Below, piece by piece: positions 1-61,040 of a stretch of DNA of 61,040 nucleotides. The position numbers were made by a program, and so were the translations under genes. The DNA comes from Nitrospira sp. CR1.2 (GTDB taxonomy: Bacteria; Nitrospirota; Nitrospiria; Nitrospirales; Nitrospiraceae), in NCBI GenBank assembly GCA_014055495.1, contig WIAG01000016.1, forward strand, positions 1 through 61,040, read 5' to 3'. How positions within the stretch are numbered: the first letter of the stretch is position 1; the number at the start of each line of letters is the position of its first letter. The notes under the pieces were generated by a model. That model saw only the letters and a list, made by a program, of their open reading frames with translations. It did not search any database and was not told the origin of the DNA.

Positions 1-538
1 TGAGGTCCACCGGGTTTTTAAACGGGTGGGCGAGCAGCCAGGCTTTGATGCGCTCGGCGTCCTCATGTCCTTCGACGGCCACCGTGACTCGCTTGACCGG
101 TCCCTCCCGTTCCTTCACGATCAACGTCGTACAATCCGCGTGCAGCGCGACGCGATGGGAGACACTGCCCAGGACGAATTCGCCGACCCGTCCGCGTCCG
201 CGCGCACCGAGCACGATGAGTTCGGGCCGAAGGTCCCGTGTCTTGTCCAGAATCAACGATGCCGGCTTGGCGAATTCACAGACACGCGTGATCGAGAGTC
301 CGTCCGTGGGCAAGAGCGTGGTGGTGTGATCCAGGAGCTGCTCGCCTGCTTTCTTCATGGCATCGCGGAAGTCGTCGTAGCCCTGCATGCTGCTCACTTC
401 CGCGACGATCGGATATTGAAACATCCCGAGGTCGATTCCATGGACCAGAATCGCCTCGTGCAGATCGTATAGATAGGACGCTTCTCGAACGGCCGCAAAT
501 GCCTGCTCCGACCAGTCCAGTGCGATCAGAACGCGCAT
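1..538 (-). CDS. Universal stress protein (UspA family), 3' end cut by window edge
   Basis: The first 179 codons of a cytosolic stress protein are visible; the gene runs off the left edge. It opens MRVLIALDWSEQAF, the beta1 strand and Asp of the Usp fold. It contains the ATP-binding signature GARGRGRVGEFVLGSVSH (G-2x-G-9x-G-S), followed by the terminal strand TTLIVKE. About 25 further codons after this complete domain (RVTVAVEGHEDAERIKAW) look like the start of a second Usp domain, so a tandem protein of about 280 aa is expected. Family members bind ATP and accumulate under starvation or redox stress. It is the most downstream member seen of a minus-strand stress block. A second tandem Usp lies at 19451-20347. 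Confidence 0.85.
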   Translation of the reverse strand, partial: MRVLIALDWSEQAFAAVREASYLYDLHEAILVHGIDLGMFQYPIVAEVSSMQGYDDFRDAMKKAGEQLLDHTTTLLPTDGLSITRVCEFAKPASLILDKTRDLRPELIVLGARGRGRVGEFVLGSVSHRVALHADCTTLIVKEREGPVKRVTVAVEGHEDAERIKAWLLAHPFKNPVDL

Positions 539-548
539 AGGCCTCCTT

Positions 549-1106
549 TCAAAACAACGGATGCGGCGACGTGCCGAAGGGCATCAACCGCGGGGAATCG
601 CCGACATTGCCTCGAATGCGCCACTCTCCGTCTTCGAACGTCATGTAGTGCACTTCCTCATACCAACTGTCGATCGGGACGCGTAAACCGCCGGTCTTGG
701 AGAGTCCGGACAAGCTGCCGGTGCAGGTGACTTCGATGATGGTCTTGGAGCCGCTGCCGACTTTGGCGAACCTCGAAAAATGGTGAACGTCGGTGAGGTC
801 CTGGAACTCATCGAACAGATTGGCCCACACCTTCCGCATGTCGGATTTTTTAAGACCGTGATAGTCGTACTGCTCGGAATAGAGGGCCATCACGCCATCG
901 AGGTCACGGGCGCGGATCGCCTCATCGGCCGCTCGAAAGGTGCGCATCACCGCGTCTGTCGTCGCCTGATCCAGCTCGGCCGCGGCTTCCGGCACCATCC
1001 GTACCTCGGCCCACGCTCCCGGCAGGATCGCGAGGAGAACCAGGATTCCACCGGTCACGAACCCGCTCCATTGCGTCCCTCTCCGCTGTCGTTTCCTCAT
1101 GGCCAT
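549..1106 (-). CDS. Exported NTF2-like (SnoaL/DUF4440-type) protein
   Basis: This 185-aa protein begins MAMRKRQRRGTQW, a basic N-terminus followed by a hydrophobic stretch (GGILVLLAILPGAWA) with a signal-peptidase-like AWA site. The mature part reads VMRTFRAADEAIRARDLDGVMALYSEQYDYHG and ends with a strand carrying EDGEWRIRGNVG, the cone-shaped NTF2/SnoaL layout found in DUF4440-type proteins. No catalytic residues can be assigned. An upstream in-frame start (position 1178) would overlap the preceding gene and put 24 polar residues before the signal peptide, so the internal ATG is preferred. A periplasmic ligand-binding or scaffold role is inference. Confidence 0.65.
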   Translation of the reverse strand: MAMRKRQRRGTQWSGFVTGGILVLLAILPGAWAEVRMVPEAAAELDQATTDAVMRTFRAADEAIRARDLDGVMALYSEQYDYHGLKKSDMRKVWANLFDEFQDLTDVHHFSRFAKVGSGSKTIIEVTCTGSLSGLSKTGGLRVPIDSWYEEVHYMTFEDGEWRIRGNVGDSPRLMPFGTSPHPLF

Positions 1107-1165
1107 CTCGCCTCGACCGCTCCAATCGCCCTCTGCACCCGATGCGTCCTGTTGACACCGAGGGG

Positions 1166-1666
1166 CTAACCGGTCCACATGATCCGGACAAACTCTTCGT
1201 CCTGATCGTACTGCACCTCCAGTTCCCCATGGTGTGCATGTTTCAGCGCTTCGCCGATGCGCCGGGGCAGGTGGGCGTCGGTGGTCAGGACGACCAGCCC
1301 CTCGGCCCGGTCTTCGATCGTCATGATGCGAGCCATGGGGTGGGATGTCTTTTCCTGTGCTTCGGTGTTGCGAATCAGCCCCATCACCTGATCGCGATGC
1401 TGGGTCGTATAGGGCCCCTTCAGCGTCACGAATCCCTTAGGATTTTTGTCCTGGATGCGGAGGCATGCGGGACACGTGATCTGCTCGGCGTCCGCCGGTT
1501 TGGCTTCCCACGTCCAGCGACCCTTCTGGTAGAGGGCGCCGCAGGTGACACAGACCGTCGGCTCCTTCAACTTGCCCGGCATCTTGTACGAATCGTGTTT
1601 ATATTCTTCGACGAACCGATCGCGGCGCGCGCCGTGGCCGCCTTCCGTCTGTTTGTTCATGGTCAT
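1166..1666 (-). CDS. BCAM0308-like protein with two CxxC zinc motifs
   Basis: This 166-aa soluble protein carries CVTCGALYQKGRW near residue 38 and CPACLRIQDKNPKGF about 26 residues later, a four-cysteine zinc-ribbon arrangement. The rest (RIMTIEDRAEGLVVLTTDAHLPRRIGEAL) resembles the NMD3-like half of proteins annotated as BCAM0308 family. The ATG is preceded by GGAAAGGG at suitable spacing. It lies between an exported NTF2-like protein and a phosphoribosyltransferase in a minus-strand stress block that also holds Hsp20 and UspA. Relatives usually occur in stress or anaerobic clusters. The biochemical function is unknown. Confidence 0.7.
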   Translation of the reverse strand: MTMNKQTEGGHGARRDRFVEEYKHDSYKMPGKLKEPTVCVTCGALYQKGRWTWEAKPADAEQITCPACLRIQDKNPKGFVTLKGPYTTQHRDQVMGLIRNTEAQEKTSHPMARIMTIEDRAEGLVVLTTDAHLPRRIGEALKHAHHGELEVQYDQDEEFVRIMWTG

Positions 1667-1714
1667 ACATCCCTTTCCTGGCCGGAGCGTCGCTTCATGG
1701 CGCCGTCCCGGCGC

Positions 1715-2368
1715 TCATGACCTGGTCACAAATGCTTCTTCCGCGAGGTTGAGATACTGCAACACTTCGCGGTCTTCGACCTGTTCGAAATCCCGGTAAA
1801 AGTTGCCGACGGCATAAAACGGCTCCGGTGTTCGGAGCACCACCAACTGATCCACGAGCGCCCGGGCCTGTTCCGCAGTACTGTGGGGGGCGACCGGAAC
1901 GGCTCCGATCACCCGTCGAGGATGCGCCTGGCGCACCGTCGCGACCGAGGCAAAAAAAGTCGCGCCGGTTGCCAGTCCGTCGTCGACGAGAATCACCGTC
2001 CGGTCTTTGAGTGGGGGGAACGGACGCCCCTGCCGGTAGAGGGCCACACGCCGGGCGACTTCCTCTTGTTGCGCCTGCACGGCGGCCGCAAGGTCTCGAT
2101 CCGTCAATGACAGGCCTGCAAGGGCCTCACGATTCCAGTAGACCGCTCCCGTCTCACTGACCGCTCCCAGCGCATATTCCGGATTGCCGGGCGCGCCGAT
2201 TTTTCGCGTGATCAGCACGTCGAGCGGGAGATGCAGGGCTAGACTCAATTGATAGGCCACCGCCACCCCTCCGCGCGGGAGCGCAAGAAGGATCGCCGCT
2301 GGATCGTTCCGGTAGGCGGCCAGTTCCTGTGCGAGCAATTCGCCGGCCTCTTCACGGTTTCTGAACAT
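1715..2368 (-). CDS. Phosphoribosyltransferase-domain protein
   Basis: A 217-aa cytosolic protein of the type I phosphoribosyltransferase fold. The PRPP loop reads VILVDDGLATGAT near residue 125. An earlier flexible-loop region (LLALPRGGVAVAYQL) and a C-terminal lid (VVLRTPEPFYAVGNFYRDF) are typical of the predicted phosphoribosyltransferases found next to Hsp20, UspA and erythromycin-esterase-like genes in stress islands. The substrate is not known for this subgroup. It shares strand and close spacing with the small membrane peptide and Hsp20 upstream. Confidence 0.85.
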   Translation of the reverse strand: MFRNREEAGELLAQELAAYRNDPAAILLALPRGGVAVAYQLSLALHLPLDVLITRKIGAPGNPEYALGAVSETGAVYWNREALAGLSLTDRDLAAAVQAQQEEVARRVALYRQGRPFPPLKDRTVILVDDGLATGATFFASVATVRQAHPRRVIGAVPVAPHSTAEQARALVDQLVVLRTPEPFYAVGNFYRDFEQVEDREVLQYLNLAEEAFVTRS

Positions 2369-2407
2369 GTCGCGTGATCCTTCTAGGCCAATGCCGTATG
2401 GGCCTGT

Positions 2408-2557
2408 CTACCAGAGTCCGCTGGTCACTCCCACGCCGATCAAAAAGAGGGCCGCAAGAATCACGAGGAAGACCAACCACCGGTGATGATGCGAGGACCC
2501 CTCCGGATGCCAATGCATTTCCCAGGGAATATCCAGATACCGAGGGTGTTTGAACAT
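2408..2557 (-). CDS. 49-aa single-pass membrane peptide
   Basis: Reading the minus strand from the ATG at 2557 gives MFKHPRYLDIPWEMHWHPEG, then a His-rich stretch (SSHHHRW), then one hydrophobic helix (LVFLVILAALFLIGVGV) and a short tail ending TSGLW. The SD-like AGGAGC (CGGAAGGAGCAGGCC upstream) fits the start. It is a predicted inner-membrane peptide of unknown function, placed between Hsp20 and the phosphoribosyltransferase on the same strand and therefore probably co-transcribed. The cytoplasmic side is rich in His and Trp. Confidence 0.6.
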   Translation of the reverse strand: MFKHPRYLDIPWEMHWHPEGSSHHHRWLVFLVILAALFLIGVGVTSGLW

Positions 2558-2573
2558 GGCCTGCTCCTTCCGC

Positions 2574-3047
2574 TCAGGAGACCTTCACCTCAATGGATTT
2601 CGGTTTGACCTTCTCCGATTTCGGCAGATGGACTTTCAGCACGCCGTCCTTATATTCCGCCGCGACCCTGCTGCCGTCGGCATCTTCCGGCAGCGTGAAG
2701 CTCCGCAAAAAACTGCCGTAGGCGCGTTCCACCCGGTGGTACTTCTTGTCCTTTTCTTCCTTCTCGTATTTCCGTTCACCGGAAATGGCGAGCACATTGT
2801 CCTGCACGGTCAGCTTCACATCTTCCTTCTTGATCTCCGGGAGCTCGGCCTTGATCAGGTATTCCTTCTCGTCTTCCGTGATGTCGACCAGCGGAGCCCA
2901 TTCTGCCGTCGAGATCGCTTCCTTTTGTCCTTCTACCTTGCCCTGTGGGCGGCCCCAGAGCGCCGACAGACGTTTCTCCACATCTTCCAGTTCCTTCCAA
3001 GGGTTCCACTGCGCGCGAAAGGGTTCCCAGCGAGTTAGTCCACTCAT
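2574..3047 (-). CDS. hsp20: Small heat-shock protein, Hsp20/alpha-crystallin family
   Basis: A 157-aa ATP-independent holdase chaperone. The N-terminus (MSGLTRWEPFRAQWNPWKEL) is the usual variable arm. The alpha-crystallin domain spans about residues 48-150, with VDITEDEKEYLIKAELPEI, the AISGERKYE strand and the hallmark A-x-x-x-DGVLKVHLPK motif. The length is normal. It is probably the first gene of the minus-strand stress block (Hsp20, membrane peptide, phosphoribosyltransferase, BCAM0308-like, NTF2-like, UspA). I found no CIRCE element or clear RpoH promoter in the upstream gap. Confidence 0.95.
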   Translation of the reverse strand: MSGLTRWEPFRAQWNPWKELEDVEKRLSALWGRPQGKVEGQKEAISTAEWAPLVDITEDEKEYLIKAELPEIKKEDVKLTVQDNVLAISGERKYEKEEKDKKYHRVERAYGSFLRSFTLPEDADGSRVAAEYKDGVLKVHLPKSEKVKPKSIEVKVS

Positions 3048-3615
3048 GATGCCGTCTCCTTTGTGTCAGCTTGTGGATTGTTCATCCTGCGCCTGACAAG
3101 TGTCCTTTCGGACGTCACGCGCAACTGCTTCTGGACCATTGCAGGCCCGATGCCAGGGAAAACATCCTGAGAGAGTCGCATGCGGGATCGGCGAAAGTTC
3201 ACTTGCTTAGGGCAACTAGGCGGACTGGGATGTGGATCGTCAGCGCGCGAGGGTGGGGCGATACGGGACAACAGCAGGGAGCGGCGATGGTGCCAATTAC
3301 CTCATTGATTCCAGGCGGACCGTGATTAATTGGATAGATGAAGGGAGGTGGAGCCAGGATAAGGTCGACATCCCCGCTTCCGTGCAGCGAAGAGTTGGTT
3401 CGGGGGTTGCGCCTGTGCCGGTTTCGGGATCAGTTCTGAAGGGACGCGCTTCCATCTCGGTGCCAGTATGAGGCACGGCTCCAGTGAGAGCCCGATGAAC
3501 GGGAGGCGCGGGGCATCCGGCGGGAGCGTTGTGCCGGGATGTCCGGATGGATCTCGCTCGGTCGGCAGGCCCGATCTCCACACGGAAGCGGGCTTTTTAA
3601 TTGTCGTGTCACCCG
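3048..3615. other. Intergenic region, no supported gene
   Basis: About 570 bases between hsp20 (reading left) and the end of the nucleotidyltransferase gene. Short open frames exist on both strands but none shows a recognisable domain, a ribosome site or consistent composition. A GCCCG/CGGGC hairpin followed by five T (3569-3598, plus strand) looks like a weak terminator, which could end an unrecognised small RNA read rightward. Confidence 0.5.
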
Positions 3616-4296
3616 CTAGCAAAGAAACGCCTTCCGCAGTTTGAGCAGGAACGCATCGGCGAGATCGGGGCGCGCCTCTTGCGTGCAGGTGCGAAGGCGG
3701 CGGGCGGCTTCTTCACTCCAATATTCACCCAGATCGATGACTTCCCCAGGCCGGTACTGTCCCGCCTTGATCCGACGGACGACTTCGCCGACCGGAGTTT
3801 CCGAGATCCTGATACTGAAGCTGCCGCGTTCCAGCAATTCGCAAAGATTAAACAGCACGCGCACGTAGGCTGCGGCGTATTTCGCCGGGCGGCCGTCCTT
3901 TTTCTCCAGCATTTTTTTGCGCTGGTTCTCGCAGTAGTTCAGAAATGAGTCATAGGCAGTTTGTGCGGACCAGAGCCGGGGGAAGAGCTGCCGGAGTTCG
4001 GTACCCCAGTCGTCCATCGTCACCACCGGCGCAACCAGCGTCTCCAGCACCAAGGGATGGCCCTGCAGTGCGAGTTGGAGAAAGTGCCCGATTTCCCAGG
4101 CGGTCTCGTCGTCTTCCTCCTTCATCATCCTGGTGCCTTGGTATTTGAAGCCGACACGGAACAATTCGGCGGTGGGCAGGACGAACACGCTGCGAAAATC
4201 CTTGTCGCTGTCCGGTCCGGCCAGGCCGTGCGCATGCGAGCCGACCACGACTTTCAAGATGCAGGTGTCGGTCGCTGGCGAGTGGGGTCTGCTCAT
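3616..4296 (-). CDS. Nucleotidyltransferase-domain protein (RlaP/PF10127-like)
   Basis: This 226-aa protein has the polymerase-beta-type motif GSHAHGLAGPDSDKDFRSVF near the N-terminus: Gly-Ser followed by an Asp pair in S-D-x-D, with D/R as in the predicted nucleotidyltransferases of PF10127. The C-terminal half is helical (SFLNYCENQRKKMLEKKDGR, then KAAGQYR-like helices), as in that family. The start MSRPH is fixed by an ATGA overlap with the upstream acyl carrier protein gene, implying translational coupling. The family is proposed to act on RNA ends, which fits poorly with an operon of acyl metabolism, so the substrate here is open. Confidence 0.75.
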   Translation of the reverse strand: MSRPHSPATDTCILKVVVGSHAHGLAGPDSDKDFRSVFVLPTAELFRVGFKYQGTRMMKEEDDETAWEIGHFLQLALQGHPLVLETLVAPVVTMDDWGTELRQLFPRLWSAQTAYDSFLNYCENQRKKMLEKKDGRPAKYAAAYVRVLFNLCELLERGSFSIRISETPVGEVVRRIKAGQYRPGEVIDLGEYWSEEAARRLRTCTQEARPDLADAFLLKLRKAFLC

Positions 4297-4550
4297 GTTC
4301 GCGATGCGGCAACCTGGGCGACGCAACCGTTCAAGGTCATGTATTTGGGATAGTCGGTTTCAGGGATCTCGATGTGAAACGTCTTGTGAAGCGACACGAC
4401 GAAGTTGAGGAAGTCCATCGAGTCGAGGTCGAGCTGGTCTCGAAAACCGACATCGGGGTTGAGGCAGGCCAGATCCGCTTCCGGGGCAATGTCGCCCAGG
4501 AGCCGGAGGATCTGCGCGCGAGTCTCTGCGTCGGATGATGCCGTCGTCAT
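4293..4550 (-). CDS. Acyl carrier protein
   Basis: An 85-aa acidic protein with the carrier-protein core [19 protein letters not shown]. Ser44 in D-S-M-D is the expected phosphopantetheine attachment site. The following helix ([16 protein letters not shown]) matches the usual helix II-III region. It overlaps the E2 gene upstream and the nucleotidyltransferase gene downstream by ATGA junctions on both sides, so the three are almost certainly translated from one message. A free-standing ACP in a 2-oxoacid dehydrogenase operon is unusual. It may accept acyl groups made by the synthetase or E2, but that is inference. Confidence 0.9.
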
Positions 4551-5719
4551 AACGATTGCGGTTCTTGTAAGAGGCGATCGAGTTCAGCCAGGAACAATCC
4601 GCCGCGATGGCCGTCGCTGACACGGTGATCGGCGGACAACGACGCAGTCACGACCGGTCGTGGGACGATCAGCCCATTCGCCACCCATGGCCGTTCGACC
4701 ACCTTGCCGAATCCCACCAAGGCCACCTGCGGAGGATAAATGACTCCGAACACGGTTTCCACTCCTTGTTCGCCCAAACTGGTGACGGTGATGGTCGGGT
4801 CCGACAGTTCCGAACTCCGTAAGGAACCGGCGCGGGCTCGTTTGACGAGGTCCTGGAACCGTTGCATCAACTCGCCGAGGCCAGCCCGGTCGGCGTCGTG
4901 CAAGGCCGGCGCAACGAGGCCACCCTGGCGTAAAGAAATAGCCGTGCCGATGTGAATCCGTTCGCTTTTGACCGTTTCGCCGTCTTTCCACAGGGCATTG
5001 AGTTCGGGTACTTGTCTCAGTGCGAGGGCGACCGCCTTGATGAACAGGACACTCACTAACAGCCGTTCCGTCACCGGGCGGCGCCCATTCTCCGTGGTGA
5101 GCCATGCCAACGCGCGGCTCATGTCGATGGTGGTGCTCAGATAATAGTGCGGGATCTCGCGTTTCGAGCGAGCCATGGCGGCGGCGATGGTTTGCCGCAT
5201 GCGCGCCTGACGCTCAGCCGCGGTAGTCACGGTGCCGACGCCCGCGGCGACTGTGGCAGCGCGGGTGACATCGTCCAGCGTGATGGTCCCTTCCGGCCCT
5301 GTTCCCTGAAGGCCTGTCGGGTCAATCCCTCGCTCGGCGGCCAGCTTTCTAGCTGCGGGAGAGATGCGCAGGCGGGTACCCGACGACGATGCGGGAGCAG
5401 TCTTGGCAACGGGCGGGTTTCTGGAAGGAGTGACCGGCTGCGGAGCGATGTTCCGTGGCTGGGCCGAAGTGGTCGCCGGTTGCCCTGCTTCGCGAATGAT
5501 CGCCATCACCGTGCCGACCGGGACTTTGTCCCCGGGTTTGGTCAGCAACTGTTCGACGATCCCGCTGGTATGGCATTCGACCTCGATGGCCGCCTTTTCC
5601 GTATCGACCTCCGCGATGATCTCGCCCTTGGCGATCGGGTCGCCGATCCGCTTTTTCCACTGCACCAAGGTCCCCTCGGTCATGTCCGCGCCGAGGGTGG
5701 GCATGACAAACTCAGCCAT
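4547..5719 (-). CDS. pdhC: 2-oxoacid dehydrogenase E2 (dihydrolipoamide acyltransferase)
   Basis: A 390-aa E2 subunit. The lipoyl domain occupies residues 1-78, with the lipoylated Lys42 in [14 protein letters not shown] Pro/Ala linker follows, then a peripheral-subunit-binding domain ([20 protein letters not shown]). The catalytic domain ends with [12 protein letters not shown], the H-x-x-x-D-G active site. The start at [10 protein letters not shown] is chosen over an upstream Met because lipoyl domains begin there. E1 alpha and E1 beta are upstream, with an 88-base gap after E1 beta. No E3 (lipoamide dehydrogenase) gene is in the window, so it must be borrowed. The substrate (pyruvate, acetoin or branched-chain acid) cannot be decided from sequence. 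Confidence 0.92.
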
Positions 5720-5807
5720 GAGAGAGACTCCGTGAAGCATGACGCGCGAAAGATGACACGTATAAGGGAACGGCCGATGAGTGACGGAGCAACAGCCGAG
5801 CCATCGA

Positions 5808-6779
5808 TTACCTCAGCAACCTGCGAACCGCCTGCGCGATTTTTTCCGCTGACGGCAGCGCCGCCTCTTCCAGATGTTTCGGATAGGGGATCGGCACCTC
5901 CTCGCTGCACATACGCGCGACCGGTGCGTCCAACTCGTAAAACGCCTGTTCCATGATCACGGCGGAGACTTCTGCGGCGAAACTTCCGGTGCGCCAGGCT
6001 TCGTCGATCACGACGGCCCGGTGCGTCTTCCGGACCGAGGTCAGGATTGTGTCGTGATCGAGCGGACGTAAGACCCGCAGATCCACGACTTCAGCCTCGA
6101 TACCTTCCTGCGCCAGTTGTGTGGCGGCGGCCAACGTCTTCCAGAGGCTGCCGCCGAAGGTGAGCAGGCTGACATCTTTCCCAATGCGACGGACGGCCGC
6201 ATGCGAGATCTCGACCGCAATCGAACCCTCTTCCAGACTGCCTTCCATGGAATAGAGGTACGCATGTTCGAAGATAAACACCGGGTCCGGTTGTTCGAGG
6301 GCGGTGAGCAGCATGCCACGCGCATCCGTCACGGTCGCGGGCGTCAGGACGGTGATGCCGGGAATATGCGCATACCAGCCCTCCAGACTGTGGGAATGTT
6401 GCGCGGCGACTTGCCTGCCGGCTCCGGTGGCCATACGGACAACGAGCGGCACGCTGAATTGCCCGCCCGACATGTGCCGGAGCGTCGCGGCATTGTTCAT
6501 GATTTGATCCAGCGCCAGCAGGCTGAAGTTGACGGTCATGACTTCCACGATCGGGCGCATGCCGCCGAGCGCCGCACCGATGCCCGCGCCCACGAACGTA
6601 CTTTCGGACAGCGGCGTATCCCGAATCCGTTCAGGGCCGAACTCGTCGAGAAACCCTTTGCTGCAGGCGTACGTCCCGCCGTACCTGCCGACGTCCTCTC
6701 CCATGAGGAACACGCGAGGATCGCGTTGCAAGGCCTCCCGCATGCCGCTTCGGACCGCTTCTCTGTAGGTGATGTTCAT
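5808..6779 (-). CDS. pdhB: 2-oxoacid dehydrogenase E1 component, beta subunit
   Basis: A 323-aa transketolase-like beta subunit. It opens [20 protein letters not shown] and shows the family blocks [32 protein letters not shown] and [18 protein letters not shown]. The C-terminal domain has [19 protein letters not shown] and [13 protein letters not shown]. The closest visible style is the AcoB/PdhB group. It partners the alpha subunit encoded 25 bases upstream and the E2 downstream. An alternative start three codons earlier exists, but MNITYREA matches family N-termini. Confidence 0.92.
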
Positions 6780-6804
6780 GAATCCCACTATAACTCCAGA
6801 GCAT

Positions 6805-7820
6805 TTAGCGATCGGCGTTCAGCTTCTCGTTGATGGCTGACTGCTGATCGCCGACCGTTCGGCTGTACACATCCTTGGTGAGATTTTCGACCGGCTCCCA
6901 GGGCCCGGCCTCCGCGAAGGCCACTGCGTCGGTGACCTCGGCGGCAATCGATGTCTCCAGTTGCTCCTCATCCTCATCGTGCAAGAGGCCGGCGGCGCGC
7001 AGCGTTTGTTGAAACAGGGCGATCGGGTCGCGCTGTTTCCATTCGTTCACTTCATCCTTGGTGCGATAGAGCTCGGCGTCATACATGGAGTGGGCACGGA
7101 ACCGGTACGTTCGGTATTCCAGAAAGCAGGGCCCCTGGCCTTGCCGGATGGATTCGACTGCGCGGCCGGTGGCGGCCTCGACTGCCAGCACATCCATGCC
7201 GTCGATCGTGTGAGCGGTCATGGCGTAGGCCCTCGCTTTGCCCGCAATGTCCGGTTGCGATTGGTGGCGGGCCAACGCAGTGCCCATGGCGTAGAGGTTG
7301 TTCTCGCAGAGAAACAGCACCGGCAGTTTCCAGAGGGCGGCAAGGTTCAAGGATTCGTGGAATTCGCCTTCGGCCACGGCGCCGTCGCCGAAGTAACAGG
7401 CAGTGACGCGGGCGCGGCCCTGCAGCTTGTCGGCGAGCGCCAACCCGACCGCCACGGGCAATCCGCCGCCGACGATTGCGAGCCCGCCGTAGAAACGGCG
7501 TGATGCATCGAAGAAGTGCATGGAGCCTCCGCGCCCGCGCGCGCAGCCGGTGGCCTTCCCGTAGAGCTCGGCCATCAACGATCGCATGGAGGTGCCACGG
7601 ACGAGCGCATGGCCATGTTCACGATAGGTGGCGACGACGGCGTCGTCCTGCGTGAGGGCGGGAATGGAGCCGGCGGCCACGGCTTCTTCGCCGATATACA
7701 AATGGAGAAACCCGTGGATCTTTCCGAGTTGGTAGAGCTCCGCCGCCCGTTCCTCGAACCGGCGGATCCGCAACATCTGCCGCAGTAACTCCAAACCCTG
7801 TTCGCGTGTCATCGACACCG

Positions 7821-7824
<4 letters not shown>
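6805..7824 (-). CDS. pdhA: 2-oxoacid dehydrogenase E1 component, alpha subunit
   Basis: A 339-aa thiamin-diphosphate enzyme subunit. The ThDP/Mg motif is [20 protein letters not shown] with the downstream N (CENN). The regulatory-loop style [22 protein letters not shown] is that of PdhA/AcoA proteins. The early motif [17 protein letters not shown] and [11 protein letters not shown] are also conserved. Its start codon overlaps the stop of the CoA-synthetase gene by ATGA, indicating coupling. It decarboxylates the 2-oxoacid and transfers the acyl group to lipoyl-E2. The exact substrate is undetermined. Confidence 0.93.
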
Positions 7825-9587
<1,763 letters not shown>

Positions 9588-9746
9588 GCTGCGCTCGATG
9601 CTCCAAGCACGGCTTCTGCAAGGCGTAGACCATCGACGAGCCTCCGTGCGGCGCAACCACATGTGGGAATTCGCGCCGATTGTGCTCAGCATGTTCCGAG
9701 GATGGGCTGTGGCTGTAGCATTATTCATCAGAGTTGGAGAAGGGCC
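9588..9746. promoter_or_regulatory. Divergent promoter region
   Basis: A 159-base spacer separates the divergently read CoA-synthetase operon (left) and the cyclic-diphosphoglycerate synthetase-like gene (right). Promoters for both must lie here. I could not assign convincing -35/-10 boxes. Confidence 0.4.
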
Positions 9747-11093
9747 GTGGACAATCGCGCCAAGCATGAAGGGACCCGGGTGCTCATCATGGGAGCCGCC
9801 GGGCGGGATTTTCATAATTTCAATGTGCGGTTTCGTGACAATCCGGACTATCGAGTGATGGCGTTTACCGCTGCGCAGATTCCGAACATCTCCGATCGGT
9901 TGTATCCGGCATCGTTGGCCGGGAGCCTGTATCCCCACGGCATCCCGATTCATCACGAGCAGGCACTCGACCGGTTGATCCGCGCGCACCACATCGAGCT
10001 GGTGGTGTTTGCCTATAGCGATCTCTCCCATGAAGCGCTGATGCGGCAGGCGTCCCGTGTGCTGGCCGCCGGCGCCGACTTTTCCTTGTTGGGGCCACGG
10101 TCGACCATGTTGCCCGCAAAGAAGCCGGTGGTGTCGGTCTGTGCGACCAGGACCGGTGCCGGCAAGAGTCCCGTGGCGCGCCGGATCGTCGCGATCCTCC
10201 AGCGGGAAGGGCTGCGGGTTGCCGTGGTGCGGCACCCGATGCCCTATGGTGATCTGGTGAAACAGGCGGTGCAACGATTCGACTCGCTGGCAGATCTGGA
10301 TGCCGCCGGGTGCACCATCGAGGAGCGGGAAGAGTATGAACCGCATCTTGCGCAGGGAAGTCCGGTCTATGCCGGGGTGGACTACGGGAGGATTCTGCAC
10401 GAGGTGGAAGACCGGGCGGACATCACCGTCTGGGACGGGGGCAACAACGATTGGTCGTTCTTCGTGCCTGATCTGGAGATCGTGTTGCTCGATCCGCATC
10501 GAGACGGCGGACAGGCCTTTTTCCCGGGCGAGGTCAATTTGCTTCGTGCGGATGTGGTCGTGCTTACCAAGCTGGATACCGCCACGCCGACTCAGGTGGC
10601 CGCAGCCCGTCGATCCATCGAGCGATTGAATCCTCGGACTACAGTGGTGGAGACGGTCATGCCCTTACGTGCGGACGAAGCCGGCCTGATTCCAGGAAAA
10701 CGTATTCTGGTGATCGAGGACGGGCCGACGCTGACCCATGGCGGCATGGCATTCGGCGCCGGGTATCTGATGGCTGAACGGCACAAGGCCCGCGCCATCG
10801 TCGATCCCAGGCTCGCTGCCGTCGGGAGCCTCAACGGGACGTTTCAGCGCTATCCGCATATCGGACCGGTCCTTCCGGCAATGGGATACGGGCCGCAGCA
10901 GATTCGGGAGTTGGAGCAAACCATCGGACGGGTGGACTGCGACCTCGTGGTGATCGCCACGCCGGTGGACTTGCGGCGGTTGATCCGGATCGCGCAGCCG
11001 ACGGTGCGGGTGCGGTATGACGTCGAGGATCATGGGCGGCCGACGCTGGCCGATGTGTTGCAAGGGGTGATCAAGAGGGCAAAGGGCGGGTGA
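9747..11093 (+). CDS. Cyclic 2,3-diphosphoglycerate synthetase-like P-loop protein
   Basis: This 448-aa protein begins with a Rossmann-like block, [20 protein letters not shown], followed by [20 protein letters not shown]-loop comes next in the form [15 protein letters not shown], then [12 protein letters not shown] and [10 protein letters not shown] (NKxD-like). This order matches proteins annotated cyclic 2,3-diphosphoglycerate synthase or GTPase, first known from thermophilic methanogens. GTG is used as start, with GGAG seven bases upstream; no ATG fits the family N-terminus. Whether bacterial members make the cyclic phosphate osmolyte/thermolyte or another phosphoanhydride is not established. 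Confidence 0.8.
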
Positions 11094-11172
11094 ATCCTTT
11101 TGGTCCGTCCGTGCTCAAATAAAATGAAGCGTGAACGACTGCATCACGACCAACAGAAAGGCGAGACCACAT

Positions 11173-11391
11173 ATGGTGACGCACTCCACATATATCGCGC
11201 AGGATCGGTGTCTTCGGTGCGGTGGGTTCATGGTGCCGGAGGAGATTCGCGAGGTCAATCAGCTGGGCTGGCGTTGCGTGATGTGCGGCGAGCACATCGA
11301 TCCCCTCATTCTTGAACATCGACGACAGATGGCCACTCCCGAAGGCGCGAGGCAACTGATCGCGAAACGTGACAAGGCCAGACTGAACTGA
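11173..11391 (+). CDS. Small zinc-ribbon protein
   Basis: A 72-aa protein starting MVTHSTYIAQDRCLRCGGFM with a second pair in WRCVMCGEHIDP. The two CxxC knuckles about 24 residues apart form a probable zinc ribbon. The tail (LILEHRRQMATPEGARQLIAKRD) is basic and helical. AGGCGAG precedes the ATG; an upstream in-frame ATG (11131) would add 14 poorly conserved residues. Function is unknown. Similar CxxC peptides occur at 44074-44244 and 57411-57530. Confidence 0.7.
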   Translation: MVTHSTYIAQDRCLRCGGFMVPEEIREVNQLGWRCVMCGEHIDPLILEHRRQMATPEGARQLIAKRDKARLN

Positions 11392-11799
11392 TCGGTTGAC
11401 TGCTCCGGAAGGTGACCGCGTGGACTTTGTCCGCCGGTCACCAGCCAGAGTTCTTCGCCGGCCCACCATCCGTCCGCGTTCACGAACGACCCAGGCACGT
11501 CGGTTCGTGGAGGCGTTCTGGGACAGCCGTATGCCGTCGACTGGGGAAGAAGTCCACGGTGGTCCTCGCGATGTCCTACTCTTCGCAGGTATGGCCGTGC
11601 GCCGGCCGCTTAGTTCCATTCCTGGCCCATTGGCCTGTGCATTGCTTGCGCCCAACCTCAGAACGAGGGTCCTGCCTTCCCGATGCGCTCCCTGTCAGGC
11701 GCAGGACCAGGCTGTGGAGACGAGGTCGCAACGGACAATGGAGAAATGGGTATGGCCGGAACGGCGCCCGGCGATGGTGTCAGCGCCGGCGAGGCGATC
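11392..11799. other. Intergenic region, no supported gene
   Basis: About 400 bases before polX. Several overlapping open frames are present on both strands, but none has family motifs or a good ribosome site. The polX frame is itself open back to 11683; that extension looks untranslated. Confidence 0.5.
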
Positions 11800-13530
11800 A
11801 TGGCGGTGCATAACGCCGATGTCGCGGCGATCTTTGAGGAGATGGCCGACCTGCTCGAGATCGAAGGCGCAAACCCCTTCCGAGTCAGAGCCTACCGCTT
11901 TGCCGCGAGGACAATGCGCGATCTTCCCGGCGAGGTGGCCGAGATGGTGGCGCGAGGCGAAGATCTCACCAGCCTGCCCGGTATCGGCGACGATTTAGCC
12001 GGGAAAATCCTGGAAATCATCCGGACCGGTACCGTTGCCGCCTTGGAGGCTCAGCGCAGCAAGACCCCGGCCACACTGACGGAGTTGCTGCGTATTCCCG
12101 GGCTTGGTCCCAAGCGCGTCCAGGCCCTGGTCCGAGCCCTGAATCTGCGCGGCCTGTCCGATTTGCGGCAGGCGGCGTTGGATGGGCGTATACGGACCCT
12201 TCCCGGCTTCGGGGAGAAAACCGAACAGCACATCCTCGAGGCGTTGGCCGCACGAACCGGGAAAGAGTCCCGCATGCAACTGGCCGCCGCCATGCCCTAT
12301 GCCGAGGCATTGGTGGCTTATCTGGGCCAGTGCCCAGGGGTCGGCCGCGTCGTGGTGGCCGGAAGTTACCGGCGCGCAACGGAGACCATCGGCGATCTCG
12401 ATATTCTCGTGACGGCCGGTACGGGGCGGGCCATCACAGACCGGTTTATCCGGTACCCCGAAGTTCGGGAGGTGTTGGCTCACGGCGAGACGAAGGCCAG
12501 TGTCCGCCTTCAGAACCACCTGCAAGTGGATGTCCGGGTGGTCCCTGACGAGAGTTATGGGGCTGCGCTGCTCTATTTCACCGGCAGCAAGCATCACAAC
12601 GTGGTGCTGCGGCAGTTGGCCCAGGAGCGAGGGCTCAAGCTCAATGAGTATGGGGTGTTTCGTGGAGCGGCCCGCGTCGCGGGTGAGACGGAAGAGTCGG
12701 TCTATGCCGCAGTCGGCCTGCCCTGGATACCCCCGGAGTTGCGGGAGAACCGGGGCGAGATCGATGCGGCGAAAGCAGGCCGGCTTCCCACGCTCGTGGA
12801 ACTGCAGGATCTCGTGGGGGATCTTCATGCGCATACGACCGCGACGGACGGTCGGCATGGTCTGAAAGAGATGGCGGACGCGGCTCGGCGTCGAGGGCTC
12901 CGGTATCTCGCGATTACGGACCATTCCCGCCGGTTGACGATGGCCAGGGGCCTCACTCCCGCCAGACTCTCCACGCAAATGGACGCGATCGACCGGTCGA
13001 ACCGCAGTCTCACCGACATTCGTCTCTTGAAGGGTATTGAAGTCGATATTCTTGAGGACGGCGCGCTCGATTTGCCGGATGAGGTGCTCGGTCGGTTAGA
13101 CCTGGTGGTCGGCGCGGTCCATAGCCTGTTCAAGCTCTCCAAACAGAAGCAAACCGACCGCATTCTGAAAGCCATGGATCACCCGCATTTTTCTATTCTG
13201 GCCCATCCCAGCGGCCGCCTTATTGGGCGCCGTGAGCCCTATGACGTGGACCTGCCGCGCATCATCCGGAAAGCCAGGGAGCGCGGCTGCTTCTTGGAGG
13301 TGAATGCGCACCCGGAACGGTTGGACCTGACGGACCTCCATTGCCAGATGGCGCGGGAGGAGGGTGTGCTACTGGCCGTCAACAGCGACGCGCATAGCAC
13401 GGGTGACCTTGATGACAGAAGGTACGGTATCGGACAGGCGCGGCGGGGCTGGCTTCAGAAGTCGGATGTCCTCAATACGAGATCCTATGCGGAGGTGACA
13501 CGACTGTTGAGGCGCACCATGGAGCCCTGA
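11800..13530 (+). CDS. polX: DNA polymerase/3'-5' exonuclease PolX
   Basis: A 576-aa family X polymerase fused to a PHP domain, the usual bacterial PolX length. Residues 1-150 carry the HhH lyase-like region (MADLLEIEGANPFRVRAYRFA, SLPGIGDDLAGKI, IPGLGPKRVQAL). The palm holds GSYRRATETIGDLDILV near residue 190 and DVRVVP, giving the metal-binding Asp triad. The PHP domain starts at about residue 340 with DLHAHTTATDG and continues through AITDHSRR, LAHPSGR and VNSDAHSTGDL, supplying the His/Asp metal ligands. It is expected to fill gaps in base-excision repair. The start MAVHNADV follows GAGGCGATC. Confidence 0.95.
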   Translation: MAVHNADVAAIFEEMADLLEIEGANPFRVRAYRFAARTMRDLPGEVAEMVARGEDLTSLPGIGDDLAGKILEIIRTGTVAALEAQRSKTPATLTELLRIPGLGPKRVQALVRALNLRGLSDLRQAALDGRIRTLPGFGEKTEQHILEALAARTGKESRMQLAAAMPYAEALVAYLGQCPGVGRVVVAGSYRRATETIGDLDILVTAGTGRAITDRFIRYPEVREVLAHGETKASVRLQNHLQVDVRVVPDESYGAALLYFTGSKHHNVVLRQLAQERGLKLNEYGVFRGAARVAGETEESVYAAVGLPWIPPELRENRGEIDAAKAGRLPTLVELQDLVGDLHAHTTATDGRHGLKEMADAARRRGLRYLAITDHSRRLTMARGLTPARLSTQMDAIDRSNRSLTDIRLLKGIEVDILEDGALDLPDEVLGRLDLVVGAVHSLFKLSKQKQTDRILKAMDHPHFSILAHPSGRLIGRREPYDVDLPRIIRKARERGCFLEVNAHPERLDLTDLHCQMAREEGVLLAVNSDAHSTGDLDDRRYGIGQARRGWLQKSDVLNTRSYAEVTRLLRRTMEP

Positions 13531-13595
13531 CGGTGCCGGACGGCTAATGTGGGGGCCAGTCGCGTGACGGTGACGAGACCGGAGGAGGGAAGAGG

Positions 13596-14930
13596 ATGAC
13601 GGAACGAGCCGACCTGTTGAAGAAGGCGTCGAGACCGGCGGAAGAAGCGTTGCGCCTGCATGCCTACTACAAAGGCAAGATGCAGACGATGCCCAAATGC
13701 GCGATCCGCAGCCTGGAGGACTTTTCCGTCTGGTACACGCCTGGAGTGGCGGCCCCCTGCAAGGCCATTCAGGCCGATCCTGATTCGATCTACGAATACA
13801 CGAACAAGGGAAACATGATCGCCGTCGTCTCTGACGGGACGCGCGTCCTGGGGCTTGGCGACATCGGCCCGGGAGCCGGGCTACCGGTCATGGAAGGCAA
13901 GGCGATGTTGTTCAAATATCTGGGCGGGGTGGATGCGGTTCCGATTTGCCTCGACACAAAAGATCCCGATGAATTGATCCGGACTGTCCGTTTACTCAGT
14001 CCGTCCTTCGGGGCCATCAATCTGGAAGATATTGCGATGCCGAAGTGTTTCCGGATTCTGCGCGAGCTGCGGGCGATCAGCCCGATTCCTGTCTGGCACG
14101 ACGACCAGCAGGGGACCGGGACTGTGCTGTTGGCGGCACTGATGAACGCGCTGACCCTGGTGGGAAAGGACATGGGGCAGGTACGCATCGCCATGATCGG
14201 GATGGGGGCGGCCAACGTGCCGACCTATCGATTCCTGACCGCCTGCGGCGCCGATCCCGCGAGAATCGTTGCCTGCGATGCGGGAGGCATCCTCGGCACA
14301 TACCGGCGCGAGTATGAGCAGGATTCGGCGTTCAGCGAGCAATGGAACGTGTGTCGTCACACCAATCCGGCCGGTTTACGAGGCGGCATCGAAGACGCGT
14401 TACGAGGCGCCGACGTGTGTGTGGCCTTTTCGGCCGGCGGCATCATCAAGCCGGACTGGGTGAAAGGCATGGCGCGGGATGCCATTGTGTTCGCCTGCGC
14501 CAATCCCGTCCCCGAGATCTGGCCCTGGGAGGCGAAGGAGGCGGGCGCGCACATCGTGGCGACCGGACGCAGCGATTTCCCCAATCAGGTGAATAATTCG
14601 CTCGTGTTCCCCGGCATCTTTCGCGGTGTGCTCGACGTGCGGGCGAAGGCCATTACCGACGACATGGCGATCGCGGCGGCGCATGAACTGGCACTCTGTG
14701 CCAGGGAGCGAGGGATTCATGAGGAGAGCATACTGCCGACGATGGAGGAATGGCAGGTGCCGATGCGGCTTGCCGTGGCGACGGCGACCAAGGCGCAGGA
14801 ACAGGGGCTGGCGCAGGTGGAGCGCACTCGTGATCAGATCCACATTCTCGCGGAGTCGAAGGTGCGCACGGCGCATGAAGCCATGCGTGTGTTGCTGAGA
14901 GAAGGATTAATCGTCGCGCCGCCGCAGTAA
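13596..14930 (+). CDS. Malic enzyme (malate dehydrogenase, oxaloacetate-decarboxylating)
   Basis: A 444-aa short-form bacterial malic enzyme that converts malate to pyruvate, CO2 and NAD(P)H. Visible blocks are VWYTPGVAAPCKAI, GLGDIGPGAGLPVMEGKAML, INLEDIAMPKCF (metal and substrate site), WHDDQQGTGTV, the nucleotide-binding IGMGAANVPTYRFL and FACANPVPEIWPWEAKEAGA. There is no fused phosphotransacetylase domain. A strong ribosome site (GGAGGGAAGAGG) precedes the ATG. It lies 65 bases after polX on the same strand. The cofactor preference is not decided. It would supply pyruvate to the 2-oxoacid dehydrogenase encoded nearby. Confidence 0.93.
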   Translation: MTERADLLKKASRPAEEALRLHAYYKGKMQTMPKCAIRSLEDFSVWYTPGVAAPCKAIQADPDSIYEYTNKGNMIAVVSDGTRVLGLGDIGPGAGLPVMEGKAMLFKYLGGVDAVPICLDTKDPDELIRTVRLLSPSFGAINLEDIAMPKCFRILRELRAISPIPVWHDDQQGTGTVLLAALMNALTLVGKDMGQVRIAMIGMGAANVPTYRFLTACGADPARIVACDAGGILGTYRREYEQDSAFSEQWNVCRHTNPAGLRGGIEDALRGADVCVAFSAGGIIKPDWVKGMARDAIVFACANPVPEIWPWEAKEAGAHIVATGRSDFPNQVNNSLVFPGIFRGVLDVRAKAITDDMAIAAAHELALCARERGIHEESILPTMEEWQVPMRLAVATATKAQEQGLAQVERTRDQIHILAESKVRTAHEAMRVLLREGLIVAPPQ

Positions 14931-15149
14931 GGGAGTGACGAGACACGTGGTGGCGGGAACTGACCTGGCTGTGCAGATCTCGGCGCAGGAACTAGGGCCT
15001 CGCGTCGGAGAATAGCCTGGTTGTTGGACGCTCTGGTCTCGGTCGCTATTACTCCGCATTGATGTTAAACGAATTGCGCCCCTCCGCTAGCCGAATTGCC
15101 AGAAACCGAGGGATGGTCACCCGAAAGCGAAAATTGTTCTTGCGCGCAT

Positions 15150-15174
15150 CGTGTGACATTGGTTACGTTACACG
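15150..15174. promoter_or_regulatory. Palindromic operator overlapping the methyltransferase promoter
   Basis: CGTGTGAC and GTTACACG form an inverted repeat (7 of 8 positions) with a 9-base centre, ending one base before the methyltransferase ATG. A possible promoter, TTGCGC (15140-15145) and TACGTT (15164-15169) with an 18-base spacer, would place the start of transcription at about the A of the ATG. That would make a leaderless message and put the palindrome over the -10 box. The encoded enzyme has a ribbon-helix-helix N-terminus that could bind here. Confidence 0.5.
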
Positions 15175-15175
15175 C

Positions 15176-16384
15176 ATGGCGCAGAATAGCATTTCAGGAA
15201 AAGTTGTCGTAAACATCGAGCCCGAACTGAAGCGGCGCTTGTACTCCACCCTATCAATGGCGGGAATCACCCTCAAAGACTGGTTTAGAAGGTCGGCAGC
15301 AGCCTACTGTGATGAGCAGCGTAGTCCGTCGCAAGAGCGCCCGGTTATCTACCAAGCCACGAGGCGAAAACGATCTTCGGCAGTTCGAGAGGAGTATGGC
15401 AAATATGGTGATGCCGTTTCAGTGGGAAATGGAGGTGGGGAAGCGTCCAGGAAATACTCTGTAGTTTCCATGTTCTCGGGTTGTGGAGGCATGGATCTGG
15501 GGTTTATGGGCGGGTTTGAGGTCTTCGGTCGACGGTACGGGTCGCTACCCTTCGAGATAGCTTGGGCGAACGATTTGAACGCCGAGGCGTGCAAGACCTA
15601 TCGCCGGAACTTGGGTCACGAGATCGCTAGGGGCGATGTGTGGGAACTCTTGGACCACATGCCAACCAAGGCGGATGTTCTGATTGGCGGATTCCCATGT
15701 CAGGATATATCGGTCAACGGGAAGCGAGCTGGCGTCAACGGCAAGCGGAGTGGGCTGTACAAGGCGATGGTTGAGGCAATCAGCCGTTGTAAGCCTAAAG
15801 TGTTTGTTGCTGAAAACGTCAAGGCTCTCTTGCGTAACGATGAATGGCTGAGGCAAGTCGTGGGCGATTTTGATGGTTTGGGTTACAATCTGCACTATCA
15901 ACTATATCAAGCTGCCGACTACGGGGTACCACAGACGCGAGAACGCGTCCTATTCGTGGGCACGGCAAAAGGTATTCAGCCTTATGCTCCACCTACTGCG
16001 GAACGCAGTGCGGCGACGTGGATGACCGCAAGAGAAGCGATCGGAAACTTGGAGGATATGCCGCGGAACCCAAGGATAAATCATATCTGGAGTTTCGCGA
16101 ATACGAGCCCCGAGCAGGGGAACCGGAGATTGGTCGCGGATCGGCCAGGGTATACGATTCGCGCGGAGTGCCATGGGAATATCCAGTATCACTACCGACT
16201 TCCAAGGCGAATTTCCATGCGCGAGGCTGCAAGAATCCAGTCCTTTCCAGATAAATTCCTTTTCGTTTCAGGATTGCGGGAAACGGAAAGACAAGTGGGC
16301 AACGCAGTCCCTCCCGTGCTCGCGTGGAATGTGGCGAACGCAGTCCTAGAGTGCCTACGCGCTTCCGAGAAAAAGAACGCGTGA
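15176..16384 (+). CDS. DNA (cytosine-5) methyltransferase with N-terminal ribbon-helix-helix domain
   Basis: A 402-aa C5-cytosine methyltransferase, the modification half of a type II system. Residues about 5-45 (GKVVVNIEPELKRRLYSTL, ITLKDWFRRSAAAY) read as an Arc/CopG ribbon-helix-helix fold. Methylase motifs follow: I (SMFSGCGGMDLGF), IV with catalytic Cys175 (GGFPCQDIS), VI (VAENVKAL), VIII (QTRERVLFVG) and X (RQVGNAVPPVLAWNVANAV). No Shine-Dalgarno precedes the chosen ATG; longer in-frame starts would run through the palindrome at 15150. The 3' end overlaps the opposing restriction gene by 30 bases. Codon use is visibly more A/T-rich than the flanks, suggesting transfer. The recognition site is unknown. 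Confidence 0.9.
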   Translation: MAQNSISGKVVVNIEPELKRRLYSTLSMAGITLKDWFRRSAAAYCDEQRSPSQERPVIYQATRRKRSSAVREEYGKYGDAVSVGNGGGEASRKYSVVSMFSGCGGMDLGFMGGFEVFGRRYGSLPFEIAWANDLNAEACKTYRRNLGHEIARGDVWELLDHMPTKADVLIGGFPCQDISVNGKRAGVNGKRSGLYKAMVEAISRCKPKVFVAENVKALLRNDEWLRQVVGDFDGLGYNLHYQLYQAADYGVPQTRERVLFVGTAKGIQPYAPPTAERSAATWMTAREAIGNLEDMPRNPRINHIWSFANTSPEQGNRRLVADRPGYTIRAECHGNIQYHYRLPRRISMREAARIQSFPDKFLFVSGLRETERQVGNAVPPVLAWNVANAVLECLRASEKKNA

Positions 16385-17356
16385 AGGTTTCCACGGTGGA
16401 TTGGCGACCTTCGCGTAGATATCTGCCATTCTCAGCCATTCTCGTATCCGCGTGTTGGGCGGCACATTTTTCCCCCAATACTCCTTGAACAATGAGGTTT
16501 CCATGTATTGAGCGGCTGCGATCATTTGCGGCTGAATGTGCTCTAAGGCTCTTTGGACATAAATCCCGCCCCTCTCTGGCCCAGCGGCACTGCCCGCCGA
16601 GAATGTATCCCTCGTCGCCAGAATGCCATGGTAGGTAAGCAAGAACATGATTGGATCGATGTATTTTGTTCTGTTACGTCCAGACCCAACAATCTGCGGG
16701 CAGAGCAGGGCTGCTTCGGCGCGCATCTTGAGTTTCTCGGCCGTGCTTAGGTTCGCAAACAGTTGAACCTGCATTGGCAAGGTATGGACATCACTCGAGT
16801 TTTCCTCTAGCCACCAGAGCCGTTCACCAGGCTTCATGCGTCCCCGGGCATACTTTCGAATGTATTTCATTCGCCCGTCTTCTGAGAGGGCGGAAAACTG
16901 GTCGTAGGTAATGCCGAATTTCTTGAACAACGACTCTTTGGCATCCAGATCGACCTCAAACCGGGGCACGTGAGAGGTTCTTACGTGCATCACACACTCT
17001 TCGTACCGTCCCCACCGCACTTGTTGGGCTCCACCCATCTTGCCAAACACGACATAAATGGTCTTTACGTCTTTGTTTCTGAAGCTCTCAAAAACGCTGT
17101 TCGCAATCGAGCGCCATGTGTCATTTGTGGTGAACTTGACCTCGACTCCGAATTCTCCAAGAACGATGTCGGGAAACCCGTATGGGTGGGGCGCTAAATC
17201 AACAGGAATCTTGAATTGCTCAAGGAGGGTGCGGATGACTTCGCGCACGCGGTTTTCAAAAGACTTCGAGGCTGTGAACCGCTTGCCCTTCGAGCACTCG
17301 TGGGTTAGGCGGTCACACAATTCGTCAAGAAGATGCTCAAATTCTTTGGTGTTCAA
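16355..17356 (-). CDS. Type II restriction endonuclease (PD-(D/E)xK)
   Basis: A 333-aa protein with a nuclease core FPDIVLGEFGVEVKF: Asp63, Glu72 and Lys74 fit PD-x(n)-ExK, followed by IYVVFGKMGG. The remainder is unlike any named enzyme I can identify. The assignment rests on this motif and on position: it converges on the cytosine methyltransferase and follows Vsr by an ATGA overlap. Sequence such as KYIRKYARGRMKPGERLWWLEEN and SAAGPERGGIYVQRALEHI forms a mostly helical C-terminal region that could read the DNA site. It cleaves unmethylated DNA if intact; I see no internal stop or frameshift. Confidence 0.75.
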   Translation of the reverse strand: MNTKEFEHLLDELCDRLTHECSKGKRFTASKSFENRVREVIRTLLEQFKIPVDLAPHPYGFPDIVLGEFGVEVKFTTNDTWRSIANSVFESFRNKDVKTIYVVFGKMGGAQQVRWGRYEECVMHVRTSHVPRFEVDLDAKESLFKKFGITYDQFSALSEDGRMKYIRKYARGRMKPGERLWWLEENSSDVHTLPMQVQLFANLSTAEKLKMRAEAALLCPQIVGSGRNRTKYIDPIMFLLTYHGILATRDTFSAGSAAGPERGGIYVQRALEHIQPQMIAAAQYMETSLFKEYWGKNVPPNTRIREWLRMADIYAKVANPPWKPSRVLFLGSA

Positions 17357-17787
17357 GTTGCCTTTGTGCCCTGTCTTGATGCTCTTGCCAAGGCCAGTCG
17401 CAGCTTTGCGATGACCGTGTCAGGTTGAGCGAGCGAGTGTTCCCATATTCGATGGACTCGCCAGCCGGCTTGCCTAAGAACTCGGCTCACAGCTCTGTCT
17501 CTCGACCTATTGCCGCTGATTTTCGGTTCCCAGTACGTCTGTCTTGATTTCGGCATGCGACAGTGCCAACGGCAGCCGTGCCAGAAGCAACCATCGACGA
17601 AGACGGCAATTTGTTCGCGGCGAAAGACGAAATCGGGTTTGCCCGGGAGCGATTGACCGCGACGCCAGCCAGTAATACCGCATTCACGGAAGAGAGAGGC
17701 AAGCCGCAATTCTGTCGCTCGGTTGCCTCGTGAGGAGATCGCAGCCATGACCTCCGAGCGCTTTCTCTTGGTAAGACTATCTGCCAC
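17353..17787 (-). CDS. vsr: Very short patch repair endonuclease Vsr
   Basis: A 144-aa mismatch endonuclease that nicks T:G mismatches arising by deamination of 5-methylcytosine. The family signature is complete: SEVMAAISSRGNRATELRL, LPGKPDFVFRREQIAVFVDG with the catalytic Asp, CFWHGCRWHCRMPK giving the zinc and active-site Cys/His ligands, then NRSRDRAVSRVL and GWRVHRIWEHSL. It is the first gene of a two-gene minus-strand unit with the restriction enzyme (ATGA overlap). Pairing with a C5-cytosine methyltransferase is the expected arrangement. Confidence 0.93.
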   Translation of the reverse strand: MADSLTKRKRSEVMAAISSRGNRATELRLASLFRECGITGWRRGQSLPGKPDFVFRREQIAVFVDGCFWHGCRWHCRMPKSRQTYWEPKISGNRSRDRAVSRVLRQAGWRVHRIWEHSLAQPDTVIAKLRLALARASRQGTKAT

Positions 17788-17821
17788 GGGGTTGTCTTTT
17801 CTTCCGTCGAATAATGTTTAG

Positions 17822-17964
17822 GCCGATCCGCATAAGAACCGGATCTGCCATGTTTTATCCGCGTCATAGACCTTCAATGGTTGTGAATAATATTCCATCA
17901 TCGACAGTGGTGCAATGAGTGACTGCTCATCGATCATGCATCACGAGTTCTTATGCGGATCGGC
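17822..17964. repeat. 143-bp element bounded by a perfect 18-bp inverted repeat
   Basis: GCCGATCCGCATAAGAAC at 17822-17839 has an exact reverse complement at 17947-17964. Between the arms lie two smaller palindromes, GAATAATATTC and ATGAG-N6-CTCAT. No gene or clear target-site duplication is present. It sits just upstream of vsr and could be a MITE-like remnant, an excision scar, or the control region of the vsr/restriction unit. Confidence 0.6.
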
Positions 17965-18159
17965 GTTCGCCCCCCCTCTGATAGCGGTCAGTCGTGTACC
18001 TCTGCTTTGGGGCGAGGACTGCCATCGGCCAAGTGCGGATGGTCGGAACCAAGATCGCACCGTCGTAAAGCGGCCATCAGGTCTGTAGGGTTAACGATCG
18101 ACATGAGTCGCCCACAACGGTTCGTCATTGTGGCTGGCTCGATGGAGGGTGAGATTCCC

Positions 18160-18447
18160 TCATGCGACGCGCAAGATAAGGCGCTTGCCACACGCTTTGA
18201 CGTACTTTCGGAGTGTGGCGACGGACGGCGAGTGTTTCCCGGTTGCCAGAGCACGTTCGAGGCGTGCAACGGCAGGCGCCTGTGTCCCCATTCGTTCCGC
18301 GACCTGCGCTTGGGTAAGGCCGGCCTCTTGCCGCGCCTTCAGCAAGGCGTCAAGGATCCCCGCTTCCTCTCGCTCGATACGCTGAACCTCGGCGCGCACG
18401 CCCGAGCGGCGCATCAGCCGCTTGACCAGTTGATCATGCGTGTTCAC
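18160..18447 (-). CDS. higA: HigA-like XRE-family antitoxin
   Basis: A 95-aa helix-turn-helix protein. The DNA-binding core is KARQEAGLTQAQVAERMGTQ followed by APAVARLERALATGKHSPSV, the standard XRE/Cro fold in residues 33-80, and it ends KRLILRVA. It overlaps the upstream toxin gene by 14 bases in toxin-first order, as in HigBA modules. It would neutralise the toxin and repress the pair's promoter. The reading frame is intact even though the toxin start is abnormal. Confidence 0.88.
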   Translation of the reverse strand: MNTHDQLVKRLMRRSGVRAEVQRIEREEAGILDALLKARQEAGLTQAQVAERMGTQAPAVARLERALATGKHSPSVATLRKYVKACGKRLILRVA

Positions 18448-18757
18448 GTTTAATCTCCTTCATTCGTGCTTCGGCAATCTCGCGGTCATATGGCGGCGTC
18501 TTGTCTGACTTCTTGATAAAGCTGTGCAGCACGACGATTCGCCGACCGATGAGGGGGGAGAAAAACACACGGGCAATGCCTTCCGCCCCCTTGAGCCGCA
18601 GTTCGAAGAGGCCGCCGCCGAAAGCCTTTGTGTGGGGGGCTCCGAGATTCGGACCAAGGGAAATCATCCTTCTGGTCAACACGATGTACCGGGCTGCGAG
18701 AGTGTCAGGGAGATCAAGTATCTGCTGCTGAACATCTTCGCTGTAGTACGTGATCGT
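18434..18757 (-). CDS. higB: HigB/RelE-family toxin lacking a standard start codon
   Basis: Translation of this frame gives a 107-residue Gp49/HigB-type toxin: ITYYSEDVQQQILDLPD at the N-terminus, then GLFELRLKGAEGIARVFF and GRRIVVLHSFIKKSDKTPP, the mRNA-interferase beta-sheet core. Family proteins start M-x-ITYYSE or similar. Here the matching codon is ACG, two codons after an in-frame TAG, and no ATG, GTG or TTG lies before the homologous region. The first conventional start is GTG at 18682, which would delete about 25 residues including the first helix. A single T-to-C change in ATG would explain it. The gene is either inactivated or begins at a rare ACG/ATC codon. Confidence 0.7.
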   Translation of the reverse strand, partial: TITYYSEDVQQQILDLPDTLAARYIVLTRRMISLGPNLGAPHTKAFGGGLFELRLKGAEGIARVFFSPLIGRRIVVLHSFIKKSDKTPPYDREIAEARMKEIKREHA

Positions 18758-19450
18758 CTAATGCACGAGCAAAGCGTAACAAATATGTTATTCGCGGGCA
18801 CCTGAGCCTGAGGTGGCCCGCGCAGACAGGCTAAAAGGTCGGCCGCTTCTGCCTCGGTTGCTGGAGAGCGTGTACGGTACGCCTCTTGTTCCTCGGTGGC
18901 GGTAGGAGTTTTGCCGGTGTCTTATAACCGGCGGGCACCGTGTTACGAAGCGAATGAACAGGTGCTCATCAGCGTCATTCCGCACGTTGCACGGGGATGA
19001 GTCGAAGAAGATACAAAAGCAGGGCGGAGGCGGGTTCAGAGAGCTCTTCAGCAACAGGGGAGATCTTGGAGAGGTTTCAGGCTTCCCGCTTCGCACCTGC
19101 GGGCCTGCTCACCACCTCTGCACTCGACCTCGGTGTCCGTCTCTGTTCCTCTCACCGAAGCCTCCGCTCACTTCCTAGATAACGTCGGTTCGGCAGCGGT
19201 CAAGCCGCTCATGCTCCGATCTGTGGGGCCAGGCCACAGAGACGGTTGTGCGCTGTAGCGTAATAGGACAGCGGTACCTTCACGAACGAGTATCCGGTTC
19301 CTCGCCTTCCGCAACCCCCTTGTTTCCTCGTCGCTTCCTCACGCTTTGACGCGCAGGCCTGTCCGTCTCGTTCAGGCGGGTCGTGGCATAACCTATGCTG
19401 TGAGAATAGTGGAGAGCAGGCAGACGACTGTTCATGGGTGAAGAGCGTAC
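18758..19450. other. Long intergenic region, no supported gene
   Basis: Nearly 700 bases between the toxin-antitoxin pair and the tandem UspA gene. Short frames on both strands lack recognisable motifs or ribosome sites. The left part must hold the toxin-antitoxin promoter and the right part that of uspA. No tRNA-like cloverleaf was found that could mark an integration site. Confidence 0.5.
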
Positions 19451-20347
19451 ATGGGGGCGCCGGGGATGCGATGGTTGATCGCCCTTGATGAATCGGAGTT
19501 CTCGGAGCGGATCCTTGGATGGATGCGCACGTTTCCCCATCCCGCGCACACGGTCCTGACCGTCGTGCATGTGCTGGAGCCTATCGAGCTCCCGGAGACG
19601 CTCGGCGCGAGGGGGCAGGCGTTGATACGTCAGCAACAGGGATCGATGGTGGAGGTGTTGTTGGATCGGGCTCGGGCATTGCTGGCGCAATCGTTTGAGA
19701 CGGTCGAGGTGATCCTGCGGGAGGGCGTGCCGAGTCAGGAGATTCTGCAGGTCATTCACGAGCATCAGCCGGATTTGGTCGTATCGGGCATGCGGGGATT
19801 CTACCGATCGGCGGGGGTTGCCTTCGGCAGCGTCTCGCAACGATTGCTGGCCTACGCTCCCTGTTCGCTGATGTTGGTGCCCGGCAAGGTGGCGCCGGGA
19901 GTCGGGCTGCGGGTGATGTTGGCGACCGACGGTTCGCCCGATGCCTTGCGCGCTGCCGGCCTCGTCAAGGATCTTCCGGGTGTGCAGGAGCTTGTCGTGG
20001 TGAGCGTCGTGCGTCCCCTCGGGGCGGCGCAAGCGGTGCTCGACCGGTTCCAGGGTGTTGAAAGTCGCACCATGCGAGCGGACTTGTTGCGCAGCAGGCG
20101 GGCGGCGGCGCGGAAGGCTCTTGCCGTGACCCTCGAGGTCCTGAAGGGACGACCGGCGAACATCCGTGCGGTGGTGTTGTCTGGTCATCCGGCCGAGGCC
20201 ATCGTTCGCGCAGCCAGGCGAGACGGGGCGGACCTGTTGGTCATCGGCGCTCGCGGGTATACGGGAGTGAAAGCGGTGGCGCTCGGCAGTGTGTCCCACG
20301 CCGTGGCGCAACTCGCGACCTGTCCGGTGCTGATCGTGAAACCGTAG
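19451..20347 (+). CDS. Tandem-domain universal stress protein
   Basis: A 298-aa protein with two complete Usp domains. Domain 1 runs from MRWLIALDESEFSER to GMRGFYRSAGVAFGSVSQRL; domain 2 from VMLATDGSPDALRAAG to GARGYTGVKAVALGSVSHAV, ending TCPVLIVKP. Both have the G-2x-G-9x-G-S nucleotide signature, so both may bind ATP. Met6 (19466) is an equally good start by family alignment. A PAS-LuxR regulator follows after 11 bases and is probably co-transcribed. Confidence 0.92.
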   Translation: MGAPGMRWLIALDESEFSERILGWMRTFPHPAHTVLTVVHVLEPIELPETLGARGQALIRQQQGSMVEVLLDRARALLAQSFETVEVILREGVPSQEILQVIHEHQPDLVVSGMRGFYRSAGVAFGSVSQRLLAYAPCSLMLVPGKVAPGVGLRVMLATDGSPDALRAAGLVKDLPGVQELVVVSVVRPLGAAQAVLDRFQGVESRTMRADLLRSRRAAARKALAVTLEVLKGRPANIRAVVLSGHPAEAIVRAARRDGADLLVIGARGYTGVKAVALGSVSHAVAQLATCPVLIVKP

Positions 20348-20358
20348 GAGGCATGGTC

Positions 20359-21057
20359 ATGGTGCAGATTGCGGAGATGGTGGCGCGTATCGCCGACGGT
20401 GCCATGCTGGCGGATGACACCGGCATCGTGAGGATGTGGAACAAAGCCGCCGAGCGGTTGCTGGGGTTTCGTACCGACGAAGTGGTGGGGCGCCCGTGCC
20501 AGGACGTCTTATGCGGCCGAACGCTGGATGGGGGTGAATTGTGTTCACCGACATGCGAAATCGGGAAGCGCCTTGCTGAAGGGACCGGCGTACGAAACTA
20601 CGATATGCAGACCCGCGCAAAATCAGGTCGGGTCGTGTGGATCAATATCAGCTCCATCCCCGTGCCGACCCGGAAGGCCGGCCGATTCATGAAGCTGCAT
20701 CTGTTTCGCGACATCAGCCGGCAGAGGAAGGTGCTTCAGTTGGCGGAGGATCTCCACGGAATGCTCTTGGCCACGGGCCAGGTGGCCTCGATGCCGGCGC
20801 CGGCGCGACCGGCGTCACAGGCCTCCGCAAAGCTGCCGGTCGGTCGAGGCACATCGTTGTTGACGAAACGGGAGCAGGACGTCCTGCGGTTGATGGCGGC
20901 CGGACATACGACACAGGAGATTGCGGACGCCCTGTGTATCAGCAGCGTAACGGTTCGAAATCACATCCAGCACATGTTTGAGAAGTTGGGCGCACACAGT
21001 CGTTTACAGGCTCTTGCCCTCGCCTTCCCCCCCGATCCGTCCCCAGCCCAGCGATAA
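20359..21057 (+). CDS. PAS-LuxR transcriptional regulator
   Basis: This 232-aa regulator has an N-terminal PAS domain (GAMLADDTGIVRMWNKAAERL, LGFRTDEVVGRPC, INISSIPVPTRKAGRFMKLHLFRDIS) and a C-terminal LuxR-type helix-turn-helix (LTKREQDVLRLMAAGHTTQEI through SSVTVRNHIQHMFEKLGAHS). The PAS loop holds four cysteines (CQDVLC, then CSPTC 13 residues on), which could sense redox state or bind metal. AGGAGG is placed correctly for the third of three close starts (20359), not the first. It lies between UspA and the secreted-protein cluster and may control either. Confidence 0.88.
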   Translation: MVQIAEMVARIADGAMLADDTGIVRMWNKAAERLLGFRTDEVVGRPCQDVLCGRTLDGGELCSPTCEIGKRLAEGTGVRNYDMQTRAKSGRVVWINISSIPVPTRKAGRFMKLHLFRDISRQRKVLQLAEDLHGMLLATGQVASMPAPARPASQASAKLPVGRGTSLLTKREQDVLRLMAAGHTTQEIADALCISSVTVRNHIQHMFEKLGAHSRLQALALAFPPDPSPAQR

Positions 21058-21105
21058 GGGAGAGCCGACGCGCGGCGTGAGTGAGACGCGTGGCTTGCCT
21101 GTCGC

Positions 21106-21147
21106 ATGATGCAACTCACTTAGCCTCAAAATGATGCAAACGTCTCA
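21106..21147. promoter_or_regulatory. Direct and inverted repeats ahead of the secreted-protein cluster
   Basis: ATGATGCAA occurs at 21106-21114 and again at 21131-21139, 25 bases apart. A TGAGACG (21082-21088) and CGTCTCA (21141-21147) pair flanks them. They lie immediately upstream of a -35 box, the position of an activator site. Confidence 0.4.
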
Positions 21148-21176
21148 TTGTCCGAACGGTGTTGCCTGCCTACACT
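21148..21176 (+). promoter_or_regulatory. Predicted sigma-70 promoter of the secreted-protein cluster
   Basis: TTGTCC, a 17-base spacer and TACACT. Transcription would begin near 21183, leaving a leader of about 67 bases before the first cluster gene. Confidence 0.5.
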
Positions 21177-21249
21177 GAAAGTATGGAACCACAGGTACAG
21201 CCGACTCGGTGGGCTGCAGGCCAACCGGATATGAGAGACGGAGCGCGCG

Positions 21250-21672
21250 ATGTGGGTCATCGATCATCCAGGGCGGACGATGGCGGTGTTGATGGCGCTC
21301 ACGGGTGTGTTGGTCGTCTTCCTCGGCGGACCGCTGGTGACTCCACCCGGAGAGGAGGGGTGGCTCGACTCCTTGATGCAGGCGGTGCTCGCCGAACAGG
21401 CGAACGAAGGCCCATGGTGGGGGATGTATGCTCCATACGTGGAGCAGTTGCGAGCCATCCAAGCGGACTATGACCGGGGAGAGACTGCGGCGGTGTACGT
21501 GGGGATGAATCGATTCATGGACATGCTGGAACAGCGTGCGTTTGGGATTTCCGCCGACAGCGCGGACCGGTTGTTCGACTATTGTTATACGGTGACGCCG
21601 GCTCGATACCACGATGTCTCGCGCCACATCGAGAAGTTCAGGCGGGATCAATTCGGAGAATCCCACGGCTGA
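21250..21672 (+). CDS. Exported MNRFMDML-family protein, copy 1
   Basis: A 140-aa protein of a family I do not recognise. An N-terminal hydrophobic segment (MAVLMALTGVLVVFLGGPLV) is a signal peptide or anchor. The mature part has WLDSLMQAVLAEQA, a Tyr-rich helix, then MNRFMDMLEQRAFGIS and LFDYCYTVTPARYHDVSRH. All of these recur in the proteins at 23844-24350 and 24369-24764. The only cysteine in the mature region is in DYCY. The pattern is all-helical and recalls small helical-bundle periplasmic proteins. GGAG precedes the ATG. It is the first gene of the cluster that also holds four cupredoxin-like proteins. Confidence 0.75.
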   Translation: MWVIDHPGRTMAVLMALTGVLVVFLGGPLVTPPGEEGWLDSLMQAVLAEQANEGPWWGMYAPYVEQLRAIQADYDRGETAAVYVGMNRFMDMLEQRAFGISADSADRLFDYCYTVTPARYHDVSRHIEKFRRDQFGESHG

Positions 21673-21701
21673 CCTGAACCGGTTCAGGAAGGGGGTGCGC
21701 C

Positions 21702-22190
21702 ATGAGAACAACCACACGTCATTCGGCAACCTTGATGTGGCTTTCGACGACGTTGGCGGTGGGTGTGCTGTTTGGAACGGACATTGCGGTAGCCCCTGCG
21801 GCGGCGTCGGAGAAAGAACATGCTGAGCCGGCGATCCAGGTCACCATCAAGAACATGGCATTCCATGTCACGGGGTACGGTCGTGAGGGGACGCAGACCG
21901 CCGTCGTAGTCAGGAACGACGATGGAGTGACGCACGGATTTTACTCGCCGCTGTTCAAGGATACCTCGGTTCGGCTGGAGGGCGACGGGTATCAGGTCGG
22001 GGGAAAAGAAGGGCTCGCGTATCGCGTGGATCCGGGCAAGACGATGACGCTGCATTTCACCAAGGGCTCAGCTGAGGGGGCACTCACCATGATGAGTCCC
22101 TTGGTGCCTCACGTCATCGAGTGCGATATGCATCCTGATGTCAAAGGAGAAGTATTCATCATCGAGCGTCGCTCGGTATCGAGGAGGTGA
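21702..22190 (+). CDS. Cupredoxin-like periplasmic protein A
   Basis: This 162-aa protein has a signal peptide (TTLAVGVLFGTDIAVAPAAA) and a beta-rich body: IQVTIKNMAFHV, TAVVVRNDDGVTHGFYSPLF, AYRVDPGKTMTLHF and HVIECDMHPDVKGEVFIIE. This is the cupredoxin layout with His in THGF and Cys and His in CDMHPDVKGE, the usual C-x(2-4)-H ligand loop. The expected axial Met after the His is replaced by Lys-Gly-Glu, so it may bind copper in a three-ligand or red-shifted site, or not at all. The next gene encodes a paralogue. Confidence 0.75.
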   Translation: MRTTTRHSATLMWLSTTLAVGVLFGTDIAVAPAAASEKEHAEPAIQVTIKNMAFHVTGYGREGTQTAVVVRNDDGVTHGFYSPLFKDTSVRLEGDGYQVGGKEGLAYRVDPGKTMTLHFTKGSAEGALTMMSPLVPHVIECDMHPDVKGEVFIIERRSVSRR

Positions 22191-22285
22191 TGTCTGCCGG
22201 GGCACGGTGCCATGAGATGGATCGAGATCAGGTTGGAACAGACAACGGTCTGAGCAGTTCACGCATCGAACGAAGGAGGGCAATC

Positions 22286-22783
22286 ATGAGCATCAGAGGA
22301 CACACAGGACGATTGCTAGCGGTGGTCGTGGCCGGCGCGGCCATGACGGTCTGGTCGGCAGTGGGCGTCGACTCCGCCCTGGGTCAGGCGCCGGGGATGG
22401 GGGCTCCGCCGTCGAAGGTGGAGATCACCATCAAGGATCGGCACCACGGTTATGAGACCGTGGGGTTCACGATGCCGTCGCATGACACGACGGTCGTGGT
22501 GCACAACCAGGACACGGTGACGCATGGGTTCGCGTCGAACCTGTTCAAGGGGCTTCCGGTTCGCGTCGAAGGCGGGATTGAGGTGCAAGGGAAACACTTC
22601 AAATCGTACCATGTCGATGCGGGAAAGACGATGACGCTGCACTTCTCCACGGCGCCGTCGGTGTTCGATCCGGCGACCGGCATTGCCGAAAGCATGCGGC
22701 ATGCCCTCTGGTGTGACATTCATCCCGAAGTGAAGGGGGAGTTGTATGTCATCGAAACCAGGGGCGAGATCGGCGGCGGCTGA
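22286..22783 (+). CDS. Cupredoxin-like periplasmic protein B
   Basis: A 165-aa paralogue of the preceding protein. The signal peptide is followed by VEITIKDRHHGYETVGFTMP, VVVHNQDTVTHGFASNLFKG, YHVDAGKTMTLHFSTA and ALWCDIHPEVKGELYVIE. The His (THGF), Cys and His (CDIHPEVKGE) positions are kept and the axial Met is again absent. AGGAGGG lies just ahead of MSIRGH; the frame is open upstream but overlaps the previous gene. The D/N-x-V-T-H-G-F and C-D-x-H-P-x-V-K-G-E blocks are nearly identical in the pair, pointing to recent duplication. Confidence 0.75.
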   Translation: MSIRGHTGRLLAVVVAGAAMTVWSAVGVDSALGQAPGMGAPPSKVEITIKDRHHGYETVGFTMPSHDTTVVVHNQDTVTHGFASNLFKGLPVRVEGGIEVQGKHFKSYHVDAGKTMTLHFSTAPSVFDPATGIAESMRHALWCDIHPEVKGELYVIETRGEIGGG

Positions 22784-22818
22784 CCGTCACGTTTGCCGGG
22801 AATCGAGAGGGCTCAGCC

Positions 22819-23271
22819 ATGAGACGTAGGGGGTCAGCCCTGTTGATGAACGGCGTGGCGACCGTAGCCCTGGTCGGAACCCTGAGCGTGGGGCATTCGA
22901 CCGGGGCTGCGGAACTTCATTTTGCCGTCGAGGAGGTCGAGGGGAAACGGGCTCTCTGGATGCCGCAGGAGGTGGTGCTCCACCGCAGCACGGAACTGGT
23001 GGACGGTCTGGTGTTCGTGTTGGAAAACCCCACGGATCGGACCCATGCCTTTGCGGCCTACGGCCTGTTCGAGGAGGTGGCGACCGCCGGCGGAGGTGTT
23101 GCCAGGAAGCCGTTGCGTGTCAATGTCACGTCGGAGGATACGGTTCGCGTGCAGATCAGCACGGCGCAGTTTCTCGGGCGTACGGATGCGGAGATCGAAG
23201 AATTTCCGTTTTTTTGCCCCCTGCATCGAGGCGATGCCCACGTGGGCGGCACGATCCGCGTGATCCCCTAA
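22819..23271 (+). CDS. Cupredoxin-like periplasmic protein C
   Basis: A 150-aa exported protein of a second cupredoxin-like type. After the signal peptide (NGVATVALVGTLSVGHSTGA) the body reads ELHFAVEEVEGKRALWMPQE, VDGLVFVLENPTDRTHAFAA, LRVNVTSEDTVRVQIS and FPFFCPLHRGDAHVGGTIRV. Candidate ligands are the His in RTHAF and Cys and His in FFCPLH. It differs from proteins A and B by CPLH instead of CDxHP and by a conserved acidic E-V-E-G start. The gene after it encodes its paralogue. Confidence 0.72.
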   Translation: MRRRGSALLMNGVATVALVGTLSVGHSTGAAELHFAVEEVEGKRALWMPQEVVLHRSTELVDGLVFVLENPTDRTHAFAAYGLFEEVATAGGGVARKPLRVNVTSEDTVRVQISTAQFLGRTDAEIEEFPFFCPLHRGDAHVGGTIRVIP

Positions 23272-23297
23272 CCCCTCCCCGTGAAGTCGGAGATACG

Positions 23298-23783
23298 ATG
23301 GGACAGGACGTGAAGGGCGGAGAGAAAGGCCGCAACGGTCTCCGGCTCCCGGTGATCGGACTTTTCCTGGTGATCGTGGGTATGGCCGCGATTCCTGCGA
23401 AGGCGGCTGCCGGAACATTTCGCTTTGTGGTGCAGGATGTGGAGGGGGGCGCGGCGGCCTGGTTTCCGCGCGAGGTCGTCATTCGGAAGAGCACGGATCT
23501 CGAGGGGGGATTGCATTTCATTCTGGAGAATCCGACGCCTCGCACCCATGTGTTCGAAGCTCCGGATCTCTTCGAACAGACGACGGAGGGGACCGACGTG
23601 CCGGCCCTCAAACCGTTGCGGGTCTATGTGGCCCCCGGAGAGACCGTGCAGGTGCAGATCAGCAGCGAGCAGTTGTCCCGCGGGCCGGAAGCCGATGCGT
23701 CGGGCTCGCAGAACTGCCCGTTCTTCTGCCCGTTGCACGGGACCGAGGACGCGGTGCGCAGTATGATCCGGGTGGTGCCGTAA
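23298..23783 (+). CDS. Cupredoxin-like periplasmic protein D
   Basis: A 161-aa paralogue of protein C: signal peptide (LPVIGLFLVIVGMAAIPAKA), then FRFVVQDVEGGAAAWFPREV, LHFILENPTPRTHVFEAPDL, LRVYVAPGETVQVQIS and CPFFCPLHGTEDAV. It has one more cysteine than C (NCPFFCPLH), which could give C-x3-C-x2-H metal or disulfide chemistry. GGAG five bases before the ATG supports the start; the frame is open further upstream inside gene C. An MNRFMDML-family gene follows. Confidence 0.72.
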   Translation: MGQDVKGGEKGRNGLRLPVIGLFLVIVGMAAIPAKAAAGTFRFVVQDVEGGAAAWFPREVVIRKSTDLEGGLHFILENPTPRTHVFEAPDLFEQTTEGTDVPALKPLRVYVAPGETVQVQISSEQLSRGPEADASGSQNCPFFCPLHGTEDAVRSMIRVVP

Positions 23784-23843
23784 CCGGCGTTGATACCACC
23801 ACGCCTGGGTGATGGCGCAGAGACCGGAAGACGGAGGGCAACC

Positions 23844-24350
23844 ATGACGCCCTTTGTGACCTGGAGAGCGGTCGCGGCGATGCTCGCGTGGCTCCTCGCC
23901 TCGGCAGTGGCCCCCTGGCCTGGCGGGCCGGTACACACAGGTGCGAGTGAGCCGGTGAAGCCACGGCGCGAGGTCCCAGGCAACATCGGTACGGTGGCTC
24001 CCCGGTCCGTCGACTCGGCGGGTTGGCTGGATCAACTGGCGGCGTTCGTCGTTGTCCAACGGAGCCTGGCCGGGACTCGGGGCGAAGCCGGATCGTACGA
24101 TGCGTATGTCGGTCAGATCGTGCTGGTGCGAAGCCTGTATGAGCGGGGCGAGTGGAGCGGGGCCTTCGCGACGATGAATCGATTCATGGATATGCTGGAG
24201 GCGCGCGAAGGCGGAATCAGCGGGCAGGCGGCCGACGCGCTCTGGGACTACTGTTATGTGGTGACTCCGCCGGCCTTGCACGACGTCAAACGGCATCGAC
24301 AATGGTGGGAGAAGCATGTGGAGTGGGAGAGATTTTTCTGGGAGGAATAG
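23844..24350 (+). CDS. Exported MNRFMDML-family protein, copy 2
   Basis: A 168-aa member, longer than its paralogues because of a spacer (SEPVKPRREVPGNIGTVAPR) after the signal peptide. The family blocks are WLDQLAAFVVVQRS, MNRFMDMLEAREGGIS and LWDYCYVVTPPALHDVKRH. The first block is the most diverged of the three copies. GGAGGG ahead of the ATG supports this start over an upstream in-frame Met. It is followed by copy 3 with only 18 bases between stop and start. Confidence 0.75.
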   Translation: MTPFVTWRAVAAMLAWLLASAVAPWPGGPVHTGASEPVKPRREVPGNIGTVAPRSVDSAGWLDQLAAFVVVQRSLAGTRGEAGSYDAYVGQIVLVRSLYERGEWSGAFATMNRFMDMLEAREGGISGQAADALWDYCYVVTPPALHDVKRHRQWWEKHVEWERFFWEE

Positions 24351-24368
24351 GGTGGAGTGAGGGCGATC

Positions 24369-24764
24369 ATGCGAATCATTGAAGACATCAGATGGATGGC
24401 GGGAATCGTCCTGTTCCTGGCGAGCGTCATCTGTGCCGCGCCGGGCGGAGTGGGCGTGGCCTCTGCGGCCGGAGACGACTGGCTCGATGCTCTAGTGCAA
24501 GCGGTGCTTGCCGAGCAGGCGAAGGACGCCTTGCTGGGAAGCACCTTTATGCCCTACCTCGCGCAATTGACCGTGGTGCGAGCCAACTTGCTCAACGGCG
24601 AAAGCGAGGCGGTGTATGGAACGATGAATCGCTTCATGGACATGCTCCAAGCGCGGGAGGCAGGCATTTCACAGGAGGCGGCAGACCGGCTGTTCGACTA
24701 TTGTTACGTCGTGACGCCGGCGCGCTACCACGATGTCTCCCGGCATTTGCACCGGTTGAGCTGA
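24369..24764 (+). CDS. Exported MNRFMDML-family protein, copy 3
   Basis: A 131-aa member closest to copy 1: signal peptide (GIVLFLASVICAAPGGVGVA), WLDALVQAVLAEQAKDALLG, YGTMNRFMDMLQAREAGISQ and LFDYCYVVTPARYHDVSRHL. The single mature cysteine in DYCY is kept. GAGGGC sits ahead of the ATG; a GTG four codons earlier is possible. It is the last gene of the cluster; the next gene (MlaC-like) is on the opposite strand. Confidence 0.75.
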   Translation: MRIIEDIRWMAGIVLFLASVICAAPGGVGVASAAGDDWLDALVQAVLAEQAKDALLGSTFMPYLAQLTVVRANLLNGESEAVYGTMNRFMDMLQAREAGISQEAADRLFDYCYVVTPARYHDVSRHLHRLS

Positions 24765-24860
24765 GTCACGTTGCAGGATCTACTGGTGGAGAGGCCCCTG
24801 CCGGTAGTGGGAAGCGTCGGAGGGATTTTGTGTGCCGAGGGGACAGTGGAAAGCGATAGG

Positions 24861-25502
24861 TCAGTTCTTGGCTGAGTCTTTCGTGGGCCGTTCCCGCAGG
24901 CGGCGCAGGAGTTCTTGAAACGACGACTCGGTCATGATCTTCGTGAACTGACTGCGGTAATTCATGACGAGACTGACGCCATCGACAATGACGTCATAGG
25001 CGTACCAAGTGCCATGCTTGCCGGTGAGACGATAATCCATCGGCACGTCCAGCTTGTCTGATACCAGTCTGGTTCGGACTTCGGCATAGCCGTTCGCCTT
25101 GCGTTCAGACAGATAGACGACCCGTTCGCCGGCATACCCTTCGATCCTCGCCGCATATTGATCTGAGAGAAACGCCTTGAAGAGCTGCACGAATTCCTGG
25201 CGGTCCCCGTCGCTGAGGGCCTTCCACTGGGCGGCCAGGGTCCGCTTGGACATCTCTTCGTAGTCGAACCGCTCCGCGATTACCTGTTCAAGCATGTGTC
25301 GCCGTTGTTTCGCCTGTGTCGCCGGTTTCAGGTGTGGATCGTCGAGAATATGAAACACGGCATCGAGCGTGGCGCGCACGACCGCCGTGGGAGACTCCTG
25401 TCCGCTGTCCGCCGGCGCCGGGATTGCGAGCAGGAAGAACAGCCCGGTCAGCAGGACAACATGACGCGTGCCGATGGAGAGCCGAAGCCAGGTCCTCCGC
25501 AC
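24861..25502 (-). CDS. mlaC: MlaC/Ttg2D-family phospholipid-binding periplasmic protein
   Basis: A 213-aa exported protein. The signal peptide (HVVLLTGLFFLLAIPAPADS) is followed by the MlaC fold: RRHMLEQVIAERFDYEEMSK, QWKALSDGDRQEFVQLFKAF, EVRTRLVSDKLDVPMDYRL and WYAYDVIVDGVSLVMNYRSQ. MlaC shuttles phospholipids between membranes in the Mla system. No mlaD, mlaE or mlaF is nearby, so partners must be elsewhere. It starts with GTG six bases after AAGGAG and follows the CoA-activase gene by 15 bases. Confidence 0.88.
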   Translation of the reverse strand: MRRTWLRLSIGTRHVVLLTGLFFLLAIPAPADSGQESPTAVVRATLDAVFHILDDPHLKPATQAKQRRHMLEQVIAERFDYEEMSKRTLAAQWKALSDGDRQEFVQLFKAFLSDQYAARIEGYAGERVVYLSERKANGYAEVRTRLVSDKLDVPMDYRLTGKHGTWYAYDVIVDGVSLVMNYRSQFTKIMTESSFQELLRRLRERPTKDSAKN

Positions 25503-25517
25503 GGTGTTCTCCTTTAC

Positions 25518-28500
25518 TCACGCCGGTGCCGCATGCGGTCGGCTTGCATGGTCGAGCACCTGTTGAATGTGCACGTCGATTTGCCTCAGCACCGAGGGCG
25601 AGACGGCATACCCGTCGCTCTCGTAGGTGAGAATCGGCATCCCCTGTTGAATGCTCAACGGCTTCAGGATGGCCTCTGAGATCCGGAAGGGGAGACAGTT
25701 GAACGGCCCGATGAGAATCAAGCCGTCATACCCCTCGCGTGCCGCGTCCAGCCCCTTGCCGATGGTAGGCAGGAGTTCTCCCCAAATCGTGTGCGACACG
25801 TGTTCGGCGCCCTCGTGAAAGACCGTGGAGGCCACGTTTGCTCCGGCGACCAGCAGCCCGGTTTTTTGAAAGAGCCCGCGGTAATGTTCCTCGATCCCGT
25901 GCAGCATCTGATGGCCGACCCACTGCTGAAGATATTGTTTGCCCTCAGGCTCAAAAATCCTGGTGCGGGCCTTGGCCATGGCCAAGCCTCCGGGTTGCAT
26001 CCCCCAATGTCTGGCGGTCCAGGCCATCTCATCATAGGCGAAATAGAGAAAGAGATCGCTCAGGTCGACCGGCTTGAGCACGATGCCTCGTTCGGCATAA
26101 CGGTCGCGGACACCGTCCATGAAGAAGGAACTGAAGCGGGTAAAAAAATCGCCGGCCACGACGACGCGGGGGCAGGTCAGCGGATCTTTCGTGCGTGGAA
26201 GCCTGGCGAGCGCGTCGACGAATGCGGGCACGTTGGCGTGAAAGTCGTCCAACGTTCGCGTGCGCTCGGTAAACTGTTCCCACTCGTTGTGCAGGTGCTC
26301 GATGCTCCCGGGGGCTCCCACCACACGAAGTACCTGATCGATTTCCACCAGTACATCTCCGAGCACAATGGCGGGGGAAAACGATTTCGTCAGACGTTCC
26401 TTATCGAACCCCAAGTAGTCATTTTCCTCACGGGGATCGAACAAGAACAGGTCTGCCATCCGCTGCTCGGTGATAAACCGCTCCAAGTAGCCCATATAGG
26501 AATCGCTCACGCAGGGGGCCCCGCCCCGCAGCATGTAAAAGCCGGCCACTTCGCCGGGGCGGCGTTGCTCGTGGAGGTGGAGCAATTGGCCGATGCAGAT
26601 CGGCAGGGGGAGGCATTCACGACCGGAGGTGTACTGGAGGCCGCGGTCCAGCTGCGCGCGATTCAGCGGAAGGATGCTGCCGGGGTGCAGTCCGAGCCAA
26701 CGGGAGGCCATCGCCACGGCCCGAGTGTGATAGGGAGAAAAGTTGGGGAAATAGATGGTGACTTGCGGATCCGTCAGGTGCACCTGCTCTCCGCTGGAGC
26801 GGATGATGTGCCCGTCGGCAATGAGGCGGCAGGGGGTGAAGGTGTCTGTGCTGCCGCGCCGGCTCTCCTGATAATTGCCGATAATGTCCAGAAAGGCCTC
26901 CAGCCTGGTCTGGACTCCCGCATCGGCCGTGTGGGCATCGATTTCGAGGATCAGATAGGGCTTTGAACCCAGCTCGGACGCGAGCATGGAGTGGGTAAAC
27001 GCGTCGATGGTGCAGCTGAAGTTGCTGACGCTGAGCAGGAATAACGGGGGATACTGCTTTGCGATGGCCACGGCATTCAGCACCTGGTTGGCGAAATGCC
27101 AGGACGTGGGGCCTTCTCCGACAGGCAGTAGACAGTCGGCAGGGATGGCTGCGACTCCCATGCTCGACAGTTTCTTGCCCACCGATTGCGAGGCTTCCGG
27201 CGTGAAGGCGTTGTAGCTGTGACCGGCGAGGAGGATGGCCGGTTTGCCTGCCGCAATGGCTGCTTCGAGGGCCTGTGTACCCAGCTCACGAAGTGTGCGT
27301 TCGGCTTCGGTCTGGGCACGCACCGCTCCCGTCCAGGCGGCTTCAGCCGCCTCCTGTGTGACGCCGAGTTGCTGGACCGCCGTGTCGACCAAGGCCGTGC
27401 AGCCCTCATACCCATTGGTGAAATCCAGAACCGGTGAGAGCAGGCGGCTGTCCGGGAACGCCTTGGCGAGAAAATAGGGTTCCGCTTGCGTGATCGGACA
27501 GAGGTACGATTCCCGGCAGTGGTTGGGATGGGGCATACGCATCACATGCGGAACGAAGATCAAGGCCACGTTCCGGCGAGTGAGATCCAGGACGGCCCCG
27601 TGGGCGATCTGCGCAGGGAAGCAGAAGCCTGAATTGGACGTGAGGTCGCCTCGCGGATCCACATCGGAGAGCACCACCTCCATGCCCAGGTGAGTAAAGA
27701 AGGTCGAGTAGAGTGGAAACAGCGAGTGGGTGGTCAGGGCTCTGGGAATGCCGATGCGGACATCCTTTGCCGCAGCTGCCGCGGTTCGGTGTCCCAACGA
27801 CTCACGCACAAAGGCTTTGGCCTGTTCGTAGGCGGGGCCGACTCCCCAGTGCTTGCGCGCAACCCGTTCCTCTTTCGGCGTGGCTGCGGGCCGGCATGGC
27901 GGCACCTGAAAGAGGATCTCGGCTCGTCGCTCGACGAGGTCCGTGACGCCGGCCGTGCGGGCCTTTCGCTTCCAGACATTCTCGTAGAGGCTACAGCGGC
28001 CGCCGAATGGAAAACGGCGTCCGGCGACCATGAACCGGTCGATGGTGCAGTACATCTTGCAGGCTCCGCAGGTGAAGCGGCCGACGAGCTGCATGTCTGG
28101 TGAACCAAGTGTGCGCAGATCGACGGGAGCCCCCAAGACGGAACCGGATCGTGTCAACGCGAGCAACGCGACCCCCAGCGCACCGAGCAGTTCGGGGCTG
28201 GGGGGAATCACCACGGGGCGGCCCACACTGTGGGCGAACGCATGCCCGACGGCGTGGTTTAAGGCGACACCACCCTGCAGGAAGACTTTTTTGCCGACGT
28301 AGCGAGGTCCCTTCACGCGGTTGAGATAGTTGGCGGCGATGGCATAGACCAATCCGGCCACGATGTTGTCGCGGGGGTGTCCCTTCTGCTGGGCGAGACG
28401 GATATCGGAGTTGATGAAGGCCGCGCAGGTCGCCTTGAATTGCACGGGAGCCGCTGCCGCGATGGCGAGGTCGGCGATACCGGACACGGTGATGCCGAGA

Positions 28501-28559
28501 TCGCTCTGGGCGCTTTCTTCGAGGAAGGAGCCGGTGCCGGCCGAGCAGGCGTTGTTCAT
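25518..28559 (-). CDS. CoA-activase/2-hydroxyacyl-CoA dehydratase-like protein, C-terminal part after in-frame stop
   Basis: A 1013-aa segment that begins inside an ASKHA ATPase domain (MNNACSAGTGSFLEESAQSD, then VFLQGGVALNHAVGHAFAHS), continues with CGACKMYCTIDRFMVAGRRF and GGRCSLYEN, and ends in the DUF2229 and HgdB-like dehydratase regions. Intact proteins of this kind are single chains of about 1400 aa combining BadF/BcrAD-type activase with dehydratase-like domains. Here the upstream part ends at a TAA, in the same frame, that replaces the Tyr codon of the usual GVPIDYAMN. The ATG counted as start is the internal Met of that motif, with no ribosome site. It is therefore either read through, reinitiated, or dead. 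Confidence 0.8.
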   Translation of the reverse strand: MNNACSAGTGSFLEESAQSDLGITVSGIADLAIAAAAPVQFKATCAAFINSDIRLAQQKGHPRDNIVAGLVYAIAANYLNRVKGPRYVGKKVFLQGGVALNHAVGHAFAHSVGRPVVIPPSPELLGALGVALLALTRSGSVLGAPVDLRTLGSPDMQLVGRFTCGACKMYCTIDRFMVAGRRFPFGGRCSLYENVWKRKARTAGVTDLVERRAEILFQVPPCRPAATPKEERVARKHWGVGPAYEQAKAFVRESLGHRTAAAAAKDVRIGIPRALTTHSLFPLYSTFFTHLGMEVVLSDVDPRGDLTSNSGFCFPAQIAHGAVLDLTRRNVALIFVPHVMRMPHPNHCRESYLCPITQAEPYFLAKAFPDSRLLSPVLDFTNGYEGCTALVDTAVQQLGVTQEAAEAAWTGAVRAQTEAERTLRELGTQALEAAIAAGKPAILLAGHSYNAFTPEASQSVGKKLSSMGVAAIPADCLLPVGEGPTSWHFANQVLNAVAIAKQYPPLFLLSVSNFSCTIDAFTHSMLASELGSKPYLILEIDAHTADAGVQTRLEAFLDIIGNYQESRRGSTDTFTPCRLIADGHIIRSSGEQVHLTDPQVTIYFPNFSPYHTRAVAMASRWLGLHPGSILPLNRAQLDRGLQYTSGRECLPLPICIGQLLHLHEQRRPGEVAGFYMLRGGAPCVSDSYMGYLERFITEQRMADLFLFDPREENDYLGFDKERLTKSFSPAIVLGDVLVEIDQVLRVVGAPGSIEHLHNEWEQFTERTRTLDDFHANVPAFVDALARLPRTKDPLTCPRVVVAGDFFTRFSSFFMDGVRDRYAERGIVLKPVDLSDLFLYFAYDEMAWTARHWGMQPGGLAMAKARTRIFEPEGKQYLQQWVGHQMLHGIEEHYRGLFQKTGLLVAGANVASTVFHEGAEHVSHTIWGELLPTIGKGLDAAREGYDGLILIGPFNCLPFRISEAILKPLSIQQGMPILTYESDGYAVSPSVLRQIDVHIQQVLDHASRPHAAPA

Positions 28560-28562
28560 CGC

Positions 28563-29771
28563 TTAGTCGATGGGCACGCCATTGCGCAGGTAGATGTATT
28601 TGGAATCCTGTCCGCCGATCTCAAAGATCGTGTCCACTGTCGGGTCGAAATGCGTCGCGCCCGCCGCATGGGCGGAAATTTCGTTATAGACATGTTCGGT
28701 GCCGAGATAGGCGCCGGCCAGTTCACGAGCGGAGCCGGTGGTGCCGATCAATCCGATCGGGCGGTTTCCAACCGCGTCGATGAGTGCGTGCACACATTCC
28801 CGTGTCGCCGCGACGGGGTTCCCCTTGGTGCGCCCGTAATGGGAGGCCACTACCTTGTGCGTGGAGGGATCGAGGAGGATGGCCTTGGTCGTCGTCGAAC
28901 CGGCATCGACGCCGAGGACGAGAGGCCCGTCCGGTGGTGCTTGTAGGGGAGGGCTGTCGATGACCTGCACCCGTTCACCGTAGGCATGGAGCGGCGGGAG
29001 GTGTCCGAGTTCGGGCGGCGCGGCAAAGGTCGGTGACCGATGGTGCGGGTCATCGCGGGTGAGGAGGGCGGTGCCCCAGGCTTCAAACCAGGGACTTTCC
29101 GGGAGGACGACAAAGTCCGTGTCCGGCAATTTGTTCCGCAGCGCCGCCAGCATCGCGTCATTATGGGTCACGCCGCCGATCAGCAGCACCCGTTTGGGTG
29201 CGCGCACGCCTTTCTCCAGCAGCGCGATCACTTTGTTGGCCATGCTGTCGTGCAGCGTATGCAGAATGTCTTCGGGTGTGGCCTCGTTGCGATTCAGCTT
29301 GTGGGTAATGTCGGATTTGCAGTGAACCGAACAGCGTGATGCCAGCGGCACGACCTTGCCGTCGAACGACCGGCGGACCGCCTCCTCCATGCCCAGCCCC
29401 ATCCGGCCGATTTGCTGCACGAAAAATTCGCCGCTTCCCGCCGCACATTTATTGTGAGACAAGACATTCGCGAGTTTTCCGTCGACCAGCAGGTAGACCA
29501 GGAAGGATTCCCCACCAAGCGAAGCCACCGCGTCAAACGTGCCCTCCACCTCGCGAAGAGCCCGCTGAATCGCCGCCACTTCGGGGACATGTCCGAGCTG
29601 CCCTGACACCCCGAAGCATTCCGCGTCGGCAAACTCCGGGCGGGCCAGCACCTCATGGAGAATCTCGAGTGGTCGGCCTTGATGGGGTATGACAGCGGCG
29701 TTTCTCGCGTTGCCTCGAATGGTCGCGACTTTGACCGTGAGCGCGCCGACATTGATGCCGACATAGGACAT
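28563..29771 (-). CDS. BadF/BadG/BcrA/BcrD-type CoA-dehydratase activase, N-terminal part ending at in-frame TAA
   Basis: A 402-aa segment with one full activase ATPase domain (MSYVGINVGALTVKVATIRG, NKCAAGSGEFFVQQIGRMGL, IGGVTHNDAMLAAL) and the first half of a second (LVLGVDAGSTTTKAILLDPS, LIGTTGSARELAGAYLG, FEIGGQDSKYIYLRNGVPID). It stops exactly where homologues continue YAMNNACSAG. The cysteines that hold the 4Fe-4S cluster of classical activases fall in the CAAGSG and CSAGTG loops, one on each side of the break. The 1417-codon frame is otherwise open. The natural role would be ATP-driven electron injection into a radical dehydratase or reductase. Confidence 0.8.
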   Translation of the reverse strand: MSYVGINVGALTVKVATIRGNARNAAVIPHQGRPLEILHEVLARPEFADAECFGVSGQLGHVPEVAAIQRALREVEGTFDAVASLGGESFLVYLLVDGKLANVLSHNKCAAGSGEFFVQQIGRMGLGMEEAVRRSFDGKVVPLASRCSVHCKSDITHKLNRNEATPEDILHTLHDSMANKVIALLEKGVRAPKRVLLIGGVTHNDAMLAALRNKLPDTDFVVLPESPWFEAWGTALLTRDDPHHRSPTFAAPPELGHLPPLHAYGERVQVIDSPPLQAPPDGPLVLGVDAGSTTTKAILLDPSTHKVVASHYGRTKGNPVAATRECVHALIDAVGNRPIGLIGTTGSARELAGAYLGTEHVYNEISAHAAGATHFDPTVDTIFEIGGQDSKYIYLRNGVPID

Positions 29772-29993
29772 GGGACACTCCAGGGCAAGAGGGAAACTGG
29801 CTCTCCCGCTCGCGCAGTCTCAGCGAATTCAAGCAGCAAGTCGCATACCGTGAAGCTGCTCTATCTGTACTGGGCAGAGGCAGGTGTATCGTGCCTTGCC
29901 GGCCGCTCGTGGCGGGCACTGCCGGACTGGTGGGGGCGGATGCCTCAACGGCTTGCGGTCTGCTGTTGCCAATAGGGGCAGCAGGAGAGGTGG

Positions 29994-30665
29994 CTATTCG
30001 CTTGACGAGTCTTTGCACAGATCGTCGAGCATATGGGTCCATAAACGGCGAGCGATTTCATCGAAAGGGATGCGGAACTCGCGGACGTCTTCACCGGCCA
30101 GGGTCGCCTCGCCGGACCCCTCCCAGACGATATCTCCCGTCCTCGTATCCCAAAGCTGCAGGCTCAGGCGCAGCATGGTGACCCGGGTTTGGAGTACCCG
30201 CAAGCCGAAGAACGAAAAACATCCGGACATGGATTGACTGAACGAGGCAAGGCTGGGTTGAAAGACATAGCCGGCCTGGAGCGCCATCCCGAGTTCCTGC
30301 AACCCCGCACGGTTGAGGATGCCGGTTTTGGCATACTCGGCAACCATGTCTGCGTACGTCTGCGTCAGCCCGCTCCGATTGATACGATTCAAGGATTCGT
30401 GCGCCGGGAGGGCGGTAATCTGGGCGGGGCGCTGCTCCAGGGCGCTCGACAGCGAACGCGAGACTTGATGGGCATACCCCTCCAGTCCGAATCCCACCAC
30501 TGCGTTCAAGACCGCCGTCCGTTCCTGTTTCAACGTGGCCGGATCGAACGAGGTGGTTTTGCGATGAAACGCTGTTTCCTCTCCCCACTGCTGGAGCGGG
30601 CCGACGCAGCTTGCGCAGAGCGAGAGCCCTGTTATCAGCAATACGCGAACGATTGATTGCGCCAC
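29994..30665 (-). CDS. Probable lipoprotein of unknown function
   Basis: A 223-aa protein starting at GTG with AGGGAGGA upstream. The N-terminus VAQSIVRVLLITGLSLCASC is a hydrophobic signal ending in a lipobox-like LCASC. The body contains LNAVVGFGLEGYAHQVSRSL, YADMVAEYAKTGILNRAG and LQLWDTRTGDIVWEGSGEAT, reminiscent of outer-membrane lipoproteins that carry a DUF799/CsgG-like fold. The specific family is uncertain. It is read divergently from the diaminopimelate dehydrogenase-like gene. Confidence 0.65.
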   Translation of the reverse strand: MAQSIVRVLLITGLSLCASCVGPLQQWGEETAFHRKTTSFDPATLKQERTAVLNAVVGFGLEGYAHQVSRSLSSALEQRPAQITALPAHESLNRINRSGLTQTYADMVAEYAKTGILNRAGLQELGMALQAGYVFQPSLASFSQSMSGCFSFFGLRVLQTRVTMLRLSLQLWDTRTGDIVWEGSGEATLAGEDVREFRIPFDEIARRLWTHMLDDLCKDSSSE

Positions 30666-30962
30666 GCATCCTCCCTGCGATGAGGCGGTCACTTGGCAGC
30701 TTGCCTTGTAGGCAGTATGCAATGGCTGGTCCTGTTCGTTCGCCCGTTGGCTGCGGAAATCCGCCACAGGCGCGGTGGGGGTGATGCTGCGAAAGGACAC
30801 AGGAGTGATCCGGTACGGTGGCTCATCCCTTCGCCCGCAATCCCTCGATTCCGGCACGTTGGCGCAGAAAACCATCGGCCGATGGCATGCAGGGTGCGGT
30901 CGGGCGTGGCAGGCACTACGATTGCTCACTGGACGGACTATTCAGAGGGGAAGGAATCGCGC
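30666..30962. promoter_or_regulatory. Divergent intergenic region
   Basis: About 300 bases between two divergent genes, both with GTG starts. It must hold both promoters. Short open frames here have no recognisable features and I could not assign boxes with confidence. Confidence 0.35.
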
Positions 30963-31898
30963 GTGGTCATACACAACGATCGAAACGGGGAGAAGGGGCT
31001 GCGTCTCGGCATCGTTGGATTCGGGAAAGTGGGCCGGGCCTGTGCGGACGCGGTGCTTGAGGGGAAGGAGCTGACCTTGGCCGCGATCGTGCGACGCTTC
31101 GATCATGCCGCACAGCCGTTGCCCGAGAGGTTCAGCCAGGTGCCGGTGGTGTCTCATACCGCCCAGGTGCCGGGGATGGACGGTGCGCTGCTCTGCGTGC
31201 CGGCGGCGCAGGTCTTCGACGCGGCGCATGGTTGTCTTCAGCATGGAGTCCCCATCGTCGAATCCTCCATCCTGCACGGGGAGGCGTTTCAGGCACATCG
31301 CGAGGCGATTGACCGTCTGGCGATGCGGTTTCATGTTCCGGCTATCGTGGGCGCCGGGTGGGATCCGGGAGCGCTGTCCGTCCTTCGCTCGCTGTTTGGC
31401 CTCCTGGTTCCGGATGGTGAACTGGAGACCACGCATCGGGTGGCGGCCAGCCTGCACCATACGGCGATGGCGCGTCAGGTCACAGGGGTGAAGGAGGCTC
31501 TCTGCACGGAGCAGGTGACGGCTGGTGGCATGAAGCAGCGCTATGTCTACGTCGAAGTGGAACCAGGGGTGGATGTCGCGCATGTGGCTGCGGCGATCCG
31601 TGCCGATCCGCTCTTTTTACGCGAGGAGACGCTGGTCTTTCCCGTCGACAGTGTTGCGGCGCTGGAGCAGGAAGGCCGTGGCGTCGTGCTGGAACGACGG
31701 AGCGGACCAGGAAGCAGAGGGCATCAGCGGCTCTTGTTCGAGGCGCGCTTCGATGATGTGCTGATGACGGCGCGCATCATGGTGGCGGCCGCACGGGCGT
31801 TACCGAGCCTCAGTCCCGGTGCCCATGCGCTCCTCGATCTACCGTTGGGTACCTTGTGGGGAGAGCGGGAATTCGATGCGGAACGAACCTGGTTGTAA
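30963..31898 (+). CDS. Diaminopimelate dehydrogenase-like oxidoreductase
   Basis: A 311-aa NAD(P)-dependent protein. The Rossmann loop is LGIVGFGKVGRACADAVL. IVGAGWDPGALSVLRSLFGL matches the substrate-domain signature of meso-diaminopimelate D-dehydrogenase, and DGALLCVPAAQV and HGVPIVESS are family blocks. Such enzymes make meso-diaminopimelate in one step for lysine and peptidoglycan. The sequence diverges from the best-known ones (a longer loop RRSGPGSRGHQRLLFEARFD), so a related substrate is possible. GTG is chosen because GAAGGA precedes it and the frame upstream has no conserved residues. Confidence 0.78.
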   Translation: MVIHNDRNGEKGLRLGIVGFGKVGRACADAVLEGKELTLAAIVRRFDHAAQPLPERFSQVPVVSHTAQVPGMDGALLCVPAAQVFDAAHGCLQHGVPIVESSILHGEAFQAHREAIDRLAMRFHVPAIVGAGWDPGALSVLRSLFGLLVPDGELETTHRVAASLHHTAMARQVTGVKEALCTEQVTAGGMKQRYVYVEVEPGVDVAHVAAAIRADPLFLREETLVFPVDSVAALEQEGRGVVLERRSGPGSRGHQRLLFEARFDDVLMTARIMVAAARALPSLSPGAHALLDLPLGTLWGEREFDAERTWL

Positions 31899-31962
31899 CG
31901 CGCCAGGTGCCATTTTCTACTGCAGTTCCCGCTGTGAAGCACGCTGAAATGGAGGAATGCCT

Positions 31963-32428
31963 ATGCCGGCGTTTGAACTGACCGCGGGAACGTTCAAGGA
32001 GGGGGCGTCGATTCCGACACAACATACTTGCGAGGGCGAGGACCGTTCGCCGCCGTTGCGCTGGAACCATCCGCCTGCGGGCACTCGCTGTTTTGCGCTC
32101 ATCGCGGATGATCCCGATGCGCCGGGCGGGACATGGGTGCACTGGGTCCTGTTCAATATCCCCATCGATGTACGCGGATTGGAGGAAGGCCTGCCTGCTC
32201 AGGAGATCTTGCCGAATGACGCGCAGCAGGGTTCTCAACGACTCCAAGCAAGTGGGCTATGGCGGCCCTTGTCCCCCGCCGGGAAAGCCCCATCGTTACT
32301 ACTTCACGCTCTACGCGTTGGACCATGAGCTGAATCTCAAGCCGCGAGCGACCAAGGCCCAGGTGGTGGCGGCGATGGAGGGACATGTGTTGGGCGAAGC
32401 TCAGGTGATGGGGCGGTTCGGGCGGTAG
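31963..32428 (+). pseudogene. YbhB/YbcL (PEBP) family protein, frameshifted
   Basis: The first frame gives MPAFELTAGTFKEGASIP through CFALIADDPDAPGGTWVHWV and FNIPIDVRGLEEGL, the PEBP fold with its ligand-pocket D-P-D-A-P and H residues. Near 32230 the homology jumps to the next frame: LNDSKQVGYGGPCPPPGKPH, RYYFTLYALDHELNL, EGHVLGEAQVMGRFGR. One extra base in the run around 32229-32231 (or two missing) accounts for it; the total length is 3n+1. Joined, it would be a normal protein of about 154 aa. GGAGG precedes the ATG. It could be a real lesion or a sequencing error. Confidence 0.8.
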
Positions 32429-32452
32429 GAGTCGGTGAGACGGTGGCAGCGG

Positions 32453-32890
32453 TCAATACGGACTCTTGCTTGGCGTGGAAGCGCTCTGCCTGAGCGCGGC
32501 AAGGTAGGCGACGATGTCCGTGATGTCCTGGTCGCTCAACGTCGAGTCCGGGAACATGCCGCTCCCCGGATGCCCTTCGCGGATCGCGCGAAAGCGGGCC
32601 TTGTTGTCTTTGAGCCTCTGCGCCGCACGGTTGCGGAGGTCCGGAGCCGCCGAGGCAAATTTTCCAATCGCAGCAGCGGTGTCTTGCTTGAGTACAGGCT
32701 TCTTGTCGATCACGCCATCCACGCCGTGGCAGTAGTGGCAGATGCCCTTGCCGTTAAACAGGGCCTGGCCTCGTGTGGCATCCCCCTTCATGGGCGTGCC
32801 TGCGTCGGCCGCCTCTGCGTCCCTGCCGGACGTGGTGGAGAGCAACAGGACGATCAGCATCAATCCATAGAACAGCCGGTGTGGGTGCAT
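32453..32890 (-). CDS. Periplasmic monoheme cytochrome c
   Basis: This 145-aa class I-type cytochrome c has a signal peptide (LFYGLMLIVLLLSTTSGRDA). Heme attachment is at CHYCH in ALFNGKGICHYCHGVDGVID. A distal Met candidate lies in HPGSGMFPDSTLSDQDITD, and the C-terminal helix is DIVAYLAALRQS. GAGGAC precedes the ATG; the frame is open for another 50 codons upstream without signal character. It is an electron carrier in the periplasm; partners are not identified. It converges on the frameshifted YbhB gene. Confidence 0.9.
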   Translation of the reverse strand: MHPHRLFYGLMLIVLLLSTTSGRDAEAADAGTPMKGDATRGQALFNGKGICHYCHGVDGVIDKKPVLKQDTAAAIGKFASAAPDLRNRAAQRLKDNKARFRAIREGHPGSGMFPDSTLSDQDITDIVAYLAALRQSASTPSKSPY

Positions 32891-33201
32891 GGTGTCTGTC
32901 CTCACGGTGGAAGGGCCGCAGGCAGTATGCCGCGATGCGGTCGGGAACTCAATGGCGTGGACGGGGGCGATATCGGTGCTCCTGCTACACTGCCCCCTCT
33001 TGCCCCTCTGTGCCGGCCCTGTGTTGGGGACATGTGCCACAGGCTATGCCTCGCCATCCTGATCCCTTGCCATCTCAACCTCCCGTACGGCCTCGATATG
33101 AAACCGTCACACACATGCCCAGGGTCTTGACTGAAGGATGGCAGAACACTTGCTTGGATCAGTACCTGTCAGGCGAAGCGGAATCCGCTCCATCGTAAGC
33201 C
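32891..33201. promoter_or_regulatory. Divergent intergenic region with a 13-bp palindrome
   Basis: Separates the cytochrome c gene (left) and a response regulator (right). AGCGGAATCCGCT at 33177-33189 is a perfect palindrome 13 bases before the regulator ATG and may be an operator. No other feature was recognised. Confidence 0.4.
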
Positions 33202-33915
33202 ATGCGCGGTCAAATCCATGCATGCGGAGATGTCGGGAGTGGTGCGTTGGTGTGTGCCGATCACAGAGATGATCGATGTCGAGTCCTCCTTGCTGATGAG
33301 CAGGTGATGGTCGCGGCGGGGATTCGTGCGTTGATCGAGCCGTCCTGTCATGTCATCGGGATCGTAGCAGACGGCCGGATGCTTCTCGCGGAGGCGGAGC
33401 GATTACAGCCGGACGTGATTGTGATGGAAGTGCTGCTGCCGTTGCTCAATGGTCTGGATGCGGCACGGCAGCTCACCAAACTGGCCCCGAAGTGTGGCCT
33501 GATGTTTCTGACGGTTCAGGAAAGTAGCAGGATGGTGGCCGATGCATTCAAGGTCGGGGCATCCGCCTATTTGCTCAAACGTTCGCCGGCGTCTGAATTG
33601 GGTCAGGCCATCAGCGCCGTACAACGGGGAGACTATTTCCTGACGGCCCTCCTGACCAGGACCGTGATGGCGACCAATTGGACCAGTCCGACTGAGGCAA
33701 CGGTCGGTGCATCAGTGTCTTCCCTGACGCCGCGTCAGCGAGAAGTGTTGCAATTGATCGCTGAGGGACGAGGGACCAAAGAGGTGGCCACGATGCTGAA
33801 CATCGCGGTGAAGACCGTCGAGTTCCACAAATTTCGCATTATGGACCACCTGAATCTCCATTCAACCGTTGCGCTGACCAGGCATGCCATTGCTGAGGGA
33901 CTGGTCAGTCCATAG
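33202..33915 (+). CDS. NarL/FixJ-type response regulator with Glu in place of phospho-acceptor Asp
   Basis: A 237-aa two-domain regulator. The receiver (about residues 26-145) has the acidic pair in LLADEQ, Thr104 and Lys126, but the phosphorylation position reads VIVMEVLLPLLNG, with Glu76 where Asp is expected (codon GAA). The LuxR-type output domain is LTPRQREVLQLIAEGRGTKE followed by NIAVKTVEFHKFRIMDHLNL. A Glu here often mimics the phosphorylated state, so the protein may be constitutively active or controlled another way. No histidine kinase is adjacent. The first 25 residues are unconserved, and the start is uncertain. Confidence 0.88.
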   Translation: MRGQIHACGDVGSGALVCADHRDDRCRVLLADEQVMVAAGIRALIEPSCHVIGIVADGRMLLAEAERLQPDVIVMEVLLPLLNGLDAARQLTKLAPKCGLMFLTVQESSRMVADAFKVGASAYLLKRSPASELGQAISAVQRGDYFLTALLTRTVMATNWTSPTEATVGASVSSLTPRQREVLQLIAEGRGTKEVATMLNIAVKTVEFHKFRIMDHLNLHSTVALTRHAIAEGLVSP

Positions 33916-33955
33916 CGAAAACCATCACGTAGGTTCTCCCCTCCTCCGGATGCCT

Positions 33956-33964
33956 TGGTATAAT
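33956..33964 (+). promoter_or_regulatory. Extended -10 promoter element
   Basis: TGGTATAAT is a consensus extended -10 box. It lies about 70 bases ahead of the Lys/Arg-rich protein gene; the -35 region is weak. Confidence 0.5.
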
Positions 33965-34034
33965 CAGGCGGGCATCAAGCAGCCATGCTTGCTGAGGGCG
34001 GGGGGAATCACATCCGGGGTGAAGGAGATCGACC

Positions 34035-34418
34035 ATGAAATCAGCGCGAAGCCAGTCAGGAACATCCAGGAGCGAGAAGAAGGGAGCCACTCCCGGCCCG
34101 GTGGCGCGGAAAGCCGCGGCGGGCCGGCGAGCACAGCATAAAGATGCCGTCACTGCCGCCATGGAGGAGTCGCAGCGCCGAGGGTCCGCGGGCGCTGCGC
34201 CGCAGGTGTCTGCTGCATTGATCCGCGCAGTGGACGCGGTCAAGCGTCAACAGAAGCAGCAGGGCATCACCAAGGAATGGGATCGGGCTCAGCGCCGAAG
34301 TGAAAAGGGCGACGCGACCGGGCCCTCAAGTGCATTGCTCCGGGTGGTGGAAGCGGCGGAGCGCGCCCGGAAAAAACAGGTCATCACGCGAGCCATCGAC
34401 AAGTCTCAGCGCGGGTGA
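34035..34418 (+). CDS. Lys/Arg-rich repeat protein of unknown function
   Basis: A 127-aa very basic protein. After a Ser/Lys/Gly-rich head it contains repeated helical units: AAMEESQRRG, then SAALIRAVDAVKRQQKQQGI ending WDRAQRR, then SALLRVVEAAERARKKQVI ending IDKSQRG. Each unit is about 40 residues and ends in S/A-Q-R-R/G. There is no signal peptide or cysteine. AGGAG precedes the ATG and an extended -10 promoter lies upstream. The composition suggests nucleic-acid binding, as for histone-like proteins, but no family is recognised. Confidence 0.6.
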   Translation: MKSARSQSGTSRSEKKGATPGPVARKAAAGRRAQHKDAVTAAMEESQRRGSAGAAPQVSAALIRAVDAVKRQQKQQGITKEWDRAQRRSEKGDATGPSSALLRVVEAAERARKKQVITRAIDKSQRG

Positions 34419-34629
34419 AATGAATCGGCGTATAGCGGCCGGCAGGTGGGGGATGCTCCGAAGGAGCAGGGCCCTCGCGAAGGCCCTCGCCCATAGGTTC
34501 TGAGTCCCCGACCCAGCCCGCCGACCCCGGGGGGAAGCTCAAGTAAAGTTCCCAGATTCCAATATTCCAGTCGTGGGTATAGGCTCACCCCACTTGTACG
34601 TCCGGCTGTCCGGTCTGTGGGGGAGCCAT

Positions 34630-36582
34630 ATGCGTCTATTATATGTGCACTGGCCTGTCGCGCTCTGTCTCCTGACCCATCTCCTGGTGAGCCACGTCGG
34701 GGATGCCCTCGCCGTTCAGATCGCCCCGAATCCCAATCCCGACGGCAACACGATCACGATCACTCCTTCCACGCCGCGAGAAAATCTCGTCCCGTTCACC
34801 AATGTGGGCGTGATCAACATCCAGCCCTCCGCATCGTTGTCCAACCAGAGTCGGTTTGAAAATTTCGGGGGAGGATTTCTCGGCGGGTGGGTCATCAACT
34901 CCGGAACCATCACCAATTCGGATGTGTTCATCAACAACAGAATGTTCACCATGCAGGAAGGATCGCAATTTAATAATCTGGCGTCCGGCCGCTATAGCGG
35001 TGGCTTAGGTTCCATTGGCATTGCTGGCACCTTTGTCAACGAAGGCGCCGTTGACCACATCCTCGGCCACATCAGCGTGTCTGAATCAGGGCAATATATT
35101 CAGCGACAGGGTACCGGTTCGTCCGTGACGCCCACCACGAGCACCCCTGACGCGCCGTTTCGCAATGCGGGGCGGGTGCACATCGCTGCGGGCGACTTTC
35201 TCATTGACCCGCTTCGTCTGCGTGCGGCTTCGGCGACGTATGACCAATCGTCCACCGGCACCACGCAGATCGACGCGAGATTTCACAGCATCGGCGGAAC
35301 GGTGTGGAACGCGGGCGCAATTACGATCGGGGCAACCGGTGAGTATCGCCATGAAAGTCCATCAGTTCCCTTCCTTGCCGGCAGCACTAGGAACAGTGGC
35401 ACCTTTACCAATGCCGGGACGACGAACATTGCTACGGGGGTCTTCACCAATCAAGGCAGTGTGGCGAATTCCGGCACATTCACTGTGGGGACAGCAGGGC
35501 AGTATGTTCAGGAAGTGAGCCCCGGTGGTTCCCCCCATCCGGGAACGCAGAACAGCGGCACCTTTACCAATGCGGGAAGGGTGCGCATCGGGGAGGGAAC
35601 GTCGTTCGGCAGCTTCTCCAACCGGACACCGCCGGTCGCGCAATATATCCAGCAAGCCGGCGGCACCACCCACATCGACGGTACGTTTCAGGTCGGTGGT
35701 GCCAAGGTAGAGAACGCCGGTAGCATGACCGTCGGTTCGACGGGCGCGTATCACCAGACATTTAACAAGTTCGTTCCGGTGGTCTCCACGACCGTCAACA
35801 GCGGAACGTTCGCCAATGCGGGTAGCACGGTGATCGATGCGGGGACCTTTACGAATCACGGCACCGTGACGAACTCGGGGACATGGCAAATCGCTCCCAA
35901 CGGCACCGGAACCTTCGTGAACCATGGATCCACGGTGAACACTGGAACCTTCGAAGTCGCGGCTGCCGGCCAGGTAACGGGCACGGGCAGTTATGTGCAA
36001 AACGCCGCGGCGGCCCAGACGATCGTCAATGGGACGTTCGCGCATACCATCGCTCTGCAGGCGGGTGTGTTGAGCGGAGTCGGGACGGTCAGCGGTACCG
36101 TGACGAATACCGGAGGCGTGATTCAACCGGGCACTTTCGCCCAATCAAGTGTGTTGACCCTGGCCAACTACGTGCAGGGGCCTTCCGGGAGATTGGATCT
36201 CAAGCTTGGCGGGTTGCTTGCCGGGTCTCAATACGACGTGTTGCGACTCACCGGCTCGGGGATATTCGGCGGCAGTCTCTCCTTGAGGCTGATCAACGGC
36301 TTTACTCCAGGCCTGGGGCATCGGTTCGATCTGCTGACCTGTTCGTTGGGTTGCTCCGGAGCGAACGGCGGCTCGCTCTTCAGCGGAGGCGTATCGTTGC
36401 CGTCGCTCACATCGGGGCTTGCCTGGACCGGCGAACTCACGAACGGGGGGACCGGGTTTTCCTATACCGTCGTCGCGGCTGCCGCATCAGCTCCCGAGCC
36501 GGGCACGCTCGTGCTTGTCGGTTCCGGCGTGATCGGCTTGGTCGGTTGGGGGAGACGGCGGGGGAGGCGCCTCTCCCAGTGA
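34630..36582 (+). CDS. Large repetitive PEP-CTERM surface protein
   Basis: A 650-aa exported protein with a signal peptide (HWPVALCLLTHLLVSHVGDALA). The body consists of beta-helix-like repeats on the theme N-S-G-T-F-T-N-A-G, for example NSGTFTNAGTTNIATGVFTN and NSGTFANAGSTVIDAGTF. The C-terminus is a complete PEP-CTERM sorting tag: APEPGTLVLVGSGVIGLVGW followed by GRRRGRR. Such proteins are cleaved by exosortase and released or anchored in exopolysaccharide. The matching exosortase is encoded at 40009-41595. GGGGGAG ahead of the ATG supports the start. Confidence 0.88.
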   Translation: MRLLYVHWPVALCLLTHLLVSHVGDALAVQIAPNPNPDGNTITITPSTPRENLVPFTNVGVINIQPSASLSNQSRFENFGGGFLGGWVINSGTITNSDVFINNRMFTMQEGSQFNNLASGRYSGGLGSIGIAGTFVNEGAVDHILGHISVSESGQYIQRQGTGSSVTPTTSTPDAPFRNAGRVHIAAGDFLIDPLRLRAASATYDQSSTGTTQIDARFHSIGGTVWNAGAITIGATGEYRHESPSVPFLAGSTRNSGTFTNAGTTNIATGVFTNQGSVANSGTFTVGTAGQYVQEVSPGGSPHPGTQNSGTFTNAGRVRIGEGTSFGSFSNRTPPVAQYIQQAGGTTHIDGTFQVGGAKVENAGSMTVGSTGAYHQTFNKFVPVVSTTVNSGTFANAGSTVIDAGTFTNHGTVTNSGTWQIAPNGTGTFVNHGSTVNTGTFEVAAAGQVTGTGSYVQNAAAAQTIVNGTFAHTIALQAGVLSGVGTVSGTVTNTGGVIQPGTFAQSSVLTLANYVQGPSGRLDLKLGGLLAGSQYDVLRLTGSGIFGGSLSLRLINGFTPGLGHRFDLLTCSLGCSGANGGSLFSGGVSLPSLTSGLAWTGELTNGGTGFSYTVVAAAASAPEPGTLVLVGSGVIGLVGWGRRRGRRLSQ

Positions 36583-36693
36583 ATTCGGGGACGGCGCTCG
36601 GCAGCCGCAGAGCCCACATGAAAACATGCTGTGAGGCGCGCTCGATCCGTGCTCAATGTCATCAATCAAACTACAATGCAACCATTACGTTGT

Positions 36694-36721
36694 TTGACAG
36701 AGGAATAGAGGCCCCTACGAT
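36694..36721 (+). promoter_or_regulatory. Predicted sigma-70 promoter of the second PEP-CTERM gene
   Basis: A consensus TTGACA, 16-base spacer and TACGAT, about 65 bases ahead of the ATG at 36786. It indicates that this gene is not solely dependent on the upstream PEP-CTERM gene. Confidence 0.55.
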
Positions 36722-36785
36722 TACCGCCAGCGAGATCCCGGCGTATATCTTCCGATGCGTGATCCCCACGACAAAGGAGGACGAC

Positions 36786-37643
36786 ATGCACAAGAGATCG
36801 ATGCAAGGCTCGGCGGTGGTTCTGCTCACTGCACTACTGGTGATGCCGTCGCATGCCGGGGCTGGTCCTATCGTGTTTTCCGACTTCGGCGCGATTCTCG
36901 ATACGGTCGATGCCTTTCGGTCGGCCATCGGCGGAGCGAACAACGGCAATGCGCCCGGCCCGTTCACGACCGGCCGCCGGGAGATCAATTGGGATGGGGG
37001 CGGGGTCAATGCCCAACCCTTGGTCAACATGCCCAAGGATCTGTTCCTGAATAACCGCGGCGCTTTTTACGAGCCGGCGGCCACAACCTTCTCAATCAGC
37101 GGTCAAACCGCTGCCAATGACGCCACGCTGGCACGGTTCGGCAACATCAATTCCACCTATCCCAGCACCTTCACCTCATTCAGCAGCCCCCGCATTTTTG
37201 CCCCGACCAATAGTATCACCACGGAGCAGATTTTCTTTCAGCCCGGATCGAGCAAGAATATCCCCGCGGTGACCACAGCCTTTGGGGTCGTCTTTCTGGA
37301 TGTGGATCGTGCGCGGACGACGTCGATCGAATATTTCGGGGCCAATAACAAGTCGCTGGGCAAGTTCTACGTCCCGCCCGCAAACAACGGCCAGTCATTT
37401 CTCGGCGTCAAGTTCGATGGCGGCGAGTTGATCAGCCGGGTGGCCATCACAACCGGTAATACGATCCTGGGGCCCAACGACGGAGGGTCCTTCGATGTGG
37501 TGGCCATGGACGACTTCATCTTCGCGGAGCCGAAGTCGGCCGCGGCGGGCGCGCCGGAACCAACCACGCTGTTGCTGGTGAGCAGCGGGATCGTCGGGCT
37601 GCTGTGGAGAAGTCGGTCGCTTCGGCCCACGTTGTCCGTGTGA
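36786..37643 (+). CDS. PEP-CTERM protein, 285 aa
   Basis: The signal peptide (GSAVVLLTALLVMPSHAGA) is followed by a body with AFGVVFLDVDRARTTSIEYF, LGKFYVPPANNGQSFLGVKF and DVVAMDDFIFAEP, the jelly-roll-like pattern common in PEP-CTERM proteins. The sorting tag is GAPEPTTLLLVSSGIVGLLW followed by basic residues. AAGGAGG lies directly upstream. It is probably a substrate of the exosortase in the same locus and ends up on the cell surface or in the biofilm matrix. Confidence 0.88.
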   Translation: MHKRSMQGSAVVLLTALLVMPSHAGAGPIVFSDFGAILDTVDAFRSAIGGANNGNAPGPFTTGRREINWDGGGVNAQPLVNMPKDLFLNNRGAFYEPAATTFSISGQTAANDATLARFGNINSTYPSTFTSFSSPRIFAPTNSITTEQIFFQPGSSKNIPAVTTAFGVVFLDVDRARTTSIEYFGANNKSLGKFYVPPANNGQSFLGVKFDGGELISRVAITTGNTILGPNDGGSFDVVAMDDFIFAEPKSAAAGAPEPTTLLLVSSGIVGLLWRSRSLRPTLSV

Positions 37644-37718
37644 GGGGCGCCGTCGACATTGCTTCAGGCCTTTGACGGGGCCTCGGCTGTTGAGGAATGT
37701 CGTTCATCCGGGGCTTCT

Positions 37719-39890
37719 ATGGCAAAGTGGATGGTGCTCTGCTGCCTTCTCGCCATCGAGCCGCTGCTCGCCTCCTGCGCGGAACCGTTGAGCGACCGAG
37801 CCGCCAAGCATGAGACCCGCGGAGACGCCTACGTCCAACAGGAACAATTCCGTGAGGCGGTGATCGAATATAAGAATGCCGCGCGGGACAGTCCCGATCG
37901 TCCCGACCTGCACTGGAAGCTTGCCTCGGCTGCAGCAAAAACCGGAGATATTCCCGCCGCCTTCACGGCCCTGACACGAGTCGTACAACTGGACCCGACT
38001 CATTTCGACGCGCGCTGGTCGCTCGGGGATCTGTATCTGGCCGCCGGCAAGACCAGCGAAGTCACGAAGCTCGCTGAAGGCCTACTCGCGGCGCGCCCCC
38101 ACCATCCAGCTGGTCATCTGCTTTTCGCCGGTATCGCGTTACAGGAAGATCGAATCGCAGACGCGATCGAATCGTTGAAGCACGCCGCCGCCCTCGACCC
38201 TACCATGCTGCGGCCCCTTCTTGCCCTCGGGAACGTGTATTTCACTCAGCGGGATCTCAAGCCGGCAGGCGAATGGTATGCGCGAGCGGTGACCGCCGAT
38301 CCGGCTTCCGTGGAGGCGCACCTGGCCTACGGATACTTTCTGTCGGCGACCGGGGCGATAGACGAGGGAAAGACGGAATTCCACAAGGCGCTGGAAGTGA
38401 GTCCGGACCAGGAACTCGTCAAGCTCCTGCTTGCCGATCGGTATCTTGCACTGGGGCGGCAGGATGAAGCACAACGCGAATTGGCTGGACTCGTTGCCGA
38501 CACGAATTCCCGAAAGGCTCGGTATGCTCTCATTGAATTGAGGTTGGCCGGGGGACAAGTCGCAGAAGCCACGCCGCTTCTCAACGACATTCGCGAGGCC
38601 GATGGGCACGACGCCATGGGACTCTATCTCAAGGGGCGTATCGCGCTGGCAGAGCAGGACGTGCCCCAAGCAGTCGGTCTGTTCGAAGCGTCCATTGGTC
38701 GGAATGCTGCCCTTCCCGGTCCCCATCTGTATCTGGGGCTGGCGCGGCTCGCGCAAGGGCGTACGGATTCTGCAGAAACAGCACTCCGTGAGGCCATTCG
38801 AATGCAGCCGGGCAACGAGGTTGCCCACCTCGCGCTCGCGAAGCTGTATCTTGCGCAACAGAAACCGGCTGAGGCTGGAAAAGAAGCCTGGCAGGCCTTG
38901 CGATCGAACCCTGCGAGCCTGGAAGCGGCGGTGTTGTATGGCGATGCCTTGGCGCTGGAGAAAAACTGGGCCAAGGCCGAGGAAGTGTACGGGCTCATCC
39001 GCAAGCAGCTTCCTGATCAGCCGCTTGGTTATGTAAAAATGGCCGCTCTCCGCAAGGTGCAGGGGCAGGTTGTCGAGGCCGCGCAGCTCTTTTCGAAAGC
39101 GCTGTCCCACGCGCCCGACGATCTGGTGATTCTGCAGGACTACCTGATCTCACTGGTGGATTCGACGCAGGCTCAACAAGCAGATCGCGTGCTCGACCAG
39201 TATCTCGCCAAAGCCCCGCGTGATCCGAATCTCTGGAGACTGGCAGGTCGACTCTACGTCTCACAGCACAAGACGGACCAAGCGGAGAAGGCCTACCGCA
39301 AGGCAGTCGACCTCGCACCGAATGTGGCGCTCGTCCACTATGAACTCGGCCAACTGTATCTCTTGCAGCGAAAGTGGGCGGCGGCCGAGTCGGCGTTTCA
39401 GGTCGCCCTCAAGAAGGAAGAAACCAATTCGGAAACCCACACAGCCTTGGGCATGGTGTTGACGGCGCAGGGGCGAGGCGAGGCGGCGGATCAGCACTAT
39501 CGGCGAGCCGTGCAACTCGATCGGCACAATGTGGTCGCGGCCAACAACTTGGCGGCCAGCCTGGGCGAACACTTGGACCTGGACGATGCGTTGGGTTTGG
39601 CGCTCGGTGCACACGAAGTGGCCCCCGCCAATCCGGCGGTCAAGGACACGCTGGGGTGGATCTATTACAAGAAGGATCGTTTTGAGGATGCCCATCGACT
39701 GCTCGCGGACGCCTCGGCGGCGCTCCCGCAGCATCCGACCGTGCGGTACCACCACGCGATGGCGCTCTCCAAGATCGGCAAGCAACAGGAGGCGCTGTCC
39801 GAGCTGAAGACCGCCCTGTCACTTCCCGGCGGGTTTCCTGGGGCGGATCGCGCGGCTCAGATGGTTGCGTCGAACAAGGTCGAAGAGTAG
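37719..39890 (+). CDS. TPR-repeat lipoprotein (PEP-CTERM system, PrsT-like)
   Basis: This 723-aa lipoprotein has a signal sequence ending in the lipobox LLASC. About 18 tetratricopeptide repeats follow (HETRGDAYVQQEQFREAVIE, YVSQHKTDQAEKAYRKAVDL, LGMVLTAQGRGEAADQHYRR and so on) to the C-terminus. TPR lipoproteins of this size lie beside exosortases and are named PrsT in the PEP-CTERM/exosortase system; they are thought to scaffold exopolysaccharide export. The start MAKWMV is chosen because the hydrophobic signal begins there; the ribosome site is weak. Confidence 0.88.
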   Translation: MAKWMVLCCLLAIEPLLASCAEPLSDRAAKHETRGDAYVQQEQFREAVIEYKNAARDSPDRPDLHWKLASAAAKTGDIPAAFTALTRVVQLDPTHFDARWSLGDLYLAAGKTSEVTKLAEGLLAARPHHPAGHLLFAGIALQEDRIADAIESLKHAAALDPTMLRPLLALGNVYFTQRDLKPAGEWYARAVTADPASVEAHLAYGYFLSATGAIDEGKTEFHKALEVSPDQELVKLLLADRYLALGRQDEAQRELAGLVADTNSRKARYALIELRLAGGQVAEATPLLNDIREADGHDAMGLYLKGRIALAEQDVPQAVGLFEASIGRNAALPGPHLYLGLARLAQGRTDSAETALREAIRMQPGNEVAHLALAKLYLAQQKPAEAGKEAWQALRSNPASLEAAVLYGDALALEKNWAKAEEVYGLIRKQLPDQPLGYVKMAALRKVQGQVVEAAQLFSKALSHAPDDLVILQDYLISLVDSTQAQQADRVLDQYLAKAPRDPNLWRLAGRLYVSQHKTDQAEKAYRKAVDLAPNVALVHYELGQLYLLQRKWAAAESAFQVALKKEETNSETHTALGMVLTAQGRGEAADQHYRRAVQLDRHNVVAANNLAASLGEHLDLDDALGLALGAHEVAPANPAVKDTLGWIYYKKDRFEDAHRLLADASAALPQHPTVRYHHAMALSKIGKQQEALSELKTALSLPGGFPGADRAAQMVASNKVEE

Positions 39891-39925
39891 CAGGATGCTG
39901 AAAAAGTCCGCTTTGAACATCCTGC
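39891..39925. terminator. Hairpin after the TPR lipoprotein gene
   Basis: GCAGGATG (first base shared with the stop codon) pairs with CATCCTGC at 39918-39925, and AAAG pairs with CTTT inside. It lacks a long T run, so it may be an attenuating or mRNA-protecting hairpin. The start, GGATGCTGAAAAAGTCCG, resembles a dispersed intergenic repeat. Confidence 0.4.
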
Positions 39926-40008
39926 GGATTGGTCGGAGAGCATCAGCGAGTTTCAATGACCTACTGGTCTGTGAATCGTGTGGTAGCGATGGTGAGTGAG
40001 GCCGGCTG

Positions 40009-41595
40009 ATGGAACACTCTCTCGTCAATCCGTCTCAAACGGTAGACGCCGCGCATCCCCCGCGCCTCTCCGCCGGCGCGACAGTGGCCGGTCTGAGCGA
40101 TGCGTCCATCCTGCTCAGAAGCATTGGGCTCGGTGTTCTTCTCGTCCTGCTCTCCGCGCCGACTTGGGGCGACCTGTGGAACTTGTGGTGGAATCGCTAC
40201 GGCTTTTCACACGGTGTCCTGGTGCCGTTGATCAGCGGCTATCTTGTGTGGCTGCAGTGGCCGACGTTGAGTCAGACGCGGGCTGAACCGGCGATGGTGC
40301 CGGGATTGTTGTGGCTGGTGGCCGCGACAGTGTTGCTCCTGGCGAGCGAAATCGCCGGTGTCATGACGATCGGCAGCCTCGCGTTGATTCTGCTGCTCGC
40401 GGGACTCGTCCTGACCCTCTTCGGGTATGCCTACCTCAGATCGCTGGCATTTCCGCTGGCCTATTTGATCTTCATGACGCCGGTTCTTGATGTCGTGACC
40501 GAGCCCCTGGAATGGCCGTTTCAGCTGCTCACCGCGAACATGGCTGCCTCCATGTTGCAGGCGTTCGATATTCCCGTGTTGCTTGAAGACCGCATCCACC
40601 TCGTGCTGCCGACGGTGACCTTGCAGGTAGTGCGAGAATGTAGCGGGGCCGGCTTGCTCATCGCAGTCTTGGCTATCGGGTTGCCGCTGGCCTCCCTCAC
40701 CCTGCAGGCGTGGTGGAGCAGGATCACCCTGGTACTGTCCTCAGTCATGATTGCCATTGTGGCGAACTGGGTACGTGTGACTGTTATGGGGCTCTATGCT
40801 CAAGCAGGGGGAAAGGATCTTCACGGCCCGTACCATATTCTGCAGGGACTGTTTGTCGATTGGGTGGCATTCGGGTTTTTATTCCTGGGGGCCTGGGGTT
40901 TGAGCAGGATGGAGCGCGTCGCGGTCGAACCGGCTCCTCAACCGGCAGCCCGCGCGTTCGGTAAAGCCATGGCGGAGAGCCGAAGCTGGAACCGCGCGTA
41001 TGGGCCGGCCTGCGTTACGCTGGCATTGGCGGCGGTCGGCCTCTATGCGCTGGAGCTCGGAACAACGGGGCTCAAGAAAGACCTCATGACCTTTCCGACG
41101 GTCATTGCCGACTGGGTTAGTGACCCCCATCGGAATCCTCAGCCGGTCGCCGGCGTGCTCGATGCGGACGCATCCCTCATGCGGACCTATCGCGGGCCCG
41201 GTGGTCGGCGCGTCTCTCTGTCTATTGCCTACACGAGGGCGCAGCGGCAGGGGAAAGAGCTTGTGGGCATGCAGACGGCTCCTCTGCATGACAAGGCCCA
41301 GGCCACGACGTTGCGGGTCGGATCGGAGTCGGTCTCCGCGAATCGCGCCACCATCGGCACGGAACGCCGAGCCAGTCCGGCGGTGTTTTGGTATCACATC
41401 GATGGGACGGGGTACGGGGATCGGTATCAGGCCAAACTCGCCACGCTCAAGCAGGCAGTCCGGCACGGGCGCACCGATGCGGCACTGGTGCTCCTGTCTG
41501 TCGAGCCTCGGATCGATCAGGGCACCGACGAATGGGCGTCTCTGGAAGAGTTTGCCGGCCTGGTGTTCCCGATCTTGCAAGAGTATCTCCCATGA
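40009..41595 (+). CDS. Exosortase fused to EpsI-type domain
   Basis: A 528-aa integral membrane transpeptidase-like enzyme. Eight or so hydrophobic helices carry the exosortase triad: Cys211 (RECSGAGLLI), Arg256 (NWVRV) and His276 (HGPYHILQGLFVDW). Residues beyond about 330 form a soluble EpsI/DUF3485-type domain (FPTVIADWVSDPHRNPQ, RTYRGPGGRRVSLSIAYTRA) that is often a separate protein and here is fused. It processes PEP-CTERM tags such as those at 36582 and 37643. Its stop overlaps the next gene by ATGA. Confidence 0.93.
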   Translation: MEHSLVNPSQTVDAAHPPRLSAGATVAGLSDASILLRSIGLGVLLVLLSAPTWGDLWNLWWNRYGFSHGVLVPLISGYLVWLQWPTLSQTRAEPAMVPGLLWLVAATVLLLASEIAGVMTIGSLALILLLAGLVLTLFGYAYLRSLAFPLAYLIFMTPVLDVVTEPLEWPFQLLTANMAASMLQAFDIPVLLEDRIHLVLPTVTLQVVRECSGAGLLIAVLAIGLPLASLTLQAWWSRITLVLSSVMIAIVANWVRVTVMGLYAQAGGKDLHGPYHILQGLFVDWVAFGFLFLGAWGLSRMERVAVEPAPQPAARAFGKAMAESRSWNRAYGPACVTLALAAVGLYALELGTTGLKKDLMTFPTVIADWVSDPHRNPQPVAGVLDADASLMRTYRGPGGRRVSLSIAYTRAQRQGKELVGMQTAPLHDKAQATTLRVGSESVSANRATIGTERRASPAVFWYHIDGTGYGDRYQAKLATLKQAVRHGRTDAALVLLSVEPRIDQGTDEWASLEEFAGLVFPILQEYLP

Positions 41596-42716
41596 AGACG
41601 ATCGCCTCGTTACGTATCCGCATGGTGGAGTCTTTTGAGGAATTCAAGGGCTTGGCCGGTGAGTGGGAACGGCTTCTCGCGACCATCCCTGGGCATAGCC
41701 TGTTTCTCACCTGGGAGTGGCTGTACTATTGGTCGAAACATTTTTTGAGCGATGAGCGGCTCAGAATTCTCCTGGCGTTGGACGGGCATGAGCGCCTGGT
41801 CGGCATTGCACCGTTCTACCTCCGCATCACAAGGGGCCTGGGTCCGATTCCGGTGCGGGAATTGCGTTTGCTCGGGAGCGAAACCGTCTGTCCCGCCTAC
41901 CTCGACATTATTGCAAGCGAGCGGGACAAGCGGGCTGTCTGCCGGAGCCTGTACCGCTACCTGTTCGACGATGCGCGGAATGAGTGGGATCTCCTCACGC
42001 TTTCTGAGCTGTCTGCCGAGTCCTCCACGCTGGATCTGTGGAATGAGTTGTTCCAGGAAGCGGGCAAGGTCGGAGAGGTCATTGCCACGACCTGCTGCCC
42101 CCTGATCCGACTGCCGAAGGAGATCGAGCCGTTTCGCGCCGGCCTAGGAGGAACCAGACGGTATACGTTGCAACGAAAAGCGAAGTGCCTTCACCGTGCC
42201 GGACGAATCGAGTACTCGCGCGCCGCGAGTCCTGCCGAGGTTGAGGCGGCGTTCGACTCGTTGGTGGCCCTCCACCAACAACGATGGAACGGTAAAGCGG
42301 ACGGCGGCGTGTTCGCGAAAGAGGTTCCCAGGCGATTTCACCGGGAGGTCGTCCGGGTTTTGAGCGAGCGGGGGCGTGTGAGCCTCGATCAGCTGGCCTT
42401 GGATGGGCGACCGATTGCGGCTATTTACGGGTTCGTCTACGGGGACACCTACTATTTTTATCTGCCTGGATTCGATCCGACGGCGGTCCCGAAGGCGAGT
42501 CCCGGTCTGCTTCTGTTGCATCACCGTATTGAGCAGGCCATCCGTGATGGTCTGACGACCGTCGATCTGTTGCAGGGGGCACAACCGTACAAGTTGGAAT
42601 GGTCCACCGGTCGGCGACGACTGGTGACCGTGCGGTACTACAATCGGCATGCACGTGCCGCAGCCCTCAAGCTGTGTGAGGGTGCCAAGCAGGCGATCAA
42701 GATCCTGGTCAGATAG
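41592..42716 (+). CDS. GNAT/FemAB-like acyltransferase (CelD/BcsL-type)
   Basis: A 374-aa cytosolic protein with two GNAT-like folds. The N-terminal half has FLTWEWLYYWSKHFLSDERL and the C-terminal half DQLALDGRPIAAIYGFVYGD, YFYLPGFDPTAVPKASPGLL and TVDLLQGAQPYKLEW, signatures of the CelD/FemAB-like transferases common in exopolysaccharide loci. It is translationally coupled to the exosortase. It probably acylates or aminoacylates a polysaccharide precursor, but the substrate is inferred only from the neighbourhood. Confidence 0.82.
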   Translation: MKTIASLRIRMVESFEEFKGLAGEWERLLATIPGHSLFLTWEWLYYWSKHFLSDERLRILLALDGHERLVGIAPFYLRITRGLGPIPVRELRLLGSETVCPAYLDIIASERDKRAVCRSLYRYLFDDARNEWDLLTLSELSAESSTLDLWNELFQEAGKVGEVIATTCCPLIRLPKEIEPFRAGLGGTRRYTLQRKAKCLHRAGRIEYSRAASPAEVEAAFDSLVALHQQRWNGKADGGVFAKEVPRRFHREVVRVLSERGRVSLDQLALDGRPIAAIYGFVYGDTYYFYLPGFDPTAVPKASPGLLLLHHRIEQAIRDGLTTVDLLQGAQPYKLEWSTGRRRLVTVRYYNRHARAAALKLCEGAKQAIKILVR

Positions 42717-42729
42717 CAGGTTGCGAGAC

Positions 42730-43749
42730 ATGCAGGAACGCGCGCCGATGAAATTGGTGGTGACGGTCGACGTTGAGGAAGATCAATGGGGCATCACGCC
42801 GCCTTGCCAGGCGACGGTCGAAAACGTGTACCGCCTTCCCACGCTGCAGAGACTGTTCGGCGAGTTCGGGATCGTGCCGACCTATCTTCTCACGTATCCC
42901 GTCGTCCGCGATACGCGCGCCGCGGCCCTCTTGCGCGGCATGCTGGACGCCGGCGAATGTGAGATCGGGGCTCACTGCCACCCATGGAATACACCACCGC
43001 ATGAAGAGCGTTTGACCACGTTCAACAGTATGCTCAGCAACTTGCCGCCGTCCCTGCAGTGTGAAAAACTGCAACGGTTGCACGAAGCCATTGAGGAGAC
43101 GTTCGACATGACTCCCATTGCTTTTCGGAGCGGGCGTTGGGGGTTCGATGCCCAAGTCGCGAAACAGATCGCCGGGCTTGGGTATCGTATCGACACCTCG
43201 GTCACACCCTATACCTCCTGGGCACGGCAGTCTGGTCCAGATTTTTCGCACGTCTCCCCTCGTCCCTATACCTTTGTGCCGGAGCTGTTCAGCGGGAGTG
43301 GTCCGAGAAGCACCCTTGCGGAAGTGCCGGTCACTATCGGCTATCTCCATGGGGAATTTCGGGCCTGCGCGAAGGTGGCACAACGACTCAGGCTCGATCC
43401 GTTTCGCAGGCTCAAGCTCGGCGGACTTCTTTCACGACTCCATGTGTTACGAAAGGTTTGGCTCTCGCCGGAGATGGAAACCTCTGCAAGGATGATGCAG
43501 CTCGTGCGGCAGATGAGGCGGCAGGGCTACGGGGTGCTGAATCTGGTCTTCCATTCGTCTGCGCTGATGGGAGGCTGTGGGCCGTTCGTCCGTACGAGTG
43601 CCGACGAGCAACCGTTTCTCGAGACGCTCAGGACGGTTCTGCATCGCGTGACAAGAGATGCGGTGACAGGTTGCCCTCTGTCACAGATCATCGATCTCCC
43701 GGCGGCTTCGGCGAGGCCGGCGGTCACGGAGATGTCCCGCGCCGGGTGA
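42730..43749 (+). CDS. Polysaccharide deacetylase (NodB-like, exosortase-associated)
   Basis: A 339-aa NodB-fold enzyme. KLVVTVDVEEDQWG holds the metal/catalytic Asp region, GAHCHPWNTPP supplies the His pair, and FRSGRWGFDAQVAKQIAGLG and LNLVFHSSALM are later family motifs. The D-V-E-E variant and the His-Ser near the end resemble the XrtA-linked deacetylases. It would remove acetyl groups from an exopolysaccharide. Met at 42748 is an alternative start. It ends the PEP-CTERM locus; no glycosyltransferases are included. Confidence 0.85.
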   Translation: MQERAPMKLVVTVDVEEDQWGITPPCQATVENVYRLPTLQRLFGEFGIVPTYLLTYPVVRDTRAAALLRGMLDAGECEIGAHCHPWNTPPHEERLTTFNSMLSNLPPSLQCEKLQRLHEAIEETFDMTPIAFRSGRWGFDAQVAKQIAGLGYRIDTSVTPYTSWARQSGPDFSHVSPRPYTFVPELFSGSGPRSTLAEVPVTIGYLHGEFRACAKVAQRLRLDPFRRLKLGGLLSRLHVLRKVWLSPEMETSARMMQLVRQMRRQGYGVLNLVFHSSALMGGCGPFVRTSADEQPFLETLRTVLHRVTRDAVTGCPLSQIIDLPAASARPAVTEMSRAG

Positions 43750-43750
43750 C

Positions 43751-43766
43751 GCGGCGAGCCCGCCGC
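43751..43766. terminator. GC hairpin after the deacetylase gene
   Basis: GCGGCG and CGCCGC form a perfect 6-bp stem with a 4-base loop one base after the stop codon. No T run follows, so termination is uncertain. The next 300 bases to 44073 hold no recognised gene. Confidence 0.35.
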
Positions 43767-44073
43767 CAAAATTCCCGTCGCAACAGGGAATCGGCGATGT
43801 CGCAGGGCAGACGATGCGTCTGCCAAGCCAGGGTGGAGCGATTGCGAGATCAATTTCATGGAGCCCGACCGTTACGCAGTGTGCCGCACAGGATCGATGA
43901 CTACATGTTGACATCGCAGCCGTGAGGGCCACGAATGGTTGTGTCAGTATATGTCTGGCGTGAATCTGCGGAAAATTCGTAGTGGCAAGTGTGGACAAAT
44001 CTGTTAGGGTTGGGCCGAGTTCAGCCGGGGATGGTCCCCTTCACAAGGTCCGCTGCGATTCGGGGAGGTCGTT

Positions 44074-44244
44074 ATGCAGAGTCCTCAACTCGATCCGACC
44101 ACGACACGGACGCTCTCCTGCGTGCACATGCGACTCATCGACCGTATCCGTTCCGAGCACGACGAGGACCCTCCTCGTTATCGATGCTTGGAATGCGGAG
44201 CGGTGATCGAAGAGCCGGAGTGTCACGTCGAACCTTCCGCGTAA
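44074..44244 (+). CDS. 56-aa CxxC peptide
   Basis: An ATG nine bases after GGGGAGG opens MQSPQLDPTTTRTLSCVHMR and continues to YRCLECGAVIEEPECHV. CLEC plus the later Cys-His (PECHV) and the earlier CVH suggest a small zinc-binding knuckle. There is no signal peptide. The function is unknown. It stands alone between the exosortase locus and the SufC/D unit. Confidence 0.65.
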   Translation: MQSPQLDPTTTRTLSCVHMRLIDRIRSEHDEDPPRYRCLECGAVIEEPECHVEPSA

Positions 44245-44278
44245 TCCGGGCTGTCCGACTGTCAGCGGCATCGTTCAA

Positions 44279-45214
44279 CTACCGGAGTATGCCGCTCACG
44301 ATCAGCTCGACTGCCTGCTCGGGGCTCAATCCCCTGGCCATCAGCGTCTCCAACGCCTGTTTGTCCACGCTTCCAATGGCCGCTTCGTGTGTGACTTTGG
44401 CGCCCGGGTGACAGACCTTCACGATCGGGATGGCGCTGGCGTGCGCCTGCCCTTGAACGACTTCCATGCAGTCCACGTGGCCTCGCGCGCCTGCCGCATG
44501 GGCTTCGGTGATGCCCGTGATCTCCGCGCGCGCCTCGTCCTCGAGGACGACTCGTGTCCTGATCAGACTGCGCGCCCGTTCCCCTCGAAGGATAACCGCT
44601 TCCTTCAGCGTGATGTGATCGGTCTGGTGTGCAAAAATCTTCGCGTTGAGCTCGGCGAGACCGTCCTCCTCCACTTCGACGAGATAGTCGATGCCGAGGT
44701 TTCCCACTGAGCCCGAGAGCAAGGAGAAATCCGAGAAATAGCGGGCGCCCTTGCCGATCTTGATCGTGGCATGGGGCAGGACCTGCATGCCGCCGTGCAG
44801 GCCATGGTAGTGGCCTTCGGTATAAGTCAGCGACGCGCCGGGACTGAGCGTCATGACAGCCTGCATGCGATGTTGGGCTGCTTGGGCGACGGGGAAGAGG
44901 CAATGGGAGAGAACTCGCGCCTGCGCTCCTTCCTGCACCTGCACGTCGATGGTGATCTGCTGCACCTCCGTGGGGTGGGTCAGGCCGAAGCACAGGTGAA
45001 TTGGCCGGGCGATGGTCACGCCCGCCTCAACGAGGAGTTGCCCGGTCAGGCCTTCCGGAGTTTCCTCCAGTTCGACGCGCAGGCCCGGCACCGTTCGACG
45101 GCTGAGGATGTGATGCCCTTGCGCAACGACATGGGCGATGCCTGGATCGTCGAGGATCGACGGCTCGGCGCCCACCATGGGCAATGCATGCCTGAGGATA
45201 TCAAGGCCTGACAT
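44279..45214 (-). CDS. sufD: SufB/SufD-family Fe-S scaffold-like protein
   Basis: This 311-aa protein has the SufBD beta-helix core: TIARPIHLCFGLTHPTEVQQ, ARVLSHCLFPVAQAAQH, TYTEGHYHGLHGGMQVLPHA, GKGARYFSDFSLLSGSVGNL and KVTHEAAIGSVDKQALETLM, the last being the C-terminal SufBD signature. It is shorter than typical SufB or SufD because the N-terminal helical domain is reduced. It follows SufC with a 14-base overlap; GGGGAGG supports MSGLDILRH as start. With SufC it may form a minimal Fe-S assembly machine. Confidence 0.85.
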   Translation of the reverse strand: MSGLDILRHALPMVGAEPSILDDPGIAHVVAQGHHILSRRTVPGLRVELEETPEGLTGQLLVEAGVTIARPIHLCFGLTHPTEVQQITIDVQVQEGAQARVLSHCLFPVAQAAQHRMQAVMTLSPGASLTYTEGHYHGLHGGMQVLPHATIKIGKGARYFSDFSLLSGSVGNLGIDYLVEVEEDGLAELNAKIFAHQTDHITLKEAVILRGERARSLIRTRVVLEDEARAEITGITEAHAAGARGHVDCMEVVQGQAHASAIPIVKVCHPGAKVTHEAAIGSVDKQALETLMARGLSPEQAVELIVSGILR

Positions 45215-45929
45215 ACCGACAGACCTCCCCGTCGCACCGCACACAACTTCGTCCGCGGAAATGATCCACGGTCTCGCGTGGATTGCCTGAAAAGACGATG
45301 CGTCCGGCGCAGAGTTGGGATGCGCGATCTGCAACGAGGGCTACGTCTTCCTGATGCGTGATCAGCAAGACCGAGCCGCCGGCTGCCTTCAGTGCGCGAA
45401 TGATGTCGATGATGTGGGTGATCGACAGCATATCGATGCCCGCTGCCGGCTCATCGAGGATGGCCAGTGCCGGGCTCATCGAAAGGACAGAGGCGAGTTC
45501 GATACGATGCCGTTCGCCGCCACTGAGTCCCTTGTCGACCCGGCGGTCGAGATAGCGCTCCGGATCCAGGCCGACCTGTCGCAACACCGCTTCCGGATCC
45601 TCCCGGCGATGGCCCAGACTCACATATTCACGGACCGTGATCCCTTCGAATCGCGCCGGTTCCTGCCAGGCGAGCGTCAAGCCCAGCCGTGCCCGTTCCT
45701 GCATGGGGAGCGCAAGCAGATCAGCGCCTCGAAAGAGGACCTGCCCGGCGGTCGCCCGGTAGCCGTCGCATCCCATCAGGAGATAGGCCAGGGTGGTTTT
45801 ACCCGATCCATTGGCGCCAAGCAGGGCATGAATTTCACCGGCCTGCATGGTGAGATCGAGTCGATCGAGAATCCGGTGATGAGCGACCTCGCAGGTGAGG
45901 TCGCGAATGTCCAGTAATGGAGTCGTCAT
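45201..45929 (-). CDS. sufC: SufC-like ABC ATPase
   Basis: A 242-aa cytosolic ABC ATPase. Walker A is ALLGANGSGKTTLAYLLMG, the Q-loop is LAWQEPARFEG, the signature is GLSGGERHRIELASV, Walker B is LAILDEPAAGID and the switch His is in LLITHQEDVAL. The LAWQEP and E-R-H-R features are of the SufC group. The C-terminus adds a Cys-rich tail, GRSCVRCDGEVCRYV, absent from classical SufC, which could hold a metal or cluster. It is upstream of and overlaps the SufD-like gene; no sufB, sufS, sufE or sufU is adjacent. Confidence 0.88.
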   Translation of the reverse strand: MTTPLLDIRDLTCEVAHHRILDRLDLTMQAGEIHALLGANGSGKTTLAYLLMGCDGYRATAGQVLFRGADLLALPMQERARLGLTLAWQEPARFEGITVREYVSLGHRREDPEAVLRQVGLDPERYLDRRVDKGLSGGERHRIELASVLSMSPALAILDEPAAGIDMLSITHIIDIIRALKAAGGSVLLITHQEDVALVADRASQLCAGRIVFSGNPRETVDHFRGRSCVRCDGEVCRYVRP

Positions 45930-46229
45930 ACGCTGCAGTAATTACGTAGATGTCCATGCATCGTATGTGCCTGTGACGATGCGTGCGGAGTCTCTGTCCT
46001 TGCCTGTCTTGAAGATCGTATCCGTGGCCTTTTGCGGCAGGACGGGAAGGCGCGCTGGGGCGTTCTTCCGCAGGGTAAGACCCATCTGACTTGCTGCCTC
46101 TTCGTCTGGGCCCTGCATGGGGCGGGTAGTCCGAAGCGTCTCCACGGGGAGCGTCATGGCATCCCCCTTGCCTGGTTCATCAGCAATCTCCGAGGCGCAG
46201 AGTCCGTTCACTTCAACAGGAGGCAGATG

Positions 46230-46619
46230 ATGGAAACAGGGACGAATCAATCGTGGTATGAGATTGTCGAGACCTTCCCGAAAACGGACAAGGTGACGCA
46301 ATATTTTTCCGGTCGGAAAGGGAAGGACCTCTCCATCTCGACCGGAACCATCACGTTGGGACTGTTTGGGAAACAGCTGCAGGAGTTTGCATCCAATCCG
46401 GCGGCGTTTCTCCAGCGTGTTCTGGAGCAGGATGGAAGAAGAGTCAACAGCATGAAGGTGCTGTTCCGCGTGGCGACGAAGAAGCAACTGAGCAAGGCGA
46501 GGGGCTGGGGTTTCTATGGCAAGTGTCATTGGGTGCATATTGATGAGCCGAAGGAAGATGAATCCACGTGGATCTGTATCGACCTTGAGAATCCATGTTT
46601 CTTGACGCCTGTGCGGTAG
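46230..46619 (+). CDS. Conserved hypothetical protein, 129 aa
   Basis: A soluble protein with no signal sequence. It contains WYEIVETFPKTDKVTQYFSG, TGTITLGLFGKQLQEFASNP, RVLEQDGRRVNSMKVLFRVA and WGFYGKCHWVHIDEPKEDES. I do not recognise the family. The second of two adjacent ATGs is preferred because AGGAGG lies six bases ahead of it. The gene stands alone between the SufC unit and the DUF2238 pair. Confidence 0.6.
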   Translation: METGTNQSWYEIVETFPKTDKVTQYFSGRKGKDLSISTGTITLGLFGKQLQEFASNPAAFLQRVLEQDGRRVNSMKVLFRVATKKQLSKARGWGFYGKCHWVHIDEPKEDESTWICIDLENPCFLTPVR

Positions 46620-46755
46620 GTGTCCGGTCGGGCAGGTCAGGCCAGGCGGAGCGGCGGTTGCAGGAAGGTGACCCATCCAGTAGAGTAATCTCAGCTTCCC
46701 CCATTCAGCGGGCCTGCTGGCCCATTCCTGGACCCTGTGACAAGGAGAACCCTCG

Positions 46756-47394
46756 GTGAGTCGGAACAAGGTGGTTTCGATCGGGCTGCTTCTATGGTAT
46801 GTGGCGGTGTCGGTCTGGATGGCGCAAGCCCCGGTCGATCCCCAGTTCTGGTTGATTGCGAGTATATTGCCGGCCGCCTTCGTGGTCCTGCTGATCGCCA
46901 CGCATCGGTTCCTGCCTCTTTCCCATACCTCCCATGCGCTGATTACGGCCTTTCTCACGTTGCACACGATCGGGGTGCACTACACCTATGCGGAGGTGCC
47001 GATCGGTCTCTGGTTGGATCAGGTCTTGCACCTCGGGCGCAACCATTTCGACCGGGTGGTGCATTTCAGTTTCGGTTTTCTGCTGGCCTATCCGATGGAA
47101 GAATTGTTCCGCCTGAGTGCGAGCATCCGGGGGTGGGTGGTGTATTACCTGCCCGTGATGACCGTGCTGGGATTGAGCGGCCTCTGGGAAATCATCGAAT
47201 CGTGGGTGGCTCGTGCCGTGCACCCGGAATTGGGCGTGACCTATCTCGGCTCGCAAGGCGATGTCTGGGACGCCCAGAAGGATATGGCCGCGGCCCTGTA
47301 TGGCGCGTTGCTGTCGATGACGCTGTTGCTGGTCGTGCGCGCGTTGCGCGGGGCAGAGACGGCGCTGGAATCGGAAGCGGCCTTCTCGGAATAA
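46756..47394 (+). CDS. DUF2238 (YjdF-type) membrane protein, copy 1
   Basis: A 212-aa inner-membrane protein with about six helices. The DUF2238 signature is present: TIGVHYTYAEVPIGLWLDQV, RNHFDRVVHFSFGFLLAYPM, LWEIIESW and YLGSQGDVWDAQKDMAAALY. The conserved His, Asp and Glu in membrane segments suggest a metal or proton site, but no function is established. It starts with GTG after AAGGAGA. A paralogue follows after nine bases. Confidence 0.85.
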   Translation: MSRNKVVSIGLLLWYVAVSVWMAQAPVDPQFWLIASILPAAFVVLLIATHRFLPLSHTSHALITAFLTLHTIGVHYTYAEVPIGLWLDQVLHLGRNHFDRVVHFSFGFLLAYPMEELFRLSASIRGWVVYYLPVMTVLGLSGLWEIIESWVARAVHPELGVTYLGSQGDVWDAQKDMAAALYGALLSMTLLLVVRALRGAETALESEAAFSE

Positions 47395-47403
47395 CCAGTC
47401 GGC

Positions 47404-48048
47404 ATGCATGTTGTGGAGCGCGCACAGAGTTCAACCGAGGCGGACCACCGTCGCATCGCGTTGGGGCTGTTTCTGGCCTACGGGTTGTTCTGGTCTGTGC
47501 TGGCGGTGGCGCCGGTCAGTCGCCACGATTGGTTGCTCGAAAATCTGTTGACGGTCGGGCTGGTCACGACGCTGGTCTTCACCTACCACCGGTTCCCGTT
47601 TTCCCTCACGTCCTATACCCTCATCGCGGTATTCATGGTGCTCCACGCGATCGGCGCCCATTACACGTACTCAGAGGTGCCGTTCGGATTTTGGCTCAAG
47701 GACGTGTTGACATTGAGCCGGAATCCCTTCGACCGGATTGTCCATTTTGCCTATGGCCTGCTCCTGGCCTATCCGCTGCGCGAGTTGCTCGTGCGCCTGG
47801 CCGGATTGCGTGGGGGATGGTCCTATTTCTTGCCGGTCAGCGGTGTGCTGGCACAGAGTGGATTCTTCGAAGTGGTGGAAGCCGTTGTGGCCATGATCGT
47901 CAGTCCGGAGTTGGGCAGCATGTATCTCGGGACGCAGGGCGACGAGTGGGATGCGCAGAAGGATATGGCGGCGGCCTTTGCGGGTGCCGTACTGGCCATG
48001 GTGTGTACGGCTTGGCTGGAGAGGAATCGGACGCTCGCCCCCGCGTAG
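47404..48048 (+). CDS. DUF2238 (YjdF-type) membrane protein, copy 2
   Basis: A 214-aa paralogue of the preceding protein with the same blocks: AIGAHYTYSEVPFGFWLKDV, RNPFDRIVHFAYGLLLAYPL, FFEVVEAVVAMIV and YLGTQGDEWDAQKDMAAAFA. The conserved H-Y-T-Y, D-R-x-V-H-F and W-D-A-Q-K-D-M positions are identical between copies, indicating tandem duplication with both copies retained under selection. The ribosome site is weak and translation may be coupled to copy 1. Confidence 0.85.
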   Translation: MHVVERAQSSTEADHRRIALGLFLAYGLFWSVLAVAPVSRHDWLLENLLTVGLVTTLVFTYHRFPFSLTSYTLIAVFMVLHAIGAHYTYSEVPFGFWLKDVLTLSRNPFDRIVHFAYGLLLAYPLRELLVRLAGLRGGWSYFLPVSGVLAQSGFFEVVEAVVAMIVSPELGSMYLGTQGDEWDAQKDMAAAFAGAVLAMVCTAWLERNRTLAPA

Positions 48049-48309
48049 CGATTGCCCTGTGCTCGCTGCGCCTGCATCAGCCGGATCGGTCCCGCCCGCG
48101 GCGCAGACGGTCGCTCTGTCTGCGGCCATTCGCCCCAGTGTCACCTCGTCGTGCTGTGGATATTCTCCGCAGCCATCCCACCGGATGAGGCGTTCCTGGC
48201 CGAGGTTCTCAGCCTGGAGAGCCACTTCTGTGTGCGGTGCGAGTCCTGGCACGTCTGTTGCGCTCTTCCTCGTGAAATCACCGTTTCGACTCATTTCGCG
48301 GAGGAGCGT
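48049..48309. other. Intergenic region, no supported gene
   Basis: About 260 bases between the DUF2238 pair and a small lipoprotein. Open in part, but without motif or ribosome site. Confidence 0.4.
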
Positions 48310-48474
48310 ATGACAACCGTATGGAGCTTGGGGATCGCCTGTGTGCTGCTCGTGCCTGTGTCGTTCACTGCGTGCGCCCCGCCGACTCCCAAAGTCGAAC
48401 GGTCTGGCCCCTCGTCGATCGTCGAGCCGGAATCGCACTCCCCGGCTGATTCGCCGGGATCGCTCAGGCAGTAG
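48310..48474 (+). CDS. 54-aa lipoprotein
   Basis: Translation begins MTTVWSLGIACVLLVPVSFT and reaches a lipobox TAC (FTAC) at residue 22. The short mature tail (APPTPKVERSGPSSIVEPES) is Pro/Ser-rich. GGAGG sits five bases upstream of the ATG. It is a small membrane-anchored peptide of unknown function, 28 bases before the flavoprotein gene. Confidence 0.6.
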   Translation: MTTVWSLGIACVLLVPVSFTACAPPTPKVERSGPSSIVEPESHSPADSPGSLRQ

Positions 48475-48502
48475 GGCAACGCTTTGTGGAGGCACCAGGG
48501 CG

Positions 48503-49090
48503 ATGGGTAAACGCATAACGCTGATTCAGGGCCACCCCGATGGGCAGTCCCGCCACTTTTGCCATGCCCTGGCGGATGAATATGCCAAGGGCTGTGAGGA
48601 TGGCGGGCATGAGGTGAGGCGGATTGAGGTCGCCCGGTTGGAGTTCCCTCTGTTACGGACGAAAGAGGAGTTTGAGCGGGGACTCCCGCCTGAGTCGATC
48701 GCACTCGCTCAGGATGCCATCCGATGGGCGGACCATCTGGTCATCGTCTACCCACTGTGGCTGGGATCGATGCCGGCCCTCTTACAAGCGTTTTTTGAAC
48801 AGGTCTTTCGCCCCGGTGTGGCGTTCGAATATCAAGCATCCGGTCAAATGGCGAGAAAGCTCTTGACGGGGAAATCGGCGCGTATCGTGGTGACGATGGG
48901 TATGCCGGCTCTGGTGTACCGGTGGTTCTTTTTCGCCCACAGTCTCAAGAGTTTTCAGCGCAACATACTCGGCTTCTGTGGTATCGGGCCCATGCGGACG
49001 ACTCTGGTCGGCGGGATAGAGGGACTGACTGAGCGGCAACGGGCGGCCTGGTTGGATCGGCTCCGTGCATTGGGAGAGGCGGGACGATGA
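48503..49090 (+). CDS. NAD(P)H-quinone oxidoreductase-like flavoprotein (flavodoxin-like fold)
   Basis: A 195-aa cytosolic flavoprotein of the NQO1/MdaB/KefF group. It begins ITLIQGHPDGQSRHFCHALA, the phosphate-binding first strand and loop. ADHLVIVYPLWLGSMPALLQ is the FMN/FAD ring-binding signature and VFRPGVAFEY the following conserved block. It typically reduces quinones by two electrons. No associated cation channel is nearby, although KefF-like enzymes can regulate one. AGGG precedes the ATG; the frame is open farther upstream but overlaps the lipoprotein. Confidence 0.85.
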   Translation: MGKRITLIQGHPDGQSRHFCHALADEYAKGCEDGGHEVRRIEVARLEFPLLRTKEEFERGLPPESIALAQDAIRWADHLVIVYPLWLGSMPALLQAFFEQVFRPGVAFEYQASGQMARKLLTGKSARIVVTMGMPALVYRWFFFAHSLKSFQRNILGFCGIGPMRTTLVGGIEGLTERQRAAWLDRLRALGEAGR

Positions 49091-49153
49091 CGGCGGGCGT
49101 TGGGGACGAGCGGAGAGGCGCATGATCCGCCGGGAAGCGTGAGGAGGTACATC

Positions 49154-49789
49154 ATGTCCGGGATTGAAACGGTGCGCGCGTCGGTCGAGAAGAAGCTCGA
49201 GGCGTTGGAGCATCAAGCGGAGGCTCTGGAGGCGCAACTTACGCAGACGAGGGAGCAGGTATTGGAACGGGTGGAGGAGGGAAAGCGGCAGTTGCGCGAC
49301 CTGGTGGGGTCGGTGCGGGAGGAACTGTCGGATTCACCGGCGGTCGTCGATCAGGTGAAGCGTGAGCTGCAGACCGCGCTGGACCATCTGGAGGTGCAAC
49401 TGGCATTGGGGAAGGCGGAGGCGCGGGACGCGTTGGACGCACAGCGTGACAAGATTGCGCAAGCGTTGCGCCGGTTCGAGGCTTCGGCGGATCGAACGTT
49501 GACGGATGCGGCATTCAGGTCAGGTCGATTGTGGGACGACCTGGTTGAACGAGCGAGCAGGCTTGAGGCGGAGTTCGACGCCGCGAGGCACGGATGGCTG
49601 GATGAGCGTGGGGCGCAGCGGCAGATGGTCGAGTCCGTCCAACAAGAGCTGCTGCGGCGCTTGCGCGCCTATCGGGATGATCTCAGAGTCAAACGCCAAA
49701 TGGTTCGGGCGCGGGCCGATACGTTTGAAATCGATTTGCGCGACGGACTGGAGCAGATCAAGACGGCGTTTCGGCGGTTGGTCGAGTAA
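49154..49789 (+). CDS. Coiled-coil protein (phasin-like composition)
   Basis: A 211-aa almost entirely helical protein: VRASVEKKLEALEHQAEALE, QLTQTREQVLERVEEGKRQL, VKRELQTALDHLEVQLALGK and EIDLRDGLEQIKTAFRRLVE. Heptad patterns run through most of the length, with a high Glu/Arg/Gln content and no cysteine or signal peptide. It may coat an inclusion or bind another coiled coil. GAGGAGG fits the chosen ATG. No family is certain. Confidence 0.6.
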   Translation: MSGIETVRASVEKKLEALEHQAEALEAQLTQTREQVLERVEEGKRQLRDLVGSVREELSDSPAVVDQVKRELQTALDHLEVQLALGKAEARDALDAQRDKIAQALRRFEASADRTLTDAAFRSGRLWDDLVERASRLEAEFDAARHGWLDERGAQRQMVESVQQELLRRLRAYRDDLRVKRQMVRARADTFEIDLRDGLEQIKTAFRRLVE

Positions 49790-49824
49790 TCCGGTGCGAC
49801 ACCGGCGATGTGGACGGGGTCGCG

Positions 49825-49851
49825 CCGGGCCTGCAGTGACGTCAGGCCCGG
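49825..49851. terminator. Bidirectional terminator-like hairpin
   Basis: CCGGGCCTG and CAGGCCCGG form a perfect 9-bp stem with a 9-base loop, placed in the 93-base gap between two convergent genes. It lacks a strong T run. Confidence 0.5.
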
Positions 49852-49882
49852 TATCGGATGTTGATCACGCCGGGATTGGCCG

Positions 49883-50812
49883 TTACGGGTTGTGGAGCAA
49901 TTTCCGGCATTCGCCCAGAATATAGATCGGCCGTGTGTCGTTGCCCTTGTTGTCCGGATTGTGGCCGATCGCCATGCCGGTCAGCACCATGGTCGGCGGG
50001 CACATCCAATCGTGGGTGACCGTCTTGATGAGGGGAATGCCCGGTGGATAGGTGGGGACGATGCCGGTCTCACGAAAGTAGTTTTGGCTGGAATTGGGTG
50101 GATCGGACCGTTCGCCGTTCTCGATGGCGACGGCTGGGCCATGCAGAAAGCGGAAGCCTGAGAGTGCCTCCTTCATCTGCGGAGAGTTCTGGTATTCCTT
50201 GATGCCGTAAAAGATCTCGATGTCCGATCCGCTGACCTCGTACAGCGTGCCTTCCCGTTCGTAGTTGAACAGGAAGTCGGCCTTCTGAGCCGGAGATACC
50301 AGTTTCCCGTCGGCCCCCAGGTCTCTGCAGGAGAACCGGAACGATTTCCATGTGCGATTGTTGATTTCCTTGATCGAGGCCCCGGAGACAATACCGTTGG
50401 GAAAGAGATCGAGGCAGGAGATAAACTTGCTCTCCACGACCTTATCCTTCACATAGTCGAGGTCGTTGCAGACCACCCATACTGATCCGGCCGGTCCCTT
50501 GATGGGGAGATTCTTCGGCACACATCCGGCGACGATGAAGGTGCGACCCTCGTTGGAGGTGTATTGCTTGTCCTTCCCGTCGAGTGGGCTCTTATCCACA
50601 TAGTAGCCTTGCTGGACATGTATCGTGGCCGTTACGTCGGACCCGGCCTGTGCCCAGAACCCTTCCGCGAGCGTCAGTTCCCGGGGGTCTTCGTACTGCC
50701 GGACGGTGCCGCTGGTGATTGTCTGGTTCAGCGTGAGGCCGGTCGCGGCTGCGGCCGGCAGGGCCAGCGCCGCCATCAGCATCAGGTGTGCGATTGCCGT
50801 GAGTCGTTTCAT
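49883..50812 (-). CDS. Secreted protein of unknown function
   Basis: A 309-aa exported protein with a clear signal peptide (AIAHLMLMAALALPAAAATG). The mature part contains TLNQTITSGTVRQYEDPREL, TLAEGFWAQAGSDVTATIHV and HDWMCPPTMVLTGMAIGHNP. The T-x-G-x-x-R-x-Y-x-x-x-x-x-L-T-L-A-E-G-F pattern is typical of surface proteins that store an N-terminal anchor signature followed by a carbohydrate-binding-like body. I do not recognise the family. GAGAGGA is upstream. It follows the tail-fibre-like gene by 38 bases on the same strand, so the two are probably co-expressed. Confidence 0.65.
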   Translation of the reverse strand: MKRLTAIAHLMLMAALALPAAAATGLTLNQTITSGTVRQYEDPRELTLAEGFWAQAGSDVTATIHVQQGYYVDKSPLDGKDKQYTSNEGRTFIVAGCVPKNLPIKGPAGSVWVVCNDLDYVKDKVVESKFISCLDLFPNGIVSGASIKEINNRTWKSFRFSCRDLGADGKLVSPAQKADFLFNYEREGTLYEVSGSDIEIFYGIKEYQNSPQMKEALSGFRFLHGPAVAIENGERSDPPNSSQNYFRETGIVPTYPPGIPLIKTVTHDWMCPPTMVLTGMAIGHNPDNKGNDTRPIYILGECRKLLHNP

Positions 50813-50850
50813 AGCTCGGTCCTCTCTGAGTCGTCGTGCATCGATCTCTG

Positions 50851-51594
50851 CTATCTGCCCTGTGTCTGGTTGAGTGACCGGTCCTGCTCCAACCGTTGAA
50901 GTCTCGCCTGCAGCGATTCAATGGTCTTGTGCTGTTCGATCGCGTGCAACGTCAGTTCTTCGATCTTGCGCAGGAGTTTCGCCTGCATGTCTCCGAGACG
51001 GACGCCATCGTTCGCGACCTCGGCGGCGCTCGGCATGTCCGGAAGGTGGTGATGGTTCCGGATGTAACGTGCCACTTCAGGGAGCGCTGCGAGTCGATAG
51101 TCCGGGTGAAAGACAAAATCCGCCCAGTCCTTGATCAGCTTGATGCGGACTTCTTCCGCCAGGATTTTTCCTCCGACGACGAGTTTGTACTCCGTGGGGA
51201 GACGTTCCGTGACGCTGTTCATACCGACGGCGATTCCGCGCCCCACGGCGAGGTCGAACACTCCATCCGGCACCAAGTCGGTTCTGCTGGCGGCGCCGCC
51301 GATATACACGCGTTTGGTGTCGACTTGAAACACCGTCGAGGTCGAGTCTCTGAATGTGGAGCGCAAGCTCAGTAGGAGCTCTCCCGAGCCTGAGAGGGGG
51401 CGTTGTATTTCGAGGAGAGGGGGTGTGCCGCTGCTGCCGGACGGGTCGAAACCCAACGCCACGTTTCCCGGTCGCCAAATGGATCCGGTCGGGGTGTGCG
51501 GTCCGTTCCATTGCTCGGCTTGCACGGCCGCGGTCATTGTGCCGAGCAGGAAGAGTGTCGCCAGAGCGGTCTTCACGTGGATGTACGTAGTCAT
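50851..51594 (-). CDS. Exported protein with tail-fibre/peptidase-S74-like C-terminal region
   Basis: A 247-aa exported protein. After the signal peptide (ALATLFLLGTMTAAVQA) a beta-rich middle (VFQVDTKRVYIGGAASRTDL, YKLVVGGKILAEEVRIKLIK) leads to WADFVFHPDYRLAALPEVAR, then NHHHLPDMPSAAEV and a coiled coil (EELTLHAIEQHKTIESLQAR). This is the end structure seen in many surface and tail-fibre-like proteins, where it promotes trimerisation, sometimes with self-cleavage. GGAG fits MTTYIHVK; the Met five codons earlier is less likely. It is upstream of, and probably in one operon with, the other secreted protein. Confidence 0.7.
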   Translation of the reverse strand: MTTYIHVKTALATLFLLGTMTAAVQAEQWNGPHTPTGSIWRPGNVALGFDPSGSSGTPPLLEIQRPLSGSGELLLSLRSTFRDSTSTVFQVDTKRVYIGGAASRTDLVPDGVFDLAVGRGIAVGMNSVTERLPTEYKLVVGGKILAEEVRIKLIKDWADFVFHPDYRLAALPEVARYIRNHHHLPDMPSAAEVANDGVRLGDMQAKLLRKIEELTLHAIEQHKTIESLQARLQRLEQDRSLNQTQGR

Positions 51595-51742
51595 GTCGGT
51601 CTCCTTCATAGGTCATGTCGAAATGGGATGCAGTCGATTCTGCACTTCGCATAGCAAAGATCCTGCCTTGCCGTTGAGTGCGTGGCAAGATCGCCCTGCC
51701 TGGCTTTTCTGAGGGTCACAATCACGCTGCTCGTGAAGAGTT

Positions 51743-51783
51743 GTATCTCTCTCGATACGATGTAGGAAAAAGAGATACGATGT
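51743..51783. promoter_or_regulatory. Repeated operator-like sites ahead of the methyltransferase gene
   Basis: GATACGATGT occurs at 51754-51763 and 51774-51783, 20 bases apart (about two helical turns). GTATCTCT (51743-51750) and AGAGATAC (51771-51778) form an inverted pair around them. They lie 25 bases ahead of a TTGACA box, a typical activator position. Confidence 0.5.
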
Positions 51784-51807
51784 GCGGCCGTGAATCGGTC
51801 GTCGGAA

Positions 51808-51836
51808 TTGACAGCGTCCGGTTCCGCGCGTAGCCT
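51808..51836 (+). promoter_or_regulatory. Predicted sigma-70 promoter of the O-methyltransferase-like gene
   Basis: Consensus TTGACA, 17-base spacer and TAGCCT, with a weak -10 as expected if activated by the upstream repeats. The message would start near 51843. Confidence 0.45.
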
Positions 51837-51869
51837 CTCAGCATTTTTTTTCATGGAAAGGACGACATC

Positions 51870-52883
51870 ATGGCCACTCGGCAATTTGCCCCCGATCGGA
51901 TCATGCAACTCGGGTTCGGGTTTTGGGGATCGAAGACCTTGCTCAGCGCGGTTGAACTCGGACTGTTCTCGGAACTTGCGAAAGGATCATGCGATGCCAA
52001 GGCGCTGGCGAAGCGGTTGAAACTCCATCCGCGAAGCGCCGGCGATTTCTTCGATGCGTTGCTCGCCCTCGGCCTGTTGAAACGGATCGGGGCACGGTAT
52101 GCGAACACGGCTGAGACCGCTCTGTTTCTGGATCGCGCCAAGCCGACCTATGTCGGCGGCATCCTTGAGATGGCCAATGCCAGGCTCTACCGGTTCTGGG
52201 GATCGTTGACGGAGGCGCTTCAGACCGGCAAGCCACAAAACGAGGTCAAAACGGGCGAAGATTTCTTCGGCACGCTCTACGCCGATCCTCAACGGCTTGA
52301 AGGATTTCTCAAGGCCATGACCGGCCTCAGTCGCGGCACGGCGCGCGCGATCGCCGCCCGGTTTCCCTGGAAGCGGTATCAGTCCTTCGTCGACATCGGA
52401 TGCGCGCAAGGCGGGGTGGCGGTGGAGATCGCGCTGGCGCACAAGCACCTGAGCGGGCAGGGCATGGACCTCCCCGTCGTGCGGCCGGTATTTGAGGCCT
52501 ATGCCAAGCGTCAGAACGTTCAGCAGCGAGTGACGTTTCACCCCGGCGATTTCTTCAAGGAGCCGTTGCCGAAGGCTGATGTGCTCATCATGGGCCACAT
52601 CCTGCACGACTGGGATCTCAAAGAGAAAATGATGCTGTTGCGCAAGGCCTATGCCGCGTTGCCGAACGGAGGTGCGTTGATCGTGCACGAGGCCTTGATC
52701 GATGATGCGCGGAAGCAGAACGCATTTGGATTGCTGATGAGTTTGAATATGCTGATCGAGACGCACGGCGGGTTTGATTTTACCGGTGCGGATTGCCGGG
52801 GGTGGATGAAGAAAGCCGGCTTCAAGCGAACAAAGGTTGAACCGCTGGTCGGGCAGGATTCCATGGTCATTGCGATCAAATAA
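51870..52883 (+). CDS. SAM-dependent O-methyltransferase-like protein
   Basis: A 337-aa class I methyltransferase of the plant-type O-methyltransferase (PF00891-like) group, with an N-terminal dimerisation winged helix ([37 protein letters not shown]). The SAM motif is [57 protein letters not shown] (His-Asp in the catalytic position) and [13 protein letters not shown] complete the core. Homologues methylate phenols, bacteriochlorophyll precursors or antibiotics. The substrate here is unknown. It stands alone with its own promoter and a strong terminator. Confidence 0.88.
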
Positions 52884-53015
52884 CGCCGGAGGTTGAAGGG
52901 TAGCCGTCAGCGCGCCGCGAGAATCTCCGCACCGACATCTTGACAAGGAGGAACCAAGGAGCGTAGCGTTTTTCCCGGTTCGACATACCACGAGGCCATA
53001 GAGCGTACCGCTCCG

Positions 53016-53055
53016 AGCCCGAACGACCCGTAACTGGGTGGTTCGGGCTTTTTTG
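53016..53055 (+). terminator. Strong rho-independent terminator
   Basis: AGCCCGAAC pairs perfectly with GTTCGGGCT at 53041-53049, with an inner ACCC/GGGT pair and a run of T after the stem. It lies 130 bases after the methyltransferase stop. The spacer before it contains GGAGG-like tracts but no open frame; a small RNA ending here is possible. Confidence 0.85.
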
Positions 53056-53105
53056 TTGTCTACTGCCGGGGTACCCCGTACCCCGGCCTGTGCGGGAGGT
53101 GTTTC

Positions 53106-53969
53106 ATGTCCGGACGAGATTCACGCGTTTATTGCCTTCTGTTATTTCTGGGGCTGTGCTGTCTGGGAGGGGCTGCTCCGGCCTGGGCGGACTATGACAT
53201 CATCGAGGTGCCAGACGGAGGAACGATCAAGGGTCAGGCCGTGTGGAAGGGGGCCATCCCTAAGGTTCCGCCGCTCAGAGTGTTCGCTGATCTCGATGCC
53301 TGCGGCACGCAGGTGCCCTCGCCCGTCTTGCGCATCGACCCGGCTACGAACGGCATCCAGGATGTGCTGGTGTATGTTGAGCGAGTGGAACGAGGAAAGG
53401 CGGCCGAGGCCATCTACCGCCTTCCCATGGGGAAAGGAGCAGCGACGTCACCAGCGCAGACCTGCCAGTTTCACCATCCGGTCTTTCCCTTTGTGCGTAC
53501 GGCACCGGTCGGGCTGATCAATTTCGAACCGGTGCTGCACAATCCCCATTTCTTCACGGAGAAACAGGCCAGCCTGTTTAACCTCGCCTTGCCGACTCCC
53601 GATCGAGAAATCACGACCACGTTGTCCAGGGCCCGAGGGGTCGGGCTGCGGCTGCAATGCGATGTGCATGTGCACATGAACGCCTGGGCGGCGGCGTTCG
53701 ATCACCCCTATTTCGCCGTGACCGATTCACAGGGGCGTTTTGAAATCAGCGGCATCCCGCCGGGATCGTACACCGTGGTGGCCTGGCATTCCGGCTATAA
53801 CATCGCCAAGTTCAACGCCTCTCGTCCGGTCTACGACGAGCCCCATGTCACTCGGAAGACGGTGACGATCGCACCGCGGGCTCTGGTCGAATCCCAATTT
53901 GAATTTCCTGTCCGTCCGGTCGACGTCGATTGGAACATTGCCGGTGGAGAGGAACGTCTGCCTGAATAA
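53106..53969 (+). CDS. Exported carboxypeptidase-regulatory-like protein with Cys/His metal motif
   Basis: This 287-aa periplasmic protein has a signal peptide (LLLFLGLCCLGGAAPAWA). An N-terminal beta domain begins GTIKGQAVWKGAIPKVPPLR with a conserved FADLDACG. LRLQCDVHVHMNAWAAAFDH then holds a C-x2-H-x-H-M cluster that looks like a copper or heme-ligand site, and TDSQGRFEISGIPPGSYTVV is the carboxypeptidase-regulatory-like strand. Proteins of this build sit next to c-type cytochromes. The next gene encodes a cytochrome-porin fusion, so a role in the same electron-transfer path is likely but not proven. Confidence 0.75.
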   Translation: MSGRDSRVYCLLLFLGLCCLGGAAPAWADYDIIEVPDGGTIKGQAVWKGAIPKVPPLRVFADLDACGTQVPSPVLRIDPATNGIQDVLVYVERVERGKAAEAIYRLPMGKGAATSPAQTCQFHHPVFPFVRTAPVGLINFEPVLHNPHFFTEKQASLFNLALPTPDREITTTLSRARGVGLRLQCDVHVHMNAWAAAFDHPYFAVTDSQGRFEISGIPPGSYTVVAWHSGYNIAKFNASRPVYDEPHVTRKTVTIAPRALVESQFEFPVRPVDVDWNIAGGEERLPE

Positions 53970-54041
53970 CCAACCGCCGGGCCAGGCTGACGCCGGGGCC
54001 GCCGGATTTTATGACGACAGGGTGTGTCGTGGGAGGGAGCG

Positions 54042-55508
54042 ATGAAGTACTCGATAGGTCATGTCAGGGCTGGGATCGCGGCGCTGCTCGTCTTGTTCGC
54101 GATGGTCAGCTACGAATTGAGCGGCTTCGTGCAGAAGGCCGAGGCTATTCCGGCATTTGCCCGCAAATACGACTTCAAGTGCAATGTCTGCCACGTGCCG
54201 GGATTTCCCAAGCTGAACGATTTCGGCAACCTCTTCCGGGATCGCGGCTATCAACTCGGATCCGATGCGGACTCGCCGGTGTATGAAGGCATCGGGATGG
54301 GCTATTGGCCGGTGTCGCTCCGCACCACCGTCGGGTATCAGGCGGCGAATGTGCGAACGGACGGGAGCGGCGTGACGACCGGCGGGTTCGGGTTCACCGG
54401 ACTGGACCTGTTGAGTTTCGGCACGCTGGATCGCAATCTGGCCTTCGGAGTCGTCTTCACGCCAGGACTCGGCAGCGCAGGCTTCGGGACGGGCGCGTCG
54501 GATGGCGACTTGGAAGCGGCATTCGTTCGGCTCATGCGGCTCGAACGGTTCCTGGGGGTGAAGAGCGCGAGCGGCGACTACCTGTTGAACCTCAAGGTCG
54601 GCAAATTCGAACTCGACCTTCCGTTCAGCGAAAAGCGCAGCCCGACGTTGAACACGACGTTTGCGATGTACCATTACATGCCGGGGACGCCCTACACGGC
54701 GACGATCGGCGGTACCTCCACCAGTTCCTATCTCAACCCGAATACCTTTGCCATCGGTGAGAATCAACCAGGGGCGGAATTGTCGGGCATCAAGAAGACG
54801 GCAGGGACCGACGGGTATTTTCGTTACTCACTCTCCGCTCTTGCAACGAACAGTTTTTCTGGCCCCTTGAGCGGCTGCGCTTCCGGAACCACCTGCGGAA
54901 CGGGCGGGAGGAACGTGAATTTCTACGGCCATGTGACGCAATCGTTCGGCGGATACGGCATCGTGACGGGACAGCGAATCGGCCTCTTCGGCGCCTACGG
55001 TACGGCACCGACGTTGGTCAATCCGACCTGCCCGACCTGCCAGGCCGTGGCCGGGAGCGGGCAACCGTTCAGTCGTGTAGGCGTCGATGTCAGTCTGACG
55101 TTGAACGGGGAATGGAACCTGTTTGGTGCCTGGATGTGGGGCAACGACAGCAAAAACATGTTCGTCTCCCAAGGCATTGCCGATGCGCAGAACGCCTCAT
55201 GGAACGGCGCCTTTGTCGAACTCGACTATGCGCCGGCGCTGTTGCCGTTTTTTGAGATGCCGGATTGGTTTTTCGCCTACCGGTACGATCTCATTCGCAA
55301 CAATCGGCAGGGCGACCCGACGTTCGCCAAGAATTATAATAACGTCGATTCACATACGGTCTTGGTCCGCTACTTCATTCATCATTCGACCAGGACCGAT
55401 CTGGCTCTCCATGCGGAGTACAATAGTTATCGCACGACCGGCGTGGGAACGAACGGCGGCGATCTCCTCGGTCAGACGATGTTGGTCGGGTTCGATTTTG
55501 CGTACTGA
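54042..55508 (+). CDS. Monoheme cytochrome c fused to an outer-membrane beta-barrel
   Basis: A 488-aa exported protein. The signal sequence leads to one heme c site, Cys47-x2-Cys50-His51, in YDFKCNVCHVPGFPKLNDFG. The rest, about 400 residues, alternates hydrophobic strands and turns in barrel style (LRTTVGYQAANVRTDGSGVT, YLLNLKVGKFELDLPFSEKR, TLNGEWNLFGAWMWG) and ends in an aromatic TMLVGFDFAY, the outer-membrane targeting signature. A heme at the periplasmic mouth of a barrel could move electrons across the outer membrane. GGGAGGGAG fits this ATG better than one six codons earlier. Confidence 0.82.
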   Translation: MKYSIGHVRAGIAALLVLFAMVSYELSGFVQKAEAIPAFARKYDFKCNVCHVPGFPKLNDFGNLFRDRGYQLGSDADSPVYEGIGMGYWPVSLRTTVGYQAANVRTDGSGVTTGGFGFTGLDLLSFGTLDRNLAFGVVFTPGLGSAGFGTGASDGDLEAAFVRLMRLERFLGVKSASGDYLLNLKVGKFELDLPFSEKRSPTLNTTFAMYHYMPGTPYTATIGGTSTSSYLNPNTFAIGENQPGAELSGIKKTAGTDGYFRYSLSALATNSFSGPLSGCASGTTCGTGGRNVNFYGHVTQSFGGYGIVTGQRIGLFGAYGTAPTLVNPTCPTCQAVAGSGQPFSRVGVDVSLTLNGEWNLFGAWMWGNDSKNMFVSQGIADAQNASWNGAFVELDYAPALLPFFEMPDWFFAYRYDLIRNNRQGDPTFAKNYNNVDSHTVLVRYFIHHSTRTDLALHAEYNSYRTTGVGTNGGDLLGQTMLVGFDFAY

Positions 55509-55546
55509 ATGCTGCGACAGGAGAACAATAGTCACGGAGGGGAGGG

Positions 55547-56359
55547 ATGTTCGTGCGATGGGGTAAGGCGGGGTGGCCTTGGCTGTGTCTGGTATTGGTC
55601 GGTTGCGCGACTGCGACGCCTCAAGCCGAGCCTCCCTGCTTCTCCTGCGACGACCAGCGGGTGGTGAGAATTGTCCCGATGGCACAGCTCCGGTCGAACG
55701 ATCGGGAGAGACGATTTCAGCATCCGGTGAATCTGTCGCAGGCAGAGTGGGAGACCGTCCTACGGGGTGTGATGGTACGCAGCACGCACAACCCGTTGCT
55801 CAGGCCGTCGTACCAGGGCGCCACGGAACCGTTGTTTCTGGATACAGAGGTTCGCGCTCTGGGATCCTCACTCCGGCAGGCGTTTCAACAGGCAACGGAG
55901 CAAGAGGCGGTTGTCTTCGCGACGACGCGGACGACGGATGAGGGGCCGGCGCAAGTGACTTCAGGCGCCTGGTTTGCCGAGGACGGCCGAATCCATCTAC
56001 GGTTGGCCAACTGTCGCATCGCCGTCACCATGCCATCCATACGAAGGCAGATCTGGATCGATCCGCTCTTTGCGCAGGCTGGAACATTCTACGAACTGGT
56101 GCCGGGGAATCGCCAGGCCTTGGTGAGTAAGCCGTCCGGTGGCGGGGGGGTGTTTCGTCCCGATCCGGTGGAACTGGTGATCGACGATTCCAAGCGCAAT
56201 GAGGCGGCGGCGCCGGCTGCACCGGAGGGAACGCCAACGGTTCCCTCTGCGTCTTCGTTGGAAGAACGGCTTGCCGTGCTCAAGCGTCTTCGTGACCGGG
56301 GACTGATTACGGAAGAGGAGTATCGCCTGAAGAAACAGCAGCTATTGGATCGGCTGTGA
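55547..56359 (+). CDS. Lipoprotein with C-terminal SHOCT domain
   Basis: A 270-aa protein. The signal peptide ends in the lipobox LVGC; a Cys pair (PPCFSCDDQRVV) follows. The central region (WETVLRGVMVRSTHNPLLR, VVFATTRTTDEGPAQVTSGA) has no recognised family. The last 35 residues, LEERLAVLKRLRDRGLITEE to KKQQLLDRL, are a SHOCT domain, a short oligomerisation module. It follows the cytochrome-porin gene by 38 bases and may be an outer-membrane accessory. The start has GGAGGG upstream. Confidence 0.78.
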   Translation: MFVRWGKAGWPWLCLVLVGCATATPQAEPPCFSCDDQRVVRIVPMAQLRSNDRERRFQHPVNLSQAEWETVLRGVMVRSTHNPLLRPSYQGATEPLFLDTEVRALGSSLRQAFQQATEQEAVVFATTRTTDEGPAQVTSGAWFAEDGRIHLRLANCRIAVTMPSIRRQIWIDPLFAQAGTFYELVPGNRQALVSKPSGGGGVFRPDPVELVIDDSKRNEAAAPAAPEGTPTVPSASSLEERLAVLKRLRDRGLITEEEYRLKKQQLLDRL

Positions 56360-56447
56360 CAGGGACGGGCTCTCTCCGGGATTCGCGATCGACCAGGCGG
56401 GAGAGAATTCTGACTTGCTTGGGCCTCTTCGGGTAAGATGCCGGGGC

Positions 56448-57242
56448 ATGAAGGTTCAGGCGAAGACATGGCCCCTCCCCGCGCAGGATGACTGGTCGAC
56501 GCCGTTCGCCGAAGTCTTGCTGGAGCACCTCGACCTTCGTCCGGGGTTGAGCATCCTCGACATCGCCAGTGGACATGGCATTCCGGCTTTGTATCTGGCC
56601 GAACAGGTCGGCCCCACCGGCTCCGTGACAGGCATCGATGCCAGCCGGAGCCAGGTCGCGAGTGCGCGCGCGATTCAGCGAGGCGAGCTTCCCTGGTTGC
56701 GATTCGAATGTGTCGACATGCGCGCGCTGCCCGCAACGTACCCCAGATTCCAACGGATCACCGGCAATCTCTCGGTCATGTTCTTGCGGCCGAATCGGTT
56801 TGAGGCGATGCGAGGACTGGTCGAACATCTTGAACCGGGCGGTCAGTTGGTGCTGACCTTTCCCTCGCTTGGCACGTTCGATTCCATCTGGCAGCGAATC
56901 GATCAGGAAATGAGCCGGTATGGGTTGACCATCGAGCGTGAACGGCTGGCGGCGCATGTGGCGGAGCGGCCCTCGGCGGACGAGGCGCGTGGGTGGTTAG
57001 AGCGACTGAAGATGGAGCGCATCGCCGTCGTTGAGCGGCCGCTTGAAGTCGCGAGCGGCCCTGGCCCACGTTTTCTGCAGCATCCACTGCTGCGAGGCGG
57101 ATTTCTCGAGGATGCCTATGAATGTTTCGACGATGTCAGGCTGGCCGAGGAGGTGATGACCCGGGTGTCGTTGGATCTGGAACGTATGAGGCCGTTGATT
57201 GCGCAACGATGCGCTCTCAGCGGTTGGAAGAAAAGCGGCTGA
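56448..57242 (+). CDS. Class I SAM-dependent methyltransferase
   Basis: A 264-aa enzyme of the UbiE/MenG-like group. Motif I is SILDIASGHGIPALYLAEQV, followed by SVTGIDASRSQVASARAI, the acidic DMRALPATYPRFQRI and LEPGGQLVLTFPS. The N-terminus (MKVQAKTWPLPAQDDW) and the C-terminal helices (LAEEVMTRVSLDLERMRPLI) suggest a small-molecule substrate. It has no signal peptide. The ribosome site is weak. It lies 89 bases after the SHOCT lipoprotein on the same strand and may be an independent unit. Confidence 0.82.
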   Translation: MKVQAKTWPLPAQDDWSTPFAEVLLEHLDLRPGLSILDIASGHGIPALYLAEQVGPTGSVTGIDASRSQVASARAIQRGELPWLRFECVDMRALPATYPRFQRITGNLSVMFLRPNRFEAMRGLVEHLEPGGQLVLTFPSLGTFDSIWQRIDQEMSRYGLTIERERLAAHVAERPSADEARGWLERLKMERIAVVERPLEVASGPGPRFLQHPLLRGGFLEDAYECFDDVRLAEEVMTRVSLDLERMRPLIAQRCALSGWKKSG

Positions 57243-57410
57243 GTGCTTGGTCCTCGCGTAACATACGCTTAACCTCGACCAAATTTGTGCGTGCCGGCTG
57301 TCTGTGATACTCCCTTGGTGACTAGGCCAAGCAGCCAGCTCGCCATTCCCTTCGCCCCGCGTCGGTGCAACTGCAGGGCGAATCTTCATCGTTCTTCTCG
57401 CCGCGGTCTC

Positions 57411-57530
57411 ATGGATATGATGCAGCGCCTTCTGGGCCGGTCTCCCTACCGGTGTTGGGACTGCGGCCGACGATTCTATCGAAACAGGCCGGCTGCGACA
57501 TCGTCGACGGCACATTCAACCGGAGGGTGA
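57411..57530 (+). CDS. 39-aa CxxC peptide
   Basis: MDMMQRLLGRSPYRCWDCGR continues RFYRNRPAATS and ends two bases before the PhoD start codon. The single C-W-D-C-G-R-R-F-Y knuckle resembles the N-terminus of small zinc-ribbon proteins, truncated after one half. It may be a leader peptide for phoD, as its stop lies inside the phoD ribosome site (GGAGGGTGACC). Confidence 0.4.
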   Translation: MDMMQRLLGRSPYRCWDCGRRFYRNRPAATSSTAHSTGG

Positions 57531-57532
57531 CC

Positions 57533-59137
57533 ATGAATCTCGACGCGATCGGAAACGGGCGAGCCCAGTGCGCCAGTGCCGGCGTCATTCTGTCGGTATG
57601 GTTTATCGCGAGGCACCTGGCCGGTGTGCTCTGCCTGCTGGCGATATTGCTGGCCCATGAAGTTACCTCGATACAAGCGGCCGAGCCGGCCTCGCCCACT
57701 CCTCGGGTTGCGAGCGGCGATATCACCTTCGATCGCGCCATTATCTGGGGGCAGACGGATGAAGCAGGTGAAATGGAAGTCGAGTATGCGGTGAATGCAG
57801 AGTTCCTCGACGCACGGCGGGTCAAGGGCCCCTTCGTCGATGCCTCGGCGGATTTTTCCGGCCACATCGAATTGGAGTCGCTCGCCCCTGCGACCCGTTA
57901 TTTCTATCGGGTGTCGTTTCGAGCGTCCGACGAGCATCAGGCCGGCAAGCGTGTGACCAGCGCGACGGGCACGTTTCGCACCGCGCCGTTGCCTCCCTCC
58001 CCGGCGTCGGTCAGATTTCTCTTCAGCGGCGACCTGGGTGGCCAGGGATATTGCCGGCACGCCGTGAACGGATACCGCATTTTCTCTGCGATGCGCGAGC
58101 AAGCACCGGACTTCTTTGTGCAGAACGGCGATTTCATCTATGCGGACAGCGCCTGCCCTGTCCAGGGCCCCGATGGCTGGTCCAATGTTCCCGGTCGATT
58201 TCCAAAGATCGGCGACGCCAGCGTGGAGTGGACGGATCGCGCCGCTGTCTCCGACATCTATCGGCATCATTGGCGGTATCAATTGGAGGACGATCATCTC
58301 TCCACCTTCTTGCGTCACGTGCCTGTGTATGCGCAGTGGGACGATCATGAAGTGATCAACGATGCCGGGTGGGCGTGGGACTATTGGAATGCTGATTCCC
58401 GGGCCCGCAGCGGATTTCCCAACCTCGTACAGGCCGGCCGCGAGGCGTTCTTCCGGTATCTCCCGCTCCGCCGAGATAGCCGGAACCCTGAACGGATCTA
58501 CCGGCACTATGCGTGGGGGAAAGATCTCGACGTGATCCTGGTCGATGGCCGGTCATACCGAAGCCGGAACGATGCGCCGGATGGGCCGGGCAAGACACTG
58601 TTGGGGCCCCATCAGCTCGCGTGGCTCAAGGATGTGCTGCTGCACTCCACCGCGACGTGGAAGGTGGTCAGTGTGGATGTGCCGCTCTCGGTGCCCACTG
58701 GAGGGAAATTCGGCCGCGATGCTTGGGCGAACGGCAATCCCGCCGATCAGACGGGGCACACGGGATTCGAACATGAATTGCTGGATCTCCTTCGATTCCT
58801 AGAGGAACAGCATGTTAAAAATGTCGTGTTCCTCGCGGCCGATGTGCACTTTGCCGCACAGATTCGTTACGCCGTCGACCTCAACCAGGACGGGGAACCG
58901 TTGATCTTTCATGAATTGATTGCCGGGCCTCTGGCCGCGGTCCGAAGGCAGCCGCCGTTGCCAAGCCTTGATCCCACGCTCCACCCCACGGTCCTCTATT
59001 CGGAGGGAGGCTTCTTCAATTTTGGCTCGGTCGCGGTCACGCGCAGAGCGGACGGCCTGCCGCATCTGATCGCTCAGATCCATGACGAGAATGGGCAACT
59101 ACGTCCCAACTCGACGCTGGATTTGACACCGCGTTGA
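57533..59137 (+). CDS. phoD: PhoD-family alkaline phosphatase/phosphodiesterase
   Basis: A 534-aa secreted metallophosphatase. After the signal region (VLCLLAILLAHEVTSIQA) comes the Fn3-like PhoD N-domain (PRVASGDITFDRAIIWGQTD). Metal ligands follow in FSGDLGGQGYCRH, FFVQNGDFIYADSACP, AQWDDHEVINDAGW, LVDGRSYRSRNDA and FLAADVHFAAQIRY; the Cys after GQG matches the Fe-binding Cys of PhoD. A Tat twin-Arg motif is not evident, which is unusual for PhoD. It liberates phosphate from organic phosphomonoesters and diesters. No Pho box was identified. Confidence 0.92.
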   Translation: MNLDAIGNGRAQCASAGVILSVWFIARHLAGVLCLLAILLAHEVTSIQAAEPASPTPRVASGDITFDRAIIWGQTDEAGEMEVEYAVNAEFLDARRVKGPFVDASADFSGHIELESLAPATRYFYRVSFRASDEHQAGKRVTSATGTFRTAPLPPSPASVRFLFSGDLGGQGYCRHAVNGYRIFSAMREQAPDFFVQNGDFIYADSACPVQGPDGWSNVPGRFPKIGDASVEWTDRAAVSDIYRHHWRYQLEDDHLSTFLRHVPVYAQWDDHEVINDAGWAWDYWNADSRARSGFPNLVQAGREAFFRYLPLRRDSRNPERIYRHYAWGKDLDVILVDGRSYRSRNDAPDGPGKTLLGPHQLAWLKDVLLHSTATWKVVSVDVPLSVPTGGKFGRDAWANGNPADQTGHTGFEHELLDLLRFLEEQHVKNVVFLAADVHFAAQIRYAVDLNQDGEPLIFHELIAGPLAAVRRQPPLPSLDPTLHPTVLYSEGGFFNFGSVAVTRRADGLPHLIAQIHDENGQLRPNSTLDLTPR

Positions 59138-59259
59138 GGGATGATCGAACGGCGCCATTCCACCGGCTGGAACAGCGCCCTTGCTCTACAGCCGATATCC
59201 TCATACGCTATCACTGCATCCTGCGTTCGAGGGGGTGCGTTGTGCGGCCTCACCGGGAG

Positions 59260-59580
59260 TCAGACGCTGCGTGCCCCCTGTTCTTCCGTGAGTAGCTGCA
59301 GTCTGACCAGTTGTTCTGCCTCCAGCCAATCGTCGACTTCCGTCACGGCTTGACGTTTCAGATACAGCTCAAAAGCCTTTTCAGCGACGCGGGCCTGAAA
59401 TTCTTCCTGGGTCAGAATGTGTCTGCCCGTCGGGGGCGACAATTCATCCTGCGGCGCCTGGCGTCCGCGTGTCTTCTTTTTCGGTGGTTGGGGCGCATCC
59501 TGAGCGTGTGCCGCAGATGTTTTTCCGGCGGTCTTTCGACCATTGGTCTTCTGGGGCCCGCTGTCGCGTGAAGTTCCCAT
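59260..59580 (-). CDS. DUF2934-containing protein
   Basis: A 106-aa protein with a Lys/Pro/Ala-rich, disordered N-terminus (TSAAHAQDAPQPPKKKTRGR) and a C-terminal DUF2934 helix pair, RVAEKAFELYLKRQAVTEVD followed by DWLEAEQLVRLQ. The family consists of small acidic proteins of unknown function, often in multiple copies. The ATG at 59580 is preferred over a TTG eight codons upstream. Confidence 0.8.
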   Translation of the reverse strand: MGTSRDSGPQKTNGRKTAGKTSAAHAQDAPQPPKKKTRGRQAPQDELSPPTGRHILTQEEFQARVAEKAFELYLKRQAVTEVDDWLEAEQLVRLQLLTEEQGARSV

Positions 59581-60249
59581 GGTGTGAGTCCTCTCGTCGG
59601 CCAAAATGTCGACTGTATGTCTGTGGGTGGAACGACCTCCATCAGCGAGTGAGAAACCCTCGTGAACCGTGTGGGCTAAAGCCGTCCGTTCTTTGACTTA
59701 CACCCGCGCTGGTAACGCAATGGTCCGGGTTTCGTAAAGTATCGGTAAATATCGCCCGAACAGGAAATCAAGCCTCGTATGGAGCGAGGGCGTGTTCTCG
59801 CCCGCATTGTTCATGAACACTTCTGCTGCACTCGCCGATCTGCTGTTCCGAGAAGCCTACGGCCGGGCGGTCGAGCGGGAGAAGCCCCGCCGGGCGAGAG
59901 GATCGGACGACGGAGCGGGCGGTCATGAATAGTCCGGGCGAGGAGTCTGTCCGAGTCATGCCGTTCTGCTGCGACGAACGATCTGCCTGCATCGGCCTCG
60001 TCTCGGCCCGTAACAATCCTCAATGTATTCAGCGAATACGCTTCCGGTTTTTTCGAGCCTGCGACCTCGCATCCGCCGGCACCTCCTTCCTCTCGCGACG
60101 AAGGACGACTCGGACAGGCTCCTAGCTCACCGGATGGGCAAGGTGGGGTGTCATCGTACTGAGAGGCCACGTGGCATCTTGTGCAAGCCTGCGCTGATGT
60201 CTGTGCTCGGCCGACCTCGGAGGAAGAACTGCGCGCCGCGAACAGGGGC
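59581..60249. other. Intergenic region, no supported gene
   Basis: About 670 bases between the DUF2934 gene and the end of the TerC gene. It contains the inverted-repeat element described separately and a GTATTC-AGC-GAATAC hairpin. No open frame has a recognisable product. Confidence 0.45.
59942..60122. repeat. 181-bp element bounded by 16-bp inverted repeats
   Basis: GGAGTCTGTCCGAGTC at 59942-59957 and GACTCGGACAGGCTCC at 60107-60122 are reverse complements at 15 of 16 positions. The interior has no open frame of note. The size and terminal repeats suggest a non-autonomous element or dispersed repeat. Confidence 0.5.
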
Positions 60250-61005
60250 TTACGACTCCCGCCCGTCCGCATACCGGCTATGCAGCTTGACCGGTGCAGC
60301 CCGCTTCTTGCGCATGCGAATATTCAGCATCTCGACCGTGACCGAAAAGGCCATGGAGAAGTAGATGTAGCCTTTCGGCACGTGCACGTCGAATCCCTCG
60401 ACCATCAATGTCACGCCTACCAGGATCAGGAACGACAGGGCCAGAATCTTGATCGTCGGATGCGCCTCTACGAAATCGCCGATCGCCTTCGCGGCCATCA
60501 GCATCACCACCACGGCCAGAATGATGGCCACCGCCATGATCGACACATGCTCAACCAGGCCGACTGCGGTGATGACGGAGTCCAACGAAAAGACGATATC
60601 CAGGAGCGCGATCTGGAGCAGCACCATGCCGAGGCCGGCGGCGGCGGTTGGCCTGTGGCCCTCTTCCACGCCCTCCAGGCTGTTATGAATTTCGTGCGTG
60701 GCCTTGGCCATCAGGAACAGCCCGCCTCCGATCAGGATCAGATCCCGGCCGGAGATTGCCTGGCCCAGCACCGTCACCCATGGCTGCGTGAGCCCCATGA
60801 CCCAGGAAATTGAAAACAGCAACGCCAGGCGGGCCATCATGGCGAGACCCAACCCCACTCTTCTAGCCACCGCCCGCTGAGCCTCCGGCAGGCGACCGAC
60901 CAGGACGGAAATAAAAATAATGTTGTCGATGCCCAGCACGATTTCCAGGGCGGTGAGGGTTCCAAGGGCAATCCATATTTCAGGATTGGCAAGCCAGTCC
61001 AACAT
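60250..61005 (-). CDS. TerC/YoaE-family integral membrane protein
   Basis: This 251-aa inner-membrane protein of about seven helices carries the two hallmark motifs with acidic residues: TALEIVLGIDNIIFISVLVG near the N-terminus and IALLDIVFSLDSVITAVGLV in the second half. GRDLILIGGGLFLMAKATHE and FLILVGVTLMVEGFDVHVPKGYIYF are also characteristic. Family members export Mn(II) or assist metalation and tellurite resistance. Three close ATGs occur (61017, 61008, 61005); the last is best placed relative to GGAG. The C-terminus is basic and cytosolic. Confidence 0.9.
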   Translation of the reverse strand: MLDWLANPEIWIALGTLTALEIVLGIDNIIFISVLVGRLPEAQRAVARRVGLGLAMMARLALLFSISWVMGLTQPWVTVLGQAISGRDLILIGGGLFLMAKATHEIHNSLEGVEEGHRPTAAAGLGMVLLQIALLDIVFSLDSVITAVGLVEHVSIMAVAIILAVVVMLMAAKAIGDFVEAHPTIKILALSFLILVGVTLMVEGFDVHVPKGYIYFSMAFSVTVEMLNIRMRKKRAAPVKLHSRYADGRES

Positions 61006-61040
61006 CATGGGCTCCATTCATCAATGAGGGGGCGAGTGAC

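Follow-up and report, generated by a model that had tools for sequence, protein, structure and literature searches.

What could seven small exported proteins, four of them cupredoxin-like and three of an unnamed helical family, be doing together in Nitrospira? The genes that raise this question occupy positions 21250-24764 of the window, by which we mean the whole stretch of 61,040 nucleotides analysed here; it is contig C91 in a genome that measures 4.06 Mb. We ask in turn what the proteins are, how they may be regulated, with what other genes they recur, and which function fits best.

Gene layout

All seven open reading frames lie on the + strand in the order X1, cupA, cupB, cupC, cupD, X2, X3, with gaps of 29, 95, 35, 26, 60 and 18 nt and a purine-rich ribosome-binding site ahead of most of them. 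Their predicted products are as follows, the first coordinate being the likely start in each case.

21250-21672, + strand: X1, small exported helical protein
21702-22190, + strand: CupA, CUP1-family cupredoxin with axial Val (CDMHPDV)
22286-22783, + strand: CupB, CUP1-family cupredoxin with axial Val (CDIHPEV), the best conserved of the Cup proteins
22819-23271, + strand: CupC, CUP2-family cupredoxin with His at Cys+8 (CPLHRGDAH)
23298-23783, + strand: CupD, CUP2-family cupredoxin with neither Met nor His at Cys+8 (AF2 model, Foldseek)
23844-24350, + strand: X2, paralogue of the X family in which the N-terminal part is longer
24369-24764, + strand: X3, X-family paralogue whose close relatives persist in genomes lacking Cup genes

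By inspection, each of the seven has a hydrophobic, signal-like N terminus. A UspA gene (19451-20347) lies upstream, followed by the PAS-LuxR gene discussed below, so that the initial annotation, which had described seven closely spaced genes on one strand, all with signal sequences and with PAS-LuxR and UspA genes upstream, was accurate on these points. We take the genes to be real because dN/dS is about 0.1-0.3 for cupA-D, X2 and X3 and because 12 of the 25 congeneric genomes carry orthologous clusters. A foreign origin of the cluster finds no support in composition, G+C being 0.62 in the cluster and 0.60-0.62 in its flanks. When all seven proteins were scanned against Pfam, none scored above a family cut-off, and NCBIfam returned no family for the X or the Cup proteins.

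Four cupredoxins of two families

Judged by alignment, CupA to CupD are cupredoxins of two sister families, CUP1 (CupA, CupB and paralogues) and CUP2 (CupC and CupD), in agreement with the two pairs and two motif types first noticed at this locus. H80, C143 and H146 are invariant in the CUP1 alignment, as are H84, C144 and H147 in that of CUP2. The alignments thus show that all four Cup proteins keep the predicted His/Cys/His copper ligands and that none keeps the axial Met.

The cupredoxin fold of CUP1 is assigned by profile linkage: CupA and CupB touch Pfam Cupredoxin_1 (PF13473) weakly, below its cut-off, and 30 of 32 CUP1 members match that profile at least weakly. Position Cys+6 in this family corresponds to the axial Met of C-x2-H-x2-M proteins, and it is occupied by Val or Ile in 52 of 53 distinct sequences of the CupA/CupB type, the exception being an Ala (L193). 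Met is kept in 14 CUP1 paralogues of the stand-alone type, while three divergent ones have Glu or Phe. On the CUP1 tree a single change between Met and Val is needed (support 93/89), a number as low as which was reached in 0 of 500 shuffles.

For CUP2 the fold is assigned from a structure model. In the Pfam scan CupC and CupD match nothing, and a sequence search of the PDB with CUP2 gave no matches. The AF2 model of CupD is a cupredoxin barrel (pLDDT 80.3), for which Foldseek returned nitrosocyanin first and then laccases and plastocyanin, with a best E of 2.5e-5; around the Cys-His loop CUP1, CUP2 and nitrosocyanin align with one another. Of 25 distinct CupC-type sequences, 23 have His at Cys+8, and this residue aligns without gaps to His103 of nitrosocyanin. 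The same position in CupD-type proteins holds Asp, Ala, Glu, Thr or Val.

The X family

Going by profile and structure searches, the X proteins form an unnamed family of helical proteins, with no Pfam hit that exceeds its cut-off. X1 and X2 are 51% and 46% identical to X3, which makes the three paralogues, and the AlphaFold2 model of X3 has four core helices behind the signal-like segment (pLDDT 79.7, with values above 90 for most of the core); the earlier description of three paralogues of an unknown helical family therefore stands. Two more distant paralogues are encoded elsewhere in the genome, on contigs C70 and C87. The pattern DYCY/DFCY..TP...H....RH is common to X1-X3 and the C70-type paralogue and is absent from the C87 type; within the cluster it reads DYCY..TP...HD..RH and is accompanied by several Met.

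In structure searches X gave no match that stands out. Foldseek with the X model gave no E below 0.34, and the Z values from VIA-align all fall within the range of helical bundles, including that of the best match, a stretch of a GH92 mannosidase (7nsn_B 1229-1409, Z 9.8). Searching the PDB by sequence returned matches at chance level only. FIMAH (PF22888) is matched weakly by 19 of 45 X-family members (best E 9.4e-5), among them X1 and X3 in the window; of the window's members, P0007 scores 14.5 bits and P0001 13.9 bits against a cut-off of 24.8. These scores lie far below the curated cut-off, and the structural comparison gives a match of the quality seen with ordinary helical bundles, so we assign X to no named family. 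An NCBIfam match of the N-terminal half of X3 to a circular bacteriocin (E 0.0012, below cut-off) was likewise set aside as a chance hit on the signal-like segment.

A PAS-LuxR regulator and its predicted operator

How might such a cluster be switched on? Three features upstream of X1 bear on this.

20353-21057, + strand: PAS-LuxR transcriptional regulator (P0008), predicted activator of the cluster (Pfam PAS_9 2.4e-12, GerE 2.9e-19)
21129-21151, + strand: predicted operator AAATGATGCAAACGTCTCATTGT, palindrome AATGA-N10-TCATT
21148-21176, + strand: predicted weak sigma-70 promoter TTGTCC-N17-TACACT, its -35 overlapped by the operator

The operator block was found by comparing the regions upstream of the clusters. 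In the window the pattern AAATGATGCANNCGNCTCATTGT has one exact match, at 21129-21151, where 0 are expected by chance, and a direct repeat of ATGATGCAA also lies upstream of X1; the promoter and repeats noted previously ahead of X1 are thus recovered. At its right end the palindrome continues into TTGTCC, with 17 nt between this hexamer and TACACT, and by computation from the sequence the palindrome is centred at about -43 relative to the predicted promoter. An operator that overlaps the -35 element and is centred at about -41 to -44 has the geometry of class II activation, and the predicted one falls within that range. A scan with a generic sigma-70 consensus left the promoter at 21148-21176 below threshold, as would fit a weak, activator-dependent promoter.

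With up to two mismatches, the operator occurs in only the 12 CUP2-containing genomes among the 41 searched, and there ahead of the clusters. Orthologues of P0008 (E<=1e-20) are present in exactly the same 12 congeneric genomes and in 0 of the 13 others, although in G017 the PAS-LuxR gene sits on a different contig from the cluster. CupC/D, PAS-LuxR and operator are therefore all present in 12 congeneric genomes and all missing from 13, a co-occurrence (12/0 versus 0/13) with a Fisher p of 1.9e-7 that is uncorrected for the kinship of the genomes. The block also precedes clusters in other genera (L181, with three copies, L182, L183 and L184). Of 25 cluster loci, 22 have a PAS-LuxR gene close to the Cup genes (19 of 22 once three loci that repeat an included genome are dropped), and no other non-core gene is found there in more than 8 of the 25. 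It is the predicted PAS-LuxR regulator, together with its putative operator, that constantly accompanies the full cluster. The PAS domain of this regulator carries a GRxC...CSxxC motif, kept in 20 of 21 distinct orthologues, whose cysteines may have a metal or redox role.

Distribution across genomes

The initial annotation had proposed that X and Cup proteins form one system. CupC/D-type proteins are found in 12 of the 25 congeneric genomes; of 118 genomes across the family, 38 contain CUP2 and 62 contain X. The same cluster occurs in Candidatus Nitrospira defluvii (FP929003.1, region 3,808,053-3,812,648) and in other Nitrospira MAGs. The order X1-CupA-CupB-CupC-CupD-X2-X3, complete or minus one member, is seen in the window and in G007, G013, G014, G017, G019 and G023, and shorter versions in five congeneric genomes (G001, G004, G006, G015, G020). 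The predicted regulator, its candidate operator and X-CupA-CupB-CupC-CupD-X-X are shown by these comparisons to recur together in several genera of the family.

The two kinds of gene also occur apart. In seven genomes (G005, G008, G009, G018, G021, G022, G024) a close relative of X3 is present without Cup genes, in several cases near the same MlaC gene. Conversely, in 13 loci of a sister lineage (L114, L115, L117-L127), all picked up by a CUP2 match although in six the CUP2 gene was not called as a separate ORF, the CupB orthologue adjoins a c-type cytochrome of about 468 aa and no X gene lies within the fetched flanks. That cytochrome has four CXXCH motifs in 12 of the 13 loci and three in one shorter gene call. 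X and Cup are thus separable modules, joined in the operator-linked cluster; the comparisons show that X genes recur with Cup genes without being obligatory. What stands of the proposed single system is one predicted co-regulated exported set conserved across Nitrospiraceae, and not an inseparable pairing.

Could the X genes then be unrelated passengers, the system proper consisting of PAS-LuxR-controlled Cup genes that were inserted beside an older X3 and joined by X3 duplicates? In several genomes an X3 without Cup genes sits at the equivalent position close to MlaC, and elsewhere Cup genes adjoin a cytochrome and no X; both would fit such a history. But X genes stand in the operator-linked clusters of several genera, often at both ends and inside the predicted transcript, and X2 and X3 are under purifying selection, so we consider this explanation improbable.

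Neighbouring genes and possible electron partners

Cytochromes recur outside the sister lineage too. In two congeneric genomes (L057, L060) a tetrahaem cytochrome lies close to PAS-LuxR/CupB, with a sulfite-oxidase-like gene and further cytochromes alongside; in the window's genome the tetrahaem cytochrome is on another contig (C98), away from the cluster, which counts against the function proposed below.

The cluster had initially been read as a periplasmic redox or copper-handling system. Under the second option the Cup proteins would serve to sequester copper, as Cu(I) or Cu(II), and X, which has a conserved Cys and His residues, would store or deliver the metal, so that the whole would buffer and detoxify copper or another metal in the periplasm. 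The motif and Met residues shared by X1-X3 are compatible with this, copper-storage proteins, themselves helical bundles, turn up as weak structural matches to X, and in G006 (L060) a CopZ/CopA-like pair follows a PAS-LuxR-CupB-X unit. However, no copper-homeostasis gene recurs near the cluster in the 25 loci, for which reason we regard copper buffering as less supported; the metal genes in G014 resemble a mer operon, the regulator is of the PAS-LuxR type and no known Cu regulator, and the ligand sets are those of single mononuclear cupredoxin sites rather than high-capacity ones. We therefore hold metal buffering to be unlikely. Of the two options, copper handling has little support from the neighbourhood, and electron transfer is, we infer, the better reading.

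Proposed function

Our analysis suggests that the cluster is an operon dedicated to electron transfer in the periplasm, with the PAS-LuxR protein as its switch, a proposal to which we would give about an even chance. It draws on the conserved Cu ligands, the altered axial positions, the cytochrome neighbours and an earlier proposal that the cupredoxin-like proteins of the NXR gene cluster are electron carriers (PMC3578206). The PAS-LuxR protein would use its three conserved cysteines to sense a signal, either redox or metal, bind AATGA-N10-TCATT and activate the weak promoter from about -43 by class II activation. The exported Cup proteins would then bind type-1-like copper and, outside the inner membrane, probably serve electron transfer at high potential: Val or Ala in place of the axial Met would raise the potential of CupA, CupB and CupD, an axial His would give CupC a distinct, nitrosocyanin-like site, and the set would span several potentials and exchange electrons, in either direction, with c-type cytochromes. 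The X proteins might be helical partners of the Cup proteins, serving in docking, scaffolding or metal delivery.

Measured effects in laccases make raised potentials in CupA, CupB and CupD a reasonable prediction. Hydrophobic axial residues raise the potential of T1 Cu; the M460A change takes a laccase from 357 to 409 mV (+52 mV), axial Met to Phe adds 59 mV and Met to His 14 mV, and fungal laccases with axial Leu or Phe lie at 470-790 mV (PMC6487685). Redox potentials are set by more than the axial ligand alone.

Since the cluster is absent from half of the congeneric genomes, it lies outside core nitrite oxidation and cannot be a route that electrons from nitrite have to take; it may serve as a conditional branch. 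The cluster matters because the electron route in Nitrospira from nitrite oxidoreductase to the oxidase or to reverse transport is only partly known, and four conserved, separately regulated cupredoxins with altered axial ligands are concrete candidates for high-potential carriers. CupC would offer a natural test of the effect of an axial His in a cupredoxin, and the operator and regulator make the trigger of the cluster directly testable.

More generally, the parts are of known kinds, cupredoxins and a PAS-LuxR protein. A search of the open-licence literature (Nitrospira cupredoxin, nitrosocyanin, plastocyanin) found no published description of the cluster, in keeping with the original remark that no described system of this composition was known. 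The assembly and its operator, the X family, the His of CupC and the axial change from Met to Val across the family are apparently undescribed as far as that literature shows. One could go further and see here a novel type of copper-based redox system in the periplasm, namely a one-operon PAS-LuxR regulon whose four cupredoxins owe their tuning to naturally replaced axial residues (Val, Val, His, Ala/Asp), with a natural three-His-one-Cys site in CupC and a new helical partner family serving them; this larger claim we offer tentatively, as something we would sooner doubt than assert.

Comparison with known systems

Nitrosocyanin, the red copper protein of Nitrosomonas europaea (1IBY/1IBZ/1IC0), shares the cupredoxin fold, provides the top Foldseek matches for CupD and is found in the PDB by the CUP1 profile (E 4e-4). 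Its C-x2-H-x4-H spacing is common to CupC only, CupA, CupB and CupD lacking the second downstream His; sequence identity to the Cup proteins is about 15%, and the operon context differs. Its fourth ligand, Glu60, aligns to a His in both CUP1 (RTHAF) and CUP2 (VTHGF).

This likeness invites a further explanation, in which NO or related species would be the targets of a nitrosocyanin-like CupC and nitrosative or redox stress would induce the cluster, serving defence or sensing. Nitrosocyanin is the closest solved fold to CUP2 and CupC matches its spacing, UspA adjoins the cluster in 8 of the 25 loci, and several Met-type CUP1 paralogues sit among Usp and Hsp20 genes. Yet with His in place of Glu60 the CUP2 site probably lacks the open red-copper geometry, and to our knowledge nitrosocyanin's own function is unsettled, which we also count against this explanation; a role against reactive nitrogen seems to us very doubtful. 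Regulated electron transfer remains our preferred reading.

With the type 1 (blue) copper proteins CUP1 and CUP2 share the His/Cys/His equatorial ligands, the classic axial Met being absent from CupA to CupD. The C-x2-H-x2-M pattern of small blue copper proteins (amicyanin-like spacing; PF13473) is fitted by the CUP1 paralogues outside the cluster, whereas CupA and CupB have Val at the Met position and fall below the Pfam cut-off. X bears a weak likeness to FIMAH, but stands alone as an exported protein and carries a Cys/His motif of its own. Also comparable are the cupredoxin-like proteins of the NXR cluster in Nitrospina, Nitrospira and Kuenenia (PMC3578206), which likewise belong to nitrite oxidisers and include several small putative electron carriers. 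For those no PAS-LuxR protein, operator or X family is described, and the cluster analysed here is set apart from them by its composition.

Paralogues and possible divergence of the cupredoxins

The window's CupA (21702-22190) carries a Glu directly before the ligand Cys (ECDMHP), where the other CupA/CupB-type members of CUP1, the family of CupA, CupB and their stand-alone paralogues, have Trp, and it sits on a long branch in the tree; this protein may be diverging. One paralogue that keeps the axial Met (Met-type) lies, at five loci (L076-L079 and L095), amid Usp, Hsp20 and phosphoribosyltransferase-like stress genes, and the counterpart of this region in the window, 549-3616, is missing the Met-type gene. 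A different Met-type paralogue, of a kind present in most genomes of the genus, has universal stress protein genes on either side and lies upstream of hydrogenase/NADH-dehydrogenase-like genes:

L218 5493-5921, different Met-type CUP1 paralogue
L219 5503-5931, different Met-type CUP1 paralogue

X paralogues and unusual clusters

Outside the cluster, the window genome has two more paralogues of the helical exported X proteins, both of types common across the genus:

L055 1010-1501, X paralogue on contig C70
L056 6467-6862, X paralogue on contig C87

One lies next to porin-like and sigma-54-type regulator genes, and the other neighbours sensor kinase, response regulator and protease/FGE-like genes. 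A fourth X subfamily, without Cys and with the motif MNRFLEMLET..GGIS, occurs at L090, L091 and L093, in the last case adjoining NADH-dehydrogenase-like subunit genes.

A full Nitrospira-like cluster (L103) lies on a contig from a bin labelled Gaiellales (Actinomycetota); this contig is probably misbinned. In the congeneric genome G014, a MerR/MerT/MerP-like mercury operon (L064, 3219-5009) separates two Cup/X clusters with operator-like sites of their own, and about 15 kb of genome G269 (L181) hold three such clusters, two PAS-LuxR genes and three operator-like copies.
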